A DNA stretch of 64,000 nucleotides from a virus. The number at the start of each line of letters is the position of its first letter. Within the stretch, counting starts at the first letter, position 1. Below, piece after piece: positions 1-64,000 of the stretch. A model generated the notes under the pieces. That model searched no databases and was not told the DNA's origin. It saw only the letters and a list, made by a program, of their open reading frames with translations. The stretch is taken from the IMG/VR virus record IMGVR_UViG_3300007513_000007, positions 1 to 64,000 of that record. One strand, given 5' to 3'. Made by a program: the position numbers and the translations under genes.

Positions 1-101
1 CCCTGGCGGGACACCGTGAGGGGTCTCCGACAGGGGCCGTCGTATCGTGCAAGGCCCACCCATAGTTTGTCAGGGACGGGTCCAAGCCAAGGACAAGCAT
101 C

Positions 102-827
102 CTATCCGTCCAGAAGGCCGTCCAAGAGGTTGTCCACTTCCTTGGAGGTGTTGGCCACAGCCCCTCCCCCGTTGACGGGAGTTTCAGCCTCCCCACCGAG
201 CTTCTCGCGGATCTCGTCAACCGTCAGGTCACGAGCGAGTTCCCGGTGGATGCCGTCTGCAATCGTCTTGGCCTCGGCCATGATGCGATCAGCAGCTTCC
301 CGAAGCTGGCCTTCCTGTCCAAGCAGCTTGAACAGCAGGTTGTTGTTCTCGGGAGTGAACGTCATCTTGTGGTAGGTGGCGTCCGTGCAGGTCATGCTCA
401 AGTCATGCTCCAGCAACGAGAACTTGTTGTGGATACGCCCGATGTCCTTGTACTTGTCAGGCGAGAAGATCCAGGGCATGACCTGATAGCCAGTCCCAGC
501 CTTGAACGAGGCAGCGTCGAGGTCGCCGTTCTTGTCCGTGGGCCAGATCACCATGACAGTGGCCACGCTCTGCTTGGGCTGGCCGAACTCGGCGTAGGCA
601 GGCCCCTTGTACAGAAAGTAGCCGACACCGGGCTTGTAGATGCGTTCGCAGCCCGTGAAGCGAAGGTTGGAAGGATCAGTGGAAGGAACGCCGTCCTCTC
701 CAACATCCTTGAACCACGCGAGGCTCACACGGTAGGTGCGACCAGCCTCGGGCTTGAATCGAGTTGCTTTCTTACCGATGCGGTCGTCGCCGCTACCGAT
801 GCTAAAGTCCATGAATCCAGTGGACAT
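102..827 (-). CDS. Putative single-stranded DNA-binding protein
   Basis: 241 aa. The ATG at 827 is chosen because GGAGA lies six bases upstream; a TTG four codons earlier has no such site. The protein is rich in beta-type, aromatic segments in its first 150 residues, then a helical charged region, and it ends in a short acidic tail (VDNLLDGLLDG). An acidic C-terminal tail is typical of phage ssDNA-binding proteins (T7 gp2.5, T4 gp32), where it recruits replication partners. The neighbours are a coiled-coil protein and a RecD-like helicase, which fits DNA metabolism. The functional call is inference from tail and context; no diagnostic fold motif was seen. Confidence 0.4.
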   Translation of the reverse strand: MSTGFMDFSIGSGDDRIGKKATRFKPEAGRTYRVSLAWFKDVGEDGVPSTDPSNLRFTGCERIYKPGVGYFLYKGPAYAEFGQPKQSVATVMVIWPTDKNGDLDAASFKAGTGYQVMPWIFSPDKYKDIGRIHNKFSLLEHDLSMTCTDATYHKMTFTPENNNLLFKLLGQEGQLREAADRIMAEAKTIADGIHRELARDLTVDEIREKLGGEAETPVNGGGAVANTSKEVDNLLDGLLDG

Positions 828-895
828 ATCGTTCTCCAAAAAGGCGCGGGTGAAAGTGCTTCTTACGAGCGATGTAGGAAAGGTTGCGCCTGAAA

Positions 896-927
896 CCCTT
901 TACCCACGGAAAAAGGAAAGAGACCCC
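896..927 (-). promoter_or_regulatory. Phage-type promoter for 102-827 (weak match)
   Basis: On the minus strand a G-run followed by TCTC, then 16 bases, then GTAAAGGG, about 65 bases upstream of the start at 827. It is a degenerate copy of the GGGGGTTCC-N17-GTAGNGAG element found elsewhere in the window. Confidence 0.35.
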
Positions 928-929
928 CC

Positions 930-1709
930 CTACCCGAAGGAATCTCCCAAAAGTTCATCAATGTCCAAAGTGTCGGGTGAACGGGACTTTCCGGCATCCA
1001 ATGCAGCCAAGAACTCATCCACCTCATTATCGCTGCCCTGTGTAGGCAACCCTTCCTCCAGGGAAGGTTCCGACGTTACAGCTTCCGGGATGGGTGGGGG
1101 TGCATCCACCTCCACGTCCTCTCCTGTAAACATGGCCTGCAAGTCACGGATAGTGGTTGCATCAACGTGCGGGGCAGCATCGAGGTCCGGTGCCTCGACA
1201 CCAGGGGCAGGCTTGGACCCCCAACGGCCCCCCAACCCAATCTCTTCCTGACACAGCTTCATCTGATCCCGGATTCGAGCCTGGGTGTCTTTGAGGTCCG
1301 CACGCTTCGCCTTGATGACGGTCATCACAGCCTCCAAGTCCTGGAGGGTGAGTTCCTGGGAAGCAATATCTTCCTTCTCGGAGCGCAGCTTCATCGTGGC
1401 GATGGCATCCCGATCCTTGACGTTGCGGCCAGCCCGAACCTCGGGATCATTGGTCATAAGGTCTTGCATCTGGAGATCGAAGTCAGCCTGTGAACTCCGG
1501 TTCGCATGACGATACTGCTGAAGCCACTGTGAAACCTGAAGATAAACGCGCTCCGTCTGTGCCAGATGGCTACGGGCTGCTGCGATCTTCAGCGTAAGGC
1601 GACGAGGACCGTACTCCAGAGGGTTGGGGTCCAAGTGAACCTCCATATCCTCCAGACGAGAGAAGATCCCCTCGACTACCTCTTGGGTGATGTCAGGCAA
1701 GTCTCCCAT
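930..1709 (-). CDS. Coiled-coil protein of the recombination operon
   Basis: 259 aa. The start at 1709 has GAGG six bases upstream. Residues about 30-155 are strongly helical and charged with heptad-like spacing, predicting a coiled coil. A proline-rich acidic linker follows, and the end is again acidic (LDIDELLGDSFG), resembling the tail of the ssDNA-binding candidate downstream. It sits between that gene and 1719-2147 with only a few bases between stop and start, so all are likely one operon. No family recognised; a recombination mediator or loader acting with the helicase is possible but unproven. Confidence 0.6.
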   Translation of the reverse strand: MGDLPDITQEVVEGIFSRLEDMEVHLDPNPLEYGPRRLTLKIAAARSHLAQTERVYLQVSQWLQQYRHANRSSQADFDLQMQDLMTNDPEVRAGRNVKDRDAIATMKLRSEKEDIASQELTLQDLEAVMTVIKAKRADLKDTQARIRDQMKLCQEEIGLGGRWGSKPAPGVEAPDLDAAPHVDATTIRDLQAMFTGEDVEVDAPPPIPEAVTSEPSLEEGLPTQGSDNEVDEFLAALDAGKSRSPDTLDIDELLGDSFG

Positions 1710-1718
1710 TTCCAACCT

Positions 1719-2147
1719 CTATGCCGCTTCTTCTTCTTCGGCTTCAGCAGCAGTCTTACCCTGAAGCTCCGAAAGATGCTCGACCGTGTTGTGCTTGATC
1801 ACGCGAACCTTGTTGTCGAACTGGCTCTTGCTGACAGCACCATCGGTGAGGGCGGCTCTCCACGCAGCAATATGGCACTCCATAGAGAGGAGGATATGGG
1901 CCACGCGAGCCTCCTCCAAGGTCATGCCGTTGGCTGCGCTGTCCTCGGTGTCCACGGAAATGTCAACGTCGGCACTGCCTCCCGCGTCGTCCTGAACAGA
2001 ATCCCAAGCTGCCGACATACCGGCAAAGAAGTCGCCGCGCTTGGTCTTGACGGCACGGGTTGCAACAACCTTGGTGACGCGCATCTTGCCTTTCACGCGG
2101 GCAACGGTTTCCTGAAGGCGCTTACGGCTCTCTTCGGTGGTACTCAT
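1719..2147 (-). CDS. Hypothetical charged protein
   Basis: 142 aa. The start at 2147 has AAGGAG at good spacing. The N-terminal 40 residues are basic and helical, the middle is acidic (DDAGGSADVDISVDTED) and the end is a run of glutamates. No enzyme motif is visible. It is the first gene after the promoter at 2190-2223 and is followed ten bases later by the coiled-coil gene, so it belongs to the replication/recombination operon. Confidence 0.65.
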   Translation of the reverse strand: MSTTEESRKRLQETVARVKGKMRVTKVVATRAVKTKRGDFFAGMSAAWDSVQDDAGGSADVDISVDTEDSAANGMTLEEARVAHILLSMECHIAAWRAALTDGAVSKSQFDNKVRVIKHNTVEHLSELQGKTAAEAEEEEAA

Positions 2148-2189
2148 GACGGCTCTCCTTTTATCCGGCCCCAAAAAGGAGCGGTAGGA

Positions 2190-2223
2190 CCTACTACACC
2201 CCCCACAAACAAAGGAACCCCCC
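2190..2223 (-). promoter_or_regulatory. Phage-type promoter for 1719-2147
   Basis: Minus strand GGGGGGTTCC, then 16 bases, then GTAGTAGG, ending about 43 bases before the ATG at 2147. It overlaps the end of the helicase gene, so the last genes of the operon get a second promoter. Confidence 0.6.
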
Positions 2224-4559
2224 TACTCTCCGCAGGCTTGGGAGATTCGGGTGGCAAACATCGTGTTCCGCTGATCTGCCTTGGCGTTTTGAACAGCCGA
2301 AGCAATCGCGGAAGCCTTGCCTACCAGCACCACCTTCTCTTTGGCACGGGTGATCGCGGTGTAAAAGAGGTTGCGCTGAAGCTGCCGACCGAAAGAGGGG
2401 ACAACCGGCATCACGATCACGTCGTACTCCTGCCCTTGGGATTTGTGGACCGTCTGTGCGTAGGCCAGTCGAAGGCGAGAGACAGCATCCTTGAACGCAA
2501 ACCGAACATGACGCGGAGGGGTCCCAGGCATCCCGTGGATCTTCACCTCGATTTCCCGAGCCTTGCGGTCAATCCGTGCGACCTTTCCAACATCCCCGTT
2601 GTACACGTCCAACCCATAGTCGTTCCGAACCACCATCACACGGTCATCCTCTCGAATCACCTCACCCCCCAGCCGAACCTCGACCAGCCCAGCAACACCA
2701 GGATTCAAAGATGACCGGATACGGTCGTTCAACGCAGTCACCCCCACAGAACCAGCATGGCGTGGGGAAAGGACTTGGAAGTTGGCCCTGCGCTTGTACA
2801 AACTGGCCGCCAGTTCCACGACGTAGTCAGCGGCTTCGTCGTCCGTGATCTTGGACACCAGCACGAAGTCTTTTCCGTCACTGGTGGGGACATCCCCCCG
2901 GTGAACCGCATGAGCGGCCAAGATGATTCCACTGGTATCTTCTTGTCGGAAGATAGTGTCCAGATGAGATACCGGGAACTGGGCCGAGGACACAATCTCA
3001 CGAAGAACATCCCCAGCGCCAACGGAAGGCAACTGGTCCGAGTCTCCAACGAACACAAGCCTGCAATCGGGGTCTGTTCCAGAAAGGATTCGATACAGAA
3101 GATGTTGGTCCAGCATGGAAGACTCGTCGCAAATGACGACCTTGGCAGGATGGGTGTTCCCCGGCCCGTAGTCCCACTTCTGCTTTGAGGCGTCATCCCC
3201 GACCCCTCGTTCAGAACTCTCCCCCACAACTCCGACGTAGGTGGCCTCCCTTCCACCAGCAATCTGAACGTCCTTGGCTCCAAAGGCCCGGTGAACGGTG
3301 GATGCCGGTGCCCGTGCCACAAGCGCCATGCGCTTGGCCGCGATGCCAGTAGGAGCACAAAGAAGGAAGGGGATATGCGTGTCGCGCAGAACATCGACCA
3401 CCGCCTGAAGGGTGGTGGTCTTCCCGGTGCCGGGGAGTCCGGTAAGAACCGAAACAGGGGCCGTAAGAGCACGCAGGGCGGCTTCTCGCTGGGCTTCAGT
3501 CAAGGTGACCCTGCTGCCCGCAGACCAATCCCTCAACGCCCCAGCAGCCACCCTACGAAGAGATTCTTCGGAGGCATCCTCCACCCGCTTCCGTTCCGCT
3601 TCAGCAGAAGGGCCGAACTGGCCAAAGCCATCCAGGATCTTCTCCAAAACCGGCTCTGGAGGAAGGACCCTCGCAGCCAAAAGCTCCGCTGATTCACACT
3701 CCATAGCGTGAAGGCCAGGGTCGTAGAGGGCAAAGCCTCCCCCACTGCGCGGCTCTGCAACCAAGTCTCCCTCACCCTTCATAACAACCAGGGCCTCTGT
3801 GATGAGCTTGGCGTTATCAACCACCTCGGGGACCAGGGCGCTTACATGAGACACCACCTCAACGGAGGTGGCGAAAAGGTTGCCGTTGCGGGAGCAGTCT
3901 TGAATGGCGCTCATGATCGCCCCGCAGATGCGGCGTTGGGACGACATATCGACGCCCAGCTTGCGAGCCACTTCATCTGCTTGGGAAAACTTGACCCCCC
4001 TTACACGAACAAGGGACCAAGGATCTGCGAGGAGGCGCTCCTCCACCCCGACGCCAAAAGTCTTCCAAACAAGACCCACGGATCGGGAAGAAATGCCAGC
4101 CTCTCCCATGAGGCGCATGGCGTCCATGTAGACGCGAAGGCTCTGCCATCGAGAAGCAACGAACGTGCAGGTGAAGTCATCCAACCCTGATTCACGGAGA
4201 GCCTCTTCGCCTTTATCAAGAACTGAAGGAAGGGACTCGCCGTAAAACCTCTCCAACAGGGCGCATGTTCCCGCGCCTATGCCTTGGGAAGCCAGGGCTG
4301 AAAGACAAGAGGTGAGGTTCCAGCCAGGGGTTGAGGCAGGAGAACGGATTGCATGAAGCTGGTCCCCGTAGGTTTCGTGCTTCTCCCACTTCCCATCAAA
4401 GGAGACCCACGACCCAATCGACAGGGGGCCGAAGTTCCCCTTCACTGAAACAGGGCGGCTGTGCGGACCTTCATCCAAGCTCACCCGAAGCACAAAAAAC
4501 CCAGCGTTCTCGTAAACGATAGAGGTGACCCGACCACTACATGGCACAGCCTTCCCCAT
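2223..4559 (-). CDS. RecD-like superfamily 1B DNA helicase
   Basis: 778 aa. The helicase core is complete: Walker A GLPGTGKTTT near residue 371-380, motif II DESSM, motif III FVGDSDQLPSVGAGD, motif V TVHKSQGQEYD and motif VI TAITRAKEK. The N-terminal 340 residues contain an OB-like start (VTSIVYENAGFFVLRVSL) and a helix-hairpin-helix-like region, as in RecD2 helicases. Known RecD2/Dda-like enzymes unwind DNA 5' to 3' with ATP; in phages they serve replication restart or recombination. The ATG at 4559 overlaps the stop of the upstream gene, indicating translational coupling. Confidence 0.9.
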   Translation of the reverse strand: MGKAVPCSGRVTSIVYENAGFFVLRVSLDEGPHSRPVSVKGNFGPLSIGSWVSFDGKWEKHETYGDQLHAIRSPASTPGWNLTSCLSALASQGIGAGTCALLERFYGESLPSVLDKGEEALRESGLDDFTCTFVASRWQSLRVYMDAMRLMGEAGISSRSVGLVWKTFGVGVEERLLADPWSLVRVRGVKFSQADEVARKLGVDMSSQRRICGAIMSAIQDCSRNGNLFATSVEVVSHVSALVPEVVDNAKLITEALVVMKGEGDLVAEPRSGGGFALYDPGLHAMECESAELLAARVLPPEPVLEKILDGFGQFGPSAEAERKRVEDASEESLRRVAAGALRDWSAGSRVTLTEAQREAALRALTAPVSVLTGLPGTGKTTTLQAVVDVLRDTHIPFLLCAPTGIAAKRMALVARAPASTVHRAFGAKDVQIAGGREATYVGVVGESSERGVGDDASKQKWDYGPGNTHPAKVVICDESSMLDQHLLYRILSGTDPDCRLVFVGDSDQLPSVGAGDVLREIVSSAQFPVSHLDTIFRQEDTSGIILAAHAVHRGDVPTSDGKDFVLVSKITDDEAADYVVELAASLYKRRANFQVLSPRHAGSVGVTALNDRIRSSLNPGVAGLVEVRLGGEVIREDDRVMVVRNDYGLDVYNGDVGKVARIDRKAREIEVKIHGMPGTPPRHVRFAFKDAVSRLRLAYAQTVHKSQGQEYDVIVMPVVPSFGRQLQRNLFYTAITRAKEKVVLVGKASAIASAVQNAKADQRNTMFATRISQACGE

Positions 4560-5059
4560 CAATCCCCCTCTCCCAAATATGACTTGAGGCTCTCCAAAGT
4601 GGAGGTCATGTCCCCTGCCTGTTGAAGCAAGGACTCCAAGTCAGCCGTCTCGGAACTACCCGTCGGACGTTCTACGCTAACCCCCGTAGTGACCAAATAA
4701 ACCTGCGCTCTGTGGCCCTCCAGGGGCGAAAAGAGAACCTGGGACTCCCCCACAAACCATTTACCCCCTCTACTTTCGAGGACCCCCTCCAGGAGTTGGC
4801 GGTGTAGCCACTGGGCATCCTTATTGTGGCCAGCAGGACACATCCCCGGAGGCCACAGGCAGGCACCCCCTCCAGGAAGGAGCGTGTTGGGAGGGGTGAG
4901 CGGTGTGTGGTGGACCATCAACTTCACAGCGCGGCCTGACAGTTTCTCGAAGATGTCGTCCAACGGGATGGGGTCTTCCCCGTCTGGAAAAGCAGTGGGA
5001 AGCGTGTCCCCCTCCATGACACGGAAGATGCCCCCGGCGATAGCAACAATGAAGTCCAT
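4559..5059 (-). CDS. Hypothetical protein, first gene of helicase operon
   Basis: 166 aa. Its stop overlaps the helicase start by one base. The start is uncertain: ATG at 5059 lies almost directly behind the promoter at 5064-5096, implying a very short or absent leader, while an internal ATG near 5020 would leave a leader of about 45 bases. No family recognised. The middle contains Cys/His residues (CLWPPGMCPAGH) that could bind metal, and the end is acidic and helical. Confidence 0.55.
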   Translation of the reverse strand: MDFIVAIAGGIFRVMEGDTLPTAFPDGEDPIPLDDIFEKLSGRAVKLMVHHTPLTPPNTLLPGGGACLWPPGMCPAGHNKDAQWLHRQLLEGVLESRGGKWFVGESQVLFSPLEGHRAQVYLVTTGVSVERPTGSSETADLESLLQQAGDMTSTLESLKSYLGEGD

Positions 5060-5063
5060 ACAG

Positions 5064-5096
5064 CGTAGTACCCCCCAGAAAAGAAAAAGTACCCCC
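5064..5096 (-). promoter_or_regulatory. Phage-type promoter for the helicase operon
   Basis: Minus strand GGGGGTACT, 16 bases, GTACTACG. It is back to back with the plus-strand copy at 5098-5131, forming a divergent promoter pair. Confidence 0.5.
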
Positions 5097-5097
5097 A

Positions 5098-5131
5098 GGG
5101 GGTTCCCCTCCGACGCCACCCCCGTAAGGAG
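5098..5131 (+). promoter_or_regulatory. Phage-type promoter for 5175-6391
   Basis: GGGGGTTCC, exactly 17 bases, GTAAGGAG, about 44 bases before the ATG at 5175. Confidence 0.7.
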
Positions 5132-5174
5132 AACAAGAGAAAAACCCGCACTGCTTGCAGTCACGGAGGACCCC

Positions 5175-5600
5175 ATGAACGAACTTTCCGCAAACAACGT
5201 CATCAGCTTCGCCAACTCACCCCGCGAGGGCCGCCGCAAGGGCGCAACGATGACCGTGGTGAATGACGCCACGGGTGGACGGGTGACCGTTCGCTTCCGT
5301 AAGCCCAAGGGCTTCAACAGCGTCCTGGTGGACGTGATGACCGGCTCCGACAACGAGGAGCACTTCAGCTTCCTCGGCACCCTCCGGGGCGAGCAGGTTG
5401 TCATCAGCCCCAAGAGCAAGGCTGGCGACAAGGGCCAACGCGCCCGGACCATCCTCAACTGGACGTTCGCTGCTGCTGGTCGTGATGACCTCCGCACCGT
5501 CCGGTGCCTCCACGAAGGTCGCTGCGGTCGCTGTGGCCGGAAGCTGACGGTGCCCGCGAGCATCGACAGCGGGCTTGGCCCGGAGTGCCGAGGCAAGTGA
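5175..5600 (+). CDS. DUF6011-like zinc-ribbon protein
   Basis: 141 aa, start supported by ACGGAGGA. Residues 1-105 look beta-rich and basic (GGRVTVRFRKPKGFNSVLV). The C-terminus carries four cysteines in the pattern CLHEGRCGRCGRKL...GLGPEC, the hallmark of the small DUF6011 zinc ribbon common in phage and actinobacterial proteins of unknown role. The N-terminal part may bind nucleic acid. The stop overlaps the GTG of the next gene (GTGA). Confidence 0.75.
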   Translation: MNELSANNVISFANSPREGRRKGATMTVVNDATGGRVTVRFRKPKGFNSVLVDVMTGSDNEEHFSFLGTLRGEQVVISPKSKAGDKGQRARTILNWTFAAAGRDDLRTVRCLHEGRCGRCGRKLTVPASIDSGLGPECRGK

Positions 5601-6391
5601 GCCTTCGCATCGAGCACGAAGAAGGGGAGCCTCGGTTCATCCAAGGCATCCCCAACCGCCCCCAAGAGGAACTGCGCCAACTGGTGTCAGACCTTCTCTC
5701 GGGGGCCGCTGTGTCCAGCGACCAAGTACCCCCCAACATGACGGGCATGGTGTTCCTGCCTGTTGCGATGGGAGCCTTCCAACCTCCAGAGGAACTGCGA
5801 AAGGCAGCGATGGGGTCTGCGGGGCCTCCAGAGAGGTTGGAGGAAGACCCCCCAAGGCCAGAGCACCCCGGATACCCCGAAGGTCCTGGGGACCCTCCAG
5901 AGAAGCCTATGCTGGATGTTGTGAACCCCCAACTCCTCAAGGATGTAGAGTGGGGAGAGGTGGATGATGAGGCGCTAATGGAAGCCCAGTCCCGCCTCAA
6001 AGAAGCGAACAACGCCCGCATAGAGGCATGGGACAAGGCGACCCGAGAATGGGACGAAGCCCAAGAAGCCAACGACCGAGAGCGCAGACGGATCGACACC
6101 GAGTACAGGGAAGCCCTGGCCTCATGGGAGGCGAGCCTGGACCCCCACAAAGAGAAGGTCGCAGAGCGCAAACGCCTTCACGATGAATGGGTGACGAAGC
6201 ATGACCGCATCTTTGGCCGATGGGGCGAAGAAATGGGCGCTCTTGTCGGTTGGGTGAAGGATGCCTTCCCCCGAGGAGTCAACGGATACCCGATGTTCTA
6301 TAGCGTCCAGGTCGTCAACAATGACGACTGGAAGCGAGTGCGGGCAGCCCTGGAACGAGAGCAAGAACGCCGCAAAGAGATCGAGGTTTAG
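5597..6391 (+). CDS. Coiled-coil hypothetical protein
   Basis: 264 aa from a GTG that overlaps the previous stop. After a proline-rich segment (residues about 95-130) comes a long charged helix (about 140-215) with coiled-coil character, then a folded C-terminal part. Its stop overlaps the convergent nrdJ stop by four bases. No family recognised. Confidence 0.65.
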   Translation: MSLRIEHEEGEPRFIQGIPNRPQEELRQLVSDLLSGAAVSSDQVPPNMTGMVFLPVAMGAFQPPEELRKAAMGSAGPPERLEEDPPRPEHPGYPEGPGDPPEKPMLDVVNPQLLKDVEWGEVDDEALMEAQSRLKEANNARIEAWDKATREWDEAQEANDRERRRIDTEYREALASWEASLDPHKEKVAERKRLHDEWVTKHDRIFGRWGEEMGALVGWVKDAFPRGVNGYPMFYSVQVVNNDDWKRVRAALEREQERRKEIEV

Positions 6392-8424
6392 CTCTGAACA
6401 GCAGCTTCCATCGACAGCTTGTCGAAGTCGATCTCACAGGCCCCGCCCACACAAGCAAGCTCCCGAGCACCTTCCCCCATGTCCTCTTTTTCGTAGTCCA
6501 CCAGAAGGTCATAGTTGATGTCCGGGAAGTCGTAGACCCGACTCTCAAACTCTTCCTTGGTGATCTCCTCGTAAGGAGCAAGGTCATACTTGTGGTCGTC
6601 ATAAGGCAAGAAGCTCAACCCAGTGACAGCATCGAAGTTCTCAAAGAGCCACTCACCTACCTCGTCCCACTCGTGCTCACGGACGTACACCGTGGCTGAC
6701 TGGTTGTGGCCTCGAACCGAACACCAAGTATTCATGACATGGAGATAGCGCCGAAGCTGCATCAAAGCAGACTCGTGGCTCCGCACCATCGCCCCTTCAG
6801 GCGACTTGACCGGGAACTCCACAACCCAAGTAGGACACTCCGCATCAGGAGTGTCCTTGTACTGGTTATCCTTGAAAACAGGTGCGCCTGAATCACGAAC
6901 CAGATGGAAGAGCGGGTCGTTAGCCGAGATGCGAACCCGACGGATGTAGTAGGGCGCATACCGAGTGTGAAAGCCACTGGCGCAATCGACAAGCTGGCTG
7001 GAGTTCCCACTGGGCTTCCCACAAGTGATGGAAGCAGGCATGGGCATGTCAAACCACGCTGCCGCCACGGCGGCAGTCTCGCGAGCAACGGCATTGAAAT
7101 GCTTGAGGGCTTCCGGGTCGCAGGACAACTCGGGATTGTCACAATGCCCTGTGATGTCCACGCCCAACAGCCGGTCCTCTTCACAGTGCTGGGACCATGC
7201 AGGACGGAGGTAGGGGAAGTTCGTGAACGTGGCCTGAATCGCGCCAATCCAAGTAGCCGTCCGAATCTTTCGAGAGAAAGATTCAACGGTATCTCCAGGG
7301 CGCATGATGGCCGCACTCAAGTTGCAGAACTGGCCGCCGCCACCTTCGCCGGTCCAGGGGTCGGTGCTCTTGGCGTACCGAAGCAGGATTTCCCCACAGG
7401 GGTTCGAGCGGCAGTCCGAACGACGCTCTGACCGCTTGGCGACAGGAAACATGAAGAACCCCCGCTCACCCGACCCGCTGTTACGGAGAGCTTCCCACTC
7501 CTTCAGGAACTCCTCCTTTCCAGGCTTCTGCTTCCAGAAAGCAGAGAAGTTGGCCATGTACCGACAGGTAGGGAAATCCCCTTTGCTCCAGTCCTTGGCG
7601 TGTCGCATCTCTTCGTCGTCTGGGTCGCTGAAGCAGATCAACGCAGCACGTCGGACACCGCCAGCCATGACGATTTCTCCAACCATGCAGGCAATATCCG
7701 AGGCTTCCACAGAGGAGAGAGGACGGCCTGAAGCAGCATCCAAAGTTTCCTGGCAGAAATCCAAGAGACGACGAAGAGGATCCGGTCCTGAAGCACGGCC
7801 TCCCTTCGTCACCAGACGAGCACCGGCAGGCCGGATCTGGGAGTAGTCGAAATCAACCGTGTCGCCTTTCCACATCATCGTCAGACCATCAAAAACCGCA
7901 TTGGCCCAGCCCTGGGTGCTGTCTTCGATGGTGTACTGGGTCGTGTGTCCAGTGCGAGGGGAAACATCCGGGAGGTTATTCACGAACTCGCGCTCGACGC
8001 TGTAGCCCACGCCTGTGCCCATCATCAGAATGTAGAGAAGCTCGCTGAAAGAACGAAGCGAATCCAAAGGGATGAACGCACAGTTGTAGAACATGGTGTT
8101 GTCACGGGCTGCCGCTGGTCCTGCGGCCCACAAAGCACGCATAGAAGGAAGGGCATCAAACCGAAGGATGGAATCACGAATATCGTTCAACACCGGGGCA
8201 GGGATATTCCGGCAACTACGCAGAAACCCGACATATCGGTCTACGGCCTCCTCCAATGTCTCCCGACGGCCCTCCTCTTCCCGCCATCGCGGATACGTCC
8301 GAGTGAACACAAACTGGGAAAGCGCATTTGGGAACCCTTCGATTGGCTCTGCGGCTTCCGTCTCCGTCCCAACGGGAAAATGAGCAAGTGACAGTGGTTG
8401 GGAGGCGGTGACATCGGGGTTCAT
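6388..8424 (-). CDS. nrdJ: Adenosylcobalamin-dependent (class II) ribonucleoside-triphosphate reductase
   Basis: 678 aa, near the usual length of the monomeric RTPR type. The active-site loop NPCGEI (Cys near residue 343) supplies the thiyl radical cysteine and the glutamate; MGTGVGYSVE and GHCDNPE are also typical. A C-terminal CVGGAC pair matches the redox-active cysteines that re-reduce the site. The enzyme converts ribonucleoside triphosphates to dNTPs using coenzyme B12, independent of oxygen. It supplies precursors for phage DNA synthesis. Start ATG has GAAGGAG upstream. It lies at the end of the leftward replisome gene group. Confidence 0.93.
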   Translation of the reverse strand: MNPDVTASQPLSLAHFPVGTETEAAEPIEGFPNALSQFVFTRTYPRWREEEGRRETLEEAVDRYVGFLRSCRNIPAPVLNDIRDSILRFDALPSMRALWAAGPAAARDNTMFYNCAFIPLDSLRSFSELLYILMMGTGVGYSVEREFVNNLPDVSPRTGHTTQYTIEDSTQGWANAVFDGLTMMWKGDTVDFDYSQIRPAGARLVTKGGRASGPDPLRRLLDFCQETLDAASGRPLSSVEASDIACMVGEIVMAGGVRRAALICFSDPDDEEMRHAKDWSKGDFPTCRYMANFSAFWKQKPGKEEFLKEWEALRNSGSGERGFFMFPVAKRSERRSDCRSNPCGEILLRYAKSTDPWTGEGGGGQFCNLSAAIMRPGDTVESFSRKIRTATWIGAIQATFTNFPYLRPAWSQHCEEDRLLGVDITGHCDNPELSCDPEALKHFNAVARETAAVAAAWFDMPMPASITCGKPSGNSSQLVDCASGFHTRYAPYYIRRVRISANDPLFHLVRDSGAPVFKDNQYKDTPDAECPTWVVEFPVKSPEGAMVRSHESALMQLRRYLHVMNTWCSVRGHNQSATVYVREHEWDEVGEWLFENFDAVTGLSFLPYDDHKYDLAPYEEITKEEFESRVYDFPDINYDLLVDYEKEDMGEGARELACVGGACEIDFDKLSMEAAVQS

Positions 8425-8484
8425 TCGGCGGCTCCTTCAAGGGCATAGCGGTAAAAGGCGTATTGGTCTGGGGCTATTGAAATC

Positions 8485-9486
8485 CTACCGGGATTGGGCA
8501 CGGTGACAGCCCTCTGCGAGAACGGAAACCAAAGCTACCCACGGGGCAGGGGAGCCGCGCAAAACGGCTGCCTCCACCCTTGCAAGCCCATGCACAAGCA
8601 ACCGAAGATTTGCTGTACCCCATCTTCTCGCAGCCGGAATCACGTCCCTTTCGACGGCCCAACGAGGGGTTCCCAAACGCTCTGCTATTTCCTGCGGATC
8701 TTTCGTGTTTTCAAGAAGATAACTGGCAGCCAACCACTCCATCGCGAGGTGCCCTGGACCTCCCCTTGCCCGAAGTAAAAGCATGAGAGGGTCCCCCGAG
8801 ATCGAACCTTTTATTTGATAGAGGGCTTTTACAGTTTGTGTGGCTTGGGCAGCACCCAGTGCTTTTGCGAGGGGTTGGAGGTCCATCTCTGCGGATTTCC
8901 GTACCGTGCCTCGAAGGTGCTCCACACTAATCTCGGAATCCCCTCGGGCCTTGGCCAAGGCCGAAGCCTTCAAGACCTCTTGAGAGATCATCCCCAAATC
9001 AGTCCCCACCGCGCCCACAAGCCCTGTTGCCAGTTTGGTCCCCAGCGTGCTTCCTGGAAGGAGCCTCTGGGCTTCGTAAGAGGCGAAGCGGATTGCAAGA
9101 GCCTTGCGATCCTTGCGTGAACCCGGTCGCTCAAAGGGAAGGTGGACGAGCTTGGGGTGGGAAAGCGAGGGAGCCTTCTTTTTGAGGTCCCCTTCATGCA
9201 GAAGCAGAAGCGTAGACTCCACGCCTGAAGCAACATGATCCTCGACCACTCCAGGGTCCAACTTGGCTCCGTGGCGAACCACCACCAAAAGGGACTCCCC
9301 AAAAGTCAGGGCGCACGAAAGAGCGTCTTCCACTTCAGGAGTCGGGTGAGAATCCTCAACCCGGACGATGCGTCGGCCTGCTTTGGCTGCTTCACGACAA
9401 GCCACCTGAAGTTCGCGGTTCCAGAGAAAGGCTTCAGAACCAGAGATGGAGACAAGCGGGGGAGGGGCACTCCAGGACCAGGACAT
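8485..9486 (-). CDS. DNA polymerase III delta subunit-like clamp loader protein (HolA-like)
   Basis: 333 aa, the usual size of HolA. The order of features matches delta: an N-terminal part lacking a Walker A motif, a central helical segment (GTDLGMISQEVLKASALA) equivalent to the conserved 'L..E..KL' region, and a C-terminal collar-like all-helical domain (KDPQEIAERLGTPRWAVERD). Delta opens the sliding clamp. The ATG overlaps the stop of the delta-prime-like gene by one base (TGATG). The pairing of the two genes greatly strengthens both calls. The sequence is divergent, so the assignment rests on pattern and context. Confidence 0.7.
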   Translation of the reverse strand: MSWSWSAPPPLVSISGSEAFLWNRELQVACREAAKAGRRIVRVEDSHPTPEVEDALSCALTFGESLLVVVRHGAKLDPGVVEDHVASGVESTLLLLHEGDLKKKAPSLSHPKLVHLPFERPGSRKDRKALAIRFASYEAQRLLPGSTLGTKLATGLVGAVGTDLGMISQEVLKASALAKARGDSEISVEHLRGTVRKSAEMDLQPLAKALGAAQATQTVKALYQIKGSISGDPLMLLLRARGGPGHLAMEWLAASYLLENTKDPQEIAERLGTPRWAVERDVIPAARRWGTANLRLLVHGLARVEAAVLRGSPAPWVALVSVLAEGCHRAQSR

Positions 9487-10091
9487 CAAACACCCCCTAC
9501 GAGGGCGTCAGCCGCACGCAAGGGGCTTACGGGTGTGTGTTGCAGGGCCTCACGGATGCGTACCCACAAGACCGATGCTGCGGGATCCTCGGCTTCCTCT
9601 TCCAGATGGAAAAGAATGCCGTTCAACAAATCCGTTTCTGTTCCCTTGTGTTTCCGAAGGACTCCCAGGACACCGCCGAAATCTTGCTTCTTCAAGGCAG
9701 CCCACAGATCGGAGACTCCCGCCATGTCCTCCCACCGGACTACGGGGGGTCCCGGACACCAGACAGCGTGGACTCTGGAGATGATCGTGGGAATCACCGA
9801 GTTCCGATGGTGTGCCCAAAGCAATATCTGAAGGGAGGCGGTGGTTGATTCCTCCAGAGTTTTCAGGAGGGCGTCAGCCGCTTCCGGGGTTGCTTCGTCC
9901 ACAGGACCCACCACCAGAAAGGGCTTCTTGTCTCCCACCCCTGCATGGGATGCCAGTTCCACAATGGTCCTGGAATCATCAACCTTCAATCCCCCATCTC
10001 CGATGACATCGGAGATGAGGCGACCTTCAGCCTCGGCAGTCTGTAGAGCGGTGTCCCGTGCTACGGGGCCAAAAAACAGACGAGCCGCCAT
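9486..10091 (-). CDS. DNA polymerase III delta-prime-like clamp loader protein (HolB-like)
   Basis: 201 aa from the ATG at 10091, which overlaps the previous stop (TGATG). The clearest region is EAADALLKTLEES followed by a strand and PTIISR, the classic delta-prime/tau signature in which SRC is replaced here by SRV. The ATP-binding P-loop is absent, as expected for delta-prime. It is shorter than bacterial HolB (about 330 aa), lacking most of the C-terminal collar. Together with the delta-like protein it probably loads a sliding clamp for the phage replisome. Confidence 0.7.
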   Translation of the reverse strand: MAARLFFGPVARDTALQTAEAEGRLISDVIGDGGLKVDDSRTIVELASHAGVGDKKPFLVVGPVDEATPEAADALLKTLEESTTASLQILLWAHHRNSVIPTIISRVHAVWCPGPPVVRWEDMAGVSDLWAALKKQDFGGVLGVLRKHKGTETDLLNGILFHLEEEAEDPAASVLWVRIREALQHTPVSPLRAADALVGGV

Positions 10092-10297
10092 CAGACAGAG
10101 ACAACGAAACGGCCCTTGCAGGTTTCGCAAGAGTAGTGAATGGCAGTGCCCCCTGCGGGGAGCTTGAACTTCATAGCGATCTTTGAAGTCTTGCCTTCAC
10201 ACCCTGCTTTCGCCCGACAGGAGACCCACACAACCTTGCCCTCGTCTTTGTCGGGCTTGCGTGGAGTGGGGCGAGGTCTTTTCGGCTTCTGACTCAT
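10091..10297 (-). CDS. Small zinc-ribbon protein
   Basis: 68 aa. A basic proline-rich N-terminus is followed by a four-cysteine pattern, CRAKAGC then about 20 residues and CETC, in a beta-rich setting typical of a zinc ribbon. It heads the clamp-loader genes with coupled overlaps, so a role in the same replication process is plausible. Upstream on the minus strand GGGGGTCA-N17-GTACTGGT (10302-10340) could be a divergent copy of the phage promoter. Confidence 0.65.
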   Translation of the reverse strand: MSQKPKRPRPTPRKPDKDEGKVVWVSCRAKAGCEGKTSKIAMKFKLPAGGTAIHYSCETCKGRFVVSV

Positions 10298-10372
10298 ACT
10301 TCACCAGTACCCAACGGAGAGGGATCCTGACCCCCTGGACAGACACGTTCAAGGGAAAAGTGTCAAGCGGCT

Positions 10373-10906
10373 TCAGGGGTATCCGGCTGCTTGGGCGTAC
10401 TCAACAAGCAGCTTCCCGACCATCTCAATGAACTGACTCCTGTCCGGGTAGAGATTGCCAACGGCCTCTCCCTGATAAAAGGCTGTCGTCCCAACAGTCG
10501 TCCCTGCTTCCAGCGCGGTCCCGGCAGAAGTCTCGGCAACAGATCCCCCGCCAGGAGCGTAGGCTGTGCTTGGCAAAACAACTGACGAGCCAGAAGAAGG
10601 AAGGGTTCCTGACCACCGCAAAAGCCGGTTATCGGACATCATGGGCACAACAACGGATTCCCACTGTTGCCCGCTAATCCAAAGGTTCCGAGGAACGAGA
10701 GCGCGGACCTCTTGAGAGACTTCCTCAACAAGACGGAATCCAACCTTGCGTGAAGGGTGTGCCCGAGTTGATGAAGGGTAAACCACCCGGAGCTTGCCCA
10801 TAAGGACGAGCCACAACGGACCTTTCAGACACTTGGAAAGTTCAGTGGCGGTACGGACAGGGACTCGACTACCGCCCCTGGAGCCACGAAAGATAGTTCG
10901 ACTCAT
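10373..10906 (-). CDS. Hypothetical protein
   Basis: 177 aa. The start at 10906 has an ideal AGGAGG, but that site lies inside a perfect palindrome (10912-10929) that could sequester it in the mRNA. The N-terminus is basic, the centre is beta-rich, and residues 100-140 are Ser/Gly/Thr-rich and low in complexity. No family recognised. Confidence 0.6.
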   Translation of the reverse strand: MSRTIFRGSRGGSRVPVRTATELSKCLKGPLWLVLMGKLRVVYPSSTRAHPSRKVGFRLVEEVSQEVRALVPRNLWISGQQWESVVVPMMSDNRLLRWSGTLPSSGSSVVLPSTAYAPGGGSVAETSAGTALEAGTTVGTTAFYQGEAVGNLYPDRSQFIEMVGKLLVEYAQAAGYP

Positions 10907-10911
10907 CCGAT

Positions 10912-10929
10912 CCTCCTACGAGTAGGAGG
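10912..10929 (-). promoter_or_regulatory. Palindrome covering the Shine-Dalgarno of 10373-10906
   Basis: CCTCCTAC-GA-GTAGGAGG: two perfect 8-base arms with a 2-base centre. In the transcript the 3' arm is the Shine-Dalgarno itself. Either a protein-binding dyad or an RNA hairpin that limits translation. Confidence 0.5.
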
Positions 10930-11392
10930 AGATAAGGACTTGATTGATTGTCTCTGTTGTTGTCTGGGTTCTATCTCTCTCTACTACCTTCTTCTTATCT
11001 CTCGCTACGCTCGTTCTATTTCAGTCGAACCTACGGTTCTCCTTACTTCTCTATCCTTTCTAATCCTTCCTTATGTCTGTGGAAGGCAGGACAGATTGTA
11101 AGGGGGTTCGAGGAATCCCACTCTCTAAACGGCTCTCTTCTATGAAGGCCGAGGTAAAGGCTGATTCCGAGGCTCCGCTCTTGCGAGGGGGGAGCAACCC
11201 TTGAAGTTCCCTATTTCTTATCTCCTGTGAGGTTGATCCAAACGGCGGGGTTCCTTACCGCCCTGGTTTCCCAGGTCCCGGCAATCCTCGAATCAACAAG
11301 CTCACAGTCAGACAACTGGCCACGCTGTTCAAGGATCCCAAGACACTCTTATGAGGTCTGGACGTGGGTACTCTATAGGCAGCGGAGAGGTC
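10930..11392. other. Long non-coding stretch with strand-biased composition
   Basis: About 460 bases without a convincing gene. Roughly 10940-11080 is pyrimidine-rich on the plus strand (CTCTCTCTACTACC, TTCTTCTTATC) and visibly lower in GC than its surroundings. I looked for a tRNA around 11095-11120 (GGGGGTTCGAGG) and did not find a foldable cloverleaf. No copy of the common phage promoter was seen. Confidence 0.5.
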
Positions 11393-11755
11393 ATGCAAGG
11401 AATCCCCCAAAATCCAGGTCGCTATGAAGTATGGATTGCCAAGGAGGACGGCGATTGTGCGCGTCCTTTAGAGAAGACCGGATCTTTTGTTGACCTTGGT
11501 GAAGCTCTCTTGTGGGCGGGGCGAGTGCTCCGTGGCTTGGGTGGCTCTTCCCTCCAAGCTCAAAACAGCCGTCTTGTCGGTGAGGGGTACGCCTGCAACA
11601 GCATCGTTGTAAGGGACCCGGATGCAGCCACAACCTTCTGCACGGCCATCTCCAATGCGTCCCTCACAGAGAATGACGGGACCACCTCTTCCTCTACGCC
11701 GTCCCAGACCGTCCCAATGTGGGAGCCTGATGACCCGGACATTCCGGTGGCCTAA
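11393..11755 (+). CDS. Hypothetical protein
   Basis: 120 aa. Of several in-frame ATGs, the one at 11393 has GGAGAGG just upstream. It contains a compact alpha/beta first half (RYEVWIAKEDGD) and a Ser/Thr-rich end finishing in acidic residues. The stop overlaps the convergent sigma-factor stop. Not recognised. Confidence 0.55.
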   Translation: MQGIPQNPGRYEVWIAKEDGDCARPLEKTGSFVDLGEALLWAGRVLRGLGGSSLQAQNSRLVGEGYACNSIVVRDPDAATTFCTAISNASLTENDGTTSSSTPSQTVPMWEPDDPDIPVA

Positions 11756-12924
11756 AAGAGTACGAGAGTCTCTCCTTGGGCACGGCCTGCGTCTGTTGCC
11801 AAGTAGCTGTCACCCTTATGGATGGTGAGAAGACCTCGACCTCCAAGCAGCCGGATTGCCCGGTTGAAGTGGGCGGGAGGATATTCCAGATCACCCTGAA
11901 TCTCGTTCTTGGTGGAGAAGGGTTCCTCGATGACATACTCCAGGATCGTCTTCGCCATCTTCAGCGTGATTGACGATTCCCGAAGGTCCGACCGAACACG
12001 GGCGGTCAGGTGGCCTGCACGCAGGACGGTGATCCCCTCGCTGTCTGCAATCTCTTGCCGAGAAGCCCCGCCACACATGAGGTCGAACACCCGAAGCAGC
12101 CGCTCATGGGATTGGGGACGAGCAGCACGGAGGCAGTCTCTTGCGAGGTCCAGAAACTCCGCATCAAACTCACTCTCTTCGTCTGCATCATCCATAATGT
12201 CGAACTGCCCTTGAAGAGCCTTCCCGTTGTCATCGGTGGCGTAGACAACCGAGAACGAAGTCACGTCCATCGCATCGTCCGCGATCTTCCCTTCGTTGTG
12301 GTACTCCCGGTCTGTCCGTGATCCGCGCATCTCCCGAAGCAGTGCATCCTGACCGCGACGGCGAAGCTGGTTGATGATCTTGCGGCCAATCCAGTCAGCG
12401 AGATTGGAGAGGCTGGGCTGGTATCCGCGTCGAAGGTGGGCATCGAAGGAGCCTTCAGCGCCCCACTGCCCGATAGCAATATGGACAGCGCCCACAATGT
12501 CTTCCCTGGTTTCCAGAGGGAAGCGGGCACGGAGCTTGTAGGAGAGGCGATTGACCAGCCCGCTTTCGAGCCGCTGGTTCAGCCATTCCCGAGTAGTCAC
12601 GTTGCCTTGGAGGGTGAGGGCCACGGCCTCCTGCTCCTCCCGCTTGACGCGAGCGATGAGGTCCCTCATGTCACCCTGAATAGCCTTATAGAGTTCAGCA
12701 GCGAACTCCTCCACGGCATGACGACCACGGTAGCCGTGACCGTAAACAACATCACGGTTGAACAGCTTCCGGCCACAGCCTTGGGAATCACCAAGGGAGG
12801 CAAAGGCTTCGCGAACCAAGGAGTCGCAGGTTTCGGGGGAGTCAGGGTTCTGGAGGCGAACGGCGTCAATCACTTCGATGAGACGCGCAGTTCGTGCTCG
12901 CAACACGGGCTTGGCTTGGGGCAT
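11752..12924 (-). CDS. ECF-like RNA polymerase sigma factor with extra C-terminal winged-helix domain
   Basis: 390 aa from the ATG at 12924 (GAGGA six bases upstream). Residues about 120-195 match sigma region 2: VNRLSYKLRARFPLETR, EDIVGAVHIAIGQW, then LSNLADWIGRKIINQLRRR. Residues about 272-315 match the region 4 helix-turn-helix (RLLRVFDLMCGGASRQEIA then AGHLTARVRSDL). An additional domain, about 322-382, looks like a winged helix. No sigma 1.2 or 3 regions are seen, so it is closest to ECF sigma factors. It would direct host RNA polymerase to phage promoters; the recurrent GGGGGTTCC-N17-GTAGNGAG element is the obvious candidate target. Confidence 0.72.
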   Translation of the reverse strand: MPQAKPVLRARTARLIEVIDAVRLQNPDSPETCDSLVREAFASLGDSQGCGRKLFNRDVVYGHGYRGRHAVEEFAAELYKAIQGDMRDLIARVKREEQEAVALTLQGNVTTREWLNQRLESGLVNRLSYKLRARFPLETREDIVGAVHIAIGQWGAEGSFDAHLRRGYQPSLSNLADWIGRKIINQLRRRGQDALLREMRGSRTDREYHNEGKIADDAMDVTSFSVVYATDDNGKALQGQFDIMDDADEESEFDAEFLDLARDCLRAARPQSHERLLRVFDLMCGGASRQEIADSEGITVLRAGHLTARVRSDLRESSITLKMAKTILEYVIEEPFSTKNEIQGDLEYPPAHFNRAIRLLGGRGLLTIHKGDSYLATDAGRAQGETLVLF

Positions 12925-13148
12925 CGGGTTCCTCGTCTTGACCTGGGACAGCAAGCTGCTTGAGGTCTGGGTAGGGTTAGGGTGTTGCGACGGGTGACGA
13001 TGCTCTTGCCGAGCGGGTCTGGGAAGCAACGATCTGATCGTAACACGAAATCGCGTGTGTGCGAGCCAAGAGTGGCGTTTTTTCTTTGTCTATCGTCACG
13101 GTCCATATGAAACGTGGGATGGCGAGCCAGAATCCCGTGGAGGTAGAT

Positions 13149-15404
13149 ATGACACGCATCATGGCGAAAGCAAGAAATCTCATGGAGTCGCTCGCAGAGG
13201 AAGATCCTCTGCGGGGCAAGCTGGCATCTTTGCTCAAAGAGGCTGGCATCCGGGACGACCTTTTCGCCCGTGCTTCAGTTCTGGAAGGGGCGCTTGGCCT
13301 CCCCGCAAACTCCTTGGCCCGCACCCCTTCCAGGGATCTTGTGGATATTCAGCGGAACTTCCCTGACATCAACGAGCAGTTCTTCGACCTTCGCCGCGAC
13401 TACGATCTCTACGGAGCGGTGATCGGAGGGGCCAGCCAGATCCGAGGAACCGAGTTCACCCCTGATGAGATTGCCCAGTCGTTGATTGCAGGGCTTACCA
13501 TCAAGAACCTGGATCGGGTGAAGGGTGGAAGCATCTACCGCCGACTGGGTGAGAAGCTCAAGAACCAAATCAAGTCAGGCCGCGTAGATATGAAGGGCCT
13601 TGCGGGCACTCTCCGCAGATGGGCTGCCACCCGAGCGATGGATGTCATCGACCGACGGCCACAAGACAGCCTCGATGAAATGTCTGATGGCGACAACGCG
13701 ACCCTTATCGACCGTTTTTACAGTGACCCTGGAACCTCCGAAACAGCACTGGCTGTCTCTTTGGTGAATGATCCCCGCCTACTTCGAGAGATCGACCGTG
13801 CGGTGCGGGGGCAGATCGGGAACGCTGAAGCACAGGTTGCTGTATGGGAGGCCATCCTGGCCAATCCCGGACTCCTGGATGTCAAACGGAATGGCGTAGG
13901 CGTAGACCAGCAGGGCCTTGCTGATGTTCTCTCCGAGGGTGGAAGGTCCGTGTCCAGGCAGAACGCCGGAAGGAAGTTCCGGGAGAAGGTTCTCCCGGCG
14001 ATGCAGAATGCCCTCGCGAATGACGAGAGGCTCCAGCAGACCCTGATGCGGGACCGAGAAATCCAAGAGGTCTTCCAGGACGCCATGCGGCTCGCTGCCG
14101 GATACGCCCGCAAGTCCATGCGCGGGGGAGACTACGGAGGGGCTGCGAGTAGCAAGCAGTTGGTGAAGGACATGATCGCCAACATGCGACGGGTGAAGAC
14201 CCCGGCTGAACGAAGCCATGCCGTTGAGCAGGTGCAACACGCGGAAGCCGCGAGGTCCATCACCCCCCAACAGGCCAAAGAGGTCATGTCAGCCATCAAT
14301 AAGGCTACATCGGCCCGCACAGCAGAATGGAAAGGCTGGACCGAGGACATGCCTGTTCAGGTAGTGACGATGAAGGGCACCGAGGTGTTCCCGAATCTCG
14401 CCGCTGCCCAGAAGAAGTACCGCGACCTGGACCCCCGCCGTAACGGGCGCAAGTTCACCTGGGCCATGAAGGATCGTGTCAAAGGCCGCCCTGCAATCCG
14501 CTTTGAGGCATGGGACGTGAACAGAATGATGTCTATGTCTGCTTCCTCGAAGAGCGGGAGGGCGATGGCTGGGCCTTGGTACGGAATGGTGTGGGGGGGT
14601 GATTATGGGAATGACCTTGTACGTTTCTTCCTTGGGAGGAACAAGGGGGCCGTTAGCCGCTGGTTCAGAGGGGTTGGGGATCACGGGCCGGATTCAAAGT
14701 TCGAGTCGGGGGCCATCTTTGACTACGGCTTCAACAGTTCGTATTCGCTCACCCGCAATGGAGTGACCCTGAAGGGGAAGGACTTTCAGGCTGCGAACGC
14801 GGCCATTCGCTTGCACGACGAATGGAAGAAAGCTCTGCATGACTTCCAAGCACAGGGGGCTACTACAAGGTCAGAGGATAAGGAGTTCACGGAAGACTAT
14901 GCAAAGAACCTGCGGCTTGCCCGTAAGGTTGCTGTGCGGTTCCTTCGCGACAGGACGGCGTGCGGTCCCGGATGCTCGTGTGGTGGAAACTGCACAGGCC
15001 AGTGCCAGTCTCACCGAGCTTCCGAGCAGGAAGCCGAAAAGCTGGAAGCAGAAGCACAGGCCAACCGTGATCAGGCCGAGGCCGATGAGGCGAAAGCAGA
15101 AGCGGCCCAGATGAAAGAGGCTGGGTTCGAGAGCCATTTCAAGAAGGGCGAGTACCTCTACGATTTCTTCTCGGAGAAGCGTCTGCCCTATCGAGTTTTC
15201 GAGAAAGAGGATCGGAACGGGGTCACCCATTTCATCCCCAATGAGGTTGTCATCGAAACGATTGCGCTGACACGCGGTGGCGAGCGACGGTCAATCGAGG
15301 ACACGATTCGGAAGATTGATTTCAAGAACGGGGATGTAAACCACTTCCTCGACCATCTGGCGGGAGCGATTGCCGACCAGTACAGCGGTGCTTTGAGCTT
15401 CTAA
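13149..15404 (+). CDS. Large structural or head-associated protein with cysteine-rich insert
   Basis: 751 aa from the ATG at 13149, which has GGAGG five bases upstream; in-frame ATGs at 13089 and 13104 are alternatives. Position at the head of the packaging block suggests a virion or procapsid protein. The N-terminal half is helical. Near residues 604-620 there is a dense run of cysteines (CGPGCSCGGNCTGQC), directly followed by a coiled-coil rich in Glu, Ala and Gln. The end folds again as alpha/beta. No family recognised with certainty. Confidence 0.6.
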   Translation: MTRIMAKARNLMESLAEEDPLRGKLASLLKEAGIRDDLFARASVLEGALGLPANSLARTPSRDLVDIQRNFPDINEQFFDLRRDYDLYGAVIGGASQIRGTEFTPDEIAQSLIAGLTIKNLDRVKGGSIYRRLGEKLKNQIKSGRVDMKGLAGTLRRWAATRAMDVIDRRPQDSLDEMSDGDNATLIDRFYSDPGTSETALAVSLVNDPRLLREIDRAVRGQIGNAEAQVAVWEAILANPGLLDVKRNGVGVDQQGLADVLSEGGRSVSRQNAGRKFREKVLPAMQNALANDERLQQTLMRDREIQEVFQDAMRLAAGYARKSMRGGDYGGAASSKQLVKDMIANMRRVKTPAERSHAVEQVQHAEAARSITPQQAKEVMSAINKATSARTAEWKGWTEDMPVQVVTMKGTEVFPNLAAAQKKYRDLDPRRNGRKFTWAMKDRVKGRPAIRFEAWDVNRMMSMSASSKSGRAMAGPWYGMVWGGDYGNDLVRFFLGRNKGAVSRWFRGVGDHGPDSKFESGAIFDYGFNSSYSLTRNGVTLKGKDFQAANAAIRLHDEWKKALHDFQAQGATTRSEDKEFTEDYAKNLRLARKVAVRFLRDRTACGPGCSCGGNCTGQCQSHRASEQEAEKLEAEAQANRDQAEADEAKAEAAQMKEAGFESHFKKGEYLYDFFSEKRLPYRVFEKEDRNGVTHFIPNEVVIETIALTRGGERRSIEDTIRKIDFKNGDVNHFLDHLAGAIADQYSGALSF

Positions 15405-15415
15405 AGGAGAACAAC

Positions 15416-16021
15416 ATGGGTCGTAAACTCGTCACTGGGCAAAGGCCCTTCACTATGCTGACCCCCGGACTCACTGGAGGCAGTGACCCCTCGCGGGGCG
15501 TTGGTGGCAACCCTGTCAAAATCCGAGAGAGCTATCAGATCCAGATGTTCCCCGAAGTCGCAGGGCGTGGGAATGATCGAAACGACCTCAACCCCAGCAC
15601 CCCCGGACTCACTACACGGCAAGGAAACGCTACGTTCACCACAGCCGACACCCAGGTGGCCTGCACGGCCACCTTCACGGTGGCAACCGCCGCATGGCCG
15701 GAAGCAGCCTCGTGGGTTCAGCTTGGGGAGTACAGGCTCGTTACGGGGGCTGACTTCCTTGTGGTAAATACTGACGTCAACACGACTGCCACAAACCTCG
15801 CCACGGCAATCAACAACCTTCCTGGGTTCTTGTGCGCTGGCCCCGCCGCTGCCACCATCACGGTTACGGGTCCCACCGGCCCAGCAGGCAACGACATCGT
15901 GCTCAAAGCAGGCGGCTTCAACGCGAACTGGTTGGAGGACGGCGCTGCTGGCTCTGGGGTCAACCTCAACACCACCTTCACTTCTGGGGAGCCATACATC
16001 GGGCCGCCGAGTATTAGTTGA
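15416..16021 (+). CDS. Beta-rich virion protein
   Basis: 201 aa, AAAGGAG upstream. The composition (many Thr, Ala, Gly, Asn, few charges) and the segment DVNTTATNLATAINNLPGF followed by TITVTGPTGPAGNDI resemble repeats found in phage tail or baseplate proteins. It sits eleven bases after the large virion gene. Probably structural; exact role unknown. Confidence 0.6.
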   Translation: MGRKLVTGQRPFTMLTPGLTGGSDPSRGVGGNPVKIRESYQIQMFPEVAGRGNDRNDLNPSTPGLTTRQGNATFTTADTQVACTATFTVATAAWPEAASWVQLGEYRLVTGADFLVVNTDVNTTATNLATAINNLPGFLCAGPAAATITVTGPTGPAGNDIVLKAGGFNANWLEDGAAGSGVNLNTTFTSGEPYIGPPSIS

Positions 16022-16036
16022 TAAACAGGAGAGCCT

Positions 16037-16720
16037 ATGTCGGCAGCCCCGAAGAACCAGACCCGAGAAGACAAAGAGACGATTATCGCGGGCCTCCCGC
16101 CCGGAACACGAAGAGTCCAAGTCAAGAGTGCAGGAGGCAAGACCTCCTATAAGCGGCCCGAAGACGTCAACCTTGACACCGATGAAATCCTGCTTGCGGG
16201 CGATGGTCGAGCCATCGTGATGCGTGGAAAGCCTGGGCGCAAGACCACCAAGCTCTCCCCGGTTTCCAACAACGTCGAAGAGGTGATGGAAGCCCGAGCG
16301 GAACATATCAAGACAGACAACCTGTTGAGCACTACGCTCACCGGGGCCGAGAGCGAAGCCGTCATGGACTCGCTCCTTGCAGCGTTGGCCGAGGAAGCCG
16401 CGTCTATTGCTTTCGAGAAGGCTGAAGCAGAGAGGCACGGACACGACACCTCGTCGCTTTCAGCCAAGCGTGCCCGAATCCTCAAGATGACGGCTGATAC
16501 TTGGTTGAAGCGCCGGGACAAGAACATCGCTGGATCAATCGACCTGGATTCGCCTGCCTTCGAGACTTTGTTCGCCTTCATCCTGGAAACTGTCCGGGAG
16601 TCCATGACAGACGCGGGGCTGCGTGCCGAGCATATCGAAACGGTGTTTGCCAAGATCGGTAAGCGCCTCCAGGACAACTGGAAGGAAGAAGCGAAGGCAC
16701 GGTTGAAGGAGAAGTCGTGA
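16037..16720 (+). CDS. Hypothetical protein, possible small terminase subunit
   Basis: 227 aa. It directly precedes and overlaps the large terminase gene (GTGA), the usual place for a small terminase. The N-terminal 80 residues are basic and mixed, and the rest is predominantly helical with charged surfaces (AKRARILKMTADTWLKRRDK), compatible with an oligomeric DNA-recognition protein. No helix-turn-helix could be assigned, so the call is positional. Confidence 0.4.
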   Translation: MSAAPKNQTREDKETIIAGLPPGTRRVQVKSAGGKTSYKRPEDVNLDTDEILLAGDGRAIVMRGKPGRKTTKLSPVSNNVEEVMEARAEHIKTDNLLSTTLTGAESEAVMDSLLAALAEEAASIAFEKAEAERHGHDTSSLSAKRARILKMTADTWLKRRDKNIAGSIDLDSPAFETLFAFILETVRESMTDAGLRAEHIETVFAKIGKRLQDNWKEEAKARLKEKS

Positions 16721-18627
16721 GTCTTGCCGACCTCGCCATCAACATCGGAAGGCGGGATGCAGATGATGATTCCGAAATCGTAGACATCATCACGTTCATC
16801 GAGGCTCCGTGGGGCCTCAACATGAAGCTGTTCCCCGTCCAGAAGGTCATCCTAAAGGTCCACTACGGGCTGCCTTTGGACGAGAATGCCTTTGGCTTCC
16901 CTCTGGACACCCCTATTCCAGAAGACCACCCGGCCTATGACCCTCTCTTGGTGGATAACGATGGCTACTACACCCATCGTGTTCCAATCACAGACTGGCG
17001 CAGAGAAAACCCCCAGGCTTTCACTGAAGCCGGATACTTGAAGTACCTGTACGAGAACAAACGCTCCAATGTCGAAGTCCTTGTTCCGGGGCATGAGCGT
17101 CGTGAGATGATCTTGAGCATCGGTCGCCGTTCAGGAAAGACCACCATCTCGGCGTGCATCGCTGCCTACGAAACATACAAACTCATCAGCAAGGGGCACC
17201 CACAAGGGTTCTACGGGCTACCTGACTCCAACGTGATTCAGATCATCTCGGTGGCCACGGACAAAGACCAAGCTGGCCTGCTTTACCGTGAGTGTCATGG
17301 TCACTTCGTGAACTGCGATTTCTTCGCGTCCTACATGGCCAATGCGACCCAGAGCTTCGCTACGTTCCAGACTCCCAACGACATCGAGAAGTTTGGGCAC
17401 TACACAGACAATCCTCGGAGCCGGTTCTCCATCAAGGTCACCTTCCGCTCATGCGTAGCAAAGGGTCTGCGTGGTGCCGGTAACATCGTGGTGATTCTGG
17501 ACGAGGTGGCTCACTTCACGGATAAGGGCCAATCGGGAGCCGAAGAAGTCTACAACGCGGTCACCCCCTCTACGTCAGCCTTCTCCAAGAAGGACCCTGA
17601 TGATTCAAGGAAGCCCATCGGCCCGGTCGAAGGCCGGATCATCCTCATCTCCTCTCCTCTGGGACGCCAGGGACAGTTCTACAAGCTGTTCGGGATTGGA
17701 ATGCGCGGCGGCAAGGCAGCGGAGAACATGCTGTGCATCGAGGCACCGACCTGGGAAGTGAACCCCACGGTTCCCGCAACCGAGTTCGAGAAGCACTACG
17801 TCAAAGACCCCCGTGTGTTCTTTACCGAGTATGGAGGAGAGTTCTCTGACCGGACCAGGGGTTGGATTGAGGATCGCCAAGACCTCGTAGCCTGCGTCAA
17901 GCCCACCCTGCGGCCCAAGGTTCAAGCACCGCCTCGCGCTCCCCACTTTATGGGCGTCGATGTCGCCCTCGTAGGGGACTACTCTGCCCTGGCTATCGGC
18001 CATAACGACGCCGAAGGCAACATTGTGCTCGACTACATAGAGCGCATCTGTGCCGGGGAAGGGGACTTCGTAGGCCAGGACCGCCTTGAGTTCGATGACG
18101 TTGCTGACTGGATCGAGAAGTTGGCCAAACGGTTCTACATCACCGAAGGGATTTTCGACCAGTGGGCAGGCATCCCGATGGAGCAGGCCCTCCGAAAGCG
18201 AGGCTTGGGCCAACTCAAATCAGTCCACCACACACGCATGTTGTCGAGCCAGATGTTCCAGAACTTCAAGGACCAGATGCTTGACCAGCGCCTTGTGCTT
18301 TATGATTGGCCCGTCCCCGACGGAGAAGACCACTGCGCCTACATCCAAGAACTCTTGGAGCTTCAAGCCGAGGTCGTCAGTAAATACATCATTCGCGTGG
18401 AAGCCCCGCAAGTCGAAGGAAAGCACGACGACCTCTCTGACGCCTTGATGCGGATGGTGTGGTGTGCGACCCAGAACGCGAACAAGCAGCACACGGTCAT
18501 AGGCCACCGGAGAGGGGTCCCCCAATACGCAGGGAACAGCGGAAGGTTTGGACGCGCCCCAAACCACGGACGGCGAAAGACCCACAGTTCTCGGACGATC
18601 CCTTTGAAGAAGGGTCGGGGACGGTAG
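16717..18627 (+). CDS. terL: Terminase large subunit
   Basis: 636 aa, GTG start overlapping the previous stop. The ATPase domain has Walker A GRRSGKTT (about residue 136-143) and Walker B VVILDEVAHF. The nuclease domain has the RNase H-like first aspartate in MGVDVALVGDYSAL (about residue 414) and the late acidic motif KHDDLSDALMRM. It powers DNA translocation into the prohead and cuts the concatemer. The last 50 residues are basic and probably disordered. Confidence 0.93.
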   Translation: MSLADLAINIGRRDADDDSEIVDIITFIEAPWGLNMKLFPVQKVILKVHYGLPLDENAFGFPLDTPIPEDHPAYDPLLVDNDGYYTHRVPITDWRRENPQAFTEAGYLKYLYENKRSNVEVLVPGHERREMILSIGRRSGKTTISACIAAYETYKLISKGHPQGFYGLPDSNVIQIISVATDKDQAGLLYRECHGHFVNCDFFASYMANATQSFATFQTPNDIEKFGHYTDNPRSRFSIKVTFRSCVAKGLRGAGNIVVILDEVAHFTDKGQSGAEEVYNAVTPSTSAFSKKDPDDSRKPIGPVEGRIILISSPLGRQGQFYKLFGIGMRGGKAAENMLCIEAPTWEVNPTVPATEFEKHYVKDPRVFFTEYGGEFSDRTRGWIEDRQDLVACVKPTLRPKVQAPPRAPHFMGVDVALVGDYSALAIGHNDAEGNIVLDYIERICAGEGDFVGQDRLEFDDVADWIEKLAKRFYITEGIFDQWAGIPMEQALRKRGLGQLKSVHHTRMLSSQMFQNFKDQMLDQRLVLYDWPVPDGEDHCAYIQELLELQAEVVSKYIIRVEAPQVEGKHDDLSDALMRMVWCATQNANKQHTVIGHRRGVPQYAGNSGRFGRAPNHGRRKTHSSRTIPLKKGRGR

Positions 18628-18658
18628 TGGTTCCGTAAGTTCTGGGGGATGAGGGAGA

Positions 18659-18677
18659 GATTCAGGCTCCCTGAATC
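18659..18677. repeat. Perfect inverted repeat
   Basis: GATTCAGG-CTC-CCTGAATC. The GATTCAG/CTGAATC motif recurs in several intergenic gaps of this window, for example at 39702-39730. Confidence 0.7.
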
Positions 18678-18808
18678 AGATTGCGGAGGTGCTGAATCAA
18701 CCCATCTCCGCACCTGAAGCAGTTTCGTTCTCTCCAGGAGCATGAAAAACAGGAAAGACGCGCCCTCTGAATCAGACCCATTCGCAAGGTTGAAAGCCGC
18801 TTATAAAG

Positions 18809-18834
18809 AAACTTGAAAAAAGTTTGGGTTTTAG
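18809..18834 (+). terminator. Probable terminator after terL
   Basis: Stem AAACTT/AAGTTT with a five-base loop followed by GGGTTTTAG. The stem is AT-rich and short, so efficiency is uncertain. Confidence 0.4.
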
Positions 18835-18912
18835 TGTCCGGGAAGGGAGGTTGACCGCGTCTCGCGTGCGAGCGCGAGCGCGAGGCCGTTGTTGCTTTTC
18901 GGCCACCGCCCC

Positions 18913-18940
18913 GGTTCCCGCCAAGCAAAGCAACCGTTCT
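18913..18940 (+). promoter_or_regulatory. Possible promoter of the portal/head operon
   Basis: GGTTCC, 16 bases, CGTTCT. It combines the -35-like half of the common phage element with the CGTTCT half of the 55-kb repeat element. It lies about 70 bases before the gene at 19013. Confidence 0.25.
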
Positions 18941-19012
18941 GCTACTCCTTTACAAAGGGTTGGGTCTCCTACGGTAGCGTCCCTATCATTCGACCCCCGA
19001 TAGGAGCACTCG

Positions 19013-19579
19013 GTGGCTATTCAGAACTCTAACATTGATGATGCCCTCGACGTGGAACTCATGTTCCCCGGCGACAGGTTCCCTGTGACCGTGGGGCCTG
19101 TCCTCCGTACAAACGGGTGGAGGGGCGGCTTGTTTGTCATGTATGCGGCAGGCAACGATGATTTTATTGTAGAGGTCAGTGACGGCACCGCAGCGGCAGG
19201 GTTCCTGTTGTTCCAGTCCGAGGACTATGCTTTGGCCCCTCCTTGGGGAACTGGTCCCGGCTCCCCCGAAAACTGGATCGCCCAACAGCCGCGATCCGGT
19301 GTGGGGGGCCAAAACGTGATGACAATGGTAAACGGGGGTACACGGGCCTACTTCAGAGTGTATGAGACCGTAGCCCTGGCAGGGGGCACACGAACCGGAG
19401 GGGCTATCACCTACAATCTCAACGACACCTTGAAGGTGAGCGAGAATGGCTTGCTCTGTAACGATTCGGATGCCCAGTTTGCATTGGCAGGCATCGCCTC
19501 ACCTATCGTTGTAGGTATCGTGTCGGCAGCCCCGTCAGCCATCAACAGCAACCGGCTGTGCATCGACATGAAGTATTGA
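19013..19579 (+). CDS. Beta-rich head or decoration protein
   Basis: 188 aa from GTG; AGGAG six bases upstream fixes this start. The protein is Gly/Ala/Val/Asn-rich with many short beta segments (FPVTVGPVLRTNGWRGGLFV) and few lysines. Such sequences are typical of capsid decoration or minor head proteins, and the gene lies two small steps before the portal. Function inferred from composition and place. Confidence 0.5.
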   Translation: MAIQNSNIDDALDVELMFPGDRFPVTVGPVLRTNGWRGGLFVMYAAGNDDFIVEVSDGTAAAGFLLFQSEDYALAPPWGTGPGSPENWIAQQPRSGVGGQNVMTMVNGGTRAYFRVYETVALAGGTRTGGAITYNLNDTLKVSENGLLCNDSDAQFALAGIASPIVVGIVSAAPSAINSNRLCIDMKY

Positions 19580-19586
19580 GGTTTCT

Positions 19587-19901
19587 TTGAGTAGATACCG
19601 TGCCAGAACCGCTCCTTCAGAGGCAGATCGCGACATCACGCGCCATCTGGACGAAGCAGCACGCCATGTTGGACTTGCCTTGGACACCATGAGGCAGCAT
19701 AAAACTGCCCGGTCGCGTGGCCGTAAGAGGCGCGTGGAGGAAGACCTTATGCGCGTGCTGGGTGCCATCAGCAACGTCGGTAGCCTGGAGCCTCGTTACG
19801 GCGGCGTGGACGATCCTGACCTCATGTCTGAAGATGCGAGAGCCGCCAAACAGCGAGCGGAGCGGGATGCCCGACGGGCAGCCGAAAGAGGTGACGGATG
19901 A
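19587..19901 (+). CDS. Small highly basic/charged protein
   Basis: 104 aa from a TTG start (GAGG five bases upstream). Almost entirely helical and rich in Arg, Glu and Ala (RRVEEDLMRVLG, RAAKQRAERDARRAAER). Its stop overlaps the portal start (ATGA), so it is co-translated with the portal. Could be a head completion or scaffold-type protein; no family seen. Confidence 0.55.
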   Translation: MSRYRARTAPSEADRDITRHLDEAARHVGLALDTMRQHKTARSRGRKRRVEEDLMRVLGAISNVGSLEPRYGGVDDPDLMSEDARAAKQRAERDARRAAERGDG

Positions 19902-21607
19902 CCAAGAAGGGTGATCAGCCTCCTACCGTGGGAGCCGTCTCCAATGGCGACGGGAAGAAGAAGGCCAAGTCAGGCAAGCCTCGCAAGGTCACCACCGGGT
20001 CCATGCGTATGCGTACTGCATCCATCACCACAGGTTTGGGCCACGCTGGCACGATAGAAGGCGTAGGGGGAAACTTCTACAGCCCAGAGCTTTCTACGGA
20101 CTTCCTGGAGCTTCCCCAGTCTCTCCACGAACAGTGGAACTACTACCGTTTCTTCTATCGTTCCGAGCCTTTCGTGGGTCAGGCCATTGACCTGCACACC
20201 GAACTCCCCCTCTCCAAGATTCGGATTGCCACCCCTGAAGCAAAGAACCGAGACATGGCGGTTGCCGCTACTCGATTCTGTGAGAGGTGGGCCACGCAGA
20301 TTGGATTGCTTCACCGCCTCATCGCCATCGTTCACGAGAGGAACCTCATTGGCGAGGTTTTCATCTGGTGCGAAGACGACAACCCGGAAATGCCGGATGA
20401 CATCCGAAAGGAACTGCATCGGGAACTCACCGAAGACGGTGAAGTGGTTGAGGAAGAACGTGAACGCGAGGACGCCGCTGAACGGGCGGTTGCTTGGCTT
20501 CAGAAGAACTACAAGGGCTGGACCTCGATTCGGGTACTTCCCCCCGAACAAGTTCAAATGCAGTCCTTCAACTTCACGGATGAGCGAATCTTCGAGTTGA
20601 TTCCAGACTCAAAGACCAAGGACATCATCGAGAAATCCCAGCAAGGCGATGAAAACGCCATTCGCATTGTGAAGTCCATGCCTCCAGACGTGGTGTTTGC
20701 AGTGGCCGAGGGGAGCAACATCCCCCTCAACACCGATCCTGACGCGGGGAGCTTCATCTACTACCTCGCCAACCGCAAATCAGACTACGATTTGCGCGGT
20801 CGCTCCATCCTGGAACGGTGTATGCGAGCACTGGTTTACCGGGACAAGTTGCGCCAAGCGCAAACAAGCATCGCCTCCCGTCATATGACGCCCATCCGCA
20901 TCGTTAGCGGGGAGGACTTGGACATTTCTGACGTGGAAGCCTTGCGCGAGCAGGTAGACATGGCACTCCAAGACCCCGACTACTCCATCATCGCGAACTT
21001 CGAGGTTCGCTGGGAAGAGATGGGCGCGGACCAGCGGCTTCTTGATTTGGGGACCGAGTACGACCTTACTGACCGTCAGCTTTATTCAGGGCTGGGGGTC
21101 ACCGAGGGCTTGCTGTCAGGAGAGTCCCAGTACAGCGGTGACCGAATCAATCTCGAAGTGATCAACACCCGCTACATGCTCTTGCGAGAGCAGGTCCAAG
21201 AACTCGTCCAGAACCATATCTTCAAGCCAATGTGTGCCCGCATGGGGTTTGTGGAGGAGGACGAGTTTGGAGATGAGCGCGTTATCGTTCCGGGCCTTTC
21301 GTTCACAAGGCTCGCGCTTCGCGACAACCGGGACACCTTCGATGCTCTGTACAACCTCTACCAGAAGGGCAGCCTGGACGTGGACACCATCCTCGAACTG
21401 CTCAACCTGGACCCTGTGGATGTACGGAGGAAGATCCAGCGTGACCTCTTCACGGTCAACGACCCGACCTTCAATGAGGCGATGCGCGGAATCTACGGCG
21501 ACGTGGGACGCGCCTTGGCCGAAAACTCGGATGCTGCCGAACTCATCGCCAAGAACATCGGGCTGGAGTACAGCAAGCCCGCAGAAGATGACGGCGGCAG
21601 GTACTGA
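19898..21607 (+). CDS. Portal protein
   Basis: 569 aa, normal for portals. The sequence has the portal pattern: a start domain with YYRFFYRSEPFVGQAIDLHT, a wing region with a Glu-rich insert (about 180-200), RSILERCMRALVYRDKLRQA (stem-type helices), then the clip/crown region with SGLGVTEGLLSGESQYSGD. Portals form the dodecameric vertex through which terminase packs DNA. Position after terL and before the head genes agrees. Confidence 0.82.
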   Translation: MTKKGDQPPTVGAVSNGDGKKKAKSGKPRKVTTGSMRMRTASITTGLGHAGTIEGVGGNFYSPELSTDFLELPQSLHEQWNYYRFFYRSEPFVGQAIDLHTELPLSKIRIATPEAKNRDMAVAATRFCERWATQIGLLHRLIAIVHERNLIGEVFIWCEDDNPEMPDDIRKELHRELTEDGEVVEEEREREDAAERAVAWLQKNYKGWTSIRVLPPEQVQMQSFNFTDERIFELIPDSKTKDIIEKSQQGDENAIRIVKSMPPDVVFAVAEGSNIPLNTDPDAGSFIYYLANRKSDYDLRGRSILERCMRALVYRDKLRQAQTSIASRHMTPIRIVSGEDLDISDVEALREQVDMALQDPDYSIIANFEVRWEEMGADQRLLDLGTEYDLTDRQLYSGLGVTEGLLSGESQYSGDRINLEVINTRYMLLREQVQELVQNHIFKPMCARMGFVEEDEFGDERVIVPGLSFTRLALRDNRDTFDALYNLYQKGSLDVDTILELLNLDPVDVRRKIQRDLFTVNDPTFNEAMRGIYGDVGRALAENSDAAELIAKNIGLEYSKPAEDDGGRY

Positions 21608-21793
21608 CTCGGTAGGCACCCTATCTGTGCAGAAGCACAGCAACCTTTGGGGATCTTCATGTCAGACCGTAAAGCCATGACCTACCGCCATTCGTGAGGT
21701 GAGGGTGAGAAGCGGTCGCTTCCCCACCAACATCCCCATCCCCCAGATATTGACGAGTGGAACCCCGTCCTCGAAGAGGACGCCATCGAAGAC

Positions 21794-22891
21794 GTGGACC
21801 TCCACGCACGGGCTACGCAAGATAAACAGGCGTTTCTGGACGCGACACCTATGCAGGTAGAGGTTGCCCGAAAGCATCTCTCCCAGGTGCTTGCTGTCCT
21901 GCGTGCCCAGTACCTCTCCTACCAGACCAGCCATTGGCAGGTGATTAGTGGCAACTTCTACGGCAACCACCTGCTGTTCGAGAGGCTCTACAAGAGCGTG
22001 CAGGAACAGGTAGACCAGTTGGCAGAGAAGATGGTCGGCTATTTCGGCACGGAAGCGGTAGACCTCGCCCCCTCCATGAAGAGGATGCTGGGCTGTGTGC
22101 TTCGGTGGAACGCTTACTCGTGCCACCACAAACGAGGGATTGCTTCCGAGGCTGAACTCCAGGAAACCGTCCAGGGTGCCTATGATGCAATCACTGCATC
22201 AGGAGTGATGACCCTGGGGTTGGACGACTGGCTGATGGCTACCGCCAATCAGCACGAAGAGAACACCTACCTGCTTCAGCAGGCAGTGACTCCCCTCCCC
22301 CATGAGAAGCAAGCGGCCAGACCACCACAGGTGAGGATCCCCCGAAGCCGGAAGGATTTGATTGGCTTCTACTACGCACTGCATGACGCACTGGAGAAAG
22401 ACATCAACTTCGGTGTCGAAGACCTCCAGGCCATGAGCAACTCCGTCCTTCGCCGTGAAGTCACTCGACTCGCGCAAGGGTTGGAAGACACCCCTGGAGG
22501 AGATGAGGCTGCGGAACGTGCTTTGAAGAACGCCCCTGCGGCTTACAGGATGCTGACCCGAATGACTGGGGTCGATAAACTCGCGACGGAGCCTGCGAAG
22601 GCAGTCGCCCCTACCGCTGAAGGACACTTCTTCGACAACCCTTCACACAGGGAAGTCCAGGAGTTCGCGGACTCGGATGCCATCTCGAACATCAAAGAAG
22701 TCACTGAAGAGGCGGCCCCAGAACTGGACATCCCTGAATCAGAGGCCCTCAAAGAAACAGCGGAAGCACCCCCGACCCCCGTGGAAATCGCGGAGGAGCC
22801 GGGAGGCAAGGAACTCTCTACGCTGAATCGTCTTGAGGTGAAAGGCCACGACGCGAGGATGGCAGCGTGGGAGGCCCAGCTTCGTCGGTAG
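21794..22891 (+). CDS. Dps/ferritin-like protein in the virion gene block
   Basis: 365 aa counted from GTG at 21794. Residues about 20-150 match the Dps fold: SHWQVISGNFYGNHLLFE then VDQLAEKM. The ferroxidase residues are all present with exact Dps spacing: His47, His59, Asp74, Glu78. Known Dps proteins oxidise and store iron and protect DNA. The C-terminal 200 residues are unrelated, partly helical and end in an acidic linker. The start is uncertain: the frame is open upstream to a TGA at about 21693, and a short ATG-initiated peptide with its own ribosome site (21660) runs into the region in another frame. Neighbours suggest a virion or head-filling protein. Confidence 0.68.
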   Translation: MDLHARATQDKQAFLDATPMQVEVARKHLSQVLAVLRAQYLSYQTSHWQVISGNFYGNHLLFERLYKSVQEQVDQLAEKMVGYFGTEAVDLAPSMKRMLGCVLRWNAYSCHHKRGIASEAELQETVQGAYDAITASGVMTLGLDDWLMATANQHEENTYLLQQAVTPLPHEKQAARPPQVRIPRSRKDLIGFYYALHDALEKDINFGVEDLQAMSNSVLRREVTRLAQGLEDTPGGDEAAERALKNAPAAYRMLTRMTGVDKLATEPAKAVAPTAEGHFFDNPSHREVQEFADSDAISNIKEVTEEAAPELDIPESEALKETAEAPPTPVEIAEEPGGKELSTLNRLEVKGHDARMAAWEAQLRR

Positions 22892-22900
22892 AGTGCGGGA

Positions 22901-23353
22901 ATGGAAAACACAGACCCCTCCGATCTCGAACACGCCCACGTTCAAATCAAGATCACTCTCCGAAAGTCGGACAGTGCCATCCGTTCCGTGATGGTTCCTG
23001 CCACGATGGAAGATGCCCAGACCTTGGTTTCGTGGCCCTCGGGAGGCTTGCACCAGTCCTGCCATGCCCTGCTGACCGAAACGATTCGGCAGGAAGCCTT
23101 CACGATGTACCTTCACCGCATGACAAAAGGTGAGCAGCCCGAAACCATCGACCCCCAGGATCTCCAGGATGCTGTAAAGCACCACCTCATCGAGATGCTC
23201 GCGAACTACGTCGAGTCTGGGGTGGCAGATGCCAAGGTTCGTGCCGAGGCCATCCCACAGGACAAGAGGCCCCAGGTAGAGCCGCCCTCGATGCCCGAGA
23301 GCAACCCTATCGTGGACCCGGACGCTCTACACGCCCCGGAACACAAGCACTAA
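22901..23353 (+). CDS. Hypothetical protein
   Basis: 150 aa. The first half is mixed alpha/beta (HAHVQIKITLRKSDSAIRSV), then helical; the last 35 residues are proline-rich and disordered. It follows the Dps-like gene by nine bases and is probably co-expressed. Its stop overlaps the convergent gene at 23350. No family recognised. Confidence 0.6.
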   Translation: MENTDPSDLEHAHVQIKITLRKSDSAIRSVMVPATMEDAQTLVSWPSGGLHQSCHALLTETIRQEAFTMYLHRMTKGEQPETIDPQDLQDAVKHHLIEMLANYVESGVADAKVRAEAIPQDKRPQVEPPSMPESNPIVDPDALHAPEHKH

Positions 23354-23784
23354 CCAGCCTTGCGAGCCTTGTGGCGGGCGCGAGCGTTACGGTTGGAGCA
23401 ATCCCTGGAACAGTAGATGGAGTTGGCCCGACGCATGGCCGATTCGCCGTTGTGCCCTTTGTCACAGGTCGCCCACGCACACTGCAAGGACTCAACTTGC
23501 CGTTGTCTCTGCTTGGCTTCGAGGCGGGCGCGTTTTGCTTCAGCCTTGATGCGTGCTGCTTCAGCAGCCTTGCGGATTTCTTCTTCCTGGATCCGCTGCT
23601 TCTTCTTTTCCTCGAAGATCCGGTGCTGCCTCTCAAGCTCCAACTGCACCCCTGCACCGTAAATGGTCTTTCCACACATTGCACAGTGGAGGTGAACGTC
23701 CTTGGGGCCAGTGTTGAATCGAGGGTCCCTCATAAGCTCCACTCGGGCAGAGTGGCACTTGGGGCATGTTAGGGAAAAGCGCAT
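23350..23784 (-). CDS. Two-zinc-finger protein with a helical rod
   Basis: 144 aa from the ATG at 23784 (GGAGG four bases upstream); a longer reading frame would collide with the opposite gene. The N-terminus has CPKC...CAMC, the middle (about 50-98) is a basic coiled coil, and the C-terminus has C...C...YCSRDCSNRNARARHK, resembling MYND/HNH-adjacent treble-clef fingers. It is the only leftward gene inside the virion block, suggesting separate regulation or later insertion. Confidence 0.65.
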   Translation of the reverse strand: MRFSLTCPKCHSARVELMRDPRFNTGPKDVHLHCAMCGKTIYGAGVQLELERQHRIFEEKKKQRIQEEEIRKAAEAARIKAEAKRARLEAKQRQRQVESLQCAWATCDKGHNGESAMRRANSIYCSRDCSNRNARARHKARKAG

Positions 23785-23858
23785 CGCGCCTCCTTTCGGT
23801 TTCCCTTCTATGAGAAAGGATGGGGTGAGCCGGTATCGCTCCATGGAGAGTCTCTTCA

Positions 23859-25802
23859 ATGACCTGTAAGACCGCAAAAGCTGCTGTCCAGCCAGTTCGT
23901 CAACGTACCCAGTACACCTGCATGGCTACGTCGATGATGATGTGTCTGCAAGCCCTTGGGCACGAGGTTGATGAAGACGAGGTGAACAAGGTGATGGGCG
24001 CACGGCCTATGAAGGGTGCCGCATGGGAACACGCTTTGGCCTGTGCCCAACACTATGGATGTAGGGCGACCCTTACTGTCCCTTCGACTGTGCAGCAACT
24101 AAAGGAATGGACAGATCAAGGAATCCCCGTGATGATCGCGTGGAACCCTGAAGGTAGGGAGTGGAGCCACGCAAGCGTGGTGTTTGACGTAGACGATGAT
24201 CTGAATGTTTACGTCGCAGACCCGAACATCCCGGACCCGGACGAAACAGTACGCATCGTCCCCAAGAAGGACTTCTACAACAAGTGGTACGAAAAGTGGC
24301 CTAACTATTTGGTCCGTCGTCCCGCGATGGCAGTCTCTCGGGAGATCACCACCGACGGAAAGCAGGTGATGGCTTCAGCCAAGAAGGTTGCCTCCCTGAA
24401 ACAGACCGCTCGAATCAACTGGCAACGGCTCTCCCGAGGCAAAGGTTGGAAGTACGTCACTCCTGAACTGCTGGTTCACGTCCTCCCCGTTGAATCATGG
24501 GATCACGTCCGGGACAGAGACATCCCCGACGTGCATGAGGTTGCTGATGCAGAACTCACTGCCGACGCAATCCCCCATCTGGTTGAGAGCTACAACAAGA
24601 TGGTCAAGGAGCACGCCAAGTGGGTGCGCCAAGGATGGTGGCCAAGACCTGTGCGAGTCGAGAAGTGGGAAGTGTGGGCTTACCACCGCCCCTCCAAAAA
24701 GGGATTCCGTGGTGTGTTGGATGACGAGAGAACCGCTCTGCGAAGCACCGAGAACGCTATCCCGAAGCTCCTGGAAAGGAAGAGGCCCTCTTGGCTCAAG
24801 CCTGACAATGACGGGCCAACGAGAGCCGCCAAGAGAACCACCGAGGTCCGAAAGAAGAAGGACAAGAACGCCCCGGTAAAAGTGAAGGTGGACCGGCTGC
24901 GTAACAATCCCGCTGCTGAAGCAGCAGGCGCACGGAAACCTACACGGGGACACCGAAGAAAAGAGAGAGGGCGCAACGTGGAACGAGGACATTCAAGAAA
25001 AGACAAGCACAAGGGAAGGAGGCAAGAGCGCCAATCGGCTGCTTCTCCGTCACGGGTGGCTCTGCGCCACGTCCACAGCCGCACCCTTGATTTGAGCGGC
25101 ATGGACATGGAGGATGCCCTCGATCTTGTCATGGAAAACGTAGGCATCCCCAGATCCGACTACAGTTGGAAAAGAGGCGAAATCAAACGCCGGGTGATGG
25201 GGGATTTGGCCGCTGATGGCAGTCAACAAGCCCTGATTCGAGGCGAGATTCTGTTCTCCCGTGGTGCCTTTGTTGAGGACCGGAACATCAAGGAGTTCCT
25301 AAATCAGTTCCCTCGGGGCGAGGCCGCCCTGAAGCACCGGTTTACCCAGAGCGTCTTGACGAACAGATCAGACCTCGGACGGGACATCAGAAAGAGAATC
25401 CAGCGCAGCCCCAAACAGTTCCTTGGAACACTTTTCGATGACTACCAGGAAGCCGAAGAATACGAACCCCTTGAAGTGACTGTGGCCCCTGCGGAGTTTA
25501 GTCGGCAGGTTCGCGTCGATGCTCGATGGGGAAAACTCATATCTCCCGCCACCGTCGAAGTGAACTTTTCCGCGAAGAAGCTGCCGCCAGTTGGCGAAGG
25601 TGTGTTCAGCATAATGAGCAACACCGAACTCAACCGTTGGATTGAGGGCTGGGCCAGCTACGCACCGGAGAACTTCTACATGGACGGTGAGACGGGTATG
25701 AATAGCAACCAACTGTTCCGGCACTACCGAGAGCAGTGGCGTGGCCTGTCACCCCGTAGACAAGCAGAGAAGTACAAGTCGCTCCAGCGGTATGTACGGT
25801 AG
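23859..25802 (+). CDS. C39-like cysteine peptidase fused to basic linker and virion-type domain
   Basis: 647 aa; GGAGAG eight bases upstream. Residues 10-150 match the papain-like C39 fold: Cys21 in QRTQYTCMATS, His104 in WSHASVVFDV and Asp121 in VYVADPN form the catalytic triad. Known C39 domains cleave leader peptides. Residues about 330-390 are extremely basic and disordered. The motif SAASPSRVALRH (Arg399) then starts a C-terminal folded region. In this position the enzyme could process virion proteins, but it could equally be an inactive fold. Confidence 0.7.
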   Translation: MTCKTAKAAVQPVRQRTQYTCMATSMMMCLQALGHEVDEDEVNKVMGARPMKGAAWEHALACAQHYGCRATLTVPSTVQQLKEWTDQGIPVMIAWNPEGREWSHASVVFDVDDDLNVYVADPNIPDPDETVRIVPKKDFYNKWYEKWPNYLVRRPAMAVSREITTDGKQVMASAKKVASLKQTARINWQRLSRGKGWKYVTPELLVHVLPVESWDHVRDRDIPDVHEVADAELTADAIPHLVESYNKMVKEHAKWVRQGWWPRPVRVEKWEVWAYHRPSKKGFRGVLDDERTALRSTENAIPKLLERKRPSWLKPDNDGPTRAAKRTTEVRKKKDKNAPVKVKVDRLRNNPAAEAAGARKPTRGHRRKERGRNVERGHSRKDKHKGRRQERQSAASPSRVALRHVHSRTLDLSGMDMEDALDLVMENVGIPRSDYSWKRGEIKRRVMGDLAADGSQQALIRGEILFSRGAFVEDRNIKEFLNQFPRGEAALKHRFTQSVLTNRSDLGRDIRKRIQRSPKQFLGTLFDDYQEAEEYEPLEVTVAPAEFSRQVRVDARWGKLISPATVEVNFSAKKLPPVGEGVFSIMSNTELNRWIEGWASYAPENFYMDGETGMNSNQLFRHYREQWRGLSPRRQAEKYKSLQRYVR

Positions 25803-25846
25803 AGACCTTATCCAAGACTTATTGCAGAACCCTCGGAGCACGACCC

Positions 25847-27007
25847 ATGTCTGACAAAACCCTTCTCCTCCCGTCTGAACGGGCAGCTATGGAACGGGCT
25901 GCTGGCCCTTACAACCCGCGCCCGCCGTGGCCTAAAACTCCGGGCGGCCAGGGAAAGCCGGGAACGAAGAACGTATACAACTTGCACAACGAGTATGGGT
26001 CGGGCGTCTCAAATGATCCGGCTGCTTACATGCGCCAGTGGCGTGAAAAATGGCAAGGAAACCATAAAGACCGGGCGAACTGCCCGGATGGATTCGGTGA
26101 AACAATGGATTGCTCCTCCCACGAAACAGGTAAGTCAAAGAAGGCCAGTGCTCCCGCAGGAATGTACGGCTACACCAAGAAGACCCAGCATGACGTTGAG
26201 GCGTCCATCCGCAAGGCCCAGCGCCGAGTGGCCAAGATTGCCAAGGCTCTCTGGACACGGGATTCCCGTTCTGCTGCGTTCCTGGCTACCCATGCGAAGC
26301 GTGCAAAGAGTGCTCCTGCCCGCCTTCTCGTAGCCGCTATGGCTGACATTGGCCCCAAGGTCGCCTCCGAAGAGGGAGTGGCTCGTGTGGCCGCCTACGG
26401 CCTCTACGGACACCCCGCGAAGACTGCCCGCCTTTCCCTGACCGCTTGCTCCGAGCTTCGGGAAGAAATGGGCCGCATCGCATATGATCTGCACAGCCGC
26501 CGCAGCATGAAGCACGCCAAGATCACGGGCTTCATGGATGCTCACACGAAGGCTGCGAAGTGCAGCTACTGCCGGATGCTCCTGTCCTCGTACCCAGACA
26601 GTCCTTCCGGCAAGACTGCGGAGTTCAACGCAGACGATATTGGAAAGACGGTTCCTGGCCCGCTGGTGAATGACCCGCCTGACTCGAAGATGGACGGGCA
26701 GTTCACACAAGCAGACAACTCTCAGCTTACGAATCTTGCCGAAGGCAAGGAAGTTGCTGTGAAGTCAGCGGATGAGAACACACCGGATCTTGGACCCGAG
26801 TACAACGTCGCCAAGCCCGGTATCGAAGAAGAGATCGGCGCAGAGGTCAAAGGACCCATCTACGAAGAGGACTCCTCTACGAGTGCTGACCTCAAAGGTC
26901 AGTTCACGCAGAAGGACCTCCACGAGTTGACGGACGAGGTTGAGAGCGGCAAGCAGGCGAGCGTGGACACCACCTCCGTGCGTAGCCTGCTGGAGTGGGT
27001 GGACTGA
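25847..27007 (+). CDS. Hypothetical virion-block protein
   Basis: 386 aa. A proline/glycine-rich N-terminus, a central helical domain (about 115-225) with many alanines and arginines, and an acidic C-terminal part with two related segments (MDGQFTQADNSQLTNL and LKGQFTQKDLHELTD), indicating an internal duplication. It is followed at once by 27009-27470. Not recognised. Confidence 0.62.
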   Translation: MSDKTLLLPSERAAMERAAGPYNPRPPWPKTPGGQGKPGTKNVYNLHNEYGSGVSNDPAAYMRQWREKWQGNHKDRANCPDGFGETMDCSSHETGKSKKASAPAGMYGYTKKTQHDVEASIRKAQRRVAKIAKALWTRDSRSAAFLATHAKRAKSAPARLLVAAMADIGPKVASEEGVARVAAYGLYGHPAKTARLSLTACSELREEMGRIAYDLHSRRSMKHAKITGFMDAHTKAAKCSYCRMLLSSYPDSPSGKTAEFNADDIGKTVPGPLVNDPPDSKMDGQFTQADNSQLTNLAEGKEVAVKSADENTPDLGPEYNVAKPGIEEEIGAEVKGPIYEEDSSTSADLKGQFTQKDLHELTDEVESGKQASVDTTSVRSLLEWVD

Positions 27008-27008
27008 G

Positions 27009-27470
27009 ATGCGTTTGCCGGACACACGAAAATCCGAGGGGTGGTCTGACTCCGACTGGGTGGATGCCGAAAAGGCTCAGGATGAGTTGTGGGATCAAGC
27101 GCAGGAGCACATCCAAGGCTTCTACGACAAGATCAAAGAAGACATCCGCTTCGCAGAGGACGACCTCAAGCAGATCCGTGATGGCTTCGCCTGGGCTGAG
27201 ACGCGGGGCGACATCGGCAGGCTTCGGAAGCGTTTTGAGGGTTCCGTGGGCAGCAAGGCCCTCTCCAAGAAGGAGTGGGAATGGCTCGACGAGATGCTTT
27301 CTGTTCAGTCGAGGAAACTCCCCGATTCAATCTTCCGCATGAACGCCTCAGAGACAGATAAAGCCATGAGCATCACCGCATATGAGCGCGGTGCGCTCAT
27401 CAGGCTTGCTTCCACCCTCCCTGTAGGGGACGAGAAGCGTAGGGCCATCCTTTCCGGTCTGGTGCGGTAA
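27009..27470 (+). CDS. Hypothetical protein ending in a LIRLA-type module
   Basis: 153 aa, ATG one base after the previous stop. Mostly helical and charged. The last 25 residues (ALIRLASTLPVGDEKRRAI then LSGLVR) are nearly the same module that begins several unrelated small proteins at 34642, 35143 and 48028. Here it is C-terminal, so the module is mobile between ends. Confidence 0.62.
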   Translation: MRLPDTRKSEGWSDSDWVDAEKAQDELWDQAQEHIQGFYDKIKEDIRFAEDDLKQIRDGFAWAETRGDIGRLRKRFEGSVGSKALSKKEWEWLDEMLSVQSRKLPDSIFRMNASETDKAMSITAYERGALIRLASTLPVGDEKRRAILSGLVR

Positions 27471-27530
27471 AGGCTTCAGCAACTTCAAGGTTGCCTCTCA
27501 AGCCATCCCTTTTTGAGACTGGGCTTCTGA

Positions 27531-27836
27531 CTAAGACTGGTCCGGGCGTACATTCTCTCTGCCCTCAAAGGGGCGCGTGAAGGTGTGAGCCTTCAAAGCC
27601 TCAAAGCCGTTGTCCATCAAGATGGGCACAGGGGTAAGGCTGTCCTTGGTCTTGACGAACCACTGGCACCGCCATTCCACGTCATTGTGAAGGAACTTGA
27701 ACACCATGAGGTGTGTCCCCTCTGGATCGAGTTGATTTGCGAACTCGTCCACTGGACCCTGGTTACGGTTTTCGTACCGAGAGTCAGCCATGAGGGCCAG
27801 GAAGCCCTCTGTTGTTGCCATCACCATTTCAGCCAT
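27531..27836 (-). CDS. Hypothetical protein
   Basis: 101 aa, GAGGTGAGCG before the ATG. Compact alpha/beta composition with many aromatic residues (VFKFLHNDVEWRCQWFVKT). It lies 17 bases downstream of the SWIM protein gene and is probably its operon partner, driven from 28209-28242. Confidence 0.6.
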   Translation of the reverse strand: MAEMVMATTEGFLALMADSRYENRNQGPVDEFANQLDPEGTHLMVFKFLHNDVEWRCQWFVKTKDSLTPVPILMDNGFEALKAHTFTRPFEGRENVRPDQS

Positions 27837-27853
27837 CGCTCACCTCTTGTAAA

Positions 27854-28189
27854 TCAAACACCCCACCCCATCGAACGGGCTTCGTCGCCACACTCGGGAC
27901 AGTGGTGAGTGTTGTTCTTGCAGACAGCATCACTGCCATCACGGAACTGCATCCAGTTGCAGTGTTGCCCAGCGGTCTTGACCTGCTGGATATGCTTGCA
28001 GTGCTTCCCGTTCCCGAACTTGTACGCGGAACAGGTACACGAATAGTCGTACTGAACGCTGTGCTGGTTCCTGTGACCGCTTTTGTTCCACGACACCGTG
28101 TAAGTGTTCCCCGTAGAACCTGGGACAGTTGTGGACCAGTTCTCGGACGTAACGCAGTGCCAGAAGTATTCAGTCGTCAGATCGGGCAT
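27854..28189 (-). CDS. SWIM zinc-finger protein with C-terminal zinc knuckle
   Basis: 111 aa. CTCSAYKFGNGKHCKH fits the SWIM pattern CxCxnCxH, a zinc-binding DNA/protein interaction module. Near the end C...HHCPECG forms a second possible zinc site. A second SWIM protein is encoded at 51653-52054. GGAG lies upstream of the start. Confidence 0.75.
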   Translation of the reverse strand: MPDLTTEYFWHCVTSENWSTTVPGSTGNTYTVSWNKSGHRNQHSVQYDYSCTCSAYKFGNGKHCKHIQQVKTAGQHCNWMQFRDGSDAVCKNNTHHCPECGDEARSMGWGV

Positions 28190-28208
28190 TGGGGGTTCTC
28201 TCCTCCCC

Positions 28209-28242
28209 CTCTCTACGGCGAGGCGTGATTCCTGGAACCCCC
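28209..28242 (-). promoter_or_regulatory. Phage-type promoter for 27531-28189
   Basis: Minus strand GGGGGTTCC, exactly 17 bases, GTAGAGAG, ending about 20 bases before the ATG at 28189. Confidence 0.75.
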
Positions 28243-28388
28243 TGCAACAACTCCGGTCTGCTTTCGAGAAGGGAAGCCGTTTTTGTTGTTGTAACGTGCA
28301 TAAATCCCCGAAAAACCTACACTTTTAGCTAAATCCCCGGTTGATTCCAGGCCAAATCAGGGTTGGGTCTTGCTTCCAGGAGCTTGAA

Positions 28389-28411
28389 TCTTGGCGGGTC
28401 CAAGAGTTTTT
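28389..28411 (+). terminator. Hairpin with T-tract
   Basis: TCTTGG-CGGGT-CCAAGA followed by GTTTTT. Looks like a short rho-independent terminator on the plus strand, though no plus-strand gene ends directly upstream. Confidence 0.35.
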
Positions 28412-28467
28412 ATAGATGCCTTATCTGTCGGTAGTGGTGCTATTGGGGAGGGGAGAAGGAGAGAATC

Positions 28468-28714
28468 ATGGCTTCCCCTTGTCCCGTCCGTGTAGCGACT
28501 GCCTACAAATGGGCAGCACGCTCCTGCTTGGACCACAGCCATCACCGACAAGCAAGGACGGGTGGTGTTTACTGGCTCAAGCACACCCCGCGCAAACCCC
28601 GGACAGGTAGTGATTGCGCTGCTGATGGATATGCCCCGCTTCGTAGACTCTAAACGCTGGGACGAGGCGACCTACATGCGTGAAGAACGAGTCCGAGACT
28701 GGGCTTCCGACTAA
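28468..28714 (+). pseudogene. Small gene interrupted by a +1 frameshift
   Basis: AGGAGAG precedes ATG at 28468, which opens MASPCPVRVATAYKW, carrying the RVAxAY module seen at other N-termini here. That frame stops at 28653. The next frame (positions 2 mod 3) reads well from about 28495 to the TAA at 28714 and gives a sensible protein (TTAITDKQGRVVFTG, ALLMDMPRFVDSKRWDEA, RDWASD). Joining them needs a +1 shift between about 28495 and 28530. It is either a decayed gene, a sequence error, or programmed frameshifting; no typical slippery site is obvious. Confidence 0.5.
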
Positions 28715-28720
28715 CCCGCT

Positions 28721-29149
28721 CTACTTGAGTCCCAGCTTCGCCATGCGATGAGCAGTCGTAGAGGCATCCCAATCGAACGAGAAGCCACGGCTGTCTGTCG
28801 CGACGTTCGGGGAAACATCACAGTCGGACCCCATCCAGGTAGCGATCTGCTTGATCTGTTCCTGTGAAATGGTGGGAACACGATCCTCCACAACCTTCAT
28901 ATGGGCCGGGTTACAGCAAACCTTGGTCATGCAGGTCTGCACAAGGGAGCTATCAGAGGGGACTGTCCCCCGCGAAATAACGTACATAGCCTTGTGTGCG
29001 GCGAGTGTTTCGCCTTTGCCGTTGGGAGAGTATTCCCCATAGCCTTCAGGCCCCAGCTTTCCTTCCCAGTTCCAACAGCCACTCTCATCGTGACCAATCG
29101 AACCCAAGATGGCTTTCGCGTGTTCCAGGCCCAAATCTGCATACCTCAT
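28721..29149 (-). CDS. HNH endonuclease-like protein, possibly inactive
   Basis: 142 aa, GAGGTGAAGT before the ATG. The pattern CWNWEGKLGPEGYGEY, then AHKAMYVISRG, then CCNPAHM is that of small HNH homing endonucleases. The histidine normally found in the 'VxHxC' position is not there (SLVQTCMTKVCC), so catalysis may be lost. Compare the intact HNH at 52589-53104. Confidence 0.65.
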   Translation of the reverse strand: MRYADLGLEHAKAILGSIGHDESGCWNWEGKLGPEGYGEYSPNGKGETLAAHKAMYVISRGTVPSDSSLVQTCMTKVCCNPAHMKVVEDRVPTISQEQIKQIATWMGSDCDVSPNVATDSRGFSFDWDASTTAHRMAKLGLK

Positions 29150-29251
29150 ACTTCACCTCGCTTTGATGTTCTACCTATACCCCTATATCGACAAGATAAT
29201 CCCCCTCTTTAGGGAGTCACCACAAAAAACGCGGAGATAATCGAGCTTCTC

Positions 29252-29285
29252 GGGGTTCCGAAGAGCGATTTTCCCCCGTAAAGAG
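29252..29285 (+). promoter_or_regulatory. Phage-type promoter for 29315-30467
   Basis: GGGGTTCC, 18 bases, GTAAAGAG, about 30 bases before the ATG at 29315. One base wider than most copies. Confidence 0.55.
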
Positions 29286-29314
29286 GACAGGGAGGCCGTA
29301 TAGCCGGAAGACCC

Positions 29315-29452
29315 ATGATCATCAAGACCAACTGCCAAAAGTGCGGAAAGAAGAAAGCCATCAAGAACAAGGTGGTGTTCATTCCGGGCGACTGCATCAT
29401 CACCACCGTAGGGAAGGGATGCCATAAGTGCGGCTGGAAGCCCGGTGATTGA
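29315..29452 (+). CDS. 45-aa zinc-ribbon protein
   Basis: ATG with GGAAG upstream, right behind a phage-type promoter. The sequence has CQKCGKKK near the start and CHKCGW near the end, the two zinc knuckles of a minimal ribbon (rubredoxin-like arrangement). Confidence 0.65.
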   Translation: MIIKTNCQKCGKKKAIKNKVVFIPGDCIITTVGKGCHKCGWKPGD

Positions 29453-29486
29453 TTCTCTATAGGGGGTGAGCCATAGGAGTACGATC

Positions 29487-30467
29487 ATGTCCAAGCCCTC
29501 CCCTGCGAATGTAGTCAAAGCCTACGGAGCCATAGGTCCCGATGGGGACTGGTACGAAGATGACGGCTACGACCGCTATTCCGATGCGGACTACGGCTAC
29601 GACGCGCCACCATGCGAAGAACAAGATTTCTTCCATGATCTGGAGAAGATGACGGCCCAAACCGCCGAAAGGTTCTTCAGACAAAAGGTGATTCCAGAAC
29701 TGAAGAGTATGCGCTGGAGCGTCAAAGCAAGTTTTGACTACGGGCTTGGCGAAGACATGGTTTCTGACCGGGAAGGGTGGGTCTACTATGTTGGAGGCGC
29801 AGAGCTAAAAGGCAAGGCAGGGCAAAAGCTCCTCCTCCCCCGCAACAAAGCCATTGTTCTTGATCGGAACGTGGACTTCGACATCGGCTTCTGGGTTGCT
29901 ATGGGGGACGGCGACGAAGAGATAGCGGTGGGGACCGGCAAGTACACGGGGGATGGCTGGAATGAACCCCGCCAAGAACTTGAAGCCTACATAGACATTG
30001 AGTGTCCTGACCCAAAAGACATCATCGGGATCGCGTTCGCTTGGGAAGGCGAAGAGCCTCGCAGATGGTTCAAGCCCTCCCAAGTAAACAAGATGCTTGA
30101 ACTGTTCTCCGTCACCTTTCCGAAAGAGGTGAAGATCAGGTCCAAGATCAAGAAGAGGGCAGCAGACGAGACCGGAGGGTCCTTTCGGGCGGCCAGTGCT
30201 GGTCGGGTTGCATCGGCTTACCGGATCGCCCGATCCCAAAGGACTGGCACGGAGCACGCCACCGAGGAAGCCCGCAAGAAGCACCTCAAGGAACACCCGA
30301 ACGCTGATCCAAGCGACCACACGGTAGAGAAGAAAGAGAAGCCCGAGAAGAAGCTGGACCTCGGAAAGTCCCTGGAGAAAAGCAAGGGCGTGAAGAAAAA
30401 GGTCGATGAAAAGCTCGATGAACTCTTCGATTTCGCCGGGGCCAGTCAGTACACCAGCAAGGGCTGA
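29487..30467 (+). CDS. Hypothetical protein with two RVAxAY-type modules
   Basis: 326 aa from the ATG at 29487 (AGGAG upstream). The N-terminus is PSPANVVKAYGAIG, a relaxed copy of the RVAxAY module; an exact copy, AASAGRVASAYRIA, is at about residue 235-250 after a basic linker. Between them is an acidic, aromatic-rich domain. The C-terminal 80 residues are a lysine/glutamate-rich disordered or coiled region. Unknown function. Confidence 0.65.
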   Translation: MSKPSPANVVKAYGAIGPDGDWYEDDGYDRYSDADYGYDAPPCEEQDFFHDLEKMTAQTAERFFRQKVIPELKSMRWSVKASFDYGLGEDMVSDREGWVYYVGGAELKGKAGQKLLLPRNKAIVLDRNVDFDIGFWVAMGDGDEEIAVGTGKYTGDGWNEPRQELEAYIDIECPDPKDIIGIAFAWEGEEPRRWFKPSQVNKMLELFSVTFPKEVKIRSKIKKRAADETGGSFRAASAGRVASAYRIARSQRTGTEHATEEARKKHLKEHPNADPSDHTVEKKEKPEKKLDLGKSLEKSKGVKKKVDEKLDELFDFAGASQYTSKG

Positions 30468-30468
30468 T

Positions 30469-30669
30469 TCAGCGGGACAGCCCCAGGAACCGCTTCCAGG
30501 ACGTAGGCTTTTCAGCTTCCGGGGGTTCTGCTTCAGGCTCCGAAGCCTTGGGAACAGAGCACTCAAGCAGAGTGCGTTCCAACTCCTCGGTGATGTTCAC
30601 CATGTCCATGTCGGACACGTCCACCGTGGTTGCATCCTGTCGAGGAGCCTTCCTCGCTGGAGGCAGCAT
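30469..30669 (-). CDS. Small acidic hypothetical protein
   Basis: 66 aa. ATG overlaps the preceding stop by one base (TGATG). Basic N-terminus, then an acidic helical and proline/glutamate-rich body ending in WKRFLGLSR. It is the last gene of the leftward group 30469-32732. Confidence 0.55.
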   Translation of the reverse strand: MLPPARKAPRQDATTVDVSDMDMVNITEELERTLLECSVPKASEPEAEPPEAEKPTSWKRFLGLSR

Positions 30670-31058
30670 CAGGGACGACCACGCAGCTTGAACAGCAAAT
30701 CCTGGGCTTTCTTCGCCACGTCCTTCGAGTCGGAACGGCGGCCAGAGAACTCAATGTCGCCATCCACTGTGGTTCCGTCTGGTCGGCTGATCACAATGGC
30801 TACAACACCCTTCTTTCCAGTCCAGTACACGTCCAAGGCGTAAGGAAGCATCGCGTTGAAGGGTTCGGCATTGTAAGCCTCACCCTCGATATGCGCCCCA
30901 GCCCACCCATAAGAGGTATCTACCTTTGCAGGACCAATGGGGTTCACGGCAGCCTTGGTAGCAATCATCAGCATCTGCTTGGTGACTGCTTCGTATACGT
31001 TGCTTACCCTGGCTTCCTTTCGCATGACGTTGCGAATCGCTGTTCTTTTGGGATCCAT
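30669..31058 (-). CDS. Hypothetical protein
   Basis: 129 aa from the ATG at 31058 (AGGAGTTGAAG upstream); a longer frame would overlap the neighbouring gene. Helical basic N-terminus then an alpha/beta region with YALDVYWTGKKGVVAIVI. Unknown. Confidence 0.62.
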   Translation of the reverse strand: MDPKRTAIRNVMRKEARVSNVYEAVTKQMLMIATKAAVNPIGPAKVDTSYGWAGAHIEGEAYNAEPFNAMLPYALDVYWTGKKGVVAIVISRPDGTTVDGDIEFSGRRSDSKDVAKKAQDLLFKLRGRP

Positions 31059-31060
31059 CT

Positions 31061-31516
31061 TCAACTCCTGAATCCCTTGGGTCCTGCTCGCCAACCGCTC
31101 CAGGTAAGGCGATAGCCTTGTTGGCCTGTTCGGGGCGACGTAACGGGTTCGACCTTGATTCGAGCCTTCTCGGCTTCCTCGGATCGGCGCAACCATGCCT
31201 CACTCAAGCCATACCTTTCGCTTTCAGCGAGGTAGCCTGCTTCCTCGTGGACGTATGCCCAAAGCTGGTCCTGGACGGCCTTTGGCGTCAAAGCAGGGCC
31301 GATGAGGTCATGGTTGTCCTTGAGGAAGACCTTCCCCTGGCTGTTCAACAGCTTGGCGATGTAGAACCCCAAGTCCCGAAGCACACCTTTAGGGCTGCCT
31401 TTTCCTCGACCGAGCTTATCCACGTCGATGAAATCCGTGCCTGCGACCCGAGTCCAATCATAGGACGATAGGACCGCATACGCCGCAGCAACACGACTTG
31501 GGGAAGCAACGGGCAT
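31061..31516 (-). CDS. Hypothetical protein starting with an RVAxAY module
   Basis: 151 aa. Starts MPVASPSRVAAAYAVLSSYDW, the clearest N-terminal example of the module. The rest is alpha/beta with a basic C-terminus. ATG follows the upstream stop directly (TGAATG), so it is translationally coupled to 31517-32299. Confidence 0.65.
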   Translation of the reverse strand: MPVASPSRVAAAYAVLSSYDWTRVAGTDFIDVDKLGRGKGSPKGVLRDLGFYIAKLLNSQGKVFLKDNHDLIGPALTPKAVQDQLWAYVHEEAGYLAESERYGLSEAWLRRSEEAEKARIKVEPVTSPRTGQQGYRLTWSGWRAGPKGFRS

Positions 31517-32299
31517 TCATCCCCCGCAGAGGGAAAGACGCTTGTTGAGGTAGCGAAGCATGGTTCCAATCTCGCGAACCGTCTTGGACTTCTCGGGGAT
31601 GATCCCCAACGCAAGGTCCTGACGTGCGCCCTGCATACGACCGAGAGGCTTACGCATCATCTTCGTAAGGGCTTGTGACAGGTCGGAACGCTCCATGCGA
31701 AGCAGCGTGCCCTGTGCATCTTCCAGGGCACTCAAGAGGCCCTGTGCGTCCTCACGGGAGGATGCGCCCATCGCCTGTCCCAGACTGTCCATCATGTAGC
31801 GGAGTTCTGGCACGCAGGCAGCGGCCTCCTCGCCCTTCCAAAGACCACCGACATCACCCAGACCGACCGGATACTCGCCCATAGGCAGCTTCTTTCCGTC
31901 CGGGGTGCGGTGCTTGTTACCGAAAGCGTCGATGTAGCCGGAACGCAAGGACTTCATGTACCGACTCTGCATCTCGCGCTGGGCTTCGGGGAGCGAGTCC
32001 TTGTAGATGATCTTCTGCCGCTTCTGGTCCACGGAGCCTTTGTCTGTAAGACGGCCCCACTGACGAAGCAGCTTGTAGCCACCGCCCTGTTCCGGGGTGA
32101 TCAACTGCTCATAGAACTTGGAACTGTTCTTCGCTCGATCCAGGAACCAGACCATCGTGGCCATGCCGTCACGCACGGAGTTCTTATTCACGCCTGGGGT
32201 AAGAGCGCCACGACGCGCTTCCTTCAGTAGTGGAAGCAGGTGGGCACGGAGTTCCGGCTTCTCGTAAGCCAGCTTGATGCAAGCGATGCGAAGGTTCAT
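31517..32299 (-). CDS. Hypothetical protein starting with a LIRLA-type module
   Basis: 260 aa from the ATG at 32299 (GGAGAACCCC upstream), preferred over the ATG at 32350. Begins MNLRIACIKLAYEKPELR and LLPLLKEA, the 'L(I)xLAxxxPELRxxLLPLL' form of the module. The body is helical, with no enzyme motif visible. Confidence 0.62.
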   Translation of the reverse strand: MNLRIACIKLAYEKPELRAHLLPLLKEARRGALTPGVNKNSVRDGMATMVWFLDRAKNSSKFYEQLITPEQGGGYKLLRQWGRLTDKGSVDQKRQKIIYKDSLPEAQREMQSRYMKSLRSGYIDAFGNKHRTPDGKKLPMGEYPVGLGDVGGLWKGEEAAACVPELRYMMDSLGQAMGASSREDAQGLLSALEDAQGTLLRMERSDLSQALTKMMRKPLGRMQGARQDLALGIIPEKSKTVREIGTMLRYLNKRLSLCGG

Positions 32300-32354
32300 G
32301 GGGTTCTCCAGAAATGTTTGCTGTTCGTTCGGTATAGGCTGTTGATTCAAGGGG

Positions 32355-32732
32355 TTACCCGTCCACGTTTACAAAGGCGTAGACACGAGCACCGCTGGAA
32401 TCAGGATCCAGGGCGACGACGAGGGAACCGGTGAGCGTTCTTTCGTAGTCCTCGGCGTTGGGGTCATCGTTCTCCATCGTGAGGTTAGAGAACATGCGGC
32501 CACCCATCGCCTTCGTCACCTTTCGATCAATCTCCAGAGATCCGGGACGAGCCATCGGGTAGTGCTTCAAGAACATCTTTTCGATGTCCCGAGGTTTGAG
32601 GTTGACTTCAAACTTCGAGAAGATCGGAACCTTGTCCACCGCCCCTTGCTTCAGGATCGGGAGGAGGTCCTCCCTAAGCTCAGGGCGGGCATGAGCCAGC
32701 TTGATGAGCTTTTCGCGTAGGGGATCTGACAT
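32355..32732 (-). CDS. Hypothetical protein starting with a LIRLA-type module
   Basis: 125 aa, AAGGAG upstream. Begins LREKLIKLAHARPELRED and LLPILKQGA, close to the module of the next gene. The remaining 90 residues form a small alpha/beta domain. Confidence 0.62.
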   Translation of the reverse strand: MSDPLREKLIKLAHARPELREDLLPILKQGAVDKVPIFSKFEVNLKPRDIEKMFLKHYPMARPGSLEIDRKVTKAMGGRMFSNLTMENDDPNAEDYERTLTGSLVVALDPDSSGARVYAFVNVDG

Positions 32733-32849
32733 AGCAGGGTGCTCCTTCTCGGAACCCTACCGGAATAGACACTTCACCGAAGCAGAGGCGGTAAACCGCC
32801 TATCAAACACGGACGGTGGTAGCAGAACCACCTGATCCCTTGGAAGAAG

Positions 32850-34028
32850 ATGGAAAACCCCTCCTCTAATCGCGTAGCGACTGCCTTTTTACGGAAGGCC
32901 CGTCACAGCATGAAGATCAGGGGCATGAGTCCCATCGACATGCTGGGCCGGATACGAGACCTCTCCGATTTGATCAAAGGTGGTGCTGACCATCTGTGGG
33001 AGGGGCGCAACACCCCTGATCCCACGCCTGCCCAGGTGAAGGCTTGGAGACAAGAGCGTAAAGCTCTCCTGGAGTTGTTTGGTCAGTTCGAGTTGGGTGC
33101 AGTGCATCTGCATGACATCAAGGACTGGAAGATGTACCAGAAGATGAAGGTGGCCTATGGCGGTTATCCGGGCGGCCCCGGTCAGTACGGGGACGCAACC
33201 GAGGACCCAAGCATCTACCATGAAGAGGAGGTGGACCCCTGCGAGGAGAACCCCGAGTACATCGGCATGTCACTGGATGATGTAGTTGGGTGTGCCCCCG
33301 ATGCGGTCGATGATTGGATGGAGGCTGCCGAAGGCGTCATGGCAGGCTTGAAAAGGCTCGGGTTCAAGGTGCGCGAGGGCAAGGATTGGCACGAGGACGG
33401 TCAACTCAGGATGAGGATTTTCATCCAGGGGCCGCTCGGAAAAGCCGAGATCGACATCACAGGGAACATCGACCCCAACGGACAACTCAAGAGGGGCTGG
33501 GGTCTTTACGCTGGGATCGTGAGGGGTGCCGACTGGTGGGACCTCAAGCATCTCAAGCACGGTGAGATCGAGATGGACGGCGGCAACGTCAGGCGGTTCG
33601 TCAAGAAGGTGCTGGATGTCTGGGCTGACGGCGGCATGAACCGCACCCGGAGGGCTTCTTCTAAGGCCAGTGCCGAGAGGGTCGCTGCCGCTTTCTTGAA
33701 GCAAGGATCATGGGAGATTCACAAGGAGTGGCAGGCTGCGTATCGTTCAGGGATGGGCGACATGCAGAAAAGATGGACCGCCCTACTCAATAAAGCAGGG
33801 CGACAGTTCAAGAAGGACGACTGGAAGCTGGAGCCTCAAAGCTGGCTTGGCCACTACAACCACGGCTCAGATGGCGCTCGCATGGACGGGATGTTGTTTT
33901 TTGAGGATCTCCGCAACGAGGCACGAGGCACACGCGAGACCGAAGACTGGCTGGAAGCGAACCTTGGCCTCAGCTACAACCTGACGGGTCGCGGCTACGG
34001 CAAGTGGTCCTTGAGCCTTGAAGAATAA
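32850..34028 (+). CDS. Hypothetical protein with two RVAxAF modules
   Basis: 392 aa. N-terminal MENPSSNRVATAFLRKA and an internal SSKASAERVAAAFLKQG near residue 272-288 divide it into two parts, each following one module. The first part has an acidic centre; the second is helical and aromatic. The arrangement suggests two protein units made as one polypeptide. Unknown function. Confidence 0.65.
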   Translation: MENPSSNRVATAFLRKARHSMKIRGMSPIDMLGRIRDLSDLIKGGADHLWEGRNTPDPTPAQVKAWRQERKALLELFGQFELGAVHLHDIKDWKMYQKMKVAYGGYPGGPGQYGDATEDPSIYHEEEVDPCEENPEYIGMSLDDVVGCAPDAVDDWMEAAEGVMAGLKRLGFKVREGKDWHEDGQLRMRIFIQGPLGKAEIDITGNIDPNGQLKRGWGLYAGIVRGADWWDLKHLKHGEIEMDGGNVRRFVKKVLDVWADGGMNRTRRASSKASAERVAAAFLKQGSWEIHKEWQAAYRSGMGDMQKRWTALLNKAGRQFKKDDWKLEPQSWLGHYNHGSDGARMDGMLFFEDLRNEARGTRETEDWLEANLGLSYNLTGRGYGKWSLSLEE

Positions 34029-34039
34029 GGGAGTTCAGA

Positions 34040-34255
34040 ATGTCTGAAGCAGGAATGGTTGCATGTAAGATCGGGCTTCAAGCTCCCGTAGCCGCCCCCG
34101 GCTGAAATCAGTTGGGCGTAGCTATCGCCGCTATGGGCATCAAGATCGACAACGCTACGATTGCCCAGCATGTCTGGGACGGTATCAAGTCCGGTTACAC
34201 GGAAGTAGACAGCCTGAGTGAATACCTGTGCCGGGAAATGGGCGCGGACGGCTAA
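34040..34255 (+). pseudogene. Small ORF interrupted by in-frame TGA
   Basis: GGGAG then ATG at 34040 opens 21 codons ending at TGA (34103-34105). The same frame then continues without stops to TAA at 34253, giving a protein-like sequence (MGIKIDNATIAQHVWDG, SLSEYLCREMGADG) that lacks a good ribosome site of its own. It is a nonsense-interrupted gene, a readthrough candidate, or two tiny genes. Confidence 0.4.
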
Positions 34256-34536
34256 CCCTCGACCATGTTCAGGAGCACTTGCTCCCCTACTACGTCCTCG
34301 ATGGTGTCTGCGATATGGCACGCGGCCTCATCCAAGATCGTATCGGGTGCATAGTGGGCACGCGGGGACGGGACCCACTGACTCTTGAACACAGTGACCC
34401 AAGCAGCCGTGTTCTCGTTGTACTTCTGAATCATCGTGCGGATTCGGTTCTTACGGGCCTCAACACAGCACCGCAACGGAAGCACTATCTCTACGTCTTT
34501 GACGAGGTACGAAGTCTCCACCCACTTCGACTTCAC
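34252..34536 (-). CDS. Hypothetical protein
   Basis: 94 aa. Mixed composition with a cysteine pair and several tryptophans (AAWVTVFKSQWVPSPRAHY). No good Shine-Dalgarno and no phage-type promoter seen upstream, so the start is uncertain. Confidence 0.45.
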   Translation of the reverse strand: MKSKWVETSYLVKDVEIVLPLRCCVEARKNRIRTMIQKYNENTAAWVTVFKSQWVPSPRAHYAPDTILDEAACHIADTIEDVVGEQVLLNMVEG

Positions 34537-34641
34537 AGAGCAAATCCAAAAACTTGAGCGGCTGGCATATACACCTCGGGGAGTCAGCCCTTTTGAATAC
34601 GGTTTTCGCCGTTCAGAAAGACCCCCCTCTGTGGAGGCGCT

Positions 34642-35070
34642 TTATCTCCAGAGTTGAACCGTAGGGGGCTTGCCTTCGCCTCCCCAGGAAACCGACACAG
34701 CGATTCGGATGTAGCCTTTCCATGCTCGAATCTCCATTTCGTTGCCGACCATCCCTTCGTACCGATTCATTCCACCACGGCCCCATCCTTCCTTCTTCAG
34801 CTTCTTGATCTTGGCCAAGGCGCGGGCCATAGCATCCCACTCCTCCTTCACCCTGACCTCATGCGTGACGACCCTGGTCATGGACTCAAGCGTGTACTCG
34901 TGCCTGCCCGTTTGGCTGTCTACGCCCTGGTAGATGAAAGACCGTGTCCAGCCCTTTGCGGTCTTTTTCAAACCTGAAAGGATAGTCCTACGCTCCTCCG
35001 AACCTTTGGGGAGAGTAGAAGCGAGTCGAATGAGCTTCTTACGATCAGATCCGGTAAGGGTTTTAGACAT
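34642..35070 (-). CDS. Hypothetical protein starting with a LIRLA-type module
   Basis: 142 aa. Begins MSKTLTGSDRKKLIRLASTL and ends the module with RRTILSGLKK. Its first 25 residues and the 13 bases before the ATG are almost the same as in 35143-35433, showing recent duplication of leader plus module. The remainder is a beta-rich basic domain. Confidence 0.65.
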   Translation of the reverse strand: MSKTLTGSDRKKLIRLASTLPKGSEERRTILSGLKKTAKGWTRSFIYQGVDSQTGRHEYTLESMTRVVTHEVRVKEEWDAMARALAKIKKLKKEGWGRGGMNRYEGMVGNEMEIRAWKGYIRIAVSVSWGGEGKPPTVQLWR

Positions 35071-35142
35071 AGGGGATTTCCTACAGGGTGTTTGTACTTG
35101 TGTCGGGGCAATAGGGAATCAACCAAGTTCGCGGAGCCATGC

Positions 35143-35433
35143 TTACTTACCAAACGCACCGCGAATGTCTCGGAAAGCGAGTTCCACAGCAGCTTCAGCC
35201 AGACGGTAAGCGTCTGGGCCGTAGACCCCATGCTTCTGCAAAGCAGGGTACATCACGTCGTACCATGCTTTCTTGGGTGACAGTCGCGCAGTCTTGTCGG
35301 TTTTTGGCTGAACCACACCCGAAGCCTTAGACAATCCAGCGAGGATAGCCTTACGCTCGGGGGAACCCTTCTCCATCGTGGAGGCGAGTCGAATGAGGGT
35401 TTTTCGATCTGAAGCGGTGAGGGTTTTAGACAT
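35143..35433 (-). CDS. Paralogue-start hypothetical protein with LIRLA-type module
   Basis: 96 aa. Begins MSKTLTASDRKTLIRLASTM. The body differs from 34642-35070: a short helical domain (YPALQKHGVYGPDAYRLAEA). Shares the leader AGGAAATCCCCT before ATG with that gene. Confidence 0.65.
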   Translation of the reverse strand: MSKTLTASDRKTLIRLASTMEKGSPERKAILAGLSKASGVVQPKTDKTARLSPKKAWYDVMYPALQKHGVYGPDAYRLAEAAVELAFRDIRGAFGK

Positions 35434-35488
35434 AGGGGATTTCCTATACGCAAGGGATTGGTTCTACCTTTGCTGGGCAATAGGGAAC

Positions 35489-35665
35489 CTACTGGTCAGT
35501 CTTGGGACGGGCGTCCTGCTCACTCTTGTTGAAAAGGTCGCCCTGTTCCCCCAAGCGTTGGAAAGCAGCAGAGGGATCTCGGGTCTGTGGCTTCTTGGGT
35601 GCCGTTCGCACCCGTTTCGTCACCACCTCAATCTCTTTGCCTTGTCTGTCCTTGATGATCTTCAT
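35489..35665 (-). CDS. 58-aa basic hypothetical protein
   Basis: ATG at 35665 with CGAGG about ten bases upstream. Lysine/arginine-rich start (MKIIKDRQGKEIEVVTKRVR) and a polar C-terminal tail. The gene fills a gap that otherwise looks empty. Confidence 0.55.
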   Translation of the reverse strand: MKIIKDRQGKEIEVVTKRVRTAPKKPQTRDPSAAFQRLGEQGDLFNKSEQDARPKTDQ

Positions 35666-35842
35666 GTTGTTGTAGCCTCGCCTAAAAGGGTTTGAAAACA
35701 GTCTGCGATTTTCAATGCGGTTTCAATGTGCTGGATTTGAGCAAGATAGGGGTCCCAAAAAGTTTTCTGCGCGGTTCTACAAGGCTGTCCGTTGAAGGTC
35801 CTCGTTCGACTTGGCGAAGGCTCGCCTCATCCTTCGGGTGCC

Positions 35843-36070
35843 CTACGCCTCTCCCCAAGAACAGGTACGCCATGCAAGCCACGCGATCCCCGCAGGGACG
35901 TTACGCACGACGTACTCTGCATGGTCGGCACTGTGGGTGGAGGTGATGCAGCCGCGTAGCCATGCCAGGGCCAACGCCAACTCATCAGCCGTACCGCTGG
36001 CACCGCAGATCACCGCAGACACAGAGGCCCCAAGTTCGTTCGTTCGTTCGTCTTTTACGTCGTCACTCAT
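35843..36070 (-). CDS. Small hypothetical protein
   Basis: 75 aa from the ATG at 36070 (GAGGA ten bases upstream); an earlier ATG at 36094 has no ribosome site. Contains an alanine-rich helix (TADELALALAWLRG) and a second helix near the end. It lies just downstream of the GTTCG-repeat region and may be regulated by it. Confidence 0.5.
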   Translation of the reverse strand: MSDDVKDERTNELGASVSAVICGASGTADELALALAWLRGCITSTHSADHAEYVVRNVPAGIAWLAWRTCSWGEA

Positions 36071-36175
36071 AATGTTGAAATCCTCGGTTCCCATCTGATT
36101 CGTGTTCGTTCGAGTCGAACGAACGCGAACGAACTCAGAGCGGGTAGCTGTTCTCCCTGACTCGAACGAACGAAC
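36034..36175. repeat. GTTCG/CGAAC iteron cluster with palindrome
   Basis: Four-fold GTTC at 36034-36050, a perfect palindrome GTTCGTTCGA-G-TCGAACGAAC at 36104-36124, GAACGAAC at 36127-36134 and TCGAACGAACGAAC at 36162-36175. Phasing and palindromy suggest cooperative protein binding: an operator, a partition site or an origin. Confidence 0.65.
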
Positions 36176-36350
36176 ATGCAGTCATCCGCAGCGAGGACAG
36201 GGGTGATGGTGTGTGCCGTGGGTTAGGGTGTGACGGCAAGGTCGGATCTTGCGAAGCCTCTGATACATGCCCGAGGCCCTGGCCCGCTCCTGGTAGTGGG
36301 GCAACACTACACAGGTCACTGACACCACGTCTTACCCTCTCTCCCACTAT

Positions 36351-36824
36351 CTACCCTCCCAAGGTAGACTTGAACGATACCCGTGGAGTCGGGTCCCTGT
36401 ACTCGATGGACTTGAGCAGCAGGTCACGGACTCCCGTAGAAGCCACCCTGGACTCGATGAGGTCAGGGAAGTTCTTACGGGGCTTATGCGTCACCACAGT
36501 CTCGAAGTAGGCCGAGAACTGGTCAGCACCCAGCAGAGCGATGAGGCTCTCGGTGTCAGCCGACTTGGCGAGTTTGACAGTCTTGCGGGGAATGGTGACC
36601 TTGACTTGGCCATCAGTGACAGGGAACTCATGGGTATAGGGGAGTTCACCCCCATTCCAGGTGTCTGCCACCTCTTCCCGCAGCCGGGTCTTCAGGGGTT
36701 CCAGGGCTGCCTGGATCTGGTCACCGATAGCAGCCAAGGCCAGAGCACTGGCTGCCACCTGTTCAGGGGTGCCGGTAGACACCAGCTTTCCTGCATCCTG
36801 GATCATTTCACGGATTGAGGACAT
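36351..36824 (-). CDS. Hypothetical protein
   Basis: 157 aa, AGAGG upstream. N-terminal helical segment (AASALALAAIGDQIQAALEP), then a beta-rich middle (QVKVTIPRKTVKLAK) and basic C-terminus. Together these resemble small phage proteins of the recombination/early type, but I cannot place it. Confidence 0.6.
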   Translation of the reverse strand: MSSIREMIQDAGKLVSTGTPEQVAASALALAAIGDQIQAALEPLKTRLREEVADTWNGGELPYTHEFPVTDGQVKVTIPRKTVKLAKSADTESLIALLGADQFSAYFETVVTHKPRKNFPDLIESRVASTGVRDLLLKSIEYRDPTPRVSFKSTLGG

Positions 36825-36861
36825 GGTTTACCTCTACTGGTAGGGAGCCTACTGCTGGGAA

Positions 36862-37755
36862 TCAGCAGCAGGACTCATGGAACAGTCCCTTGCCCGGAAT
36901 GTGGATAGCGCCCTCTCCCTTGGAGATGATGCCGCCACAGGTGGAGCAGGGGGAATCGAAGTAGGCTTTGAGGGAGGTAGCACCCTCGGGAAGCGTCTTG
37001 TTGGCTTCAGGCTGGGCTGCTTCCGGCTCCTCTTCCTCGACCACAGGGGGAGTAGGAAGGATGCCACTGTTGGCTGCCTGCTCCCGAAGGCTCTGCTCGA
37101 AGCTGGCATCAGCCTGCTCCAGCAGGGAGGCCATCGTGGTGACAGCAGCAGCCTTGCAGGCTTCCAGCAAGGGGCAACCCTCACAGGACTTGGAGCGGGT
37201 AGAGAAGTGGCCGTAGCACCGGGTGCTCTCGATCTGGAGCCGATGCAGGTAGGCGTCTTCCACGACGTGCTGGCTCTTCTCCACAGGGGGAAGCCAGCAG
37301 ACACCCTCGTTGACTGCTTCTACAGTCAGGGTCTCGATGGCAGGAAGGGTAGCCTCTGCTGCCTCGTCCACGACGGGAGCCTCGGGAACCGTGTTCTCCA
37401 CCTCGTGAGGAGTGCTCTCATCACGGTAGGGGGTCTGGCTCTTGATGAGGTCCACACCAGCCTGGGTAGCCGCGTAGTAGCGACGACGAGGGCACTCGAT
37501 GAGAAACTCTTGCTTGAGGACACCAGCAGTCAGGGTGACTGCACGCTGGGCCTTGGGGTAGTTGGCGTTCTGGCCGCTACGGGTGGTCCCGTAAGCCATC
37601 CAGTCGATGCCGGGAACCAGAGTCTCGATGAAGTGGATGAGCCGGTCCCAGCCGACTTCGCGACCAGGGGCATAGCCGCTGGCTTCTACGATGGCGTGAA
37701 GGACGATGAGCCGCCACTGCTTGGGATAGTGGGCTTGGGGCTGGGAGTAGGTCAT
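36862..37755 (-). CDS. Winged-helix protein with cysteine clusters
   Basis: 297 aa. The N-terminal 100 residues read as a winged helix (VGWDRLIHFIETLVPGIDW, AVTLTAGVLKQEFLIECPRR). Around residue 178-200 there is a CYGH...CEGCPLLEAC cluster, and the end carries CSTCGGIISKGEGAIH...FHESCC, like a PARP/LIM-type zinc finger. A DNA- or RNA-binding regulator is likely. It is transcribed from 37820-37854, immediately downstream of the ATPase gene. Confidence 0.6.
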   Translation of the reverse strand: MTYSQPQAHYPKQWRLIVLHAIVEASGYAPGREVGWDRLIHFIETLVPGIDWMAYGTTRSGQNANYPKAQRAVTLTAGVLKQEFLIECPRRRYYAATQAGVDLIKSQTPYRDESTPHEVENTVPEAPVVDEAAEATLPAIETLTVEAVNEGVCWLPPVEKSQHVVEDAYLHRLQIESTRCYGHFSTRSKSCEGCPLLEACKAAAVTTMASLLEQADASFEQSLREQAANSGILPTPPVVEEEEPEAAQPEANKTLPEGATSLKAYFDSPCSTCGGIISKGEGAIHIPGKGLFHESCC

Positions 37756-37819
37756 GTTCTCGGTCTCCTGTGGCCTGCTCCCGAAGGATGAGGCGAGAGG
37801 GTTGGGGTAGTGGGTCTTT

Positions 37820-37854
37820 CTCTATACGAGGTGAAGGGGGGCGGGGAACCCCCC
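37820..37854 (-). promoter_or_regulatory. Phage-type promoter for 36862-37755
   Basis: Minus strand GGGGGGTTCC, exactly 17 bases, GTATAGAG. Confidence 0.75.
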
Positions 37855-37864
37855 TTCAGGGGGA

Positions 37865-39064
37865 TTAGTAGCTCTCCTCATCCAGAGCGCCACCAGACAG
37901 ATGGGGGTCGATGAGCCGACGGGCGATGAGCCGGTTGTCAGCATCCAGCTTGTGGGTCCAGGCGCGGAAGGCCCGAGCACCGAACTTGGAGGGCATCGAA
38001 TCGTCCCGGCGAAGCATACGCTCTGCACGGGAGAGGACCGAGCACAGGGCACGGTGGCTGAACTCTGCGTAAAGCTCATCCTTGTCGATGGCTTCGCGGA
38101 GAGCGCGAGTAGCGTTACCCACCTGCTCGATGAACTGGGGAGCCTTCTCGGCCAGGGCCGGGAACTTCTCACGGACGATGATGACCTCATCATCCCAGTG
38201 GAGGTAGGCGAACTGAACGGCGCTGTCGAAGCGGTCCAGGATGGAGGCGTCCAGGCAGCCTGCGCTGACCATACGGCCACGGTCATCACCGGAGCCATTG
38301 GTGTTGGCAGTAGCCACGAACTGCGTTCCGGGGAACACGCTCACGACCTCACCCTCGGGTCCGACGATACGGCCCTGCGTGCTGTCCATGAGCAGCCGAA
38401 GCCACTCGACCTGTGCCGGGTCAGCCCGGTCGAGGTCGGTGAGCACCACGATGGCGGGGCGAGCCACACCGTCACGGCCCATGACACCCTTGGTCACGAC
38501 GTTCCAGAGGTGGCCGAAGTCCCAGCCAGTGCCGTCCTTGTCCATCGAACGCTGGTAGAACCAGGGGCCAATGTCACGGTCAGGAACGATGTTGTTCATG
38601 ACGAGGGGCTTGCGAGCCATGCCAGAGAGGGCCAGCAGGAAGCCGTCCTTTCCGGTTCCGGGGAAGCCCCAGATGTAGACGTTGAGGCCATCAAGAATGT
38701 CCATGATGGCATCCTTCATCATTTCGCGGGCCTTACCCTTGGTGGGGAAGCGGTACGCCTCGGGGATCATGGCGCAGGTATCGGGGTCTGCACCAGCATC
38801 CACCTCGACCTTGAAGCCACAGGCATCGAAGGTCAGGTTGTCGATACCGGGGGCTGCGTTCCGACGCATACCCTTGAACTCGGTCTCGACATGGTCGAGG
38901 TAGTCCTGGCTCACCGTGGGAGCCTTGGGGTACGCAGCGACATACTCGTGCAGAGTCATGCCGTGGTCAGCCGCGAGGTGCGGTCCCAGGAAGTGAGACT
39001 TGTGCCCACAGCCGTCTACTTGGCACTCGGGGCGGGGGTCGATGAGCTTGGGGGTCGGGGTCAT
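37865..39064 (-). CDS. CobS/MoxR-type AAA+ ATPase with N-terminal zinc finger
   Basis: 399 aa. The N-terminus (about 12-45) has CQVDGCGHKSHFLGPHL then AADHG, a MucR/Ros-like zinc finger. The AAA+ core has Walker A GFPGTGKDG (about residue 133-141), Walker B-like AIVVLTDLDRADP, sensor 1 FVATANTNGSGDD and an arginine-finger region (LDRFDSAVQFAYL). MoxR/CobS ATPases work with VWA proteins as remodelling chaperones; CobS with CobT inserts cobalt in B12 synthesis. The VWA partners are at 40377 and 41776 on the other strand. Confidence 0.82.
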   Translation of the reverse strand: MTPTPKLIDPRPECQVDGCGHKSHFLGPHLAADHGMTLHEYVAAYPKAPTVSQDYLDHVETEFKGMRRNAAPGIDNLTFDACGFKVEVDAGADPDTCAMIPEAYRFPTKGKAREMMKDAIMDILDGLNVYIWGFPGTGKDGFLLALSGMARKPLVMNNIVPDRDIGPWFYQRSMDKDGTGWDFGHLWNVVTKGVMGRDGVARPAIVVLTDLDRADPAQVEWLRLLMDSTQGRIVGPEGEVVSVFPGTQFVATANTNGSGDDRGRMVSAGCLDASILDRFDSAVQFAYLHWDDEVIIVREKFPALAEKAPQFIEQVGNATRALREAIDKDELYAEFSHRALCSVLSRAERMLRRDDSMPSKFGARAFRAWTHKLDADNRLIARRLIDPHLSGGALDEESY

Positions 39065-39120
39065 GGTCTGAATCTCCTATGAGCCTTGCTTTCGCTGGGC
39101 TACCAGGGTTGCTGTTCTCT

Positions 39121-39155
39121 CTCACTACGGGGTGCCAGCCGAGGGGGAACCCCCC
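39121..39155 (-). promoter_or_regulatory. Phage-type promoter for the ATPase gene
   Basis: Minus strand GGGGGTTCC, exactly 17 bases, GTAGTGAG, about 57 bases before the ATG at 39064. Confidence 0.75.
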
Positions 39156-39295
39156 TAACTAACTTTCACCGCCACAATATGCGGAGCATAGCCTTGGGCA
39201 ATCTCCTTGAACTCGGCCTTGCCGAAATGGGAATGGCACTTCCTGGTGCTCCAATGCACCGTCTTGCCGCTGTCGATGAACGTGATCTCCCACAT
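39155..39295 (-). CDS. 46-aa hypothetical protein
   Basis: ATG at 39295 with AGGAG at good spacing. Starts MWEITFIDSGKTVHWSTRKC; a small beta-type protein. Followed directly by the ATPase promoter, which overlaps its stop. Confidence 0.6.
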   Translation of the reverse strand: MWEITFIDSGKTVHWSTRKCHSHFGKAEFKEIAQGYAPHIVAVKVS

Positions 39296-39305
39296 GGGGT
39301 ATCTC

Positions 39306-39476
39306 CTAAATACTGAAGTCGATGATGGCGATGCCGCGCTTGGGAGGGTCCTCGGAAGGGCGCTCCTGCTGCTCTTGGGGCCGACGAGGCTGCGGGGCAT
39401 GGATAGCGGGGCGCTCGCGCTCCTCACGGTTCTCACGCTCTTGTCGCAGTTTCTCGATTTGCCAGGGTTGAAGCAT
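39306..39476 (-). CDS. 56-aa charged hypothetical protein
   Basis: ATG at 39476 with AGGAG upstream. Starts MLQPWQIEKLRQERENREER, a charged helix, followed by a proline/glutamine-rich disordered part. Ten bases upstream of 39155-39295 in the same short operon. Confidence 0.6.
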   Translation of the reverse strand: MLQPWQIEKLRQERENREERERPAIHAPQPRRPQEQQERPSEDPPKRGIAIIDFSI

Positions 39477-39492
39477 CGTTGAATCTCCTGCG

Positions 39493-39527
39493 CTCCTTAC
39501 GGGCCACGAAGGGGGCCGGAACCCCCC
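39493..39527 (-). promoter_or_regulatory. Phage-type promoter for 39155-39476
   Basis: Minus strand GGGGGGTTCC, exactly 17 bases, GTAAGGAG, about 17 bases before the ATG at 39476. Confidence 0.75.
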
Positions 39528-39533
39528 TCGCAA

Positions 39534-39671
39534 CTACCGACCGAAGATGGCGTCTCCACGACGAATCTTGAAGATGCGGTAGATGTCCGCACGGACCTTG
39601 CCATCCTGTCCCACGGGGAGACGAACGAACACGGTACGACCGTTGACGGAAACCATAGTGAGCTTGGTCAT
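39534..39671 (-). CDS. 45-aa hypothetical protein
   Basis: ATG at 39671 with GGAGG five bases upstream. Beta-type basic sequence (MTKLTMVSVNGRTVFVRLPV). One of three tiny leftward genes each with its own promoter. Confidence 0.6.
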   Translation of the reverse strand: MTKLTMVSVNGRTVFVRLPVGQDGKVRADIYRIFKIRRGDAIFGR

Positions 39672-39686
39672 GACGACCTCCTTTCC

Positions 39687-39721
39687 CACTCTACGGGACA
39701 GTGCTGATTCGGGAACCCCCC
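39687..39721 (-). promoter_or_regulatory. Phage-type promoter for 39534-39671
   Basis: Minus strand GGGGGGTTCC, exactly 17 bases, GTAGAGTG. Its -35 part sits in the loop and 3' arm of a long palindrome. Confidence 0.72.
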
Positions 39722-39730
39722 GAATCAGCA
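39702..39730. repeat. 12-base perfect inverted repeat around a promoter
   Basis: TGCTGATTCGGG-AACCC-CCCGAATCAGCA. It contains the -35 part of the leftward promoter at 39687-39721 and could form a hairpin or bind a dimeric regulator. Confidence 0.7.
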
Positions 39731-39807
39731 ATCCAGGACCGCGCTGACAGCAACCGAGGATTTCAACACCACGGCGAGCTACCGCCGCGCCAACAAAGTT
39801 GCGCGAC

Positions 39808-39841
39808 GGGGGTTCCCGCTACGCACAACTCCCGTAGTGAG
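39808..39841 (+). promoter_or_regulatory. Phage-type promoter for 39859-40317
   Basis: GGGGGTTCC, exactly 17 bases, GTAGTGAG, 17 bases before the ATG. Confidence 0.75.
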
Positions 39842-39858
39842 TCCATCAGGAGATCCCA

Positions 39859-40317
39859 ATGCTCATCAACGACGCCATCGTAGACCCCGCTGACATGATC
39901 GTGCCCGAGGTACGCTTCGCTGACAGCTATGAGGGGTCCCGTACCCCGAACCGGATCCGCTTCTGCGGTCGCTACGGTGACGGCTACAGTGCTGACTTCC
40001 TCTACCACCGGGGAACCGGCGTTGTCGTCCGTAAGGAAGAGGACGGCCTCTGGCGTGCGTCCTACAACGGTCGCCCCTCTATCTGGAATGGCTGGGTCCG
40101 AGAGACTCGCCCTTACATGGGCACGGGACTCTCCCTGTCCTGTAGCTGCCCCCGCGTGAAGCTCACCCAGGGCTTCAGGACTCGTCGGGAAGCTGCTCTT
40201 GCTGGTCTGGCCGTCGTCCGTAAGGAAGAGGCCCTCTGCCGCAACAGTGAGCGTGTGGACCGCAACCGCATCCGTAACAAGGCCGTGCTCACGAAGGATG
40301 GATGGCTGTATTCTTGA
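39859..40317 (+). CDS. Hypothetical protein
   Basis: 152 aa, AGGAG upstream. Arginine- and tyrosine-rich alpha/beta protein with a CSCP motif near residue 95 and two VVRKEE repeats. Leads the rightward genes of the CobT-like pair and is expressed from its own promoter. Not recognised. Confidence 0.62.
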   Translation: MLINDAIVDPADMIVPEVRFADSYEGSRTPNRIRFCGRYGDGYSADFLYHRGTGVVVRKEEDGLWRASYNGRPSIWNGWVRETRPYMGTGLSLSCSCPRVKLTQGFRTRREAALAGLAVVRKEEALCRNSERVDRNRIRNKAVLTKDGWLYS

Positions 40318-40318
40318 T

Positions 40319-40353
40319 GGGGGGTTCCCTGTCAGAAGTCGCCCCGTAGTGAG
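40319..40353 (+). promoter_or_regulatory. Phage-type promoter for 40377-41726
   Basis: GGGGGGTTCC, exactly 17 bases, GTAGTGAG, 23 bases before the ATG; it begins two bases after the previous stop codon. Confidence 0.78.
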
Positions 40354-40376
40354 TCTACAAGTTCAAGGAGAACCCA

Positions 40377-41726
40377 ATGGCCCCTCGCCCGAACAAAGCA
40401 GACGAATCCTGGCTCTCTGGAGCCAAGTACCGTGCAACCCACCAGAGCACCATCGACGGTGTGTTGGGTGCTGGTGTGCGCTCCGTCTCCAGCCGGGGGC
40501 AGAACTTCTACAACAAGGACAAGTGGCCTGCACGCCAGTTCACTGCTGCCTTCTGTAAGTGGGCTGCGTCCAACCCTGACAACAGCATCCCGCTGACCCC
40601 CGAGATCGTGCGGGCCTTCTGTCTGGCCGGGAACGAGGACCTCCCCTGTTGGGAGCACCCCGAGATCGTCATCGCCTCTACGCCTGACAACCTCTCTGCT
40701 TTCATGCGGGATGCTCTGGTTGGCGGTGGCTACCATGAGGCATGGCACACAGAGTACAGCCGTCGTGCTGACCTCGACGTGGCTGAAGTCTGGAACCGTA
40801 TCGAGTCCCTGTGGGGCCTCGTCCCGAACTGGGCACCCTACGTCAAGGCGTTGCTCACCTGGGGCAACATCATCGAGGACATTCGCATCGAGCGTTGCGG
40901 GTGCCGCAAGTACCCTGGCTCCCCCAAGAAGATGGAGGCTCTGCAAGACCTCATTCTCATGCAGGAAGAGAAGGGCCGTGAAGCCTCCGAGCACCGTGGG
41001 CTTCCCACGAACGATGACATGGCTACGGTTGTCGGCACCTTCCGGGACCTGGGCCTGGGATACGACACGACGCGCCAGAACGCCGCCTACACGCAGTACC
41101 AGCGCCGTAGCTCCCAAGGGTATGCCCTCGTCACTGAAGGCCCTCTGCGGCCCCTCCTGGACCGCGCAATCGCCCTTGGAGACGAGGATGACATGGAGCA
41201 CCTCTGGATCGCTATGGAAGTAGTGGCAGTGCTTGTGGCTCTCGGCCAGCCTCCCCAGGAAGGTGACGGTCCCGAAGGTGACGGTCCTGGCGATCCTCCT
41301 CAAGACCAGGATGCCACTTGCCCCAAGTGTCGGAGCAAGGACGTGGTGTACCGTCCCTCGCAGAAGGTCATCCACTGCAACGCCTGTGGCTTCGAGCAGA
41401 AGATGGAAGAAGGCGGCGGCGGCGGCGGCAAGGGACCTTCCGTGAACGTGAAGGTGGACCCCAACGATCCCGGTGCCCAAGACGAGGGTAGTGAGTCTGG
41501 TGAGTCCAGCGAGTCTGGCGAAGGTCAGGAAGGCGAAGGTCAGGAAGGCGAAGGCTCTGGCGAGGGCGGTAGCAGCGACAAGAAGCCTGTCTTCAAGGTC
41601 GGTGACCGTGCCCGAGTCAAGGCTGGCCCCCTGGCTGGCAAGACGGTCGAGGTGACCTCTGCCTCCGCACCTGACAGCGAGGGTAACCAGGAACTTCAGT
41701 ACGCAGTGGTGGAGGATGCAGCGTAG
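40377..41726 (+). CDS. CobT-like N-terminal protein with HExxH motif and zinc ribbon
   Basis: 449 aa, AAGGAG upstream. GGGYHEAWHTEYSRR (His120, His124) followed by NIIEDIRIE about 40 residues later is the gluzincin-like arrangement of CobT-type proteins. A zinc ribbon CPKCRSKDVV...CNACGF is at about 315-340, then an acidic Gly/Glu/Ser linker and a small KOW-like beta domain (KPVFKVGDRARVKAGPLAGK). It appears to be the front half of a CobT protein, with the VWA half encoded next. May remodel or cleave a target with the MoxR-type ATPase. Confidence 0.72.
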   Translation: MAPRPNKADESWLSGAKYRATHQSTIDGVLGAGVRSVSSRGQNFYNKDKWPARQFTAAFCKWAASNPDNSIPLTPEIVRAFCLAGNEDLPCWEHPEIVIASTPDNLSAFMRDALVGGGYHEAWHTEYSRRADLDVAEVWNRIESLWGLVPNWAPYVKALLTWGNIIEDIRIERCGCRKYPGSPKKMEALQDLILMQEEKGREASEHRGLPTNDDMATVVGTFRDLGLGYDTTRQNAAYTQYQRRSSQGYALVTEGPLRPLLDRAIALGDEDDMEHLWIAMEVVAVLVALGQPPQEGDGPEGDGPGDPPQDQDATCPKCRSKDVVYRPSQKVIHCNACGFEQKMEEGGGGGGKGPSVNVKVDPNDPGAQDEGSESGESSESGEGQEGEGQEGEGSGEGGSSDKKPVFKVGDRARVKAGPLAGKTVEVTSASAPDSEGNQELQYAVVEDAA

Positions 41727-41759
41727 GGGGTTCCCCCTCCCTCGTTGCCCCGTAGAGAG
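41726..41759 (+). promoter_or_regulatory. Phage-type promoter for the VWA gene
   Basis: GGGGGTTCC, exactly 17 bases, GTAGAGAG; its first base is the last base of the preceding stop codon. Confidence 0.78.
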
Positions 41760-41775
41760 TCCAAGGAGAGTTCTC

Positions 41776-43185
41776 ATGTCTATGTCCATTCTGCTCAAGC
41801 TCGGTGAAGCCATCTTTGGCACCAACAACGACCTGTCCCTCATCAGCGATGGTGAAGGTGGAGAGGGCACTGATGGTGACGGCGAAGGCGAGGGCGGTGA
41901 GCAGGACGGCCCCGAAGGTGGCGACGAAGGCCAGCCCGGTGACGGTGAGGGCAAGGACGGCGAAGGGAAGGGCAAGGGCCAACCCCAAGCTGGAAATGAG
42001 TTCTCTGGCGAGATTGGCGAAGGTGACACCACCTCTGACACCACAGGCCAGCACACCAACGGCGCTGGCGGGCACTGTGATTCAGGCTCTGCCCGTGACG
42101 ACAGGGCTATTGCCCAAGCACTCCTCGCAGCCATCGAGAACGGCGAACTGTCCGGTCTGGTGGACAACAACGATGCTCTTGGTGACGCCTTGGGTGAACT
42201 CCGGGACAAGGACCAGCCCTGTGAGGATAACGAGAAGCCCTGGAACCCCTATGACCGCTCCTCTGACACCGTAGAGCTTGTGAGAGCGCGTTCTGGTGAC
42301 AAGGAGCACGCTCTGCGCCTTGCCAACTCGGTGAAGAAGGAAGTGGCTGCTATCCGCACACGCCTCCGTTCCAAGTTCCTCCAGAACCGTGGTCGCCGCA
42401 CCATTCATGGTGTTCAGAACGGTCGTGGACTGTCCGAGCGCCGTCTGGTCCAGAGCATGGTCGAGATCACCGCAGGGTCCCGTCCTACTCGCCCTGACTA
42501 CACCAAGGTTCGCAAGCCTGACTGCTCGCTGGCTGTGGCCATCGTCCTCGATGAGTCTGGTTCAATGGGAAGCCACCTCCGGGATGCCTCTCGCGCCATG
42601 ATGGCGATTGCAGAGCCTCTGGATGCAGTGGGCGCTCCGGTCATGGCCATCGGCTTCCGTGATAGCAGCGGTTCGGGACACCACCCCAACCGTGACGAGA
42701 TTTATGCTCCCGACGGCAGCTACAACTTCCATCGCTGGGGAAGCATCCGCATCGACGTGTTCAAGCAGTGGGACGAGAAGTGGCGCAAGGTGATGCCCCG
42801 TATGGCGCGTACACGGGCCACAGGAGGCACTCCGATGTCTGATGGCGTCCAGTATGCCCTCCAGGCCCTCTCCGAGCGTCCAGAGCGCCACAGGGTCATG
42901 CTGGTCATCACTGATGGCTACCCGAATGGAGGCCACGCAGAGGTCATCAAGCGCCAGATCCGTATCGCACGGGAAGCAGGTATCGCTATCGTCGGTATCG
43001 GCATCGACTCGGGCTGCGATGCAGTGTCCCACCACTTCGACCTCTCGGTTCAGTGCCACGACATCTCCCAGCTTCCCAAGAACCTGCTGGACGTGCTGGA
43101 GGAGATCGTCTTCCCCTCCAAGTCCAAGAAGGCTGTCATCGACACCAAGATGAAGCAGTTGAAGGGGCGCAGGAAGAGTGCTTGA
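41776..43185 (+). CDS. CobT-like VWA-domain protein
   Basis: 469 aa from the ATG at 41776 (AAGGAG upstream). Residues about 25-95 are an acidic Gly/Glu/Asp linker, as in CobT. The C-terminal VWA domain has the metal-binding MIDAS: DESGSMGSH (Asp259), a conserved threonine (ATGGTPMSDG) and TDGYPNGG. VWA proteins of this class partner with MoxR/CobS ATPases. The three-gene set (ATPase 37865, HExxH 40377, VWA) is split over both strands around 39.1-40.4 kb, each with its own promoter of the same class. Confidence 0.85.
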   Translation: MSMSILLKLGEAIFGTNNDLSLISDGEGGEGTDGDGEGEGGEQDGPEGGDEGQPGDGEGKDGEGKGKGQPQAGNEFSGEIGEGDTTSDTTGQHTNGAGGHCDSGSARDDRAIAQALLAAIENGELSGLVDNNDALGDALGELRDKDQPCEDNEKPWNPYDRSSDTVELVRARSGDKEHALRLANSVKKEVAAIRTRLRSKFLQNRGRRTIHGVQNGRGLSERRLVQSMVEITAGSRPTRPDYTKVRKPDCSLAVAIVLDESGSMGSHLRDASRAMMAIAEPLDAVGAPVMAIGFRDSSGSGHHPNRDEIYAPDGSYNFHRWGSIRIDVFKQWDEKWRKVMPRMARTRATGGTPMSDGVQYALQALSERPERHRVMLVITDGYPNGGHAEVIKRQIRIAREAGIAIVGIGIDSGCDAVSHHFDLSVQCHDISQLPKNLLDVLEEIVFPSKSKKAVIDTKMKQLKGRRKSA

Positions 43186-43190
43186 AAGAG

Positions 43191-43224
43191 GGGGGTTCCC
43201 GCTCGGAGCCTCTCCCGTATAGAG
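43191..43224 (+). promoter_or_regulatory. Phage-type promoter driving a long non-coding RNA
   Basis: GGGGGTTCC, exactly 17 bases, GTATAGAG. No ribosome site or gene follows for almost 800 bases. Confidence 0.75.
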
Positions 43225-43229
43225 GTCAG

Positions 43230-43908
43230 CACAGCGAGACACCTCGCTGGTAAGTCTCAAGTCCTTGGTCTTTGTTGACCCTGACTGGAAGTGCTGGCTC
43301 ACATGGGACGTTCGAGATCGAAACCATGCAGCGCGGACGGATACGGAGAGAAGACCAGGGCAACCTCTTTGACATTCAAGTAAGTGTTTTGAGTAGCGAT
43401 CCGTATGGTCAGGGGTAAGGAAACGACCCCTCTTGGTGAGTTAGAGTCTCATCCGGTTCAAAGTAACCGAAGGGCGAATCGAGAGCAGCCCGACCCTCTA
43501 TAAGTGCCGCGCAACCCGTGACGAGCGGGGGAGGGTGCGGATTGAAGGTTCCTGTGGCGGTCGCGAACGTCACAGAAGCACCTTGGGGCGGGAGCCTCAA
43601 GGGGAACAGAAGCACGGCCCACTCTGTGGAGGCCATATCCAGGTCAGAAGCAGAGCGTCGTGTTCTACTCAAAACCCTTACTTGAATGCCAAGGAAACGC
43701 ATCACCAATAGAGCCGTTGATCCGCTTGATTGCGAGTAAAGGACCCCGCCAGGGGTCAGACGGTCATGTTCTCGGACGAAGGGTGATGTAGCGAGACAGC
43801 CTGCCGAGATTCAGGTCCTCGCTTCCCTTGGACCTCGGACATATTCTGTCCGGGTTCCATAAAATCGCCCCTCTGGGGGTGTACAAGCCCGATTCTGTGA
43901 TAAGATTT
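43230..43908 (+). ncRNA. Large structured RNA 1 (about 680 nt)
   Basis: No plausible protein is encoded. The predicted 5' end starts with a strong hairpin CAGCGAG/CTCGCTG (43231-43249). A 22-pair long-range helix joins 43373-43396 to 43665-43688, interrupted only by a TG/CC internal loop. Inside and after it are further perfect hairpins: AGGGGT/ACCCCT (43411-43431), CGGTT/AACCG, CTGTG/CACAG, GACCCC/GGGGTC (43742-43757), AGGTCC/GGACCT (43813-43835) and CGGACA/TGTCCG (43836-43852). Size and complexity recall large phage RNAs such as GOLLD and ROOL, but no sequence relation is claimed. It ends before the next promoter at 43918; the 3' end is not certain. Confidence 0.7.
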
Positions 43909-43917
43909 ATTTCGAGA

Positions 43918-43952
43918 GGGGGGTTCCCCACAGTTCCTCCCTCCGTATTGAG
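43918..43952 (+). promoter_or_regulatory. Phage-type promoter for 44014-44820
   Basis: GGGGGGTTCC, exactly 17 bases, GTATTGAG, about 62 bases before the ATG. Confidence 0.75.
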
Positions 43953-44013
43953 ACCATCACCCCATCACCCCAGCGCCTCAACCCATTCCGGGTGCAGGCC
44001 AAAGGAGTTCCGA

Positions 44014-44820
44014 ATGACCATCGACGCCACCAACGCATCTTCCTTCGCCACCGCAGCCGCTCTCGCAGAAGCTCGGAACGGCACCTTCACCGGCCTGATC
44101 ACCACCAAGCGTGGCAAGGTCGTGGGTGGAACCCTCTACGGTGACGACACCGTTCACGCCGTCATCATCACTGGCTTCAGCTACATGGGTCTGGTCGAGC
44201 GTTCGCTCGCCAAGCTCCAGGCCATGTCTGCTGCTGACCTCGCTGCCCTCGTGGCCGACGGTCGGGAAGGCTACGACAGCCGCAAGAAGACTGCGAGCCT
44301 CGTGGCCCTCACTCAGGCTGACTACGTTGCCGCTCGCGATGCCCTCGTGGCTTCCTTCCAGAAGACTCTGGCGGGCACCAACAGCGCCACGACCGATCAC
44401 GTCTATGAGTCCCTTCAGGTTCTCCACGACGACGGCACGGTCGAGAGCGTCCGGGGCGCACGGGTCTACCGCTGCGTGGCTTCCAACCCCAACCACGAGT
44501 GCAAGTGCCGCGACTGCTCCGGTGACAAGCGTGCCCCCGTGGACGGTCAGGTGAACCTCTCTGGCCTGCTCATCGGCTCCAAGGTCATCACTGCTGCTGC
44601 TAACGGCCCCAAGCCTGCTGCCCGGAGTGGCGTGGCGACCGTCGCCAAGAACGCTCTTCGGAGCCGCCTGCCCATCAGCCGCTACGTCAGCTACCGTCTG
44701 GAGCAGGGTGGTTCCTGGATTCTGAACGCAGGTGGCACCGCTGCCGCAGCCGCCACCAACGGTGCGGTGACCTTCAACGAGGACCGTGTGGCTGATGCCC
44801 TCGACCTCCTGGTTGCCTAA
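44014..44820 (+). CDS. Hypothetical protein, probably abundant
   Basis: 268 aa, AAAGGAG upstream. Strong use of GCC/GGC/CTC-type codons and a simple Ala/Thr/Val-rich composition suggest high expression. Two folded halves flank a cysteine cluster (NPNHECKCRDCSGD, about residue 155-170) that may bind zinc. It ends in an alanine-rich helix. No family recognised. Confidence 0.62.
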   Translation: MTIDATNASSFATAAALAEARNGTFTGLITTKRGKVVGGTLYGDDTVHAVIITGFSYMGLVERSLAKLQAMSAADLAALVADGREGYDSRKKTASLVALTQADYVAARDALVASFQKTLAGTNSATTDHVYESLQVLHDDGTVESVRGARVYRCVASNPNHECKCRDCSGDKRAPVDGQVNLSGLLIGSKVITAAANGPKPAARSGVATVAKNALRSRLPISRYVSYRLEQGGSWILNAGGTAAAAATNGAVTFNEDRVADALDLLVA

Positions 44821-44840
44821 ACCTCAACCTCTAACCAACT

Positions 44841-44868
44841 GAACCCCCGTCCCTGTGGCGGGGGTTCT
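44841..44868 (+). terminator. GC-rich hairpin after 44014-44820
   Basis: AACCCCCG/CGGGGGTT stem. The 3' arm also serves as the -35 half of the next promoter, so this element both ends and starts transcription units. No long T-tract. Confidence 0.5.
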
Positions 44869-44892
44869 TGCGTCTCGTGTCCGGGTAGTAGA
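44860..44892 (+). promoter_or_regulatory. Phage-type promoter for 44920-45246
   Basis: GGGGGTTCT, 16 bases, GTAGTAGA. Confidence 0.6.
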
Positions 44893-44919
44893 GGGAGGGC
44901 CTCTTGCTGGAGGTGTGCC

Positions 44920-45246
44920 ATCCCTATCTGGCCCAACACAGAACCCGGAACACAACAGAGCACCATTCTCGACTGGCTCTATGAGAACGGTCCAGACTTC
45001 ACCCCCACCACCGCCTCCATCGCTGATCACCTTGGGTTCGAGCGCAAGTACCGAACCAAGCGTGGCAAGGGTGGGTCAGTGCAGTGGCAACTGATCGCGG
45101 ATCCTGACGTGAACCTGGAGGCCCACGAGGAGCATCTCCTCGCCCACAAGATCCAGGAGGTACGGATGCGACGACTCGAACAACGCATCAAGGTTCTCGA
45201 AGACTTGATCCTGGAGATGGGGTCCCGCCTCGAAGACGCTCCATAG
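44920..45246 (+). CDS. Hypothetical protein with apparent ATC start codon
   Basis: 108 codons. The frame is open from the previous stop and clearly coding at the end (helical: VRMRRLEQRIKVLEDLILEMG), but has no ATG, GTG or TTG near its beginning. GGAGG at 44909-44913 is placed exactly six bases before ATC at 44920, which would give PIWPNTEPGTQQSTILDWLYENG-like sequence. The N-terminal half resembles a winged-helix (STILDWLYENGPDF, TASIADHLGFERKY), the rest a coiled coil. ATC starts are rare but known. Confidence 0.5.
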   Translation: MPIWPNTEPGTQQSTILDWLYENGPDFTPTTASIADHLGFERKYRTKRGKGGSVQWQLIADPDVNLEAHEEHLLAHKIQEVRMRRLEQRIKVLEDLILEMGSRLEDAP

Positions 45247-45256
45247 GGGACAACCC

Positions 45257-45478
45257 TTATTCAGAGTCGCTGGAGTCGCGTTTCTTGGTGAGCAGTCCGA
45301 GCGCAGCACGAGCAATCATGACAGTTCCAGCAAGCTGGTGCGCCGCCTCGCCGCTTTGGATGACGCCCTTGGCTTGGTCCCACCACACCGAGAGTTGAGC
45401 ACAAGCTCCAAAGGCACGAGCCACCTTGACAGGGTCATGGCCGCAGGCGGGGCAAGGTCGATGGGATCGGTCAGTCAT
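45257..45478 (-). CDS. Small zinc-motif hypothetical protein
   Basis: 73 aa. PCPACGHD near the N-terminus and a further cysteine at residue 26 may bind zinc; the rest is helical. Upstream on the minus strand there is a GTAGGGAG element but no GGGGGTTCC; instead two copies of a 16-base repeat lie there (45512-45549). Confidence 0.58.
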   Translation of the reverse strand: MTDRSHRPCPACGHDPVKVARAFGACAQLSVWWDQAKGVIQSGEAAHQLAGTVMIARAALGLLTKKRDSSDSE

Positions 45479-45511
45479 TCTCTTCCCTCCTCCCTACGAA
45501 GACAAAAGGCT

Positions 45512-45549
45512 CACCACCGGCAGTGGTCTGCAACACCACCGGCAGTGGT
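45512..45549. repeat. Two direct repeats with internal symmetry
   Basis: CACCACCGGCAGTGGT occurs twice, 22 bases apart. Each copy is itself a dyad (ACCAC...GTGGT). Spacing of two helical turns suggests a cooperative operator between divergent genes. Confidence 0.7.
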
Positions 45550-45590
45550 TTCCTGAAGCAACGCGGGAGTCACACCCACCTGTCCCGAGA

Positions 45591-45640
45591 CGACACGAAG
45601 CGACAAGAGACGACAAGAGACGACAAGAGACGACACGAGG
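45591..45640. repeat. Five tandem 10-base repeats
   Basis: CGACACGAAG, three exact CGACAAGAGA, then CGACACGAGG. Flanked by TGTCCCGAGA and TGTCCCGACG. One helical turn per repeat puts each unit on the same DNA face. Not a CRISPR (no spacers). Confidence 0.75.
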
Positions 45641-45644
45641 TGTC

Positions 45645-45684
45645 CCGACGGGATGGACAAGAACTGGTTTGTCCGTCCCGTCGG
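45645..45684. repeat. Long inverted repeat
   Basis: CCGACGGGA-T-GGACA, ten-base loop, TGTCC-G-TCCCGTCGG. A 14-pair stem with one mismatch, immediately after the tandem repeats. May be a hairpin terminator-like or origin structure. Confidence 0.7.
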
Positions 45685-45827
45685 CAGCCTGAATCAGTTT
45701 CACTGTGCCCATGCAGCCGAGCGTCACACGAGAACTCGCCAGCGATTTTGCTGGCGAACCCCGTTCGGTATGATTTCAACACCAGCTTGATGGCTGCTAC
45801 CCATAATCGCCGTTTTCAGCGTTCTAC

Positions 45828-45856
45828 GAGAGGTGGTTCATATCGAAACACCTCTC
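45828..45856. promoter_or_regulatory. Inverted repeat over the start of 45833-46501
   Basis: GAGAGGTG, 13 bases, CACCTCTC. It spans the proposed GTG start and its purine-rich ribosome site, so it could block translation or bind a repressor. Confidence 0.5.
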
Positions 45857-46501
45857 ACGCAACATGGACAACCCCCCGTGAAACTCCCCGCAAGCAACAC
45901 CCCAAGCAACACGGAGCCAGTAAGCCTCGCGGTGTCCCTACTGAACCAACCCTTCCTTCAGTACGAGAGGAAGCCTGCTACACAGAAAGCTCTCTCTGGA
46001 CCGCCTACGGACCCAACGTGGTGGATTCCATACAGGGACAGGGCACTCCTACATACATGCCTATGGACAGGGTGGGGTATGAACCCTCTCCTCCAGGTAT
46101 CCCTACAGCAAGCAAAGGACGCCCTCGAAGACTCTCCACTTGCTTCAAGCCTCATCCCCGAACCTCTATGGAACGACTGCTGGGAATCTCTCCAGCTATG
46201 GGAACAGGCAGCCAACCTCCTGGTATGCACACCCAAGCATCGCTACTGTGGAAATCACCTGCTATTCATCTCCCGAAAGCACACAGACCTTTCCAGGTAT
46301 CCCGGAGGACGTGTCTCTTGCAGGGAGTCTCTCTGGCGCACCTTCCACCGAATCAGGGAGGGACTCACCATCACGGAGATCCAGGAAGTGAGTGCTTCTC
46401 TCTCTGAAGTGTCTGGTATCAGTCTTCCCTCTCCCCCTCCAAGCAGACCTCGGGTATTCACTCCGCGATCTATGGCCCTGTGGCTCTCCTCGCAGAAGTA
46501 G
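45833..46501 (+). CDS. Hypothetical protein resembling a degenerate tyrosine recombinase
   Basis: 222 aa from a GTG; the start is uncertain. YRDRALLHTCLWTGWGMNP resembles box I of integrases (RDRALL..L..TGLR..EL) with the catalytic arginine missing. Later SLWRTFHRIREGLTITEIQE resembles the box II helix around the second arginine, but the tyrosine region is not recognisable. If related, it would be a catalytically dead DNA-binding derivative. The similarity is weak. Codon use is less regular than in neighbours. Confidence 0.35.
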   Translation: MVHIETPLTQHGQPPVKLPASNTPSNTEPVSLAVSLLNQPFLQYERKPATQKALSGPPTDPTWWIPYRDRALLHTCLWTGWGMNPLLQVSLQQAKDALEDSPLASSLIPEPLWNDCWESLQLWEQAANLLVCTPKHRYCGNHLLFISRKHTDLSRYPGGRVSCRESLWRTFHRIREGLTITEIQEVSASLSEVSGISLPSPPPSRPRVFTPRSMALWLSSQK

Positions 46502-46535
46502 GGGGGTTCTTACTGCTCTCCAAAAACGTAGAGAG
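46501..46535 (+). promoter_or_regulatory. Phage-type promoter for 46560-47251
   Basis: GGGGGGTTCT, exactly 17 bases, GTAGAGAG; starts in the base after the previous stop. Confidence 0.72.
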
Positions 46536-46559
46536 CAAGAAGACAAGGAGTTGATCCCC

Positions 46560-47021
46560 ATGCCCTCTGACCTCTACGACCTCTTTGGAACCAAGACCGA
46601 GGGACCTGCGGGTGCCCCTTACACCAAAGGGTCCATCACCTCTATGGAAGCTGCTGAAGCCATCGCTGACGTTGCTGGTAGGCTACGCAGGCAGGTGTAC
46701 CAGTACATCGTGTCCTGTGGCGCTTCAGGCACTACGGATGATGCTGCTGAAGTAGCCCTCGACATGAAGCACACCACTTACACTGCCCGTAGGGGTGAAC
46801 TGGTCAAGCGGGGACTCGTTGCTGACTCTGGGCACAAGGCAAAGACCCGTTCTGGCCGTAGGGCTACCATCTGGGTTGCCGTGAACCCCAAGAACGCTGC
46901 GAACCTCAAGGAAGTGTCGGACCTCAACAAGATCCGCACCAAGCTGAAGGGCAAGGTCAGCAAGATGTCCGAGGAACAGTGCGAAAAGGTCCTCAACGCC
47001 ATTGAAGGCTGGGGGCTGTAG
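46560..47021 (+). CDS. Winged-helix DNA-binding protein
   Basis: 153 aa from the ATG at 46560 (AAGGAG upstream). Residues about 45-110 form a winged helix: QVYQYIVSCGASGTTDDAAE, then TYTARRGELVKRGLVADSG. This is the common phage HTH type. Basic C-terminus. Probably a regulator. Followed six bases later by 47027-47251. Confidence 0.7.
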   Translation: MPSDLYDLFGTKTEGPAGAPYTKGSITSMEAAEAIADVAGRLRRQVYQYIVSCGASGTTDDAAEVALDMKHTTYTARRGELVKRGLVADSGHKAKTRSGRRATIWVAVNPKNAANLKEVSDLNKIRTKLKGKVSKMSEEQCEKVLNAIEGWGL

Positions 47022-47026
47022 CGCAT

Positions 47027-47251
47027 ATGTCTGATTGGGAACACCAACACACGATGGGGGAGATCCAAGAACCCTTGAAGGTCGAACTCGATGAGAACGG
47101 TACGACCCTCTTTGACATCAACCTGGGCAGCTATGTCCTCTTTGATGGCGAGGGTCGGTGTCTCCTCATCCAGAAGGACTTGCCCTTCCCCCCGGAGTAC
47201 TTGCCTGACGAGTACACCATCCTCCAGGTCGTGGAGAAGGTCGAGAAGTAG
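47027..47251 (+). CDS. Small acidic hypothetical protein
   Basis: 74 aa. Beta-rich and acidic (LFDINLGSYVLFDGEG). Probably co-transcribed with the winged-helix protein. Not recognised. Confidence 0.6.
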   Translation: MSDWEHQHTMGEIQEPLKVELDENGTTLFDINLGSYVLFDGEGRCLLIQKDLPFPPEYLPDEYTILQVVEKVEK

Positions 47252-47254
47252 GGC

Positions 47255-47716
47255 TTACCCCAGGATCTGCAAAGGCCCCGGCCCCACATCCAGAACCGCA
47301 TCGCACTCCCAGACATACTCAAAGCCTGAGTCCGTCAGCCTGAACCACACCGTGGTGTTGTCCGCTGTACGCCTGCCACGAAAGAGCATGTTCTCAGCCG
47401 GGGGAGGGAACTCTTCGTCTGTGTGGTACTGGGAGGTATGAAGCCCGTCGATTCCGGGCATCTCGTGCCCTACGCTTGGCTCCCACCCGCGTCCCCGGCC
47501 CAACTCGTACTGCTCTCGAACGTGTGCGTTGCTGGAAACATTGCTGACGAGGTGCCATGTCAGGAACCTTTCCGGGCCTTCCCACCTGCTGATGCACCCC
47601 TCGAAGCCTTCCTCAAGCTGGATGACGCCGATGGAGTAGCCTGACGGGTGGGGATTTACGGTTTGGGCTTCTTCGCGGCTTAGCGAGTTGTAGCCATCGT
47701 CACTGTGTAGGCGCAT
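47255..47716 (-). CDS. Hypothetical protein
   Basis: 153 aa, AAGGAGGGGAG upstream. Beta-type sequence with many aromatic residues and two tryptophan-containing motifs (ERFLTWHLVSN, TVWFRLTDSGFEYVWE). Possibly a small binding domain. Not recognised. Confidence 0.6.
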   Translation of the reverse strand: MRLHSDDGYNSLSREEAQTVNPHPSGYSIGVIQLEEGFEGCISRWEGPERFLTWHLVSNVSSNAHVREQYELGRGRGWEPSVGHEMPGIDGLHTSQYHTDEEFPPPAENMLFRGRRTADNTTVWFRLTDSGFEYVWECDAVLDVGPGPLQILG

Positions 47717-47736
47717 GGTGCTCCCCTCCTTCTACC

Positions 47737-47769
47737 CTCCTTACGGGGGAATCCGAATCGTGGAACCTA
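47737..47769 (-). promoter_or_regulatory. Phage-type promoter for 47255-47716
   Basis: Minus strand TAGGTTCC, exactly 17 bases, GTAAGGAG. Lies head to head with the rightward promoter at 47777-47810. Confidence 0.62.
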
Positions 47770-47776
47770 CGAGAGT

Positions 47777-47810
47777 GGGGGTTCCCCCTGGCTTTTCGAG
47801 CCGTAGGGAA
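47777..47810 (+). promoter_or_regulatory. Phage-type promoter for 47814-47990
   Basis: GGGGGTTCC, exactly 17 bases, GTAGGGAA. Only three bases separate it from the ATG, so the message would be leaderless. Confidence 0.7.
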
Positions 47811-47813
47811 CTC

Positions 47814-47990
47814 ATGGACACTTACAAATCCCGCATCATCAAATGCCCTGGCCGCAGATGCTTCTGCTTTGGCCCCGGCTACCCCTGCGACCGTGAATCC
47901 TCAAGCAAACGCAAGGCTGCCCGTCTTGCCCGTCGTCGCCTCAAAACCGACGACCGCAAAACCTTCCGACGCCACACCCTTCCTCGTTAG
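47814..47990 (+). CDS. 58-aa basic cysteine-containing protein
   Basis: ATG at 47814 with no room for a ribosome site beyond the promoter, suggesting leaderless translation. CPGRRCFCFGPGYPC near the start is a compact four-cysteine motif; the rest is arginine/lysine-rich. A DNA- or RNA-binding peptide is likely. Confidence 0.55.
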   Translation: MDTYKSRIIKCPGRRCFCFGPGYPCDRESSSKRKAARLARRRLKTDDRKTFRRHTLPR

Positions 47991-48019
47991 GGTTCCTATC
48001 CGCACCTACGGGTATAGGA
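47990..48019 (+). promoter_or_regulatory. Phage-type promoter for 48028-48483 (short spacer)
   Basis: GGGTTCC, 15 bases, GTATAGGA; starts in the stop codon of the previous gene. Confidence 0.45.
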
Positions 48020-48027
48020 GAACCCTC

Positions 48028-48483
48028 ATGAAGACACCCTCACCTATCCCTTCGCTCCCAACCGACAGGAAGGGGTTGATTCGCATGGCTTCGGAACTCC
48101 CCCTCGGTGACCGGAAGCGTAGAGCTATCCTGTCTGGGTTGAAGGCTGGCGCTGGGAAGACCGCCAAGATTGACGACGAGGATCTAAACAAGGTTCTCAT
48201 TGTGATGAAGGCTCATGTAAGCAGACGCCCTGACAAGGGTTGGCGGATGATGGCCGCGCCCGAAGACGCGGCTTCTGGGCCAGCCGATTCTGGCATTGTC
48301 GCTGACTGGCTGGGCTGGGGTGGCGGTGCAGCTACAACTGCTTTGAGGGTGCTTCAGAGACAAGGGCTTGTGAACTCTGTAAAGGGCCGCACACGCAAGA
48401 ATCGGTGGTATTTGACCCCCAAGGGTTTGCAAGCGGCGGTGAGGGCGAAGACCACAACGAAACTGGCCCAGAAGAAGCCCTGA
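48028..48483 (+). CDS. LIRLA module fused to winged-helix protein
   Basis: 151 aa, AGGAG upstream. The N-terminus carries TDRKGLIRMASELPLGDRKR then RAILSGLK, the shared module. Residues about 65-140 form a winged helix (VADWLGWGGGAATTALRVLQ, RQGLVNSVKGRTRKNRWYL). Shows that the module is attached to a DNA-binding domain in at least one case. Confidence 0.68.
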   Translation: MKTPSPIPSLPTDRKGLIRMASELPLGDRKRRAILSGLKAGAGKTAKIDDEDLNKVLIVMKAHVSRRPDKGWRMMAAPEDAASGPADSGIVADWLGWGGGAATTALRVLQRQGLVNSVKGRTRKNRWYLTPKGLQAAVRAKTTTKLAQKKP

Positions 48484-48490
48484 TTAGAAG

Positions 48491-49582
48491 CTACCCCCAG
48501 ATTTCGTTGAGTGCTTTTTCGTGTTCTGTGGGCAGTATTCCCAGGGCACTCAAGGCCACTGCTTCAGCGAAGTGTTCTTCATCGCTCTTTGAAGAGTACG
48601 GCGTCGGGAAGTTCTTGAGCGCCTTGTTCTGCTTCAGCAGAAACTTGTGGATGTCCCGTACTGGGTGACTTTGCAGGCCGTGGTTTGGGGTGTCGAAGAA
48701 GTATTGCCCGTGTTGGATCATCTTCACCACAGGGCGTTCCTTCATGCCTCGGATCTTCAGGGGGATCTCGTCCCCGACTCCGGGCATGTCGAAATCCGGG
48801 TCCTTGTTCCCGACGTTCCAGTGGTGGTGGTGCCAAGTACGCTTGGCACCCTTGTCAGCAAACTTCTTCCAGTATCGGTGGGCGAGTTCGTGGACCAGGG
48901 CGTGGACCTCATCCATCCCCGTGGCCTTACCCCGGCGAAGGTACATGCTGTCATCCCCCGGCATGTACCAAGCGGCATGGTGCGCTTGGCTGAGTCGGGA
49001 CACGATATGAAGGTCGCCGTATAGGGTCTTGGCGAAGCCTGGAACCGGGTTCTTCTTGGCGAGCTTCTCTGCTCTCTGGATAGCTTTCTTCAGTGCCTCA
49101 AGCTCTGCACCCTCGGCGTTCACCGTGTTGTGGATCCTGAACCTACCCAGCTTGAACAACTCGTCCGTGCCTTCTTGCTTCTCGGGCCAGTTGTAGGCTC
49201 CTCTAATCAGAAGGTCGATCCGCTTTTCGTTCTTGGCCCACCACTTGTAGACATCCTTGGGCATCCGACGGCTGTTGTTGAACAGCCGGTACGCCATTTC
49301 CATGCCCTTTGAATCACGGCGGGGAACACTCCTGGAGGACAGCAAGCCATCCGAAATCCGTGAGCCTTTGTTGATCAAAGCAACCCAGGGACGGTTGGCC
49401 CAGACCCGGACGGTGCGGCTATCACCTGAAAGACCACGATCCTTCCCGTCCTGGACGGCCTTGATGAAATCCTGGCGTGCGATCTCGAACGCATCCAGGT
49501 TGTTCATGATGTCCTGTTCCGTTCCTGCCGCCTGCTTCAAGGAGAAGCGCAGAGCTACTCTGGCCGAATCAGCTTTCATCAT
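48491..49582 (-). CDS. Putative zinc metallopeptidase with RVA module
   Basis: 363 aa. VHALVHELAHRYWKKF contains HExxH (His231, His235), and about 110 residues later SDEEHFAEAVALSAL supplies a possible third ligand. The N-terminus reads KADSARVALRFSLKQ, a relaxed RVAxAY module. The ATG overlaps the previous stop (ATGA). Likely acts on protein; whether virion-borne or intracellular is unknown. Confidence 0.7.
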   Translation of the reverse strand: MMKADSARVALRFSLKQAAGTEQDIMNNLDAFEIARQDFIKAVQDGKDRGLSGDSRTVRVWANRPWVALINKGSRISDGLLSSRSVPRRDSKGMEMAYRLFNNSRRMPKDVYKWWAKNEKRIDLLIRGAYNWPEKQEGTDELFKLGRFRIHNTVNAEGAELEALKKAIQRAEKLAKKNPVPGFAKTLYGDLHIVSRLSQAHHAAWYMPGDDSMYLRRGKATGMDEVHALVHELAHRYWKKFADKGAKRTWHHHHWNVGNKDPDFDMPGVGDEIPLKIRGMKERPVVKMIQHGQYFFDTPNHGLQSHPVRDIHKFLLKQNKALKNFPTPYSSKSDEEHFAEAVALSALGILPTEHEKALNEIWG

Positions 49583-50208
49583 GGGTCCAGCAACGTGACT
49601 ATGCACCTTCCCTCGAAGGTGGTTCCGATGGGGAAGTTGACTCCATCATTCGGGTTTTGGATGAAGAACACGAACTGGGCAGGCGTAGGCCCAGAGGCCG
49701 CGACGTATGTAACGGAGCAACCCGCGTCGATAGGGCCGATCCCCGTGGAGGCTGAAGCGCCTCCGATTTTGTCGATGTTCCCAGACTGGAGGGTTTCATC
49801 GGTGGCGAAGACGTACTCTCCGATTTCACTGTTGCTGGTGCCTTGGGCCTTCATGTGGACCGTGATTCGACCGCCTACGAAGTCTGAAGCAGTGTAGACG
49901 AGCACCTCGATGTTTTCTTGGACCGCTGTGGAGGTCGTATGGGTGAACTGCTCGCAGAACACCCTGCCGCAGGAGTACACCGAAGCCAACTGATGGACTT
50001 CTGCCCACTGGCGTTCCGTGCCTGGGGTCCCGTCCCCGCTGTGCCCCAGGTTCCTGGTGAGGTTCGCGTCTGGAGTGAGGTCCGATGCGATTGATGCTGT
50101 GACCTCAAGGGTGTCTGTTGCCTCATCGTTCCCGATGGTCATGCTTCCAGGAACATCCAGGTGGTCGATGTCGATCCCGATAGCGTCAGTGATCAATACT
50201 CTGGGCAT
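49579..50208 (-). CDS. Beta-rich hypothetical protein, possibly virion-associated
   Basis: 209 aa. Low in lysine, rich in Thr, Ser, Gly and Val, with a tail-fibre-like start (GSMTIGNDEATDTLEVTASI then NLGHSGDGTPGTERQWAEVH). This N-terminal pattern resembles phage proteins with a 'reference surface' repeat found in tail spikes and collar proteins. TGATG coupling with its upstream gene. Confidence 0.58.
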   Translation of the reverse strand: MPRVLITDAIGIDIDHLDVPGSMTIGNDEATDTLEVTASIASDLTPDANLTRNLGHSGDGTPGTERQWAEVHQLASVYSCGRVFCEQFTHTTSTAVQENIEVLVYTASDFVGGRITVHMKAQGTSNSEIGEYVFATDETLQSGNIDKIGGASASTGIGPIDAGCSVTYVAASGPTPAQFVFFIQNPNDGVNFPIGTTFEGRCIVTLLDP

Positions 50209-50825
50209 CAGGACCTCATAGACCAGCGTAGAGCCACGCTGGCAGCATTAGGGGTGGAAGCCCAGCGCCGAGTCGGATGTCTGCGCCGCCCCCGTGGCTT
50301 TATGGGATTGCGCGGGGGCTTCCTCCGACCGGATTTATCCGTCCAGGAACTCCCGGAGTTGGCGAAGTTGTCTCGCATGTATTTCTCGGCGGCTTCTTCC
50401 GACATGAATGGCCCGTAAGAGGACATGTCCCCTTCGATCTGGTAGCCATCCTCGTCTTCTTGGTAGTCCTCATTATCGACGTACCACTTGCCGTCTGACG
50501 CCTTGTAGAACTCCCGCTCGGTGTTGGTGCTTCCCTTTTTCTTTTTCTTGATCTTGCCCTTCCAGTAGGACTTCGCATCGGAGCGGGCATCAGGGGATTC
50601 TTTCTTGTTCTTCTGACGCCAACCGGGCATCTGCCAGTCAGCAAGGCCACCGCAAAAGGCACCAGGGTTGCTGATGTTGTCGGTCATCTTCTCGATGCAG
50701 TCCCAGACCTTGTGTTCAGGCGTGCCTTTACCCAGCGTCTTCCAGAACTTCTTGACGGACTTATCCGTCCATCCCGGAGGGAGGTTCTTCCATTTCTTGG
50801 CTACGCGGGCAGCGGATGGCTTCAT
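50208..50825 (-). CDS. Hypothetical protein starting with an RVA module
   Basis: 205 aa from the ATG at 50825 (AAGGAATCCC upstream). Begins MKPSAARVAKKWKNLPPGW. A lysine-rich central part (KGKIKKKKKGS), an acidic tyrosine-rich segment and an arginine/proline-rich C-terminus follow. Not recognised. First gene of the operon containing the metallopeptidase. Confidence 0.6.
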   Translation of the reverse strand: MKPSAARVAKKWKNLPPGWTDKSVKKFWKTLGKGTPEHKVWDCIEKMTDNISNPGAFCGGLADWQMPGWRQKNKKESPDARSDAKSYWKGKIKKKKKGSTNTEREFYKASDGKWYVDNEDYQEDEDGYQIEGDMSSYGPFMSEEAAEKYMRDNFANSGSSWTDKSGRRKPPRNPIKPRGRRRHPTRRWASTPNAASVALRWSMRS

Positions 50826-50869
50826 GGGATTCCTTCCCCCTTCCGAAAGGATAGGAACCTTACCGTGCC

Positions 50870-50909
50870 CCAAATAAGAGAGGGGGCCACCCTTTCGGAT
50901 GACCCCCTC
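50870..50909 (-). terminator. Terminator of structured RNA 2
   Basis: Minus strand GAGGGGGTCATCC-GAAA-GGGTGGCCCCCTC followed by TCTTATTT. A strong GC-rich stem with a GNRA loop and a T-rich tail. Confidence 0.65.
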
Positions 50910-51644
50910 ATGAGGGAACAAACAAGCACACATGCACTTGCTCCCAGCCGTGACCTCCAAGCCTTTTGAGCCTGTCCCCGTTCGGGTTAGGAGTGTGAAC
51001 ACCAGCAAGTAAAGCTGTTCACGACGTTCCTCCCTGTTCTTCGCAGTCTCCTACGACGGAACAGCACGCGATACTGCTGCCTACATTCTGTGTATCGGAG
51101 GGTAAGCTGTACACTTCTCCCTTCCTCCACACGACAACCTTTGATCTCTTGGGAAGATCGCCACTTGCCCCCTTTCGGGACGGTTGCCAGATTGCTCTGA
51201 CAACCAGAGAGGCTTCTGCATTCAGCAGTCCGATTCTGGGGAACAACCCCCTTCCCAAGACTTTGTTCTTGGTTATTGCCCTGCAACCGTTTCCTCAGTG
51301 AATCAGCAAGTCCGAGGATGCCCTTCGCAGCACTCCGACAGTGGAATGTCGGCTCATGCTCTGGACCACTGGGTGATTCTCGGAGCAACCACGCTCCATA
51401 ACTCACCCCCCTTCATAGTCAGGCGGCAGAGTGTGTGAACACCCCTTTCCTGAACAGGGTTCTGGCTACCTCCCGAAGGAGCCGACGACCCGGCAAGGGT
51501 ACGAAGGTTTTAGGACCCGTCAGCAGGGTCCACTCGCCACCCCTGCAAGCAGGAGCTTTGAGATTCGTTGAAACTGTAAAAGAACTATGCCGCTCTATGG
51601 TGACGGCTACCTGTTTTTTGGCGCTCTGCCAGTCATCAATGACT
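50870..51644 (-). ncRNA. Large structured RNA 2 (about 775 nt)
   Basis: Transcription would start just after 51649, opposite to the plus-strand numbering, and end at the hairpin near 50880. No protein of quality is encoded. Perfect complementary stems in 5' to 3' order include AGTCAT/ATGACT at the 5' end, GGACCC/GGGTCC, CTCC-TTCG-GGAG, a two-part stem GGGTGA/TCACCC enclosing GGAGC/GCTCC, CCGACA/TGTCGG, CCAAGA/TCTTGG, GGTTG-CAGA/TCTG-CAACC, CTGTTC/GAACAG and GTGAAC-AGC/GCT-GTTCAC near the 3' end. Own promoter, own terminator and dense pairing make it a strong non-coding RNA candidate. Confidence 0.72.
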
Positions 51645-51648
51645 TGTA

Positions 51649-51684
51649 ACCTCTACGCGGTCACACTACCAAGGGAACCCCCCC
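51649..51684 (-). promoter_or_regulatory. Phage-type promoter driving structured RNA 2
   Basis: Minus strand GGGGGGTTCC, exactly 17 bases, GTAGAGGT. The -35 half lies in the last codons of 51653-52054 and the GTAG includes its stop codon. Confidence 0.75.
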
Positions 51685-52054
51685 TCAAAACCTTTTCTGC
51701 ATTTTTCAACGCACGCCACGCAGGACGGCCCTTCTTCTCGATCCAACGGTTAGCGACAGCAATAACATGCTTGCACGCTCCAGCACGCCCGTGGTCGGGG
51801 CACGAGCAGCTATGCCGACGTACCGCGTTCCGGTCGATGCTGATGGTCACCATGTAGTCCTGACGGCCCCTACAGAGAGCACGGAGGCCATGCTGACCAT
51901 CCCTGGCCCAAACGATATGGACACCGCTTGCACGGTACACGCGGCCAGTCTCGGACACCTTGATGAGTGCCCGCAGCCCACGCCCACGGTCTTCGACCTG
52001 GGAGATAGCCCACAAGAGGGACTCGGCTGCGCTCTTGGTGATGGTTCCTTTCAT
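51653..52054 (-). CDS. SWIM zinc-finger protein
   Basis: 133 aa, AGGAGG upstream. SCSCPDHGRAGACKHV fits CxCx(n)CxH. N-terminal half is basic and beta-type. Second SWIM protein of the window (see 27854-28189). SWIM fingers bind DNA or proteins and occur in recombination and transposition factors. Confidence 0.75.
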   Translation of the reverse strand: MKGTITKSAAESLLWAISQVEDRGRGLRALIKVSETGRVYRASGVHIVWARDGQHGLRALCRGRQDYMVTISIDRNAVRRHSCSCPDHGRAGACKHVIAVANRWIEKKGRPAWRALKNAEKVLRGGSLGSVTA

Positions 52055-52069
52055 CGGGACCTCCTGCTC

Positions 52070-52104
52070 TCCTTTACGCGGAAGGAGGGGTATCAGAACC
52101 CCCC
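52070..52104 (-). promoter_or_regulatory. Phage-type promoter for 51653-52054
   Basis: Minus strand GGGGGGTTCT, exactly 17 bases, GTAAAGGA. Confidence 0.68.
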
Positions 52105-52592
52105 TCCGCAGCTTCCGCAGCAATCTTTTTCAGGTACTCGGCACTCGCCTTGGATTCAACGGCTGCATTAGCAACTACGGTGGGGTGATCCTCCCCCATG
52201 TCCTCTGTCACGAACCCTGCATGGACGAACCTCTCGCCATCAGAGTTCACGAGGTGGCTGTCATCGTCACAGTGAAAGTGTGCGTACCAGATGGTCGGGC
52301 CATCCCCTTCCTCAGTACTCCTCGTAGCCTCGAAGTAGGTGGGCTTCTTCAACCCCTCGTACCACTCCTTGACGCCTTCCTCGTTGAAGTGCTCCAGGTA
52401 GAACTCCTGGGGTGCTGCCACGCTCTCATGCAGGGTTCCAGGGAGGGTTTCCATGGTGTGGAAGAAGAACCTCATCACGGAGTCAAGGTTCTGCCACCAT
52501 GTCGTCAGTTCTTCGGCGGTGAAGCCTGTTTCCCAGACCCAATGCCGATAGCCGTATTCTTCTTGGACGTAGACCGTAATGAGGTCGCTCAA
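52074..52592 (-). CDS. Hypothetical protein, TTG start
   Basis: 172 aa. The TTG at 52592 overlaps the previous stop (TTGA) and has AAGGAG six bases upstream. Aromatic-rich and acidic (YGYRHWVWETGFTAEELTTW, TIWYAHFHCDDDSH). Not recognised. Confidence 0.62.
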   Translation of the reverse strand: MSDLITVYVQEEYGYRHWVWETGFTAEELTTWWQNLDSVMRFFFHTMETLPGTLHESVAAPQEFYLEHFNEEGVKEWYEGLKKPTYFEATRSTEEGDGPTIWYAHFHCDDDSHLVNSDGERFVHAGFVTEDMGEDHPTVVANAAVESKASAEYLKKIAAEAAEGGSDTPPSA

Positions 52593-53104
52593 GGCAGTCT
52601 CCTTGGCTTCGAGAAGTTGGGGCGCTCGACCTCCCGGTATCGCTTTGCCCGACGATCCTTCTGACACGTTCGGCATTTGCGACGGCCCGTAGAAGGACTC
52701 TTCCAGGTGTTCTCCTCCGTGAACTCGTGCCCGTACTTGCAGTGCGTCTTGGCTGCGTTCGTCACAGCGAAGCTCGTACCCCTTCGGGTGTTCTCCTGTG
52801 TGGTGACTGGTTCCATATGGTCGAGATTGCAGCACAGGCGGTTTCTACAAAGGTGGTCGATTTCCAGTGTGGGATCAATGGGACCTCTTTCGAGAACATA
52901 GAGGACCCGATGTGGGGGCAGGTATCGCTTCTTACCGTCTACACAGACGGCGATGTTGCCGTAGCCTTTAGAGGTCTTGGCTCCTGCCCATTCGAGGCAC
53001 CCCGAAGCAGGCCGTTCTACGCACCGGCTTCGTATTCTTTTGGCGTACTTCTCTGGGATTCCAGCATAGTTGGATGCCTTGACCTTTCGCACCGCCCCCT
53101 TCAA
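52589..53104 (-). CDS. HNH homing-type endonuclease
   Basis: 171 aa from TTG at 53104 (AGGAG five bases upstream, TTGA overlap). GCLEWAGAKTSKGYG, PPHRVLYVLERGP, then EIDHLCRNRLCCNLDHMEPV form an intact HNH active site. A second zinc cluster CKYGHEF...CRTCQKDRR is at the C-terminus. Such enzymes nick or cut DNA and often spread between phages. It lies inside a coupled gene chain rather than in an intron. Confidence 0.88.
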   Translation of the reverse strand: MKGAVRKVKASNYAGIPEKYAKRIRSRCVERPASGCLEWAGAKTSKGYGNIAVCVDGKKRYLPPHRVLYVLERGPIDPTLEIDHLCRNRLCCNLDHMEPVTTQENTRRGTSFAVTNAAKTHCKYGHEFTEENTWKSPSTGRRKCRTCQKDRRAKRYREVERPNFSKPRRLP

Positions 53105-53361
53105 GGCTTCTCCTGGGCCTTCTTGGCCTCGTACTCTTCCTTAGCCAGCCCTCCGAGCGCACCGATGCTCCCCAGGAAGTCCTGGAGGTTCTCATCCCCC
53201 CGCTTGGAGCCTGTGAAATAGGCAGGCCCTCCAATGCGGACAGCCTTGTGACCGCCCTTGAAGATGCCTTTCTTCATGGATTCGCGGATCTCTTCGTCAG
53301 TCTCTCCCTCGTAAGGGGAAGTGCCGTCTGCGAATCTACCGTCAGGTCCAAGTACCGCCAT
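53101..53361 (-). CDS. Small hypothetical protein
   Basis: 86 aa; ATG overlaps the previous stop (TAATG). Glycine-rich centre (GGHKAVRIGGPAYFTG), charged helical C-terminus. Part of the coupled chain 54242 to 52074. Confidence 0.58.
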   Translation of the reverse strand: MAVLGPDGRFADGTSPYEGETDEEIRESMKKGIFKGGHKAVRIGGPAYFTGSKRGDENLQDFLGSIGALGGLAKEEYEAKKAQEKP

Positions 53362-54242
53362 TAGCTTGCAGCCCTCTCTTCTTGCCTCTGCTTGTTGATG
53401 ATGAACCCGCCCAAGACCGAAGGAGTCTTGAGAGGAGGAAGCTCGTCCCAGGTACGTCCGTCCAACGTCCGTCCTGCTGCCTTCTTTCCTACACGGGTTC
53501 CCTGGTCGCCGTACTCCCCCCACTGCTTGAAGTGGAAAGGAATAGCCTCCTGCACGCTCTGATCGCGCAGTCCACGCACCCACTTGACCTCACTCGGACG
53601 AGCCTTGTGACCGCTTTCGCCGCCCACGATGACCCACTCCAGCTTCTTGGCCCAGCTTTTGAGGATGCGAACATTGCCGAGCAGCGGTTCACAACTCAAG
53701 TAGCGAACATGAGCGTTGACTTTGATGAGGTGAGGAACCCTTTCCTTTGCCCACTTCTGGTCCTCTACGGTGACGCCGACCCAAACCTGGGGAGGCAACC
53801 CCTTCGGGAAATAGTGTTTCTGCCACGCCAGGAGCCTCTCTGGCCGCTTTGTGAGGAACATGACTACCTGGGGAGCCTTGCACCCTTTGTCAAGGCTCCT
53901 GACCTCATCAGCGAGCAGTTCCAGTTCTTCCCCCGTGATGTCCAGGCTTTCATGGAAGAGGTCCGTCATCGAACCATAGAAAGTCCGACGAGGCTTCAAA
54001 GCGTTTCGGATCTCCGCGAAGTTCCTACGCCGAATGTTGAGGTCACACTGGACCTTCCCCGTCCACGCAGGCTTCTTCATACTGCCGTTCGTAACCCCGT
54101 CGTATCGAGCATGGTTCCCCATGTTCGCGATGCGAACGGAAAGGGTCATCGCATAGCAGTAAGTACATGCAGGAGAGTTCTTGGAACACCCCGCCTGATC
54201 ATTCATCGTATGAGTAGCCCATTCGATTTTGGTTCGTGCCAT
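53361..54242 (-). CDS. Phage Gp37/Gp68-like (DUF5131) protein
   Basis: 293 aa, AGGAGAAA upstream. IEWATHTMNDQAGCSKNSPACTYCYA-type start (shown here in part: GCSKNSPACTYCYAM) is characteristic, with the three cysteines resembling a radical-SAM iron-sulfur site. VWVGVTVEDQ and LSCEPLLG and EWVIVGGESG are further family motifs. Found in many phages and some bacteria; the reaction is unknown. Confidence 0.88.
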   Translation of the reverse strand: MARTKIEWATHTMNDQAGCSKNSPACTYCYAMTLSVRIANMGNHARYDGVTNGSMKKPAWTGKVQCDLNIRRRNFAEIRNALKPRRTFYGSMTDLFHESLDITGEELELLADEVRSLDKGCKAPQVVMFLTKRPERLLAWQKHYFPKGLPPQVWVGVTVEDQKWAKERVPHLIKVNAHVRYLSCEPLLGNVRILKSWAKKLEWVIVGGESGHKARPSEVKWVRGLRDQSVQEAIPFHFKQWGEYGDQGTRVGKKAAGRTLDGRTWDELPPLKTPSVLGGFIINKQRQEERAAS

Positions 54243-54295
54243 TTTCTCCTACCTCGTAGGTTTGTAGAAAAGGCTGTCTCTTGCAGCCCACAGGC

Positions 54296-54329
54296 CCTAC
54301 TACACGGAACGCCTCGCAGTAGGACCCCC
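54296..54329 (-). promoter_or_regulatory. Phage-type promoter for 52074-54242
   Basis: Minus strand GGGGGTCCT, exactly 17 bases, GTAGTAGG, about 54 bases before the ATG at 54242. Confidence 0.6.
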
Positions 54330-54331
54330 TC

Positions 54332-54532
54332 CTACCGCCCAGTCTCGTCTACACCTGCGGCTACGAGGCTGCGAGCAAGGCTTTCTTCGTCCTCTGTCAG
54401 AACGATCTCGTTGCCGTTCTCATCCAGGATATGGGTGAAGAACCACTCCCCTCCGCGCAAAGCGAAGGCAACGGTGATGTAGAGGGTTCCCGAGAGGGTT
54501 TCACGCTGAAGCGAAACGGTGGCGTTGTCCAT
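54332..54532 (-). CDS. Small hypothetical protein
   Basis: 66 aa, AGGAG upstream. Beta-type first half (GTLYITVAFALRGGEWFF), acidic helical end. Unknown. Confidence 0.58.
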   Translation of the reverse strand: MDNATVSLQRETLSGTLYITVAFALRGGEWFFTHILDENGNEIVLTEDEESLARSLVAAGVDETGR

Positions 54533-54534
54533 GT

Positions 54535-54738
54535 CTACTCCTGGTGGTCTTGGCGACCTTGGGGACGACGATACCGCTTCCGGTTGCGGGTGACGGTGTG
54601 GATGCCACGCCATTGGGCCAAGGTTCCACCAGCCGCGAAGTGGGCAGCACGGTCGAGGCCGCTCTGGGCCTTTCGGTCCCTACGGATACGGTCGGCCCGC
54701 TCACCTTTCTGACGTTGATGTTTGACCTTGCGAGCCAT
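54535..54738 (-). CDS. 67-aa highly basic protein
   Basis: GGAGG before the ATG. Arginine- and lysine-rich throughout (MARKVKHQRQKGERADRIRR). Likely nucleic-acid binding. Two bases upstream of 54332-54532. Confidence 0.58.
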   Translation of the reverse strand: MARKVKHQRQKGERADRIRRDRKAQSGLDRAAHFAAGGTLAQWRGIHTVTRNRKRYRRPQGRQDHQE

Positions 54739-54753
54739 GACGGCCTCCTTGAA

Positions 54754-54788
54754 CCCTCTACGGCTACAGCCACTTCAGGGAACCCCCT
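54754..54788 (-). promoter_or_regulatory. Phage-type promoter for 54332-54738
   Basis: Minus strand GGGGGTTCC, exactly 17 bases, GTAGAGGG. Confidence 0.74.
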
Positions 54789-54926
54789 CAAAAAATCTAA
54801 AAAAGATTGTCCGTCAGCGTCACCAAACCGCGTCTTTGGTTGTGAGGCAGTCAGAAATGTTCGCACCGTGCGTCCTACTTCTGAAAGCCCGGTCATCTAC
54901 CCCGTGTCCCGTTTCAACCTTTCCAA

Positions 54927-55162
54927 TCTCCCCCAGAAAACACCCCACCGTTCTACTACTTGAGGAAGCCAAAACCCATGACCTATACCCCCACTTCCGT
55001 TTGATCGTTCTGTACAGAGAGGAGTTCCGGCTCAACTCAAGTGCCGAGGCCCGCCGACCCATGTCCGCGAAAACCGGTTCACGTCGTTCTGTCGGGTGAG
55101 TGTCCGGTTTTCGCGCCGTTGCTCGTCTTTCAACTGTCCCCCAGAAAACACTCCACCGTTCT
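54927..55162 (+). repeat. Spaced repeat array, left part
   Basis: Elements TCTCC-N17-CGTTCT (54927-54954), TGTCC-N18-CGTTCT (55062-55090) and TGTCC-N17-CGTTCT (55135-55162), plus a lone CGTTCT at 55006. Each CGTTCT is usually followed by GT..GGTGAG or a variant. Constant spacing suggests tandem promoters or paired protein sites. The 577-base gap 54739-55315 holds no other gene. Confidence 0.62.
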
Positions 55163-55315
55163 GTTTAGTGAGAAGCCCATGACCCAATGCCGCGACCCGC
55201 CGTAGAAACCCCAGTGATTAGGGGGGTAAAGAACCCCCCCTGCCATCTCGCTTATCTTCTTGAAATACCTACGGTTTACCCCTTTCTATAACCCCCTTCA
55301 GCACCCGAGTTCAAG

Positions 55316-56038
55316 ATGAAGTTCCACGAACCCCCCACTGCTCACAAGAAGCCCTTTAGTCGCATCATTCATATCCGGGTTCCTACGCGCCCCGAGTTCG
55401 ACTACACGGCTTATGTCCAAGAGTGCGTGGAGCGTGAGGCGGCCAGCTATGAGCGCACCCGTTCTATCCTCTCCTCTATTCGGGATACCGACTACACCGA
55501 GGAGAAGTGGCAGGAGGCCCAAGAGCGCCGCAGGGAAGCCAAGGAAAGGAGCATGAGGTACTACCTGTCGCTCCCTCCTGCGGATCGGTTGCTCCGCGAG
55601 GTGGTGTGGTTCATCAAGGAATACACCACCCAGGGCGGCATCTACGCTGACGAGCATATCCGCATCCGGGAACTCATGGTGGGCCTCTTGAAGAAGATCA
55701 AAGACCACCTGATTGCAGGCCGGGACGAGGAAGCCTTCTATGCTCTCTACTGCATCAGCGGTTTCGAGGGGCTTTGTTGGGAAGAGGAGACAGCGGAGGA
55801 CGGCTACCTCTACTTCTGGTGTCCTTCGGATCTCGAATGGTACACAGACCAGTGGGCTGACGTGGAGTGGCGCTGGGAAACCTGCATCCAGCACACCGAC
55901 GTTCCCGTAGCCCCTCCTATAGCGGCTCCCTCCGGGCACCTTTCCCATCAGCGGGAGTGTGCCGAATGCTTGGCCGCCGACGCTGCGGCCAAGCAGCAGT
56001 TTTACGCGGCCCAGCCCCAGGCTGCGGCGAAAGCCTGA
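55316..56038 (+). CDS. Hypothetical protein between repeat arrays
   Basis: 240 aa. Helical and acidic with a coiled-coil-like segment (about 40-90) and several tryptophans near residue 180-200. The C-terminus is alanine-rich with a CAEC pair. No good ribosome site is visible (GAGTTCAAG). The gene is flanked on both sides by the TGTCC-N17-CGTTCT elements. Not recognised. Confidence 0.55.
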   Translation: MKFHEPPTAHKKPFSRIIHIRVPTRPEFDYTAYVQECVEREAASYERTRSILSSIRDTDYTEEKWQEAQERRREAKERSMRYYLSLPPADRLLREVVWFIKEYTTQGGIYADEHIRIRELMVGLLKKIKDHLIAGRDEEAFYALYCISGFEGLCWEEETAEDGYLYFWCPSDLEWYTDQWADVEWRWETCIQHTDVPVAPPIAAPSGHLSHQRECAECLAADAAAKQQFYAAQPQAAAKA

Positions 56039-56051
56039 ATCAGTTGACCCA

Positions 56052-56194
56052 TGTCCGGCTCAAAGGGGCTTTGCGTTCTATCGGGTGAGGGAAGCCCGAA
56101 ACAGCATTTTGTCCACAGGAGAAAACCCCATCGTTCTGTTTGATGAAAGCTCCTGAATCAGAGCCATGTCCACATTGCCAAACCTCCCGGTTCT
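56052..56194 (+). repeat. Spaced repeat array, right part
   Basis: TGTCC-N17-CGTTCT at 56052-56079 and 56110-56137, and TGTCC-N17-GGTTCT at 56167-56194. The period is 57-58 bases. Same element as at 54.9-55.2 kb. Confidence 0.65.
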
Positions 56195-56220
56195 GTCGGG
56201 TGAGATCGAAAATCTCAAAA

Positions 56221-56248
56221 CACACAGCACACAACACACAGCACACAA
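56221..56248 (+). repeat. Two 14-base CA-rich direct repeats
   Basis: CACACAGCACACAA twice in tandem, just before the ribosome site of the micro-ORF at 56264. CA-rich unstructured leaders are known to enhance translation. Confidence 0.7.
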
Positions 56249-56263
56249 CAAAGGAGGGCCGCC

Positions 56264-56299
56264 ATGACCAGACGTCACCGCCGCCGCAAAATGCGGTAG
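56264..56299 (+). CDS. 11-aa arginine-rich micropeptide
   Basis: AAAGGAGGGCCGCC before ATG is the best ribosome site of the region. The peptide is MTRRHRRRKMR. It is preceded by the CA repeats and followed at once by an 8-pair hairpin (56298-56318), which looks like a terminator. The set-up is that of a small but strongly translated message; a leader peptide is the alternative. Confidence 0.5.
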   Translation: MTRRHRRRKMR

Positions 56300-56318
56300 G
56301 GAGTGAGACCCACTCCCT
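56298..56318 (+). terminator. Hairpin after the micro-ORF
   Basis: AGGGAGTG-AGACC-CACTCCCT. No T-tract follows, so it may stabilise or attenuate rather than terminate. Confidence 0.45.
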
Positions 56319-56363
56319 GGCTCCGATATACGCCCCGGCCCAGTGCCAGCCCAGCGTGAGGGG

Positions 56364-56816
56364 ATGCTCGCGCCAACACCCAATCAAAGGATGATTGTGG
56401 ACCCATACTACGAAATGATAGATGCAGAGAGACCGCTGTTCAGCGTCATCGACTACATCAACCCCCGTACTGGGGCGAGGAATAGTCACCGACCCGGCAT
56501 CTCGCCGGAAATGCGCTGTCTCGGGATTCTGCGGCAGGACGGCACTTACGAGGCCGTTACTGCCCGTGACTACGTTTCTTGGATCAGGCCCATGTCCCCT
56601 CGCAAGTATTTCCCAACAGGGTTGGCTTGCGACCAGAGAATCATGGAGGCGCTCGTACCGCGCTTGAATGAACTCTTTGCGAAGGACAAGTACCCTCCGG
56701 TCACTGCCATGCGGCAAGTCTGGAGACAGGTCTGGCGAGATGCGCTCGATGAGATCGGCTTCACCCGAAAGACTCCCACAGGAGAGTGGTTCGGTGAGCC
56801 GAAGGAAGAGCTTTAG
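56364..56816 (+). CDS. Hypothetical protein
   Basis: 150 aa counted from the ATG at 56364; GTG at 56343 and ATG at 56391 are alternatives and none has an ideally spaced ribosome site. Alpha/beta with a tryptophan-rich C-terminal part (MRQVWRQVWRDALDEIGF). Not recognised. Confidence 0.55.
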   Translation: MLAPTPNQRMIVDPYYEMIDAERPLFSVIDYINPRTGARNSHRPGISPEMRCLGILRQDGTYEAVTARDYVSWIRPMSPRKYFPTGLACDQRIMEALVPRLNELFAKDKYPPVTAMRQVWRQVWRDALDEIGFTRKTPTGEWFGEPKEEL

Positions 56817-56869
56817 GTAGCGCCTGGAGCTATGGGAGGCCGCCTTGATTCAGGGCGGCCTCCACTTCA

Positions 56870-57724
56870 TCACTGTGAGGCGACCCAGTCCCGGACGCTC
56901 TGGTGGTTGATGGCCAGACGGCACATGCTCACCTCGGTGGAGCTTGCGATACGCTCCTCCCACGTCGTGTGTACCCTCTGCTTCCAGTCGGCTGCGTTGG
57001 TGCTTCGGATAGGCCCCAAGTTCCAGAACCCCACCCCATCCAGCCCCGTGCCGCTGGTGTTAGATTCCAGGGTCAGGATCTTCCCCGTCTCCTCGTCGTA
57101 GTCGAGGACCATCCAGGAGTGCCCGCTCGGCCAGCCTCGGATCGTCTGAAGCAGATAAACGCCGTCCTTGGGAACAGCGCCCTTGGGCATCATCTCACCG
57201 ACACCCCATTCAGCGCACACACCGGGGCCGTACCCTTGGTAGGCGTAGCCTTCTGGCTTGGTGAGCGCCCACCGCGCCCATTGGTCTCCCGAGAAGGGGC
57301 CGCCAAAACCATTCCCCAGCAGATAGCCGGTGAACATGACGCAGTTGGTGGTGTCGTCCCCTACATACTTGCTGTTGAGGCGTAGGCCCGGAGGGAGGGT
57401 GGGCATCTGGCCCCCTGATAGGGAGTAGGTCGCCGCCATCGCAGGTCCCAGGAGAGGGACGAAGGAACCCCACAGTTTTTCGTTGCTCTTGGGCAAGTCT
57501 TGGGTGTCTTCCTCTTTGTCCCATAGCTGAAGAGTGGTCCAGGTGTTCGGACCCACGATCCCGTCTACGTCCAGACCGTTCGCGGTCTGGAAGGCTTTGA
57601 CCTCCTTTTCGGTCAAAGCCCCAAAGATGCCGTCAGCATCGCACGGGTAACCCCGCTGGGTGAGGAGTCCTTGGCAAAGGGAAACGTCGTCCCCTCTCGA
57701 TCCCTTCTTGATGGTAGCTGGCAT
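56870..57724 (-). CDS. Endolysin: peptidoglycan-binding domain plus cysteine peptidase/amidase
   Basis: 284 aa, AAAGGA upstream. Residues 1-65 are a PG_binding_1 domain (KKGSRGDDVSLCQGLLTQRG, DADGIFGALTEKEVKAFQ, VDGIVGPNTW). The rest has DDTTNCVMFTGYLL with a candidate catalytic cysteine and GHSWMVLDYDEETG with the histidine, as in NlpC/P60- or CHAP-type enzymes. Cleaves host peptidoglycan. No signal peptide, so a holin would be needed. Neighbours include a membrane protein (57763-58149). Confidence 0.8.
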   Translation of the reverse strand: MPATIKKGSRGDDVSLCQGLLTQRGYPCDADGIFGALTEKEVKAFQTANGLDVDGIVGPNTWTTLQLWDKEEDTQDLPKSNEKLWGSFVPLLGPAMAATYSLSGGQMPTLPPGLRLNSKYVGDDTTNCVMFTGYLLGNGFGGPFSGDQWARWALTKPEGYAYQGYGPGVCAEWGVGEMMPKGAVPKDGVYLLQTIRGWPSGHSWMVLDYDEETGKILTLESNTSGTGLDGVGFWNLGPIRSTNAADWKQRVHTTWEERIASSTEVSMCRLAINHQSVRDWVASQ

Positions 57725-57762
57725 CTGCGTGTCCTTTGTTGTCTACGCTTCACCAGTACCGG

Positions 57763-58149
57763 TCAGTTCAGGTAGCCCGGAGGATTTTTACCCGCCAAGG
57801 TTCCCCGGTACTTCCACCAGCTAAACCAGGAGCGGTTGTCCAGGTAGCCTTCCTCGTGTTCGTGCATGTACGCCTCAACCTCGAAGGGGATGAGCTTGTA
57901 CGCCTTGGCCCCACCCTTGTGTCGAATCACCAGGATGAGCCAGAACAAAGGGTAGAGGACGAGAAACCCAACCAACAGAAGCTCCATCCACTGCTTGAAG
58001 TGGATGGTCTCGTGGCGTTTCCCGCGCTCTGAAAGCACCTCTCGGCAGAACACGAAGAAGCCAAGACTGATGGCGTATATGTTGATCGGAGACAGGCGAC
58101 TCAAGAAGACTGGCAATCTGCTGTTGTCTACAAAGACAGGCAGCTTCAT
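57763..58149 (-). CDS. Membrane protein with HExxH motif
   Basis: 128 aa, ATGA overlap with the upstream gene. RHETIHFKQWMELLLVGF combines an HExxH motif with the start of a hydrophobic segment (about 75-98) that should span the membrane; a weaker hydrophobic stretch lies at about 22-37. A small family with 'HETIH..Q' next to a membrane helix is widespread in phages and bacteria without known role. Next to the endolysin, a lysis-related role is possible. Confidence 0.62.
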   Translation of the reverse strand: MKLPVFVDNSRLPVFLSRLSPINIYAISLGFFVFCREVLSERGKRHETIHFKQWMELLLVGFLVLYPLFWLILVIRHKGGAKAYKLIPFEVEAYMHEHEEGYLDNRSWFSWWKYRGTLAGKNPPGYLN

Positions 58150-59156
58150 CCCTTTCTCTTGAAGCAAGACCTGACCCAACTCCAAAGGTACTTCAGGAGT
58201 TCCACGAAGGTAACGTCCTCTACGTCCATGTACTCCTGAACACTGGTTTCGGTGGAGAGCCATGAGGTCGGGACATACTGCCACTCGTACATCATCGCTT
58301 GCTTGATTCCGTACTTGGCTTCCACGGCGTCGAGGAACTTGAGGAAATCCTCCCTCGACCAAGTGCCGAAGGCGTCCATGATTCCACAAGCGTTGTGGGA
58401 CGTGTAAGGCGCTGCCACACACGCGGGCTTTGACAGAGATTCCAGGCTGAACATGGGCCACACGTTGTCTTGGGAGAGCCAGTCCTTGTGGTTCTCGATG
58501 TAGTCGCCCATCGGTCCTGCCAGGAGGCCAGCCGGATCACCGTTGTTCTTGCAGTAGGGGGTGTTGGGGCACCTGCACTTCGGCCCTTCGTCACCCTTGC
58601 AGCCACAAGCTGCCATCTCACCGACCCAGTAGATTTCCGGGTAGGAGTGGTTCCCCTGGTCGTTGGGGGGCGGCCCTTTGGGGGCGTACCCGTAGTCGAG
58701 AGGCACCTTGGGCCAATACTGTGCCCACAGCTTCTCGATCCAGGCTTCCCCTTCCTTGCCGTAGTAGACGTTCACGTTCTCGTAGTCGAAGGCAAGGCAA
58801 GTGACCTTTTGCCCAGTGCTGGACTTGTTCATCTCGTCCACGATCTTGAACGCCATGTCCATCGTGTCACCCGGCTCAAAGGTCTTGGCGGCTCCGGGCC
58901 ACGGATACTGGGCTTCAGTGTCCAGAACCAGACCTGCCTGACAGGTGGAGGGTAGCGCCTCCAGCCAATACTTCTGGAGCCAGCCCTCTTTGACGTAGGT
59001 GCCAGCGGGGATCTCCGGGTCCATCATGATGAAGAACGCCCGCTCGATGTTGTTGTCCTTGATGAACTGGATGTACTGCCCTGCGTAGTCTTTGAAGGTT
59101 TCCTCGTCTGTCGCAGGCTTGCCGACGATAGCTTCGTGCCAAATACCAAGTTTCAT
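58146..59156 (-). CDS. Putative glycoside hydrolase-like protein
   Basis: 336 aa from the ATG at 59156. Repeated strand-helix units (NNIERAFFIMMDPEI, CQAGLVLDTEAQYPW, KVTCLAFDYENVNVYYG, VPLDYGYAPKGPP) suggest a TIM-barrel. Acidic residues at strand ends (DTEAQ, DYEN) could be catalytic. A cysteine-rich insertion CGCKGDEGPKCRCPNTPYC is likely disulfide- or metal-bound. Probably a cell-wall or surface polysaccharide enzyme in the lysis/tail cluster. Confidence 0.5.
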   Translation of the reverse strand: MKLGIWHEAIVGKPATDEETFKDYAGQYIQFIKDNNIERAFFIMMDPEIPAGTYVKEGWLQKYWLEALPSTCQAGLVLDTEAQYPWPGAAKTFEPGDTMDMAFKIVDEMNKSSTGQKVTCLAFDYENVNVYYGKEGEAWIEKLWAQYWPKVPLDYGYAPKGPPPNDQGNHSYPEIYWVGEMAACGCKGDEGPKCRCPNTPYCKNNGDPAGLLAGPMGDYIENHKDWLSQDNVWPMFSLESLSKPACVAAPYTSHNACGIMDAFGTWSREDFLKFLDAVEAKYGIKQAMMYEWQYVPTSWLSTETSVQEYMDVEDVTFVELLKYLWSWVRSCFKRKG

Positions 59157-59281
59157 TTGCCCATCCATCCATTGAGCACGTCTTGCATGTAGTCGTGCAT
59201 ATGGTTTGTCCAATCCATCAGGTTGCTGATGTTGGACTGGGCCTGTTGGACTTGACTCGGGGTGGGTCCATTGTCGGACAT
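59153..59281 (-). CDS. 42-aa hypothetical protein
   Basis: GGAGG six bases before the ATG at 59281; stop overlaps the next start (ATGA). Polar helix with several methionines and tryptophans (MDWTNHMHDYMQDVLNGWMG). Translationally coupled to the hydrolase-like gene. Confidence 0.62.
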   Translation of the reverse strand: MSDNGPTPSQVQQAQSNISNLMDWTNHMHDYMQDVLNGWMGK

Positions 59282-59319
59282 GGGGAACCTCCATTCCCCT
59301 GCCTGTGCGTATCGGCTTT

Positions 59320-59679
59320 CTACCGCTTCGGAGCCTTCATTAGATAAGTGCGCTTGACGTAAATGGTGTGGCCCGTGAGAGGGTCCAACACGGAGGTCAT
59401 CTTCTTCGCCATCGCTCCCGTCCCGCCAGGGTGCCGCATATCACAACTCCCCTCCACTACCTTGTAGACGACCCCTCGGTGAAGGGGGAACCTTTTGGTA
59501 AGCGGGGGTTGCGGATCGCCTGCCCTGATAGACCACGCGCCATTCTTCTTGTTGTGTTGCCTCTTCCAGCGTTCCCATTCATCCGCGTCTATTGGTCGAA
59601 ACCCTTGCAGTGAAAGCTCCTTTTCACCCATCACGTCTGGATTCAGTTGAACCCAGTCACCCTTACACAGCTTTGTCAT
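59320..59679 (-). CDS. Hypothetical protein
   Basis: 119 aa. Basic beta-type protein starting MTKLCKGDWVQLNPDVMGEK, which resembles a small KOW/SH3-like barrel; it may bind RNA. Its ribosome site is weak. Divergent to 59779-60207. Confidence 0.55.
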   Translation of the reverse strand: MTKLCKGDWVQLNPDVMGEKELSLQGFRPIDADEWERWKRQHNKKNGAWSIRAGDPQPPLTKRFPLHRGVVYKVVEGSCDMRHPGGTGAMAKKMTSVLDPLTGHTIYVKRTYLMKAPKR

Positions 59680-59725
59680 ACCTTACCTGTACCCGGATTT
59701 ACGGAGAAACTACCCCTGCGATCTC

Positions 59726-59760
59726 GGGGGGTTCCGGGGCGATGCCTTGTCCGTAGAGAG
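59726..59760 (+). promoter_or_regulatory. Phage-type promoter for 59779-60632
   Basis: GGGGGGTTCC, exactly 17 bases, GTAGAGAG, 18 bases before the ATG. Confidence 0.78.
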
Positions 59761-59778
59761 TTCAAAGGAGGACGAATC

Positions 59779-60207
59779 ATGTCGTTCAAGATTGGAGATA
59801 AGGTACTTTTTGGCCGTAAGCACGGTCAGCAGAGCCTTGGCGAAGTGGTCAAGGTCAACCGCAAGAGCCTGAAGGTGAAGCTCTTGGAACCACGCGGTGT
59901 CTATAAGGCTCACGCGGTGGGAGGCATCTGGCGGTGTGCTCCTTCCCTTTGCACTCTTGTGGCTGACCACAGTCAGTCCCAGTTCCCGGTGATCGAGAAG
60001 CGGTCGGAAGAGGAACTGATGCGTAGCATCGACATTCTCTACTCCCGTATGTCCCCGGAGAACATTTCCTGGGACGGTGAGCGGTCCCGCACCGAGGTCA
60101 AGCGGGCTTACAGCCGACTCAAGGCTCAACTGCGGGTCTGCTTCAAGGAGCTTGGCCGAGAGGTTAGCGAGCACGAAGCGTACACTTACTGCAAGAACAT
60201 GAGGTAG
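59779..60207 (+). CDS. KOW-like hypothetical protein
   Basis: 142 aa, AAAGGAGG upstream. Residues 1-45 (FKIGDKVLFGRKHGQQSLGE then VVKVNRKSLKVKLL) look like a KOW/SH3-like barrel for RNA or protein binding; the rest is helical and basic. Followed by 60219-60632. Confidence 0.62.
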   Translation: MSFKIGDKVLFGRKHGQQSLGEVVKVNRKSLKVKLLEPRGVYKAHAVGGIWRCAPSLCTLVADHSQSQFPVIEKRSEEELMRSIDILYSRMSPENISWDGERSRTEVKRAYSRLKAQLRVCFKELGREVSEHEAYTYCKNMR

Positions 60208-60218
60208 CAAAAGCTGTC

Positions 60219-60632
60219 ATGATTATCGAAAGGCTCTACCAGGGGAAGGGTATCCCTGAAGGGACTCGCCCCGACCGCATTAGGCAGGTCCAGAAAGTGC
60301 TGGAAACCCGACTGAAGAACAAGATGCACCAACAGTACAACTGGTTCGCTGTCGCTACCAAGGCAGTGGAGGCTGGGCACTGGGGTGGCGTGCGCCGCAT
60401 CAGGGCCAGACGCAAGTTGGCTGACATGATTGACGAGTGCCGGGTCTTCTTGGGGAAGAGGCCGGTCGAACGCCCAAAGGGGTGGGAGAACTACGGGCTT
60501 CGCTTCGGCTATGGTGCGTGTAGCCGTCAGGACGTGATGGAAAGGTTCGGAACCATCGAGGCTCTGGTCAGCTTCATGCTCTACTTCAGGACCGAACTCG
60601 GCATGGAGATACCGACCTCTTACCGGATTTAG
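60219..60632 (+). CDS. Basic helical hypothetical protein
   Basis: 137 aa. Arg/Lys-rich helical start (RIRQVQKVLETRLKNKMHQQ) and mixed second half. In one operon with 59779-60207. The stop overlaps the convergent gene by four bases. Not recognised. Confidence 0.6.
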   Translation: MIIERLYQGKGIPEGTRPDRIRQVQKVLETRLKNKMHQQYNWFAVATKAVEAGHWGGVRRIRARRKLADMIDECRVFLGKRPVERPKGWENYGLRFGYGACSRQDVMERFGTIEALVSFMLYFRTELGMEIPTSYRI

Positions 60633-60964
60633 CCCTCTACCGCGCCGGTCAAGGCGGGCATGTCGAGTTCAGTGACGTAGGGTGTGCCTTCGCCAACGTA
60701 GGACCCTTCTGTGTTGTGGGACACCCACTCTTCGGCTTCAGTCCACCGCATACGTTCGACATCCATCAGCGCCTTTACCAAGAGGCATCGTCGGTACACA
60801 AGCACACGCTCACCGTTCGCCTCGATGCTGCCGATGATGGCGCGGTCGTAGGTGTCTCGTGGTTCGAGAACCAGAGCCTTTCCCAGATCCGGTGCGTCCA
60901 CACCGTTGTGCTGCTTGAAGGACTTTGCGTTCAGGGAGCGGCCCCAGTGGTCATCCAATGGCAT
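60629..60964 (-). CDS. Hypothetical protein
   Basis: 111 aa from the ATG at 60964 (GAGGATCTC upstream). Alpha/beta with a long central strand-helix unit (GERVLVYRRCLLVKALMDV). Not recognised. Confidence 0.58.
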   Translation of the reverse strand: MPLDDHWGRSLNAKSFKQHNGVDAPDLGKALVLEPRDTYDRAIIGSIEANGERVLVYRRCLLVKALMDVERMRWTEAEEWVSHNTEGSYVGEGTPYVTELDMPALTGAVEG

Positions 60965-61038
60965 GAGATCCTCGCTTGATGGGTTTTCGCTTCGCGTCTT
61001 CCCGTACCTTGGGGCCAGGATAGCCACACTATCGCGCC

Positions 61039-61377
61039 TCACGCCTGCGGGAACCCCGCCATGTACTCCTTGGCGGCTTCCTCCAACGCCACCTTGAGGG
61101 ATCTTTGCTTCTCCAAGGGCAACGGGATGGACTCGCCGTCCGGTCGAGGGTGAAAGACCAGCGCCGCCCCAACGATTTGTTGGCCGCACAGGCAAGACGC
61201 CAGAAGGTTGAAGGGGAGGTCCTTGGAAAGCCCGTCTTCGTCAACGTAGACCAACACTCCTGGGATAACAGTGGTGACTGCCTCCAGGTAGCCTCCGTTG
61301 AGAGCTTGTCTGGCTACGTCGTGGCTGATCGGATCGGTGTTCAGCGTCTCTACTGTTCCGTCAGGCTTGAGAATCAT
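61039..61377 (-). CDS. DUF3846-like protein
   Basis: 112 aa, AGGAGG upstream. QALNGGYLEAVTTVIPG then VYVDEDGLSKDLPFNLLAS follows the DUF3846 pattern (a 'GGYIE' segment and 'NEDG...LPxN'), common in phages and mobile elements, function unknown. Confidence 0.62.
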   Translation of the reverse strand: MILKPDGTVETLNTDPISHDVARQALNGGYLEAVTTVIPGVLVYVDEDGLSKDLPFNLLASCLCGQQIVGAALVFHPRPDGESIPLPLEKQRSLKVALEEAAKEYMAGFPQA

Positions 61378-61645
61378 TGAGGTGCCTCCTAATCGCACCT
61401 CTGCTTCTACGTTGGAGGGGGTGGTAACAGCCCCCCTGAAACTTTTTTGAAGGTAGCTGTCAGAAAGAGTGATGTCGGACGTCCCCCCACTGTTTCTTTC
61501 GACCGTAGGAGTTGTTGCTGAATCATCTAAAAGATGAAGACATAGTAATATCAACTACTTACGTCGATCCTTTGATTCGATGGCCGGGAATCGCGGATGT
61601 TGAATCACGGGTTTTAGAGGCTCAAATCAGAGCCAACCGGTGGAC
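61378..61645. other. Intergenic gap
   Basis: About 270 bases. Holds the promoter at 61403-61436, hairpins CATCT/AGATG and GGCTC/GAGCC, and an AT-richer part near 61530-61560. No gene recognised. Confidence 0.5.
61403..61436 (-). promoter_or_regulatory. Phage-type promoter for 61039-61377 (weak match)
   Basis: Minus strand GGGGGGCTGT, 16 bases, GTAGAAGC, about 26 bases before the ATG. Confidence 0.4.
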
Positions 61646-62707
61646 TCAGTCCTGGTATTGAGGCTTCAATCCGAGGTGAGTTCCCAAGGTTTTGAACATT
61701 TCGTTGTGCGGTTCCCCGCCGTTTGAAGCAACGACGATATGGATGCACTCATGCAAGACCACTTGCTTTAGGTACTCCATGCTCTTCCCCGCCGCAGGGG
61801 AGATGGAAACCACAGTGTATGGCCGACGGTCGCTTGGCTGTTCTGTAAGGCCAACGGCTCCGGGTGGCAGCCGGATCTTGGAAAAGCCTACCGAGATGCT
61901 CTGGGGGCCTCCCACTAAAGCAAGGTTGCCTGGGAAGAGTTCCTCCCTCGCGGCAAGAGCCTTGTTCAAAGTCATGATGAACAAGGGCCTCAATACTTCC
62001 GCAGAAGCGGTTGCCCGCATCAGCAACCCTTCCAGTGCTTCAGCCCAAGGATAGCCTTGGACTACCATCTCATTCCCGATGTAGTAGGCCCAGTCGAATA
62101 CCCGTGCCCAGTGATCTGGTATCCGGGGTGCCTCGAACACTGCGCCTTCCGTGGGGTACACCACTGTTCCCAACGACCAGATGTTCGAGGGTTGGAATAC
62201 CGTTCGGCAATCAACGCTGGTGTACTGGCCCATTCCTCGAACATCCGGGACCTTGAATCTCCAGCCCTCGGGCAAAGGTTCGAGAGCAGCTTGTGGGGTT
62301 GACGACGCCAGTGCAAAGCAGAGAGCTTCCACTCCTTCCAGGGAGGGTCCCCAGTAGTCTCGCTGCTGTCCCCAGTGGGAGAGGGCTTCTTTGACGGCCT
62401 GTGATGTAGGTGTGGGGGGTTGGATGTCTTCGAGGATCTGGCGGCGAACATAGAAATCCTTCTTGGACCCCCGAAACGAACGCTCACCCAGTTCCACCTC
62501 GTAGCCGACTACCACACCCAGCCGAATCACCACACCCTGAATGGTTCCGGTCTTGCCTCGCTCTGGCAGCAGGTCGCCCCCAGCCGCCTGGGATACTTCG
62601 GCCCGCTTCCCCACAAGATGGTGCTTCCGCTGGATGTCTTCCATGCCTGCTTCGAGGGGCAAGTCTCGATCCCCAATCGGGGCGCTATGGGATGTTCGCT
62701 CACGCAC
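61646..62707 (-). CDS. SprT/WLM-type metallopeptidase-like protein
   Basis: 353 aa from a GTG at 62707 that overlaps the upstream gene; an ATG at 62644 is the alternative. QVVLHECIHIVVASNGGEPH then NEMFKTLGTHLGL matches the SprT/WLM active site: HExxH (His319, His323) and a third histidine about 14 residues on. Residues about 30-80 form a KOW-like barrel. Known SprT-like proteases act on DNA-protein crosslinks; phage members are uncharacterised. Confidence 0.68.
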   Translation of the reverse strand: MRERTSHSAPIGDRDLPLEAGMEDIQRKHHLVGKRAEVSQAAGGDLLPERGKTGTIQGVVIRLGVVVGYEVELGERSFRGSKKDFYVRRQILEDIQPPTPTSQAVKEALSHWGQQRDYWGPSLEGVEALCFALASSTPQAALEPLPEGWRFKVPDVRGMGQYTSVDCRTVFQPSNIWSLGTVVYPTEGAVFEAPRIPDHWARVFDWAYYIGNEMVVQGYPWAEALEGLLMRATASAEVLRPLFIMTLNKALAAREELFPGNLALVGGPQSISVGFSKIRLPPGAVGLTEQPSDRRPYTVVSISPAAGKSMEYLKQVVLHECIHIVVASNGGEPHNEMFKTLGTHLGLKPQYQD

Positions 62708-63032
62708 CCTTCACCCCAATCAGCTTGAGCTTCGTGTCTACCAGGGCATCTGAAAAGGCTGTCTCGAACACTTCGAGGACCTCGTCCGTCCCTGACCCCG
62801 ATACCATCCGCACAGTGTTGAAGTCCTCAATCTCGAAGTCTCCGTCCTCGAAGACTTGGATGCGAGCCTTGAACTTGACGGGCTTCACCTTGCTTGTCGG
62901 CTTTTGGCGCATGTCGATCTTCCCTTTGGCGAAGATCAATGGCTCGTCTTCGGCTTGGGATACCCGAGGGCGCACGTCCATCATGCGGATCACCGTTCGG
63001 ACAATCACGCTTTGCTGATAGATGGGGATCAT
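62700..63032 (-). CDS. Hypothetical protein
   Basis: 110 aa. Beta-rich (PVKFKARIQVFEDGDFEIED) with a helical end. Coupled to the metallopeptidase gene by overlap. Not recognised. Confidence 0.58.
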   Translation of the reverse strand: MIPIYQQSVIVRTVIRMMDVRPRVSQAEDEPLIFAKGKIDMRQKPTSKVKPVKFKARIQVFEDGDFEIEDFNTVRMVSGSGTDEVLEVFETAFSDALVDTKLKLIGVKGA

Positions 63033-63096
63033 GGCTCTGCTCGACTGTTCAAGGAGGTTACCTCCGTCGAGCGGTTGGGATAGCCTTGCTACCGCA

Positions 63097-63609
63097 TCAG
63101 GCGTTCAACCAAAACGGAGGGTCACACCGGGTCCAGGTAGGAACCTTGCCCCGCTTTCCCCAGTTGGCGTACTTCTCCTGAAGCACCTTACGGTACGCCT
63201 TGTGCGTGTCATCGCCCTCAAACCCCTTGGCTGCTTCGCAGCGAGGCCATTCGGAAGGGGTCTGGAGATCGGCTCGGGTCTGAATCACCATCAGGCGACC
63301 CATCTGGCCGCAAGCCAGGATTTCGGACGTGGCCTTGTGAACAGTGCCGAAGCGGAACTCATGCTCTTCTACCAAGGCCATCCCGTAGTAAACAAGCCAG
63401 AAGAAGTTGTCCCAGGACTCGCCCGCCCATTGGGCGAAACGGCCACCTGGGTTGTAGGGCTTTCCAAACAAAGGTCCTTCTGCCAACCCTTTGGTGTGCA
63501 GTGCAGTCGTGAGGATGCGGGCCGTCTCGCCCAGTTGAGAGCGGACGTGTTGGTCTGACAGGTGGGTAGCTGCCACCATCGGGTCAGTATCGGTCGCAAA
63601 GACGTTCAT
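63097..63609 (-). CDS. Conserved phage protein of unknown function
   Basis: 170 aa, GGAGG upstream. The start MNVFATDTDPMVAATHLSDQ then HVRSQLGETARIL, and later WAGESWDNFFWLVYYGMAL, match a family widespread in phages that begins 'MNIF-LD-DP--AA---CDKHV'. Members have no established activity. Confidence 0.72.
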   Translation of the reverse strand: MNVFATDTDPMVAATHLSDQHVRSQLGETARILTTALHTKGLAEGPLFGKPYNPGGRFAQWAGESWDNFFWLVYYGMALVEEHEFRFGTVHKATSEILACGQMGRLMVIQTRADLQTPSEWPRCEAAKGFEGDDTHKAYRKVLQEKYANWGKRGKVPTWTRCDPPFWLNA

Positions 63610-63625
63610 CTGTGCCTCCATACGA

Positions 63626-63660
63626 GAAACTACGCATAAGCAAAGGATTCAAGACCCCCC
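63626..63660 (-). promoter_or_regulatory. Phage-type promoter for 63097-63609
   Basis: Minus strand GGGGGGTCTT, exactly 17 bases, GTAGTTTC, about 17 bases before the ATG. Confidence 0.6.
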
Positions 63661-64000
63661 ATTATCCCCAGAGTTATCCACAGGGGGCTTGGTGCCAACC
63701 AAAACAGGCTCCCATGAGGGCTTGAGTGCCGTACCCCAACCTTCCCACAGTTGTGCTGCTTCGGATGCGGGTAGCGTCACGGGCATCTCGCTCGGCCCAT
63801 CACTGCTGAACGCCACACCGGGAACGACTTTCTTGAAACCGATGACCTCGCGCTCGGCTTCGGCAAAGAACCCGTCGAGTTCTGCCTCCCTGTCGGTGCC
63901 TTCAACCCCCAACACCTGCTTCATCACCTGCCACTTGGCCTGTGACGGAAGCACGTTGAACCACGGATCGGGCTGCTTTCCCGGCTCCGGGTACGACAGG
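63649..64000 (-). CDS. C-terminal part of a probable DNA methyltransferase (cut by window edge)
   Basis: The frame is open to the last base, so the start lies outside. WEGWGTALKPSWEPVLVGTK near the end matches the conserved C-terminal motif of phage N4/N6 DNA methyltransferases ('ALKPAWEPIVLARKP'), which lies after the catalytic domain. Host modification or self-protection from restriction is the likely role. Catalytic motifs are not in the window. Confidence 0.65.
   Translation of the reverse strand, partial: LSYPEPGKQPDPWFNVLPSQAKWQVMKQVLGVEGTDREAELDGFFAEAEREVIGFKKVVPGVAFSSDGPSEMPVTLPASEAAQLWEGWGTALKPSWEPVLVGTKPPVDNSGDNGGS

What the first reader, a model, noticed from the sequence alone, without database searches (positions are those of the whole stretch)
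43230..43908. Large structured non-coding RNA 1 with a 22-pair long-range helix
An approximately 680-base unit with its own promoter contains no credible gene but many perfect hairpins. 43373-43384 pairs with 43677-43688 and 43387-43396 with 43665-43674 without mismatch, an arrangement very unlikely by chance. Known large phage RNAs (GOLLD, ROOL) have this size and complexity. This may be an undescribed class.
Basis: partly seen in the sequence, partly recalled or inferred. Interest (0 to 1): 0.87.

Follow-up and report, generated by a model that had tools for sequence, protein, structure and literature searches.

The report
Orphan large structured phage RNA
Between two genes of an uncultivated large phage lies a roughly 675-base stretch that encodes no protein, has its own copy of the phage's promoter and folds far better than chance as RNA; it looks like a new large non-coding RNA of unknown function, but no relative was found, so its structure has not been confirmed by evolution.

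Summary
The 22 pairs named (43373-43384/43677-43688 and 43387-43396/43665-43674) exist and extend to 29 pairs over 31 positions. The unit has no credible gene and has a consensus copy of a phage-specific promoter (GGGGTTCC, then CCGTA 23 nt later, about 27 copies in this 180-kb phage record). The next gene has its own copy. As + strand RNA it folds at z = -5.2 (0 of 160 shuffles), and two windows over it are the best-folding of 746 in the 64 kb. The opposite strand reaches only z = -2.0, which favours an RNA over a DNA-level repeat. Rfam, including GOLLD, ROOL, OLE, HEARO and introns, gives nothing. Homologues with covariation, which would make it a class, were not found: 26 related phage records, INPHARED phages, PLSDB plasmids and four exact-pattern IMG/VR scans gave none. 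In one relative the flanking genes adjoin without it. A second, unrelated RNA in the same window (about 51655 to 50875, minus), from the same promoter type, has an 82%-identical orthologue with 27 compensated pairs and none broken, so this lineage does use large ornate RNAs. Most likely RNA 1 is a genuine orphan large non-coding RNA. Function is inferred only.

The parts
43189..43225 (+). Phage-type promoter of RNA 1: GGGGGGTTCCC, then CCGTATAGAG (CCGTA starts 23 nt after GGGGTTCC)
   Evidence: Same two boxes at the same 23-nt spacing at about 27 sites in the phage, mostly directly upstream of RBS+ATG; the reversed control pattern gives 0 in 26 relatives
43227..43902 (+). RNA 1, predicted transcript; start inferred from the promoter, end uncertain (about 43860-43915)
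   Evidence: No coding signal; MFE -281.7 kcal/mol, z -5.2, 0 of 160 shuffles; minus strand z -2.0; best-folding windows of the 64 kb
43229..43251 (+). 5' hairpin CAGCGAG-ACAC-CTCGCTG
   Evidence: Fold of 43227-43905, mean pair probability 0.64, or 0.95 with the downstream flank included
43266..43357 (+). 5' domain (stacked helices 43266-43276/43348-43357, 43291-43296/43329-43334, 43302-43306/43324-43328)
   Evidence: Pair probabilities 0.80 to 0.99 within the unit; this domain refolds with the leader of the next gene if transcription reads through
43366..43396 (+). 5' arm of the long-range helix
   Evidence: Inverted repeat 31 nt, 90% complementary; pair probability 0.99; not reached in 300 shuffles
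43397..43544 (+). Central domain A: multibranch junction closed by CGATCCGT/GCGGATTG with hairpins at 43411, 43435, 43454, 43472 and 43493, including a GAAA tetraloop (43420-43423)
   Evidence: Pair probabilities mostly 0.95 to 1.00; loops listed
43548..43664 (+). Central domain B: hairpins 43548-43579, 43581-43602 (GGGA tetraloop) and 43611-43664
   Evidence: Pair probabilities 0.85 to 1.00
43665..43695 (+). 3' arm of the long-range helix
   Evidence: See the 5' arm
43699..43859 (+). 3' domain: helices 43699-43706/43782-43789, 43742-43757, 43790-43823 and 43829-43859
   Evidence: Pair probabilities 0.91 to 0.99 for these helices; inner pairs of the first are uncertain
43917..43953 (+). Separate promoter of the downstream gene, marking where RNA 1's own unit should end
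   Evidence: Same consensus and spacing
41776..43185 (+). Upstream gene, VWA/CobT-like protein
   Evidence: Pfam VWA and CobT_C, PHROG 1576, searched with the longer frame from 41716; ATG near 41776 lies after a promoter copy and RBS
44014..44820 (+). Downstream gene, unknown function; homologues in three relatives
   Evidence: in G005 it lies about 300 nt from the VWA gene with no RNA between
50875..51655 (-). Companion RNA 2, unrelated in sequence, same promoter type (51681), ends in a terminator-like hairpin
   Evidence: 82% identical orthologue in G003; 27 compensated pairs, none broken, slid controls 0-3

Best explanation
RNA 1 is a free-standing large structured non-coding RNA of a large phage. 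It is transcribed on the + strand from a phage-specific promoter at 43189-43225, starting near 43227 and ending near 43900. It folds into a 5' domain, a central multi-helix region closed by a 29-pair helix, and a 3' domain. The shared promoter suggests that it is made at the same stage of infection as the neighbouring AAA+/VWA-type genes. It most likely works as a stable structural RNA, alone, as an oligomer or with a protein, as GOLLD and ROOL are thought to, with the long helix acting as a rigid strut or as an RNase III processing stem. Shown here: sequence, promoter motif, lack of coding, exceptional strand-specific predicted fold, absence next to the same gene in two relatives. Inferred: transcription, ends, stability, structural role. 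The confidence given is for 'a genuine free-standing structured RNA'; the specific structural role is less certain.
For: Promoter copy at exact 23-nt spacing, one of about 27 in the genome, most of which precede genes. Non-coding by codon model and family searches. z -5.2 on + against -2.0 on -; rank 1 and 2 of 746 windows. Long-range arm never matched in 300 shuffles. Helices of the central and 3' domains largely at probability 0.9 or more. The same phage has a second large RNA from the same promoter type with strong covariation. Precedent: in phage ICP1 the most abundant transcript is an approximately 800-nt orf-less RNA not near tRNAs (PMC7567579).
Against: No homologue, so no covariation. 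The related phages G003 and G005 lack it next to the VWA gene, so it is not a core feature. No intrinsic terminator. No expression data. Structural role rests on analogy.
Confidence: 0.7

Rival explanations
1. RNA 1 is a long cis-acting leader of the 44014-44820 gene: its transcript reads through, and the 5' domain can pair with that gene's leader and Shine-Dalgarno region, giving an on/off switch.
For: No terminator before the gene. If folded through to 44016, 43259-43271 pairs with 43996-44009, which holds AAAGGAG, and 43340-43356 with 43933-43949.
Against: The gene has its own consensus promoter at 43917-43953. A duplex search of RNA 1 against 21 phage leaders shows nothing special for this one (z -0.9). 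The gene's homologue in G005 has no such leader.
Confidence: 0.14
2. The inverted repeats act at DNA level (replication or packaging site, or a small mobile element with 31-bp terminal inverted repeats inserted between two genes).
For: 31-nt inverted repeat 268 nt apart; G005 has the two flanking genes about 300 nt apart without this unit.
Against: Folding is much stronger on + than on -, expected for RNA with G-U pairs and not for a DNA palindrome. The arms occur nowhere else in the 180-kb record. The unit extends well beyond the repeat and carries a promoter.
Confidence: 0.06
3. It is a very divergent member of a known class such as GOLLD or ROOL.
For: Size of about 675 nt, phage location and many hairpins fit.
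Against: No Rfam match at E up to 10 with permissive filters; not near tRNAs: the only tRNA found lies at 78323-78400 of the record.
Confidence: 0.05
4. It is a decayed or unusual protein gene, or several small ORFs.
For: A 99-aa frame is open on the minus strand at 43409-43708.
Against: Negative coding score, no Pfam or PHROGs match, no + strand ORF of 30 aa or more within the unit has an RBS-like sequence.
Confidence: 0.03

Closest known systems
ROOL RNA (Rfam)
   Same: Phage-encoded, about 660 nt in the solved example, complex fold, no known protein partner, function unknown (PMC12286853)
   Different: No covariance-model match; not near tRNAs; no homologues found
GOLLD RNA (Rfam)
   Same: Phage-encoded, several hundred nt, ornate; expression rises during lysis in one case (PMC12286853)
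   Different: No covariance-model match; no tRNA nearby
ICP1 approximately 800-nt orf-less RNA
   Same: Large non-coding phage transcript in an orf-less gap, not near tRNAs (PMC7567579)
   Different: No match in the phage-record blastn (whether ICP1 is in that collection was not checked); structure not compared
RNA 2 of the same phage (51655-50875, minus)
   Same: Same promoter type, similar size, noncoding, exceptional fold
   Different: No sequence similarity beyond chance; different predicted architecture; conserved in G003 with covariation; has a terminator-like hairpin
OLE and HEARO RNAs
   Same: Large structured bacterial RNAs
   Different: No covariance-model match; no dedicated search for their protein partners was made

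Membership tests
GOLLD | Matches the Rfam covariance model | tested here: not met
   No match for the window at gathering score, nor for 43000-44100 at E up to 10
GOLLD | Often near tRNA islands in phages or prophages | tested here: not met
   No tRNA in the window, one tRNA-Asn at 78323-78400 of the record
GOLLD | Homo-oligomeric RNA cage | not testable with these tools
   Needs mass photometry or cryo-EM
ROOL | Matches the Rfam covariance model | tested here: not met
ROOL | Often near tRNA islands | tested here: not met
ROOL | Multimeric nanocage with conserved inter-subunit contacts | not testable with these tools
   Needs structure determination; no homologues for covariation
OLE | Matches the Rfam covariance model | tested here: not met
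HEARO | Matches the Rfam covariance model | tested here: not met
Group I or group II intron | Matches the Rfam models and interrupts a gene | tested here: not met
   No Rfam match; lies between two complete genes
New class of structured RNA | Free-standing unit with its own promoter | tested here: met
   Promoter motif at sequence level; transcription not shown and 3' end undefined
New class of structured RNA | Homologues with compensatory changes | tested here: inconclusive
   No homologue found; no metagenome scan was available
New class of structured RNA | Fold better than shuffled sequence | tested here: met
   z -5.2, 0 of 160; rank 1 and 2 of 746 windows
Antisense regulator of phage mRNAs | Strong complementarity to phage leaders | tested here: not met
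   Best of 21 leaders z -3.3 with 1 of 60 shuffles as good, the rest -1.9 or weaker; not significant after 21 tests

The most novel reading that the evidence does not exclude
RNA 1 is the first known member of an undescribed class of large ornate phage RNA that acts as a structural particle, in a phage lineage that carries at least two mutually unrelated large RNAs under one phage-specific promoter class.
Probability: 0.35. Interest if true: 0.82.

Novelty: new variant of a known kind. Interest (0 to 1): 0.6.

Why it matters
Only a few large ornate RNAs are known in phages, and their function is an open question. A phage with two unrelated ones under one promoter class, one of them supported by covariation, suggests that such RNAs are more diverse than Rfam records. 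It also gives defined transcripts on which assembly, partners and timing can be tested.

Tried and rejected
Rfam at gathering and permissive thresholds: nothing relevant; the MIMT1_1 hit at E 7 is chance. blastn against INPHARED phages and PLSDB plasmids: no match. DNA search of 26 related phage records: only hits of 12 to 39 nt; of those inspected, the ones to the RNA body look coding and the G001 hit is a promoter copy. Exact-pattern scans of IMG/VR for RNA 1: one hit in L083, in what reads as a recombinase gene, and one 20-nt hit in L098 (context not examined); both taken as chance. GTDB pattern scan for RNA 1 and for RNA 2: none. nhmmer and sensitive blastn against G003: none. Single-sequence covariance models of two RNA 1 domains against 27 records: only itself; one hit at E 0.5 ignored. 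Common ancestry of RNA 1 and RNA 2: shared 8-mers equal chance and are not collinear. Antisense action on phage leaders: not significant. Coding: rejected. The minus-strand z of -4.0 from 20 shuffles was not reproduced with 160 shuffles (z -2.0).

Full report
Setting. The window is bases 1-64000 of a 180,576-base virus record. It encodes a terminase, a portal protein, a RecD2-like helicase and a ribonucleotide reductase, so it is a large phage. Relatives found by terminase are IMG/VR records of up to 316 kb. The finding lies between a VWA/CobT-like gene ending at 43185 and a gene of unknown function, 44014-44820.

Observation. They are the core of a 31-nt inverted repeat, 43366-43396 / 43665-43695, 90% complementary, that folds as 29 pairs with probability 0.99. 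Among 300 dinucleotide shuffles of the unit the best long-range arm scores 14; the real one scores 22.

Own promoter. A two-box motif, GGGGTTCC followed by CCGTA with starts 23 nt apart, occurs at about 27 places in the record on both strands, in most cases just before an RBS and start codon. RNA 1 has a copy at 43189-43225 and the downstream gene has its own at 43917-43953. The relative G003 uses a variant of the same motif, GGGGTTCAA then CCGTAT at nearly the same spacing, in front of its genes. The reversed control pattern is absent from all 26 relatives. So the transcription unit is well supported by sequence, though no RNA has been seen.

Not coding. A codon model trained on the phage's long genes gives each ORF within the unit about zero or less per codon, against about 0.15-0.36 for most long real genes. 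The six longest tested match nothing in Pfam or PHROGs at E up to 1.

Fold. The + strand of 43228-43902 folds at -281.7 kcal/mol; 160 dinucleotide shuffles average -240.9 (sd 7.9), z = -5.2, none as good. The minus strand gives z = -2.0 with 3 of 160 as good. In a scan of 746 windows of 680 nt over the 64 kb, corrected for dinucleotide content, the two + strand windows over RNA 1 rank first and second. The strand asymmetry argues for selection on RNA rather than on a DNA palindrome. Helices within the central and 3' domains mostly have pair probabilities above 0.9. The outermost pairing is not stable to the choice of 3' end: if the transcript runs on to 44016, the 5' domain pairs with the leader and Shine-Dalgarno region of the next gene. 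This is the basis of the leader rival.

Homologues. None was found in 26 related records by DNA or by covariance models of two domains, in G003 by sensitive methods, in INPHARED, in PLSDB, or by exact patterns in IMG/VR and GTDB. Many of these records are partial, and the phages closest by terminase after the near-identical one (75%) are held only as short contigs, so absence is not proof. In G005 the VWA gene and the 44014 homologue lie about 300 nt apart with no such RNA, and in G003 another gene follows the VWA gene directly. RNA 1 was therefore gained at this site in this lineage, or lost in the others.

A companion RNA. Of the promoter copies that no start codon follows closely, one at 51681 (minus) precedes a noncoding unit of about 780 nt (RNA 2), fourth-ranked in the fold scan, z = -4.2 from 20 shuffles, ending in a G+C-rich hairpin followed by UCUUAUUU. 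It has an 82%-identical orthologue in G003, where the terminase is 66% identical as protein. The consensus fold has 203 pairs, 27 with changes on both sides and none broken; shifting partners by 1-3 columns leaves 0-3 such pairs. The structure was derived from these two sequences, which favours it, and independent folds of the two share only 87 pairs of 227 and 241, but the number of compensated pairs is still far above the controls. RNA 2 shows that this lineage does maintain large structured RNAs. It is not similar to RNA 1.

Known systems. No Rfam family matches RNA 1 meaningfully even at E up to 10, which tests GOLLD, ROOL, OLE, HEARO and introns. GOLLD and ROOL often lie near tRNA islands (PMC12286853); here there is none. 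In phage ICP1 the most abundant transcript is an orf-less RNA of about 800 nt not near tRNAs, of unknown role (PMC7567579), a good precedent for the reading proposed here.

How it most likely works. Transcription starts near 43227 from the phage promoter. The RNA folds into three domains around a 29-pair helix and accumulates as a stable structural RNA, possibly an oligomer or RNP. Only the sequence features are shown; transcript, ends, stability and role are inferred. Rivals kept open: leader of the next gene (0.14), DNA element (0.06), divergent known class (0.05), coding (0.03).

Verdict. It is a strong candidate large phage RNA, an orphan so far, and not shown to be a class.

Noticed in passing
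window 50875-51655 (minus): Second large structured non-coding RNA with the same promoter type, a terminator-like hairpin and an 82%-identical orthologue in G003 with 27 compensated pairs. It is better supported than RNA 1 and deserves its own study.
   Followed up: partly
about 27 sites in the record, e.g. window 39809, 40321, 41727, 43192, 43920, 51681: Phage-specific two-box promoter GGGGTTCC...CCGTA at fixed 23-nt spacing; G003 has the variant GGGGTTCAA...CCGTAT. The sigma factor or polymerase that reads it was not sought.
   Followed up: partly
L069:790-1003 (minus), record 84790-85003: Promoter-driven, apparently noncoding unit of about 200 nt ending in a strong hairpin (GAAGCCCCCTC-like arms) with a T-containing tail; no Rfam match in the region at E up to 1.
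   Followed up: partly
L069:1800-2024 (minus), record near 86024: Another promoter copy followed by apparently noncoding sequence with two tandem hairpins CTCCCACCAAACGGGAGAG.
   Followed up: partly
window 37865-39064 (minus) and 41776-43185 (+): CobS-like (PHROG 249, annotated porphyrin biosynthesis) and CobT/VWA-like genes in one cluster; the annotation as cobalamin or porphyrin synthesis is doubtful in a phage, an AAA+/VWA pair is more likely.
   Followed up: no
L081 and other G003 stretches; window 43970-44013: Many G003 leaders carry a small hairpin just before the RBS (e.g. CCTCATCGAGAGG, CCCGACTGACGGG); similar hairpins precede some window genes.
   Followed up: no
window 45376-46575: About 1.2 kb of low coding signal with tandem GACGACAAGA-type repeats near 45590-45640, without a strong fold on the + strand.
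   Followed up: no
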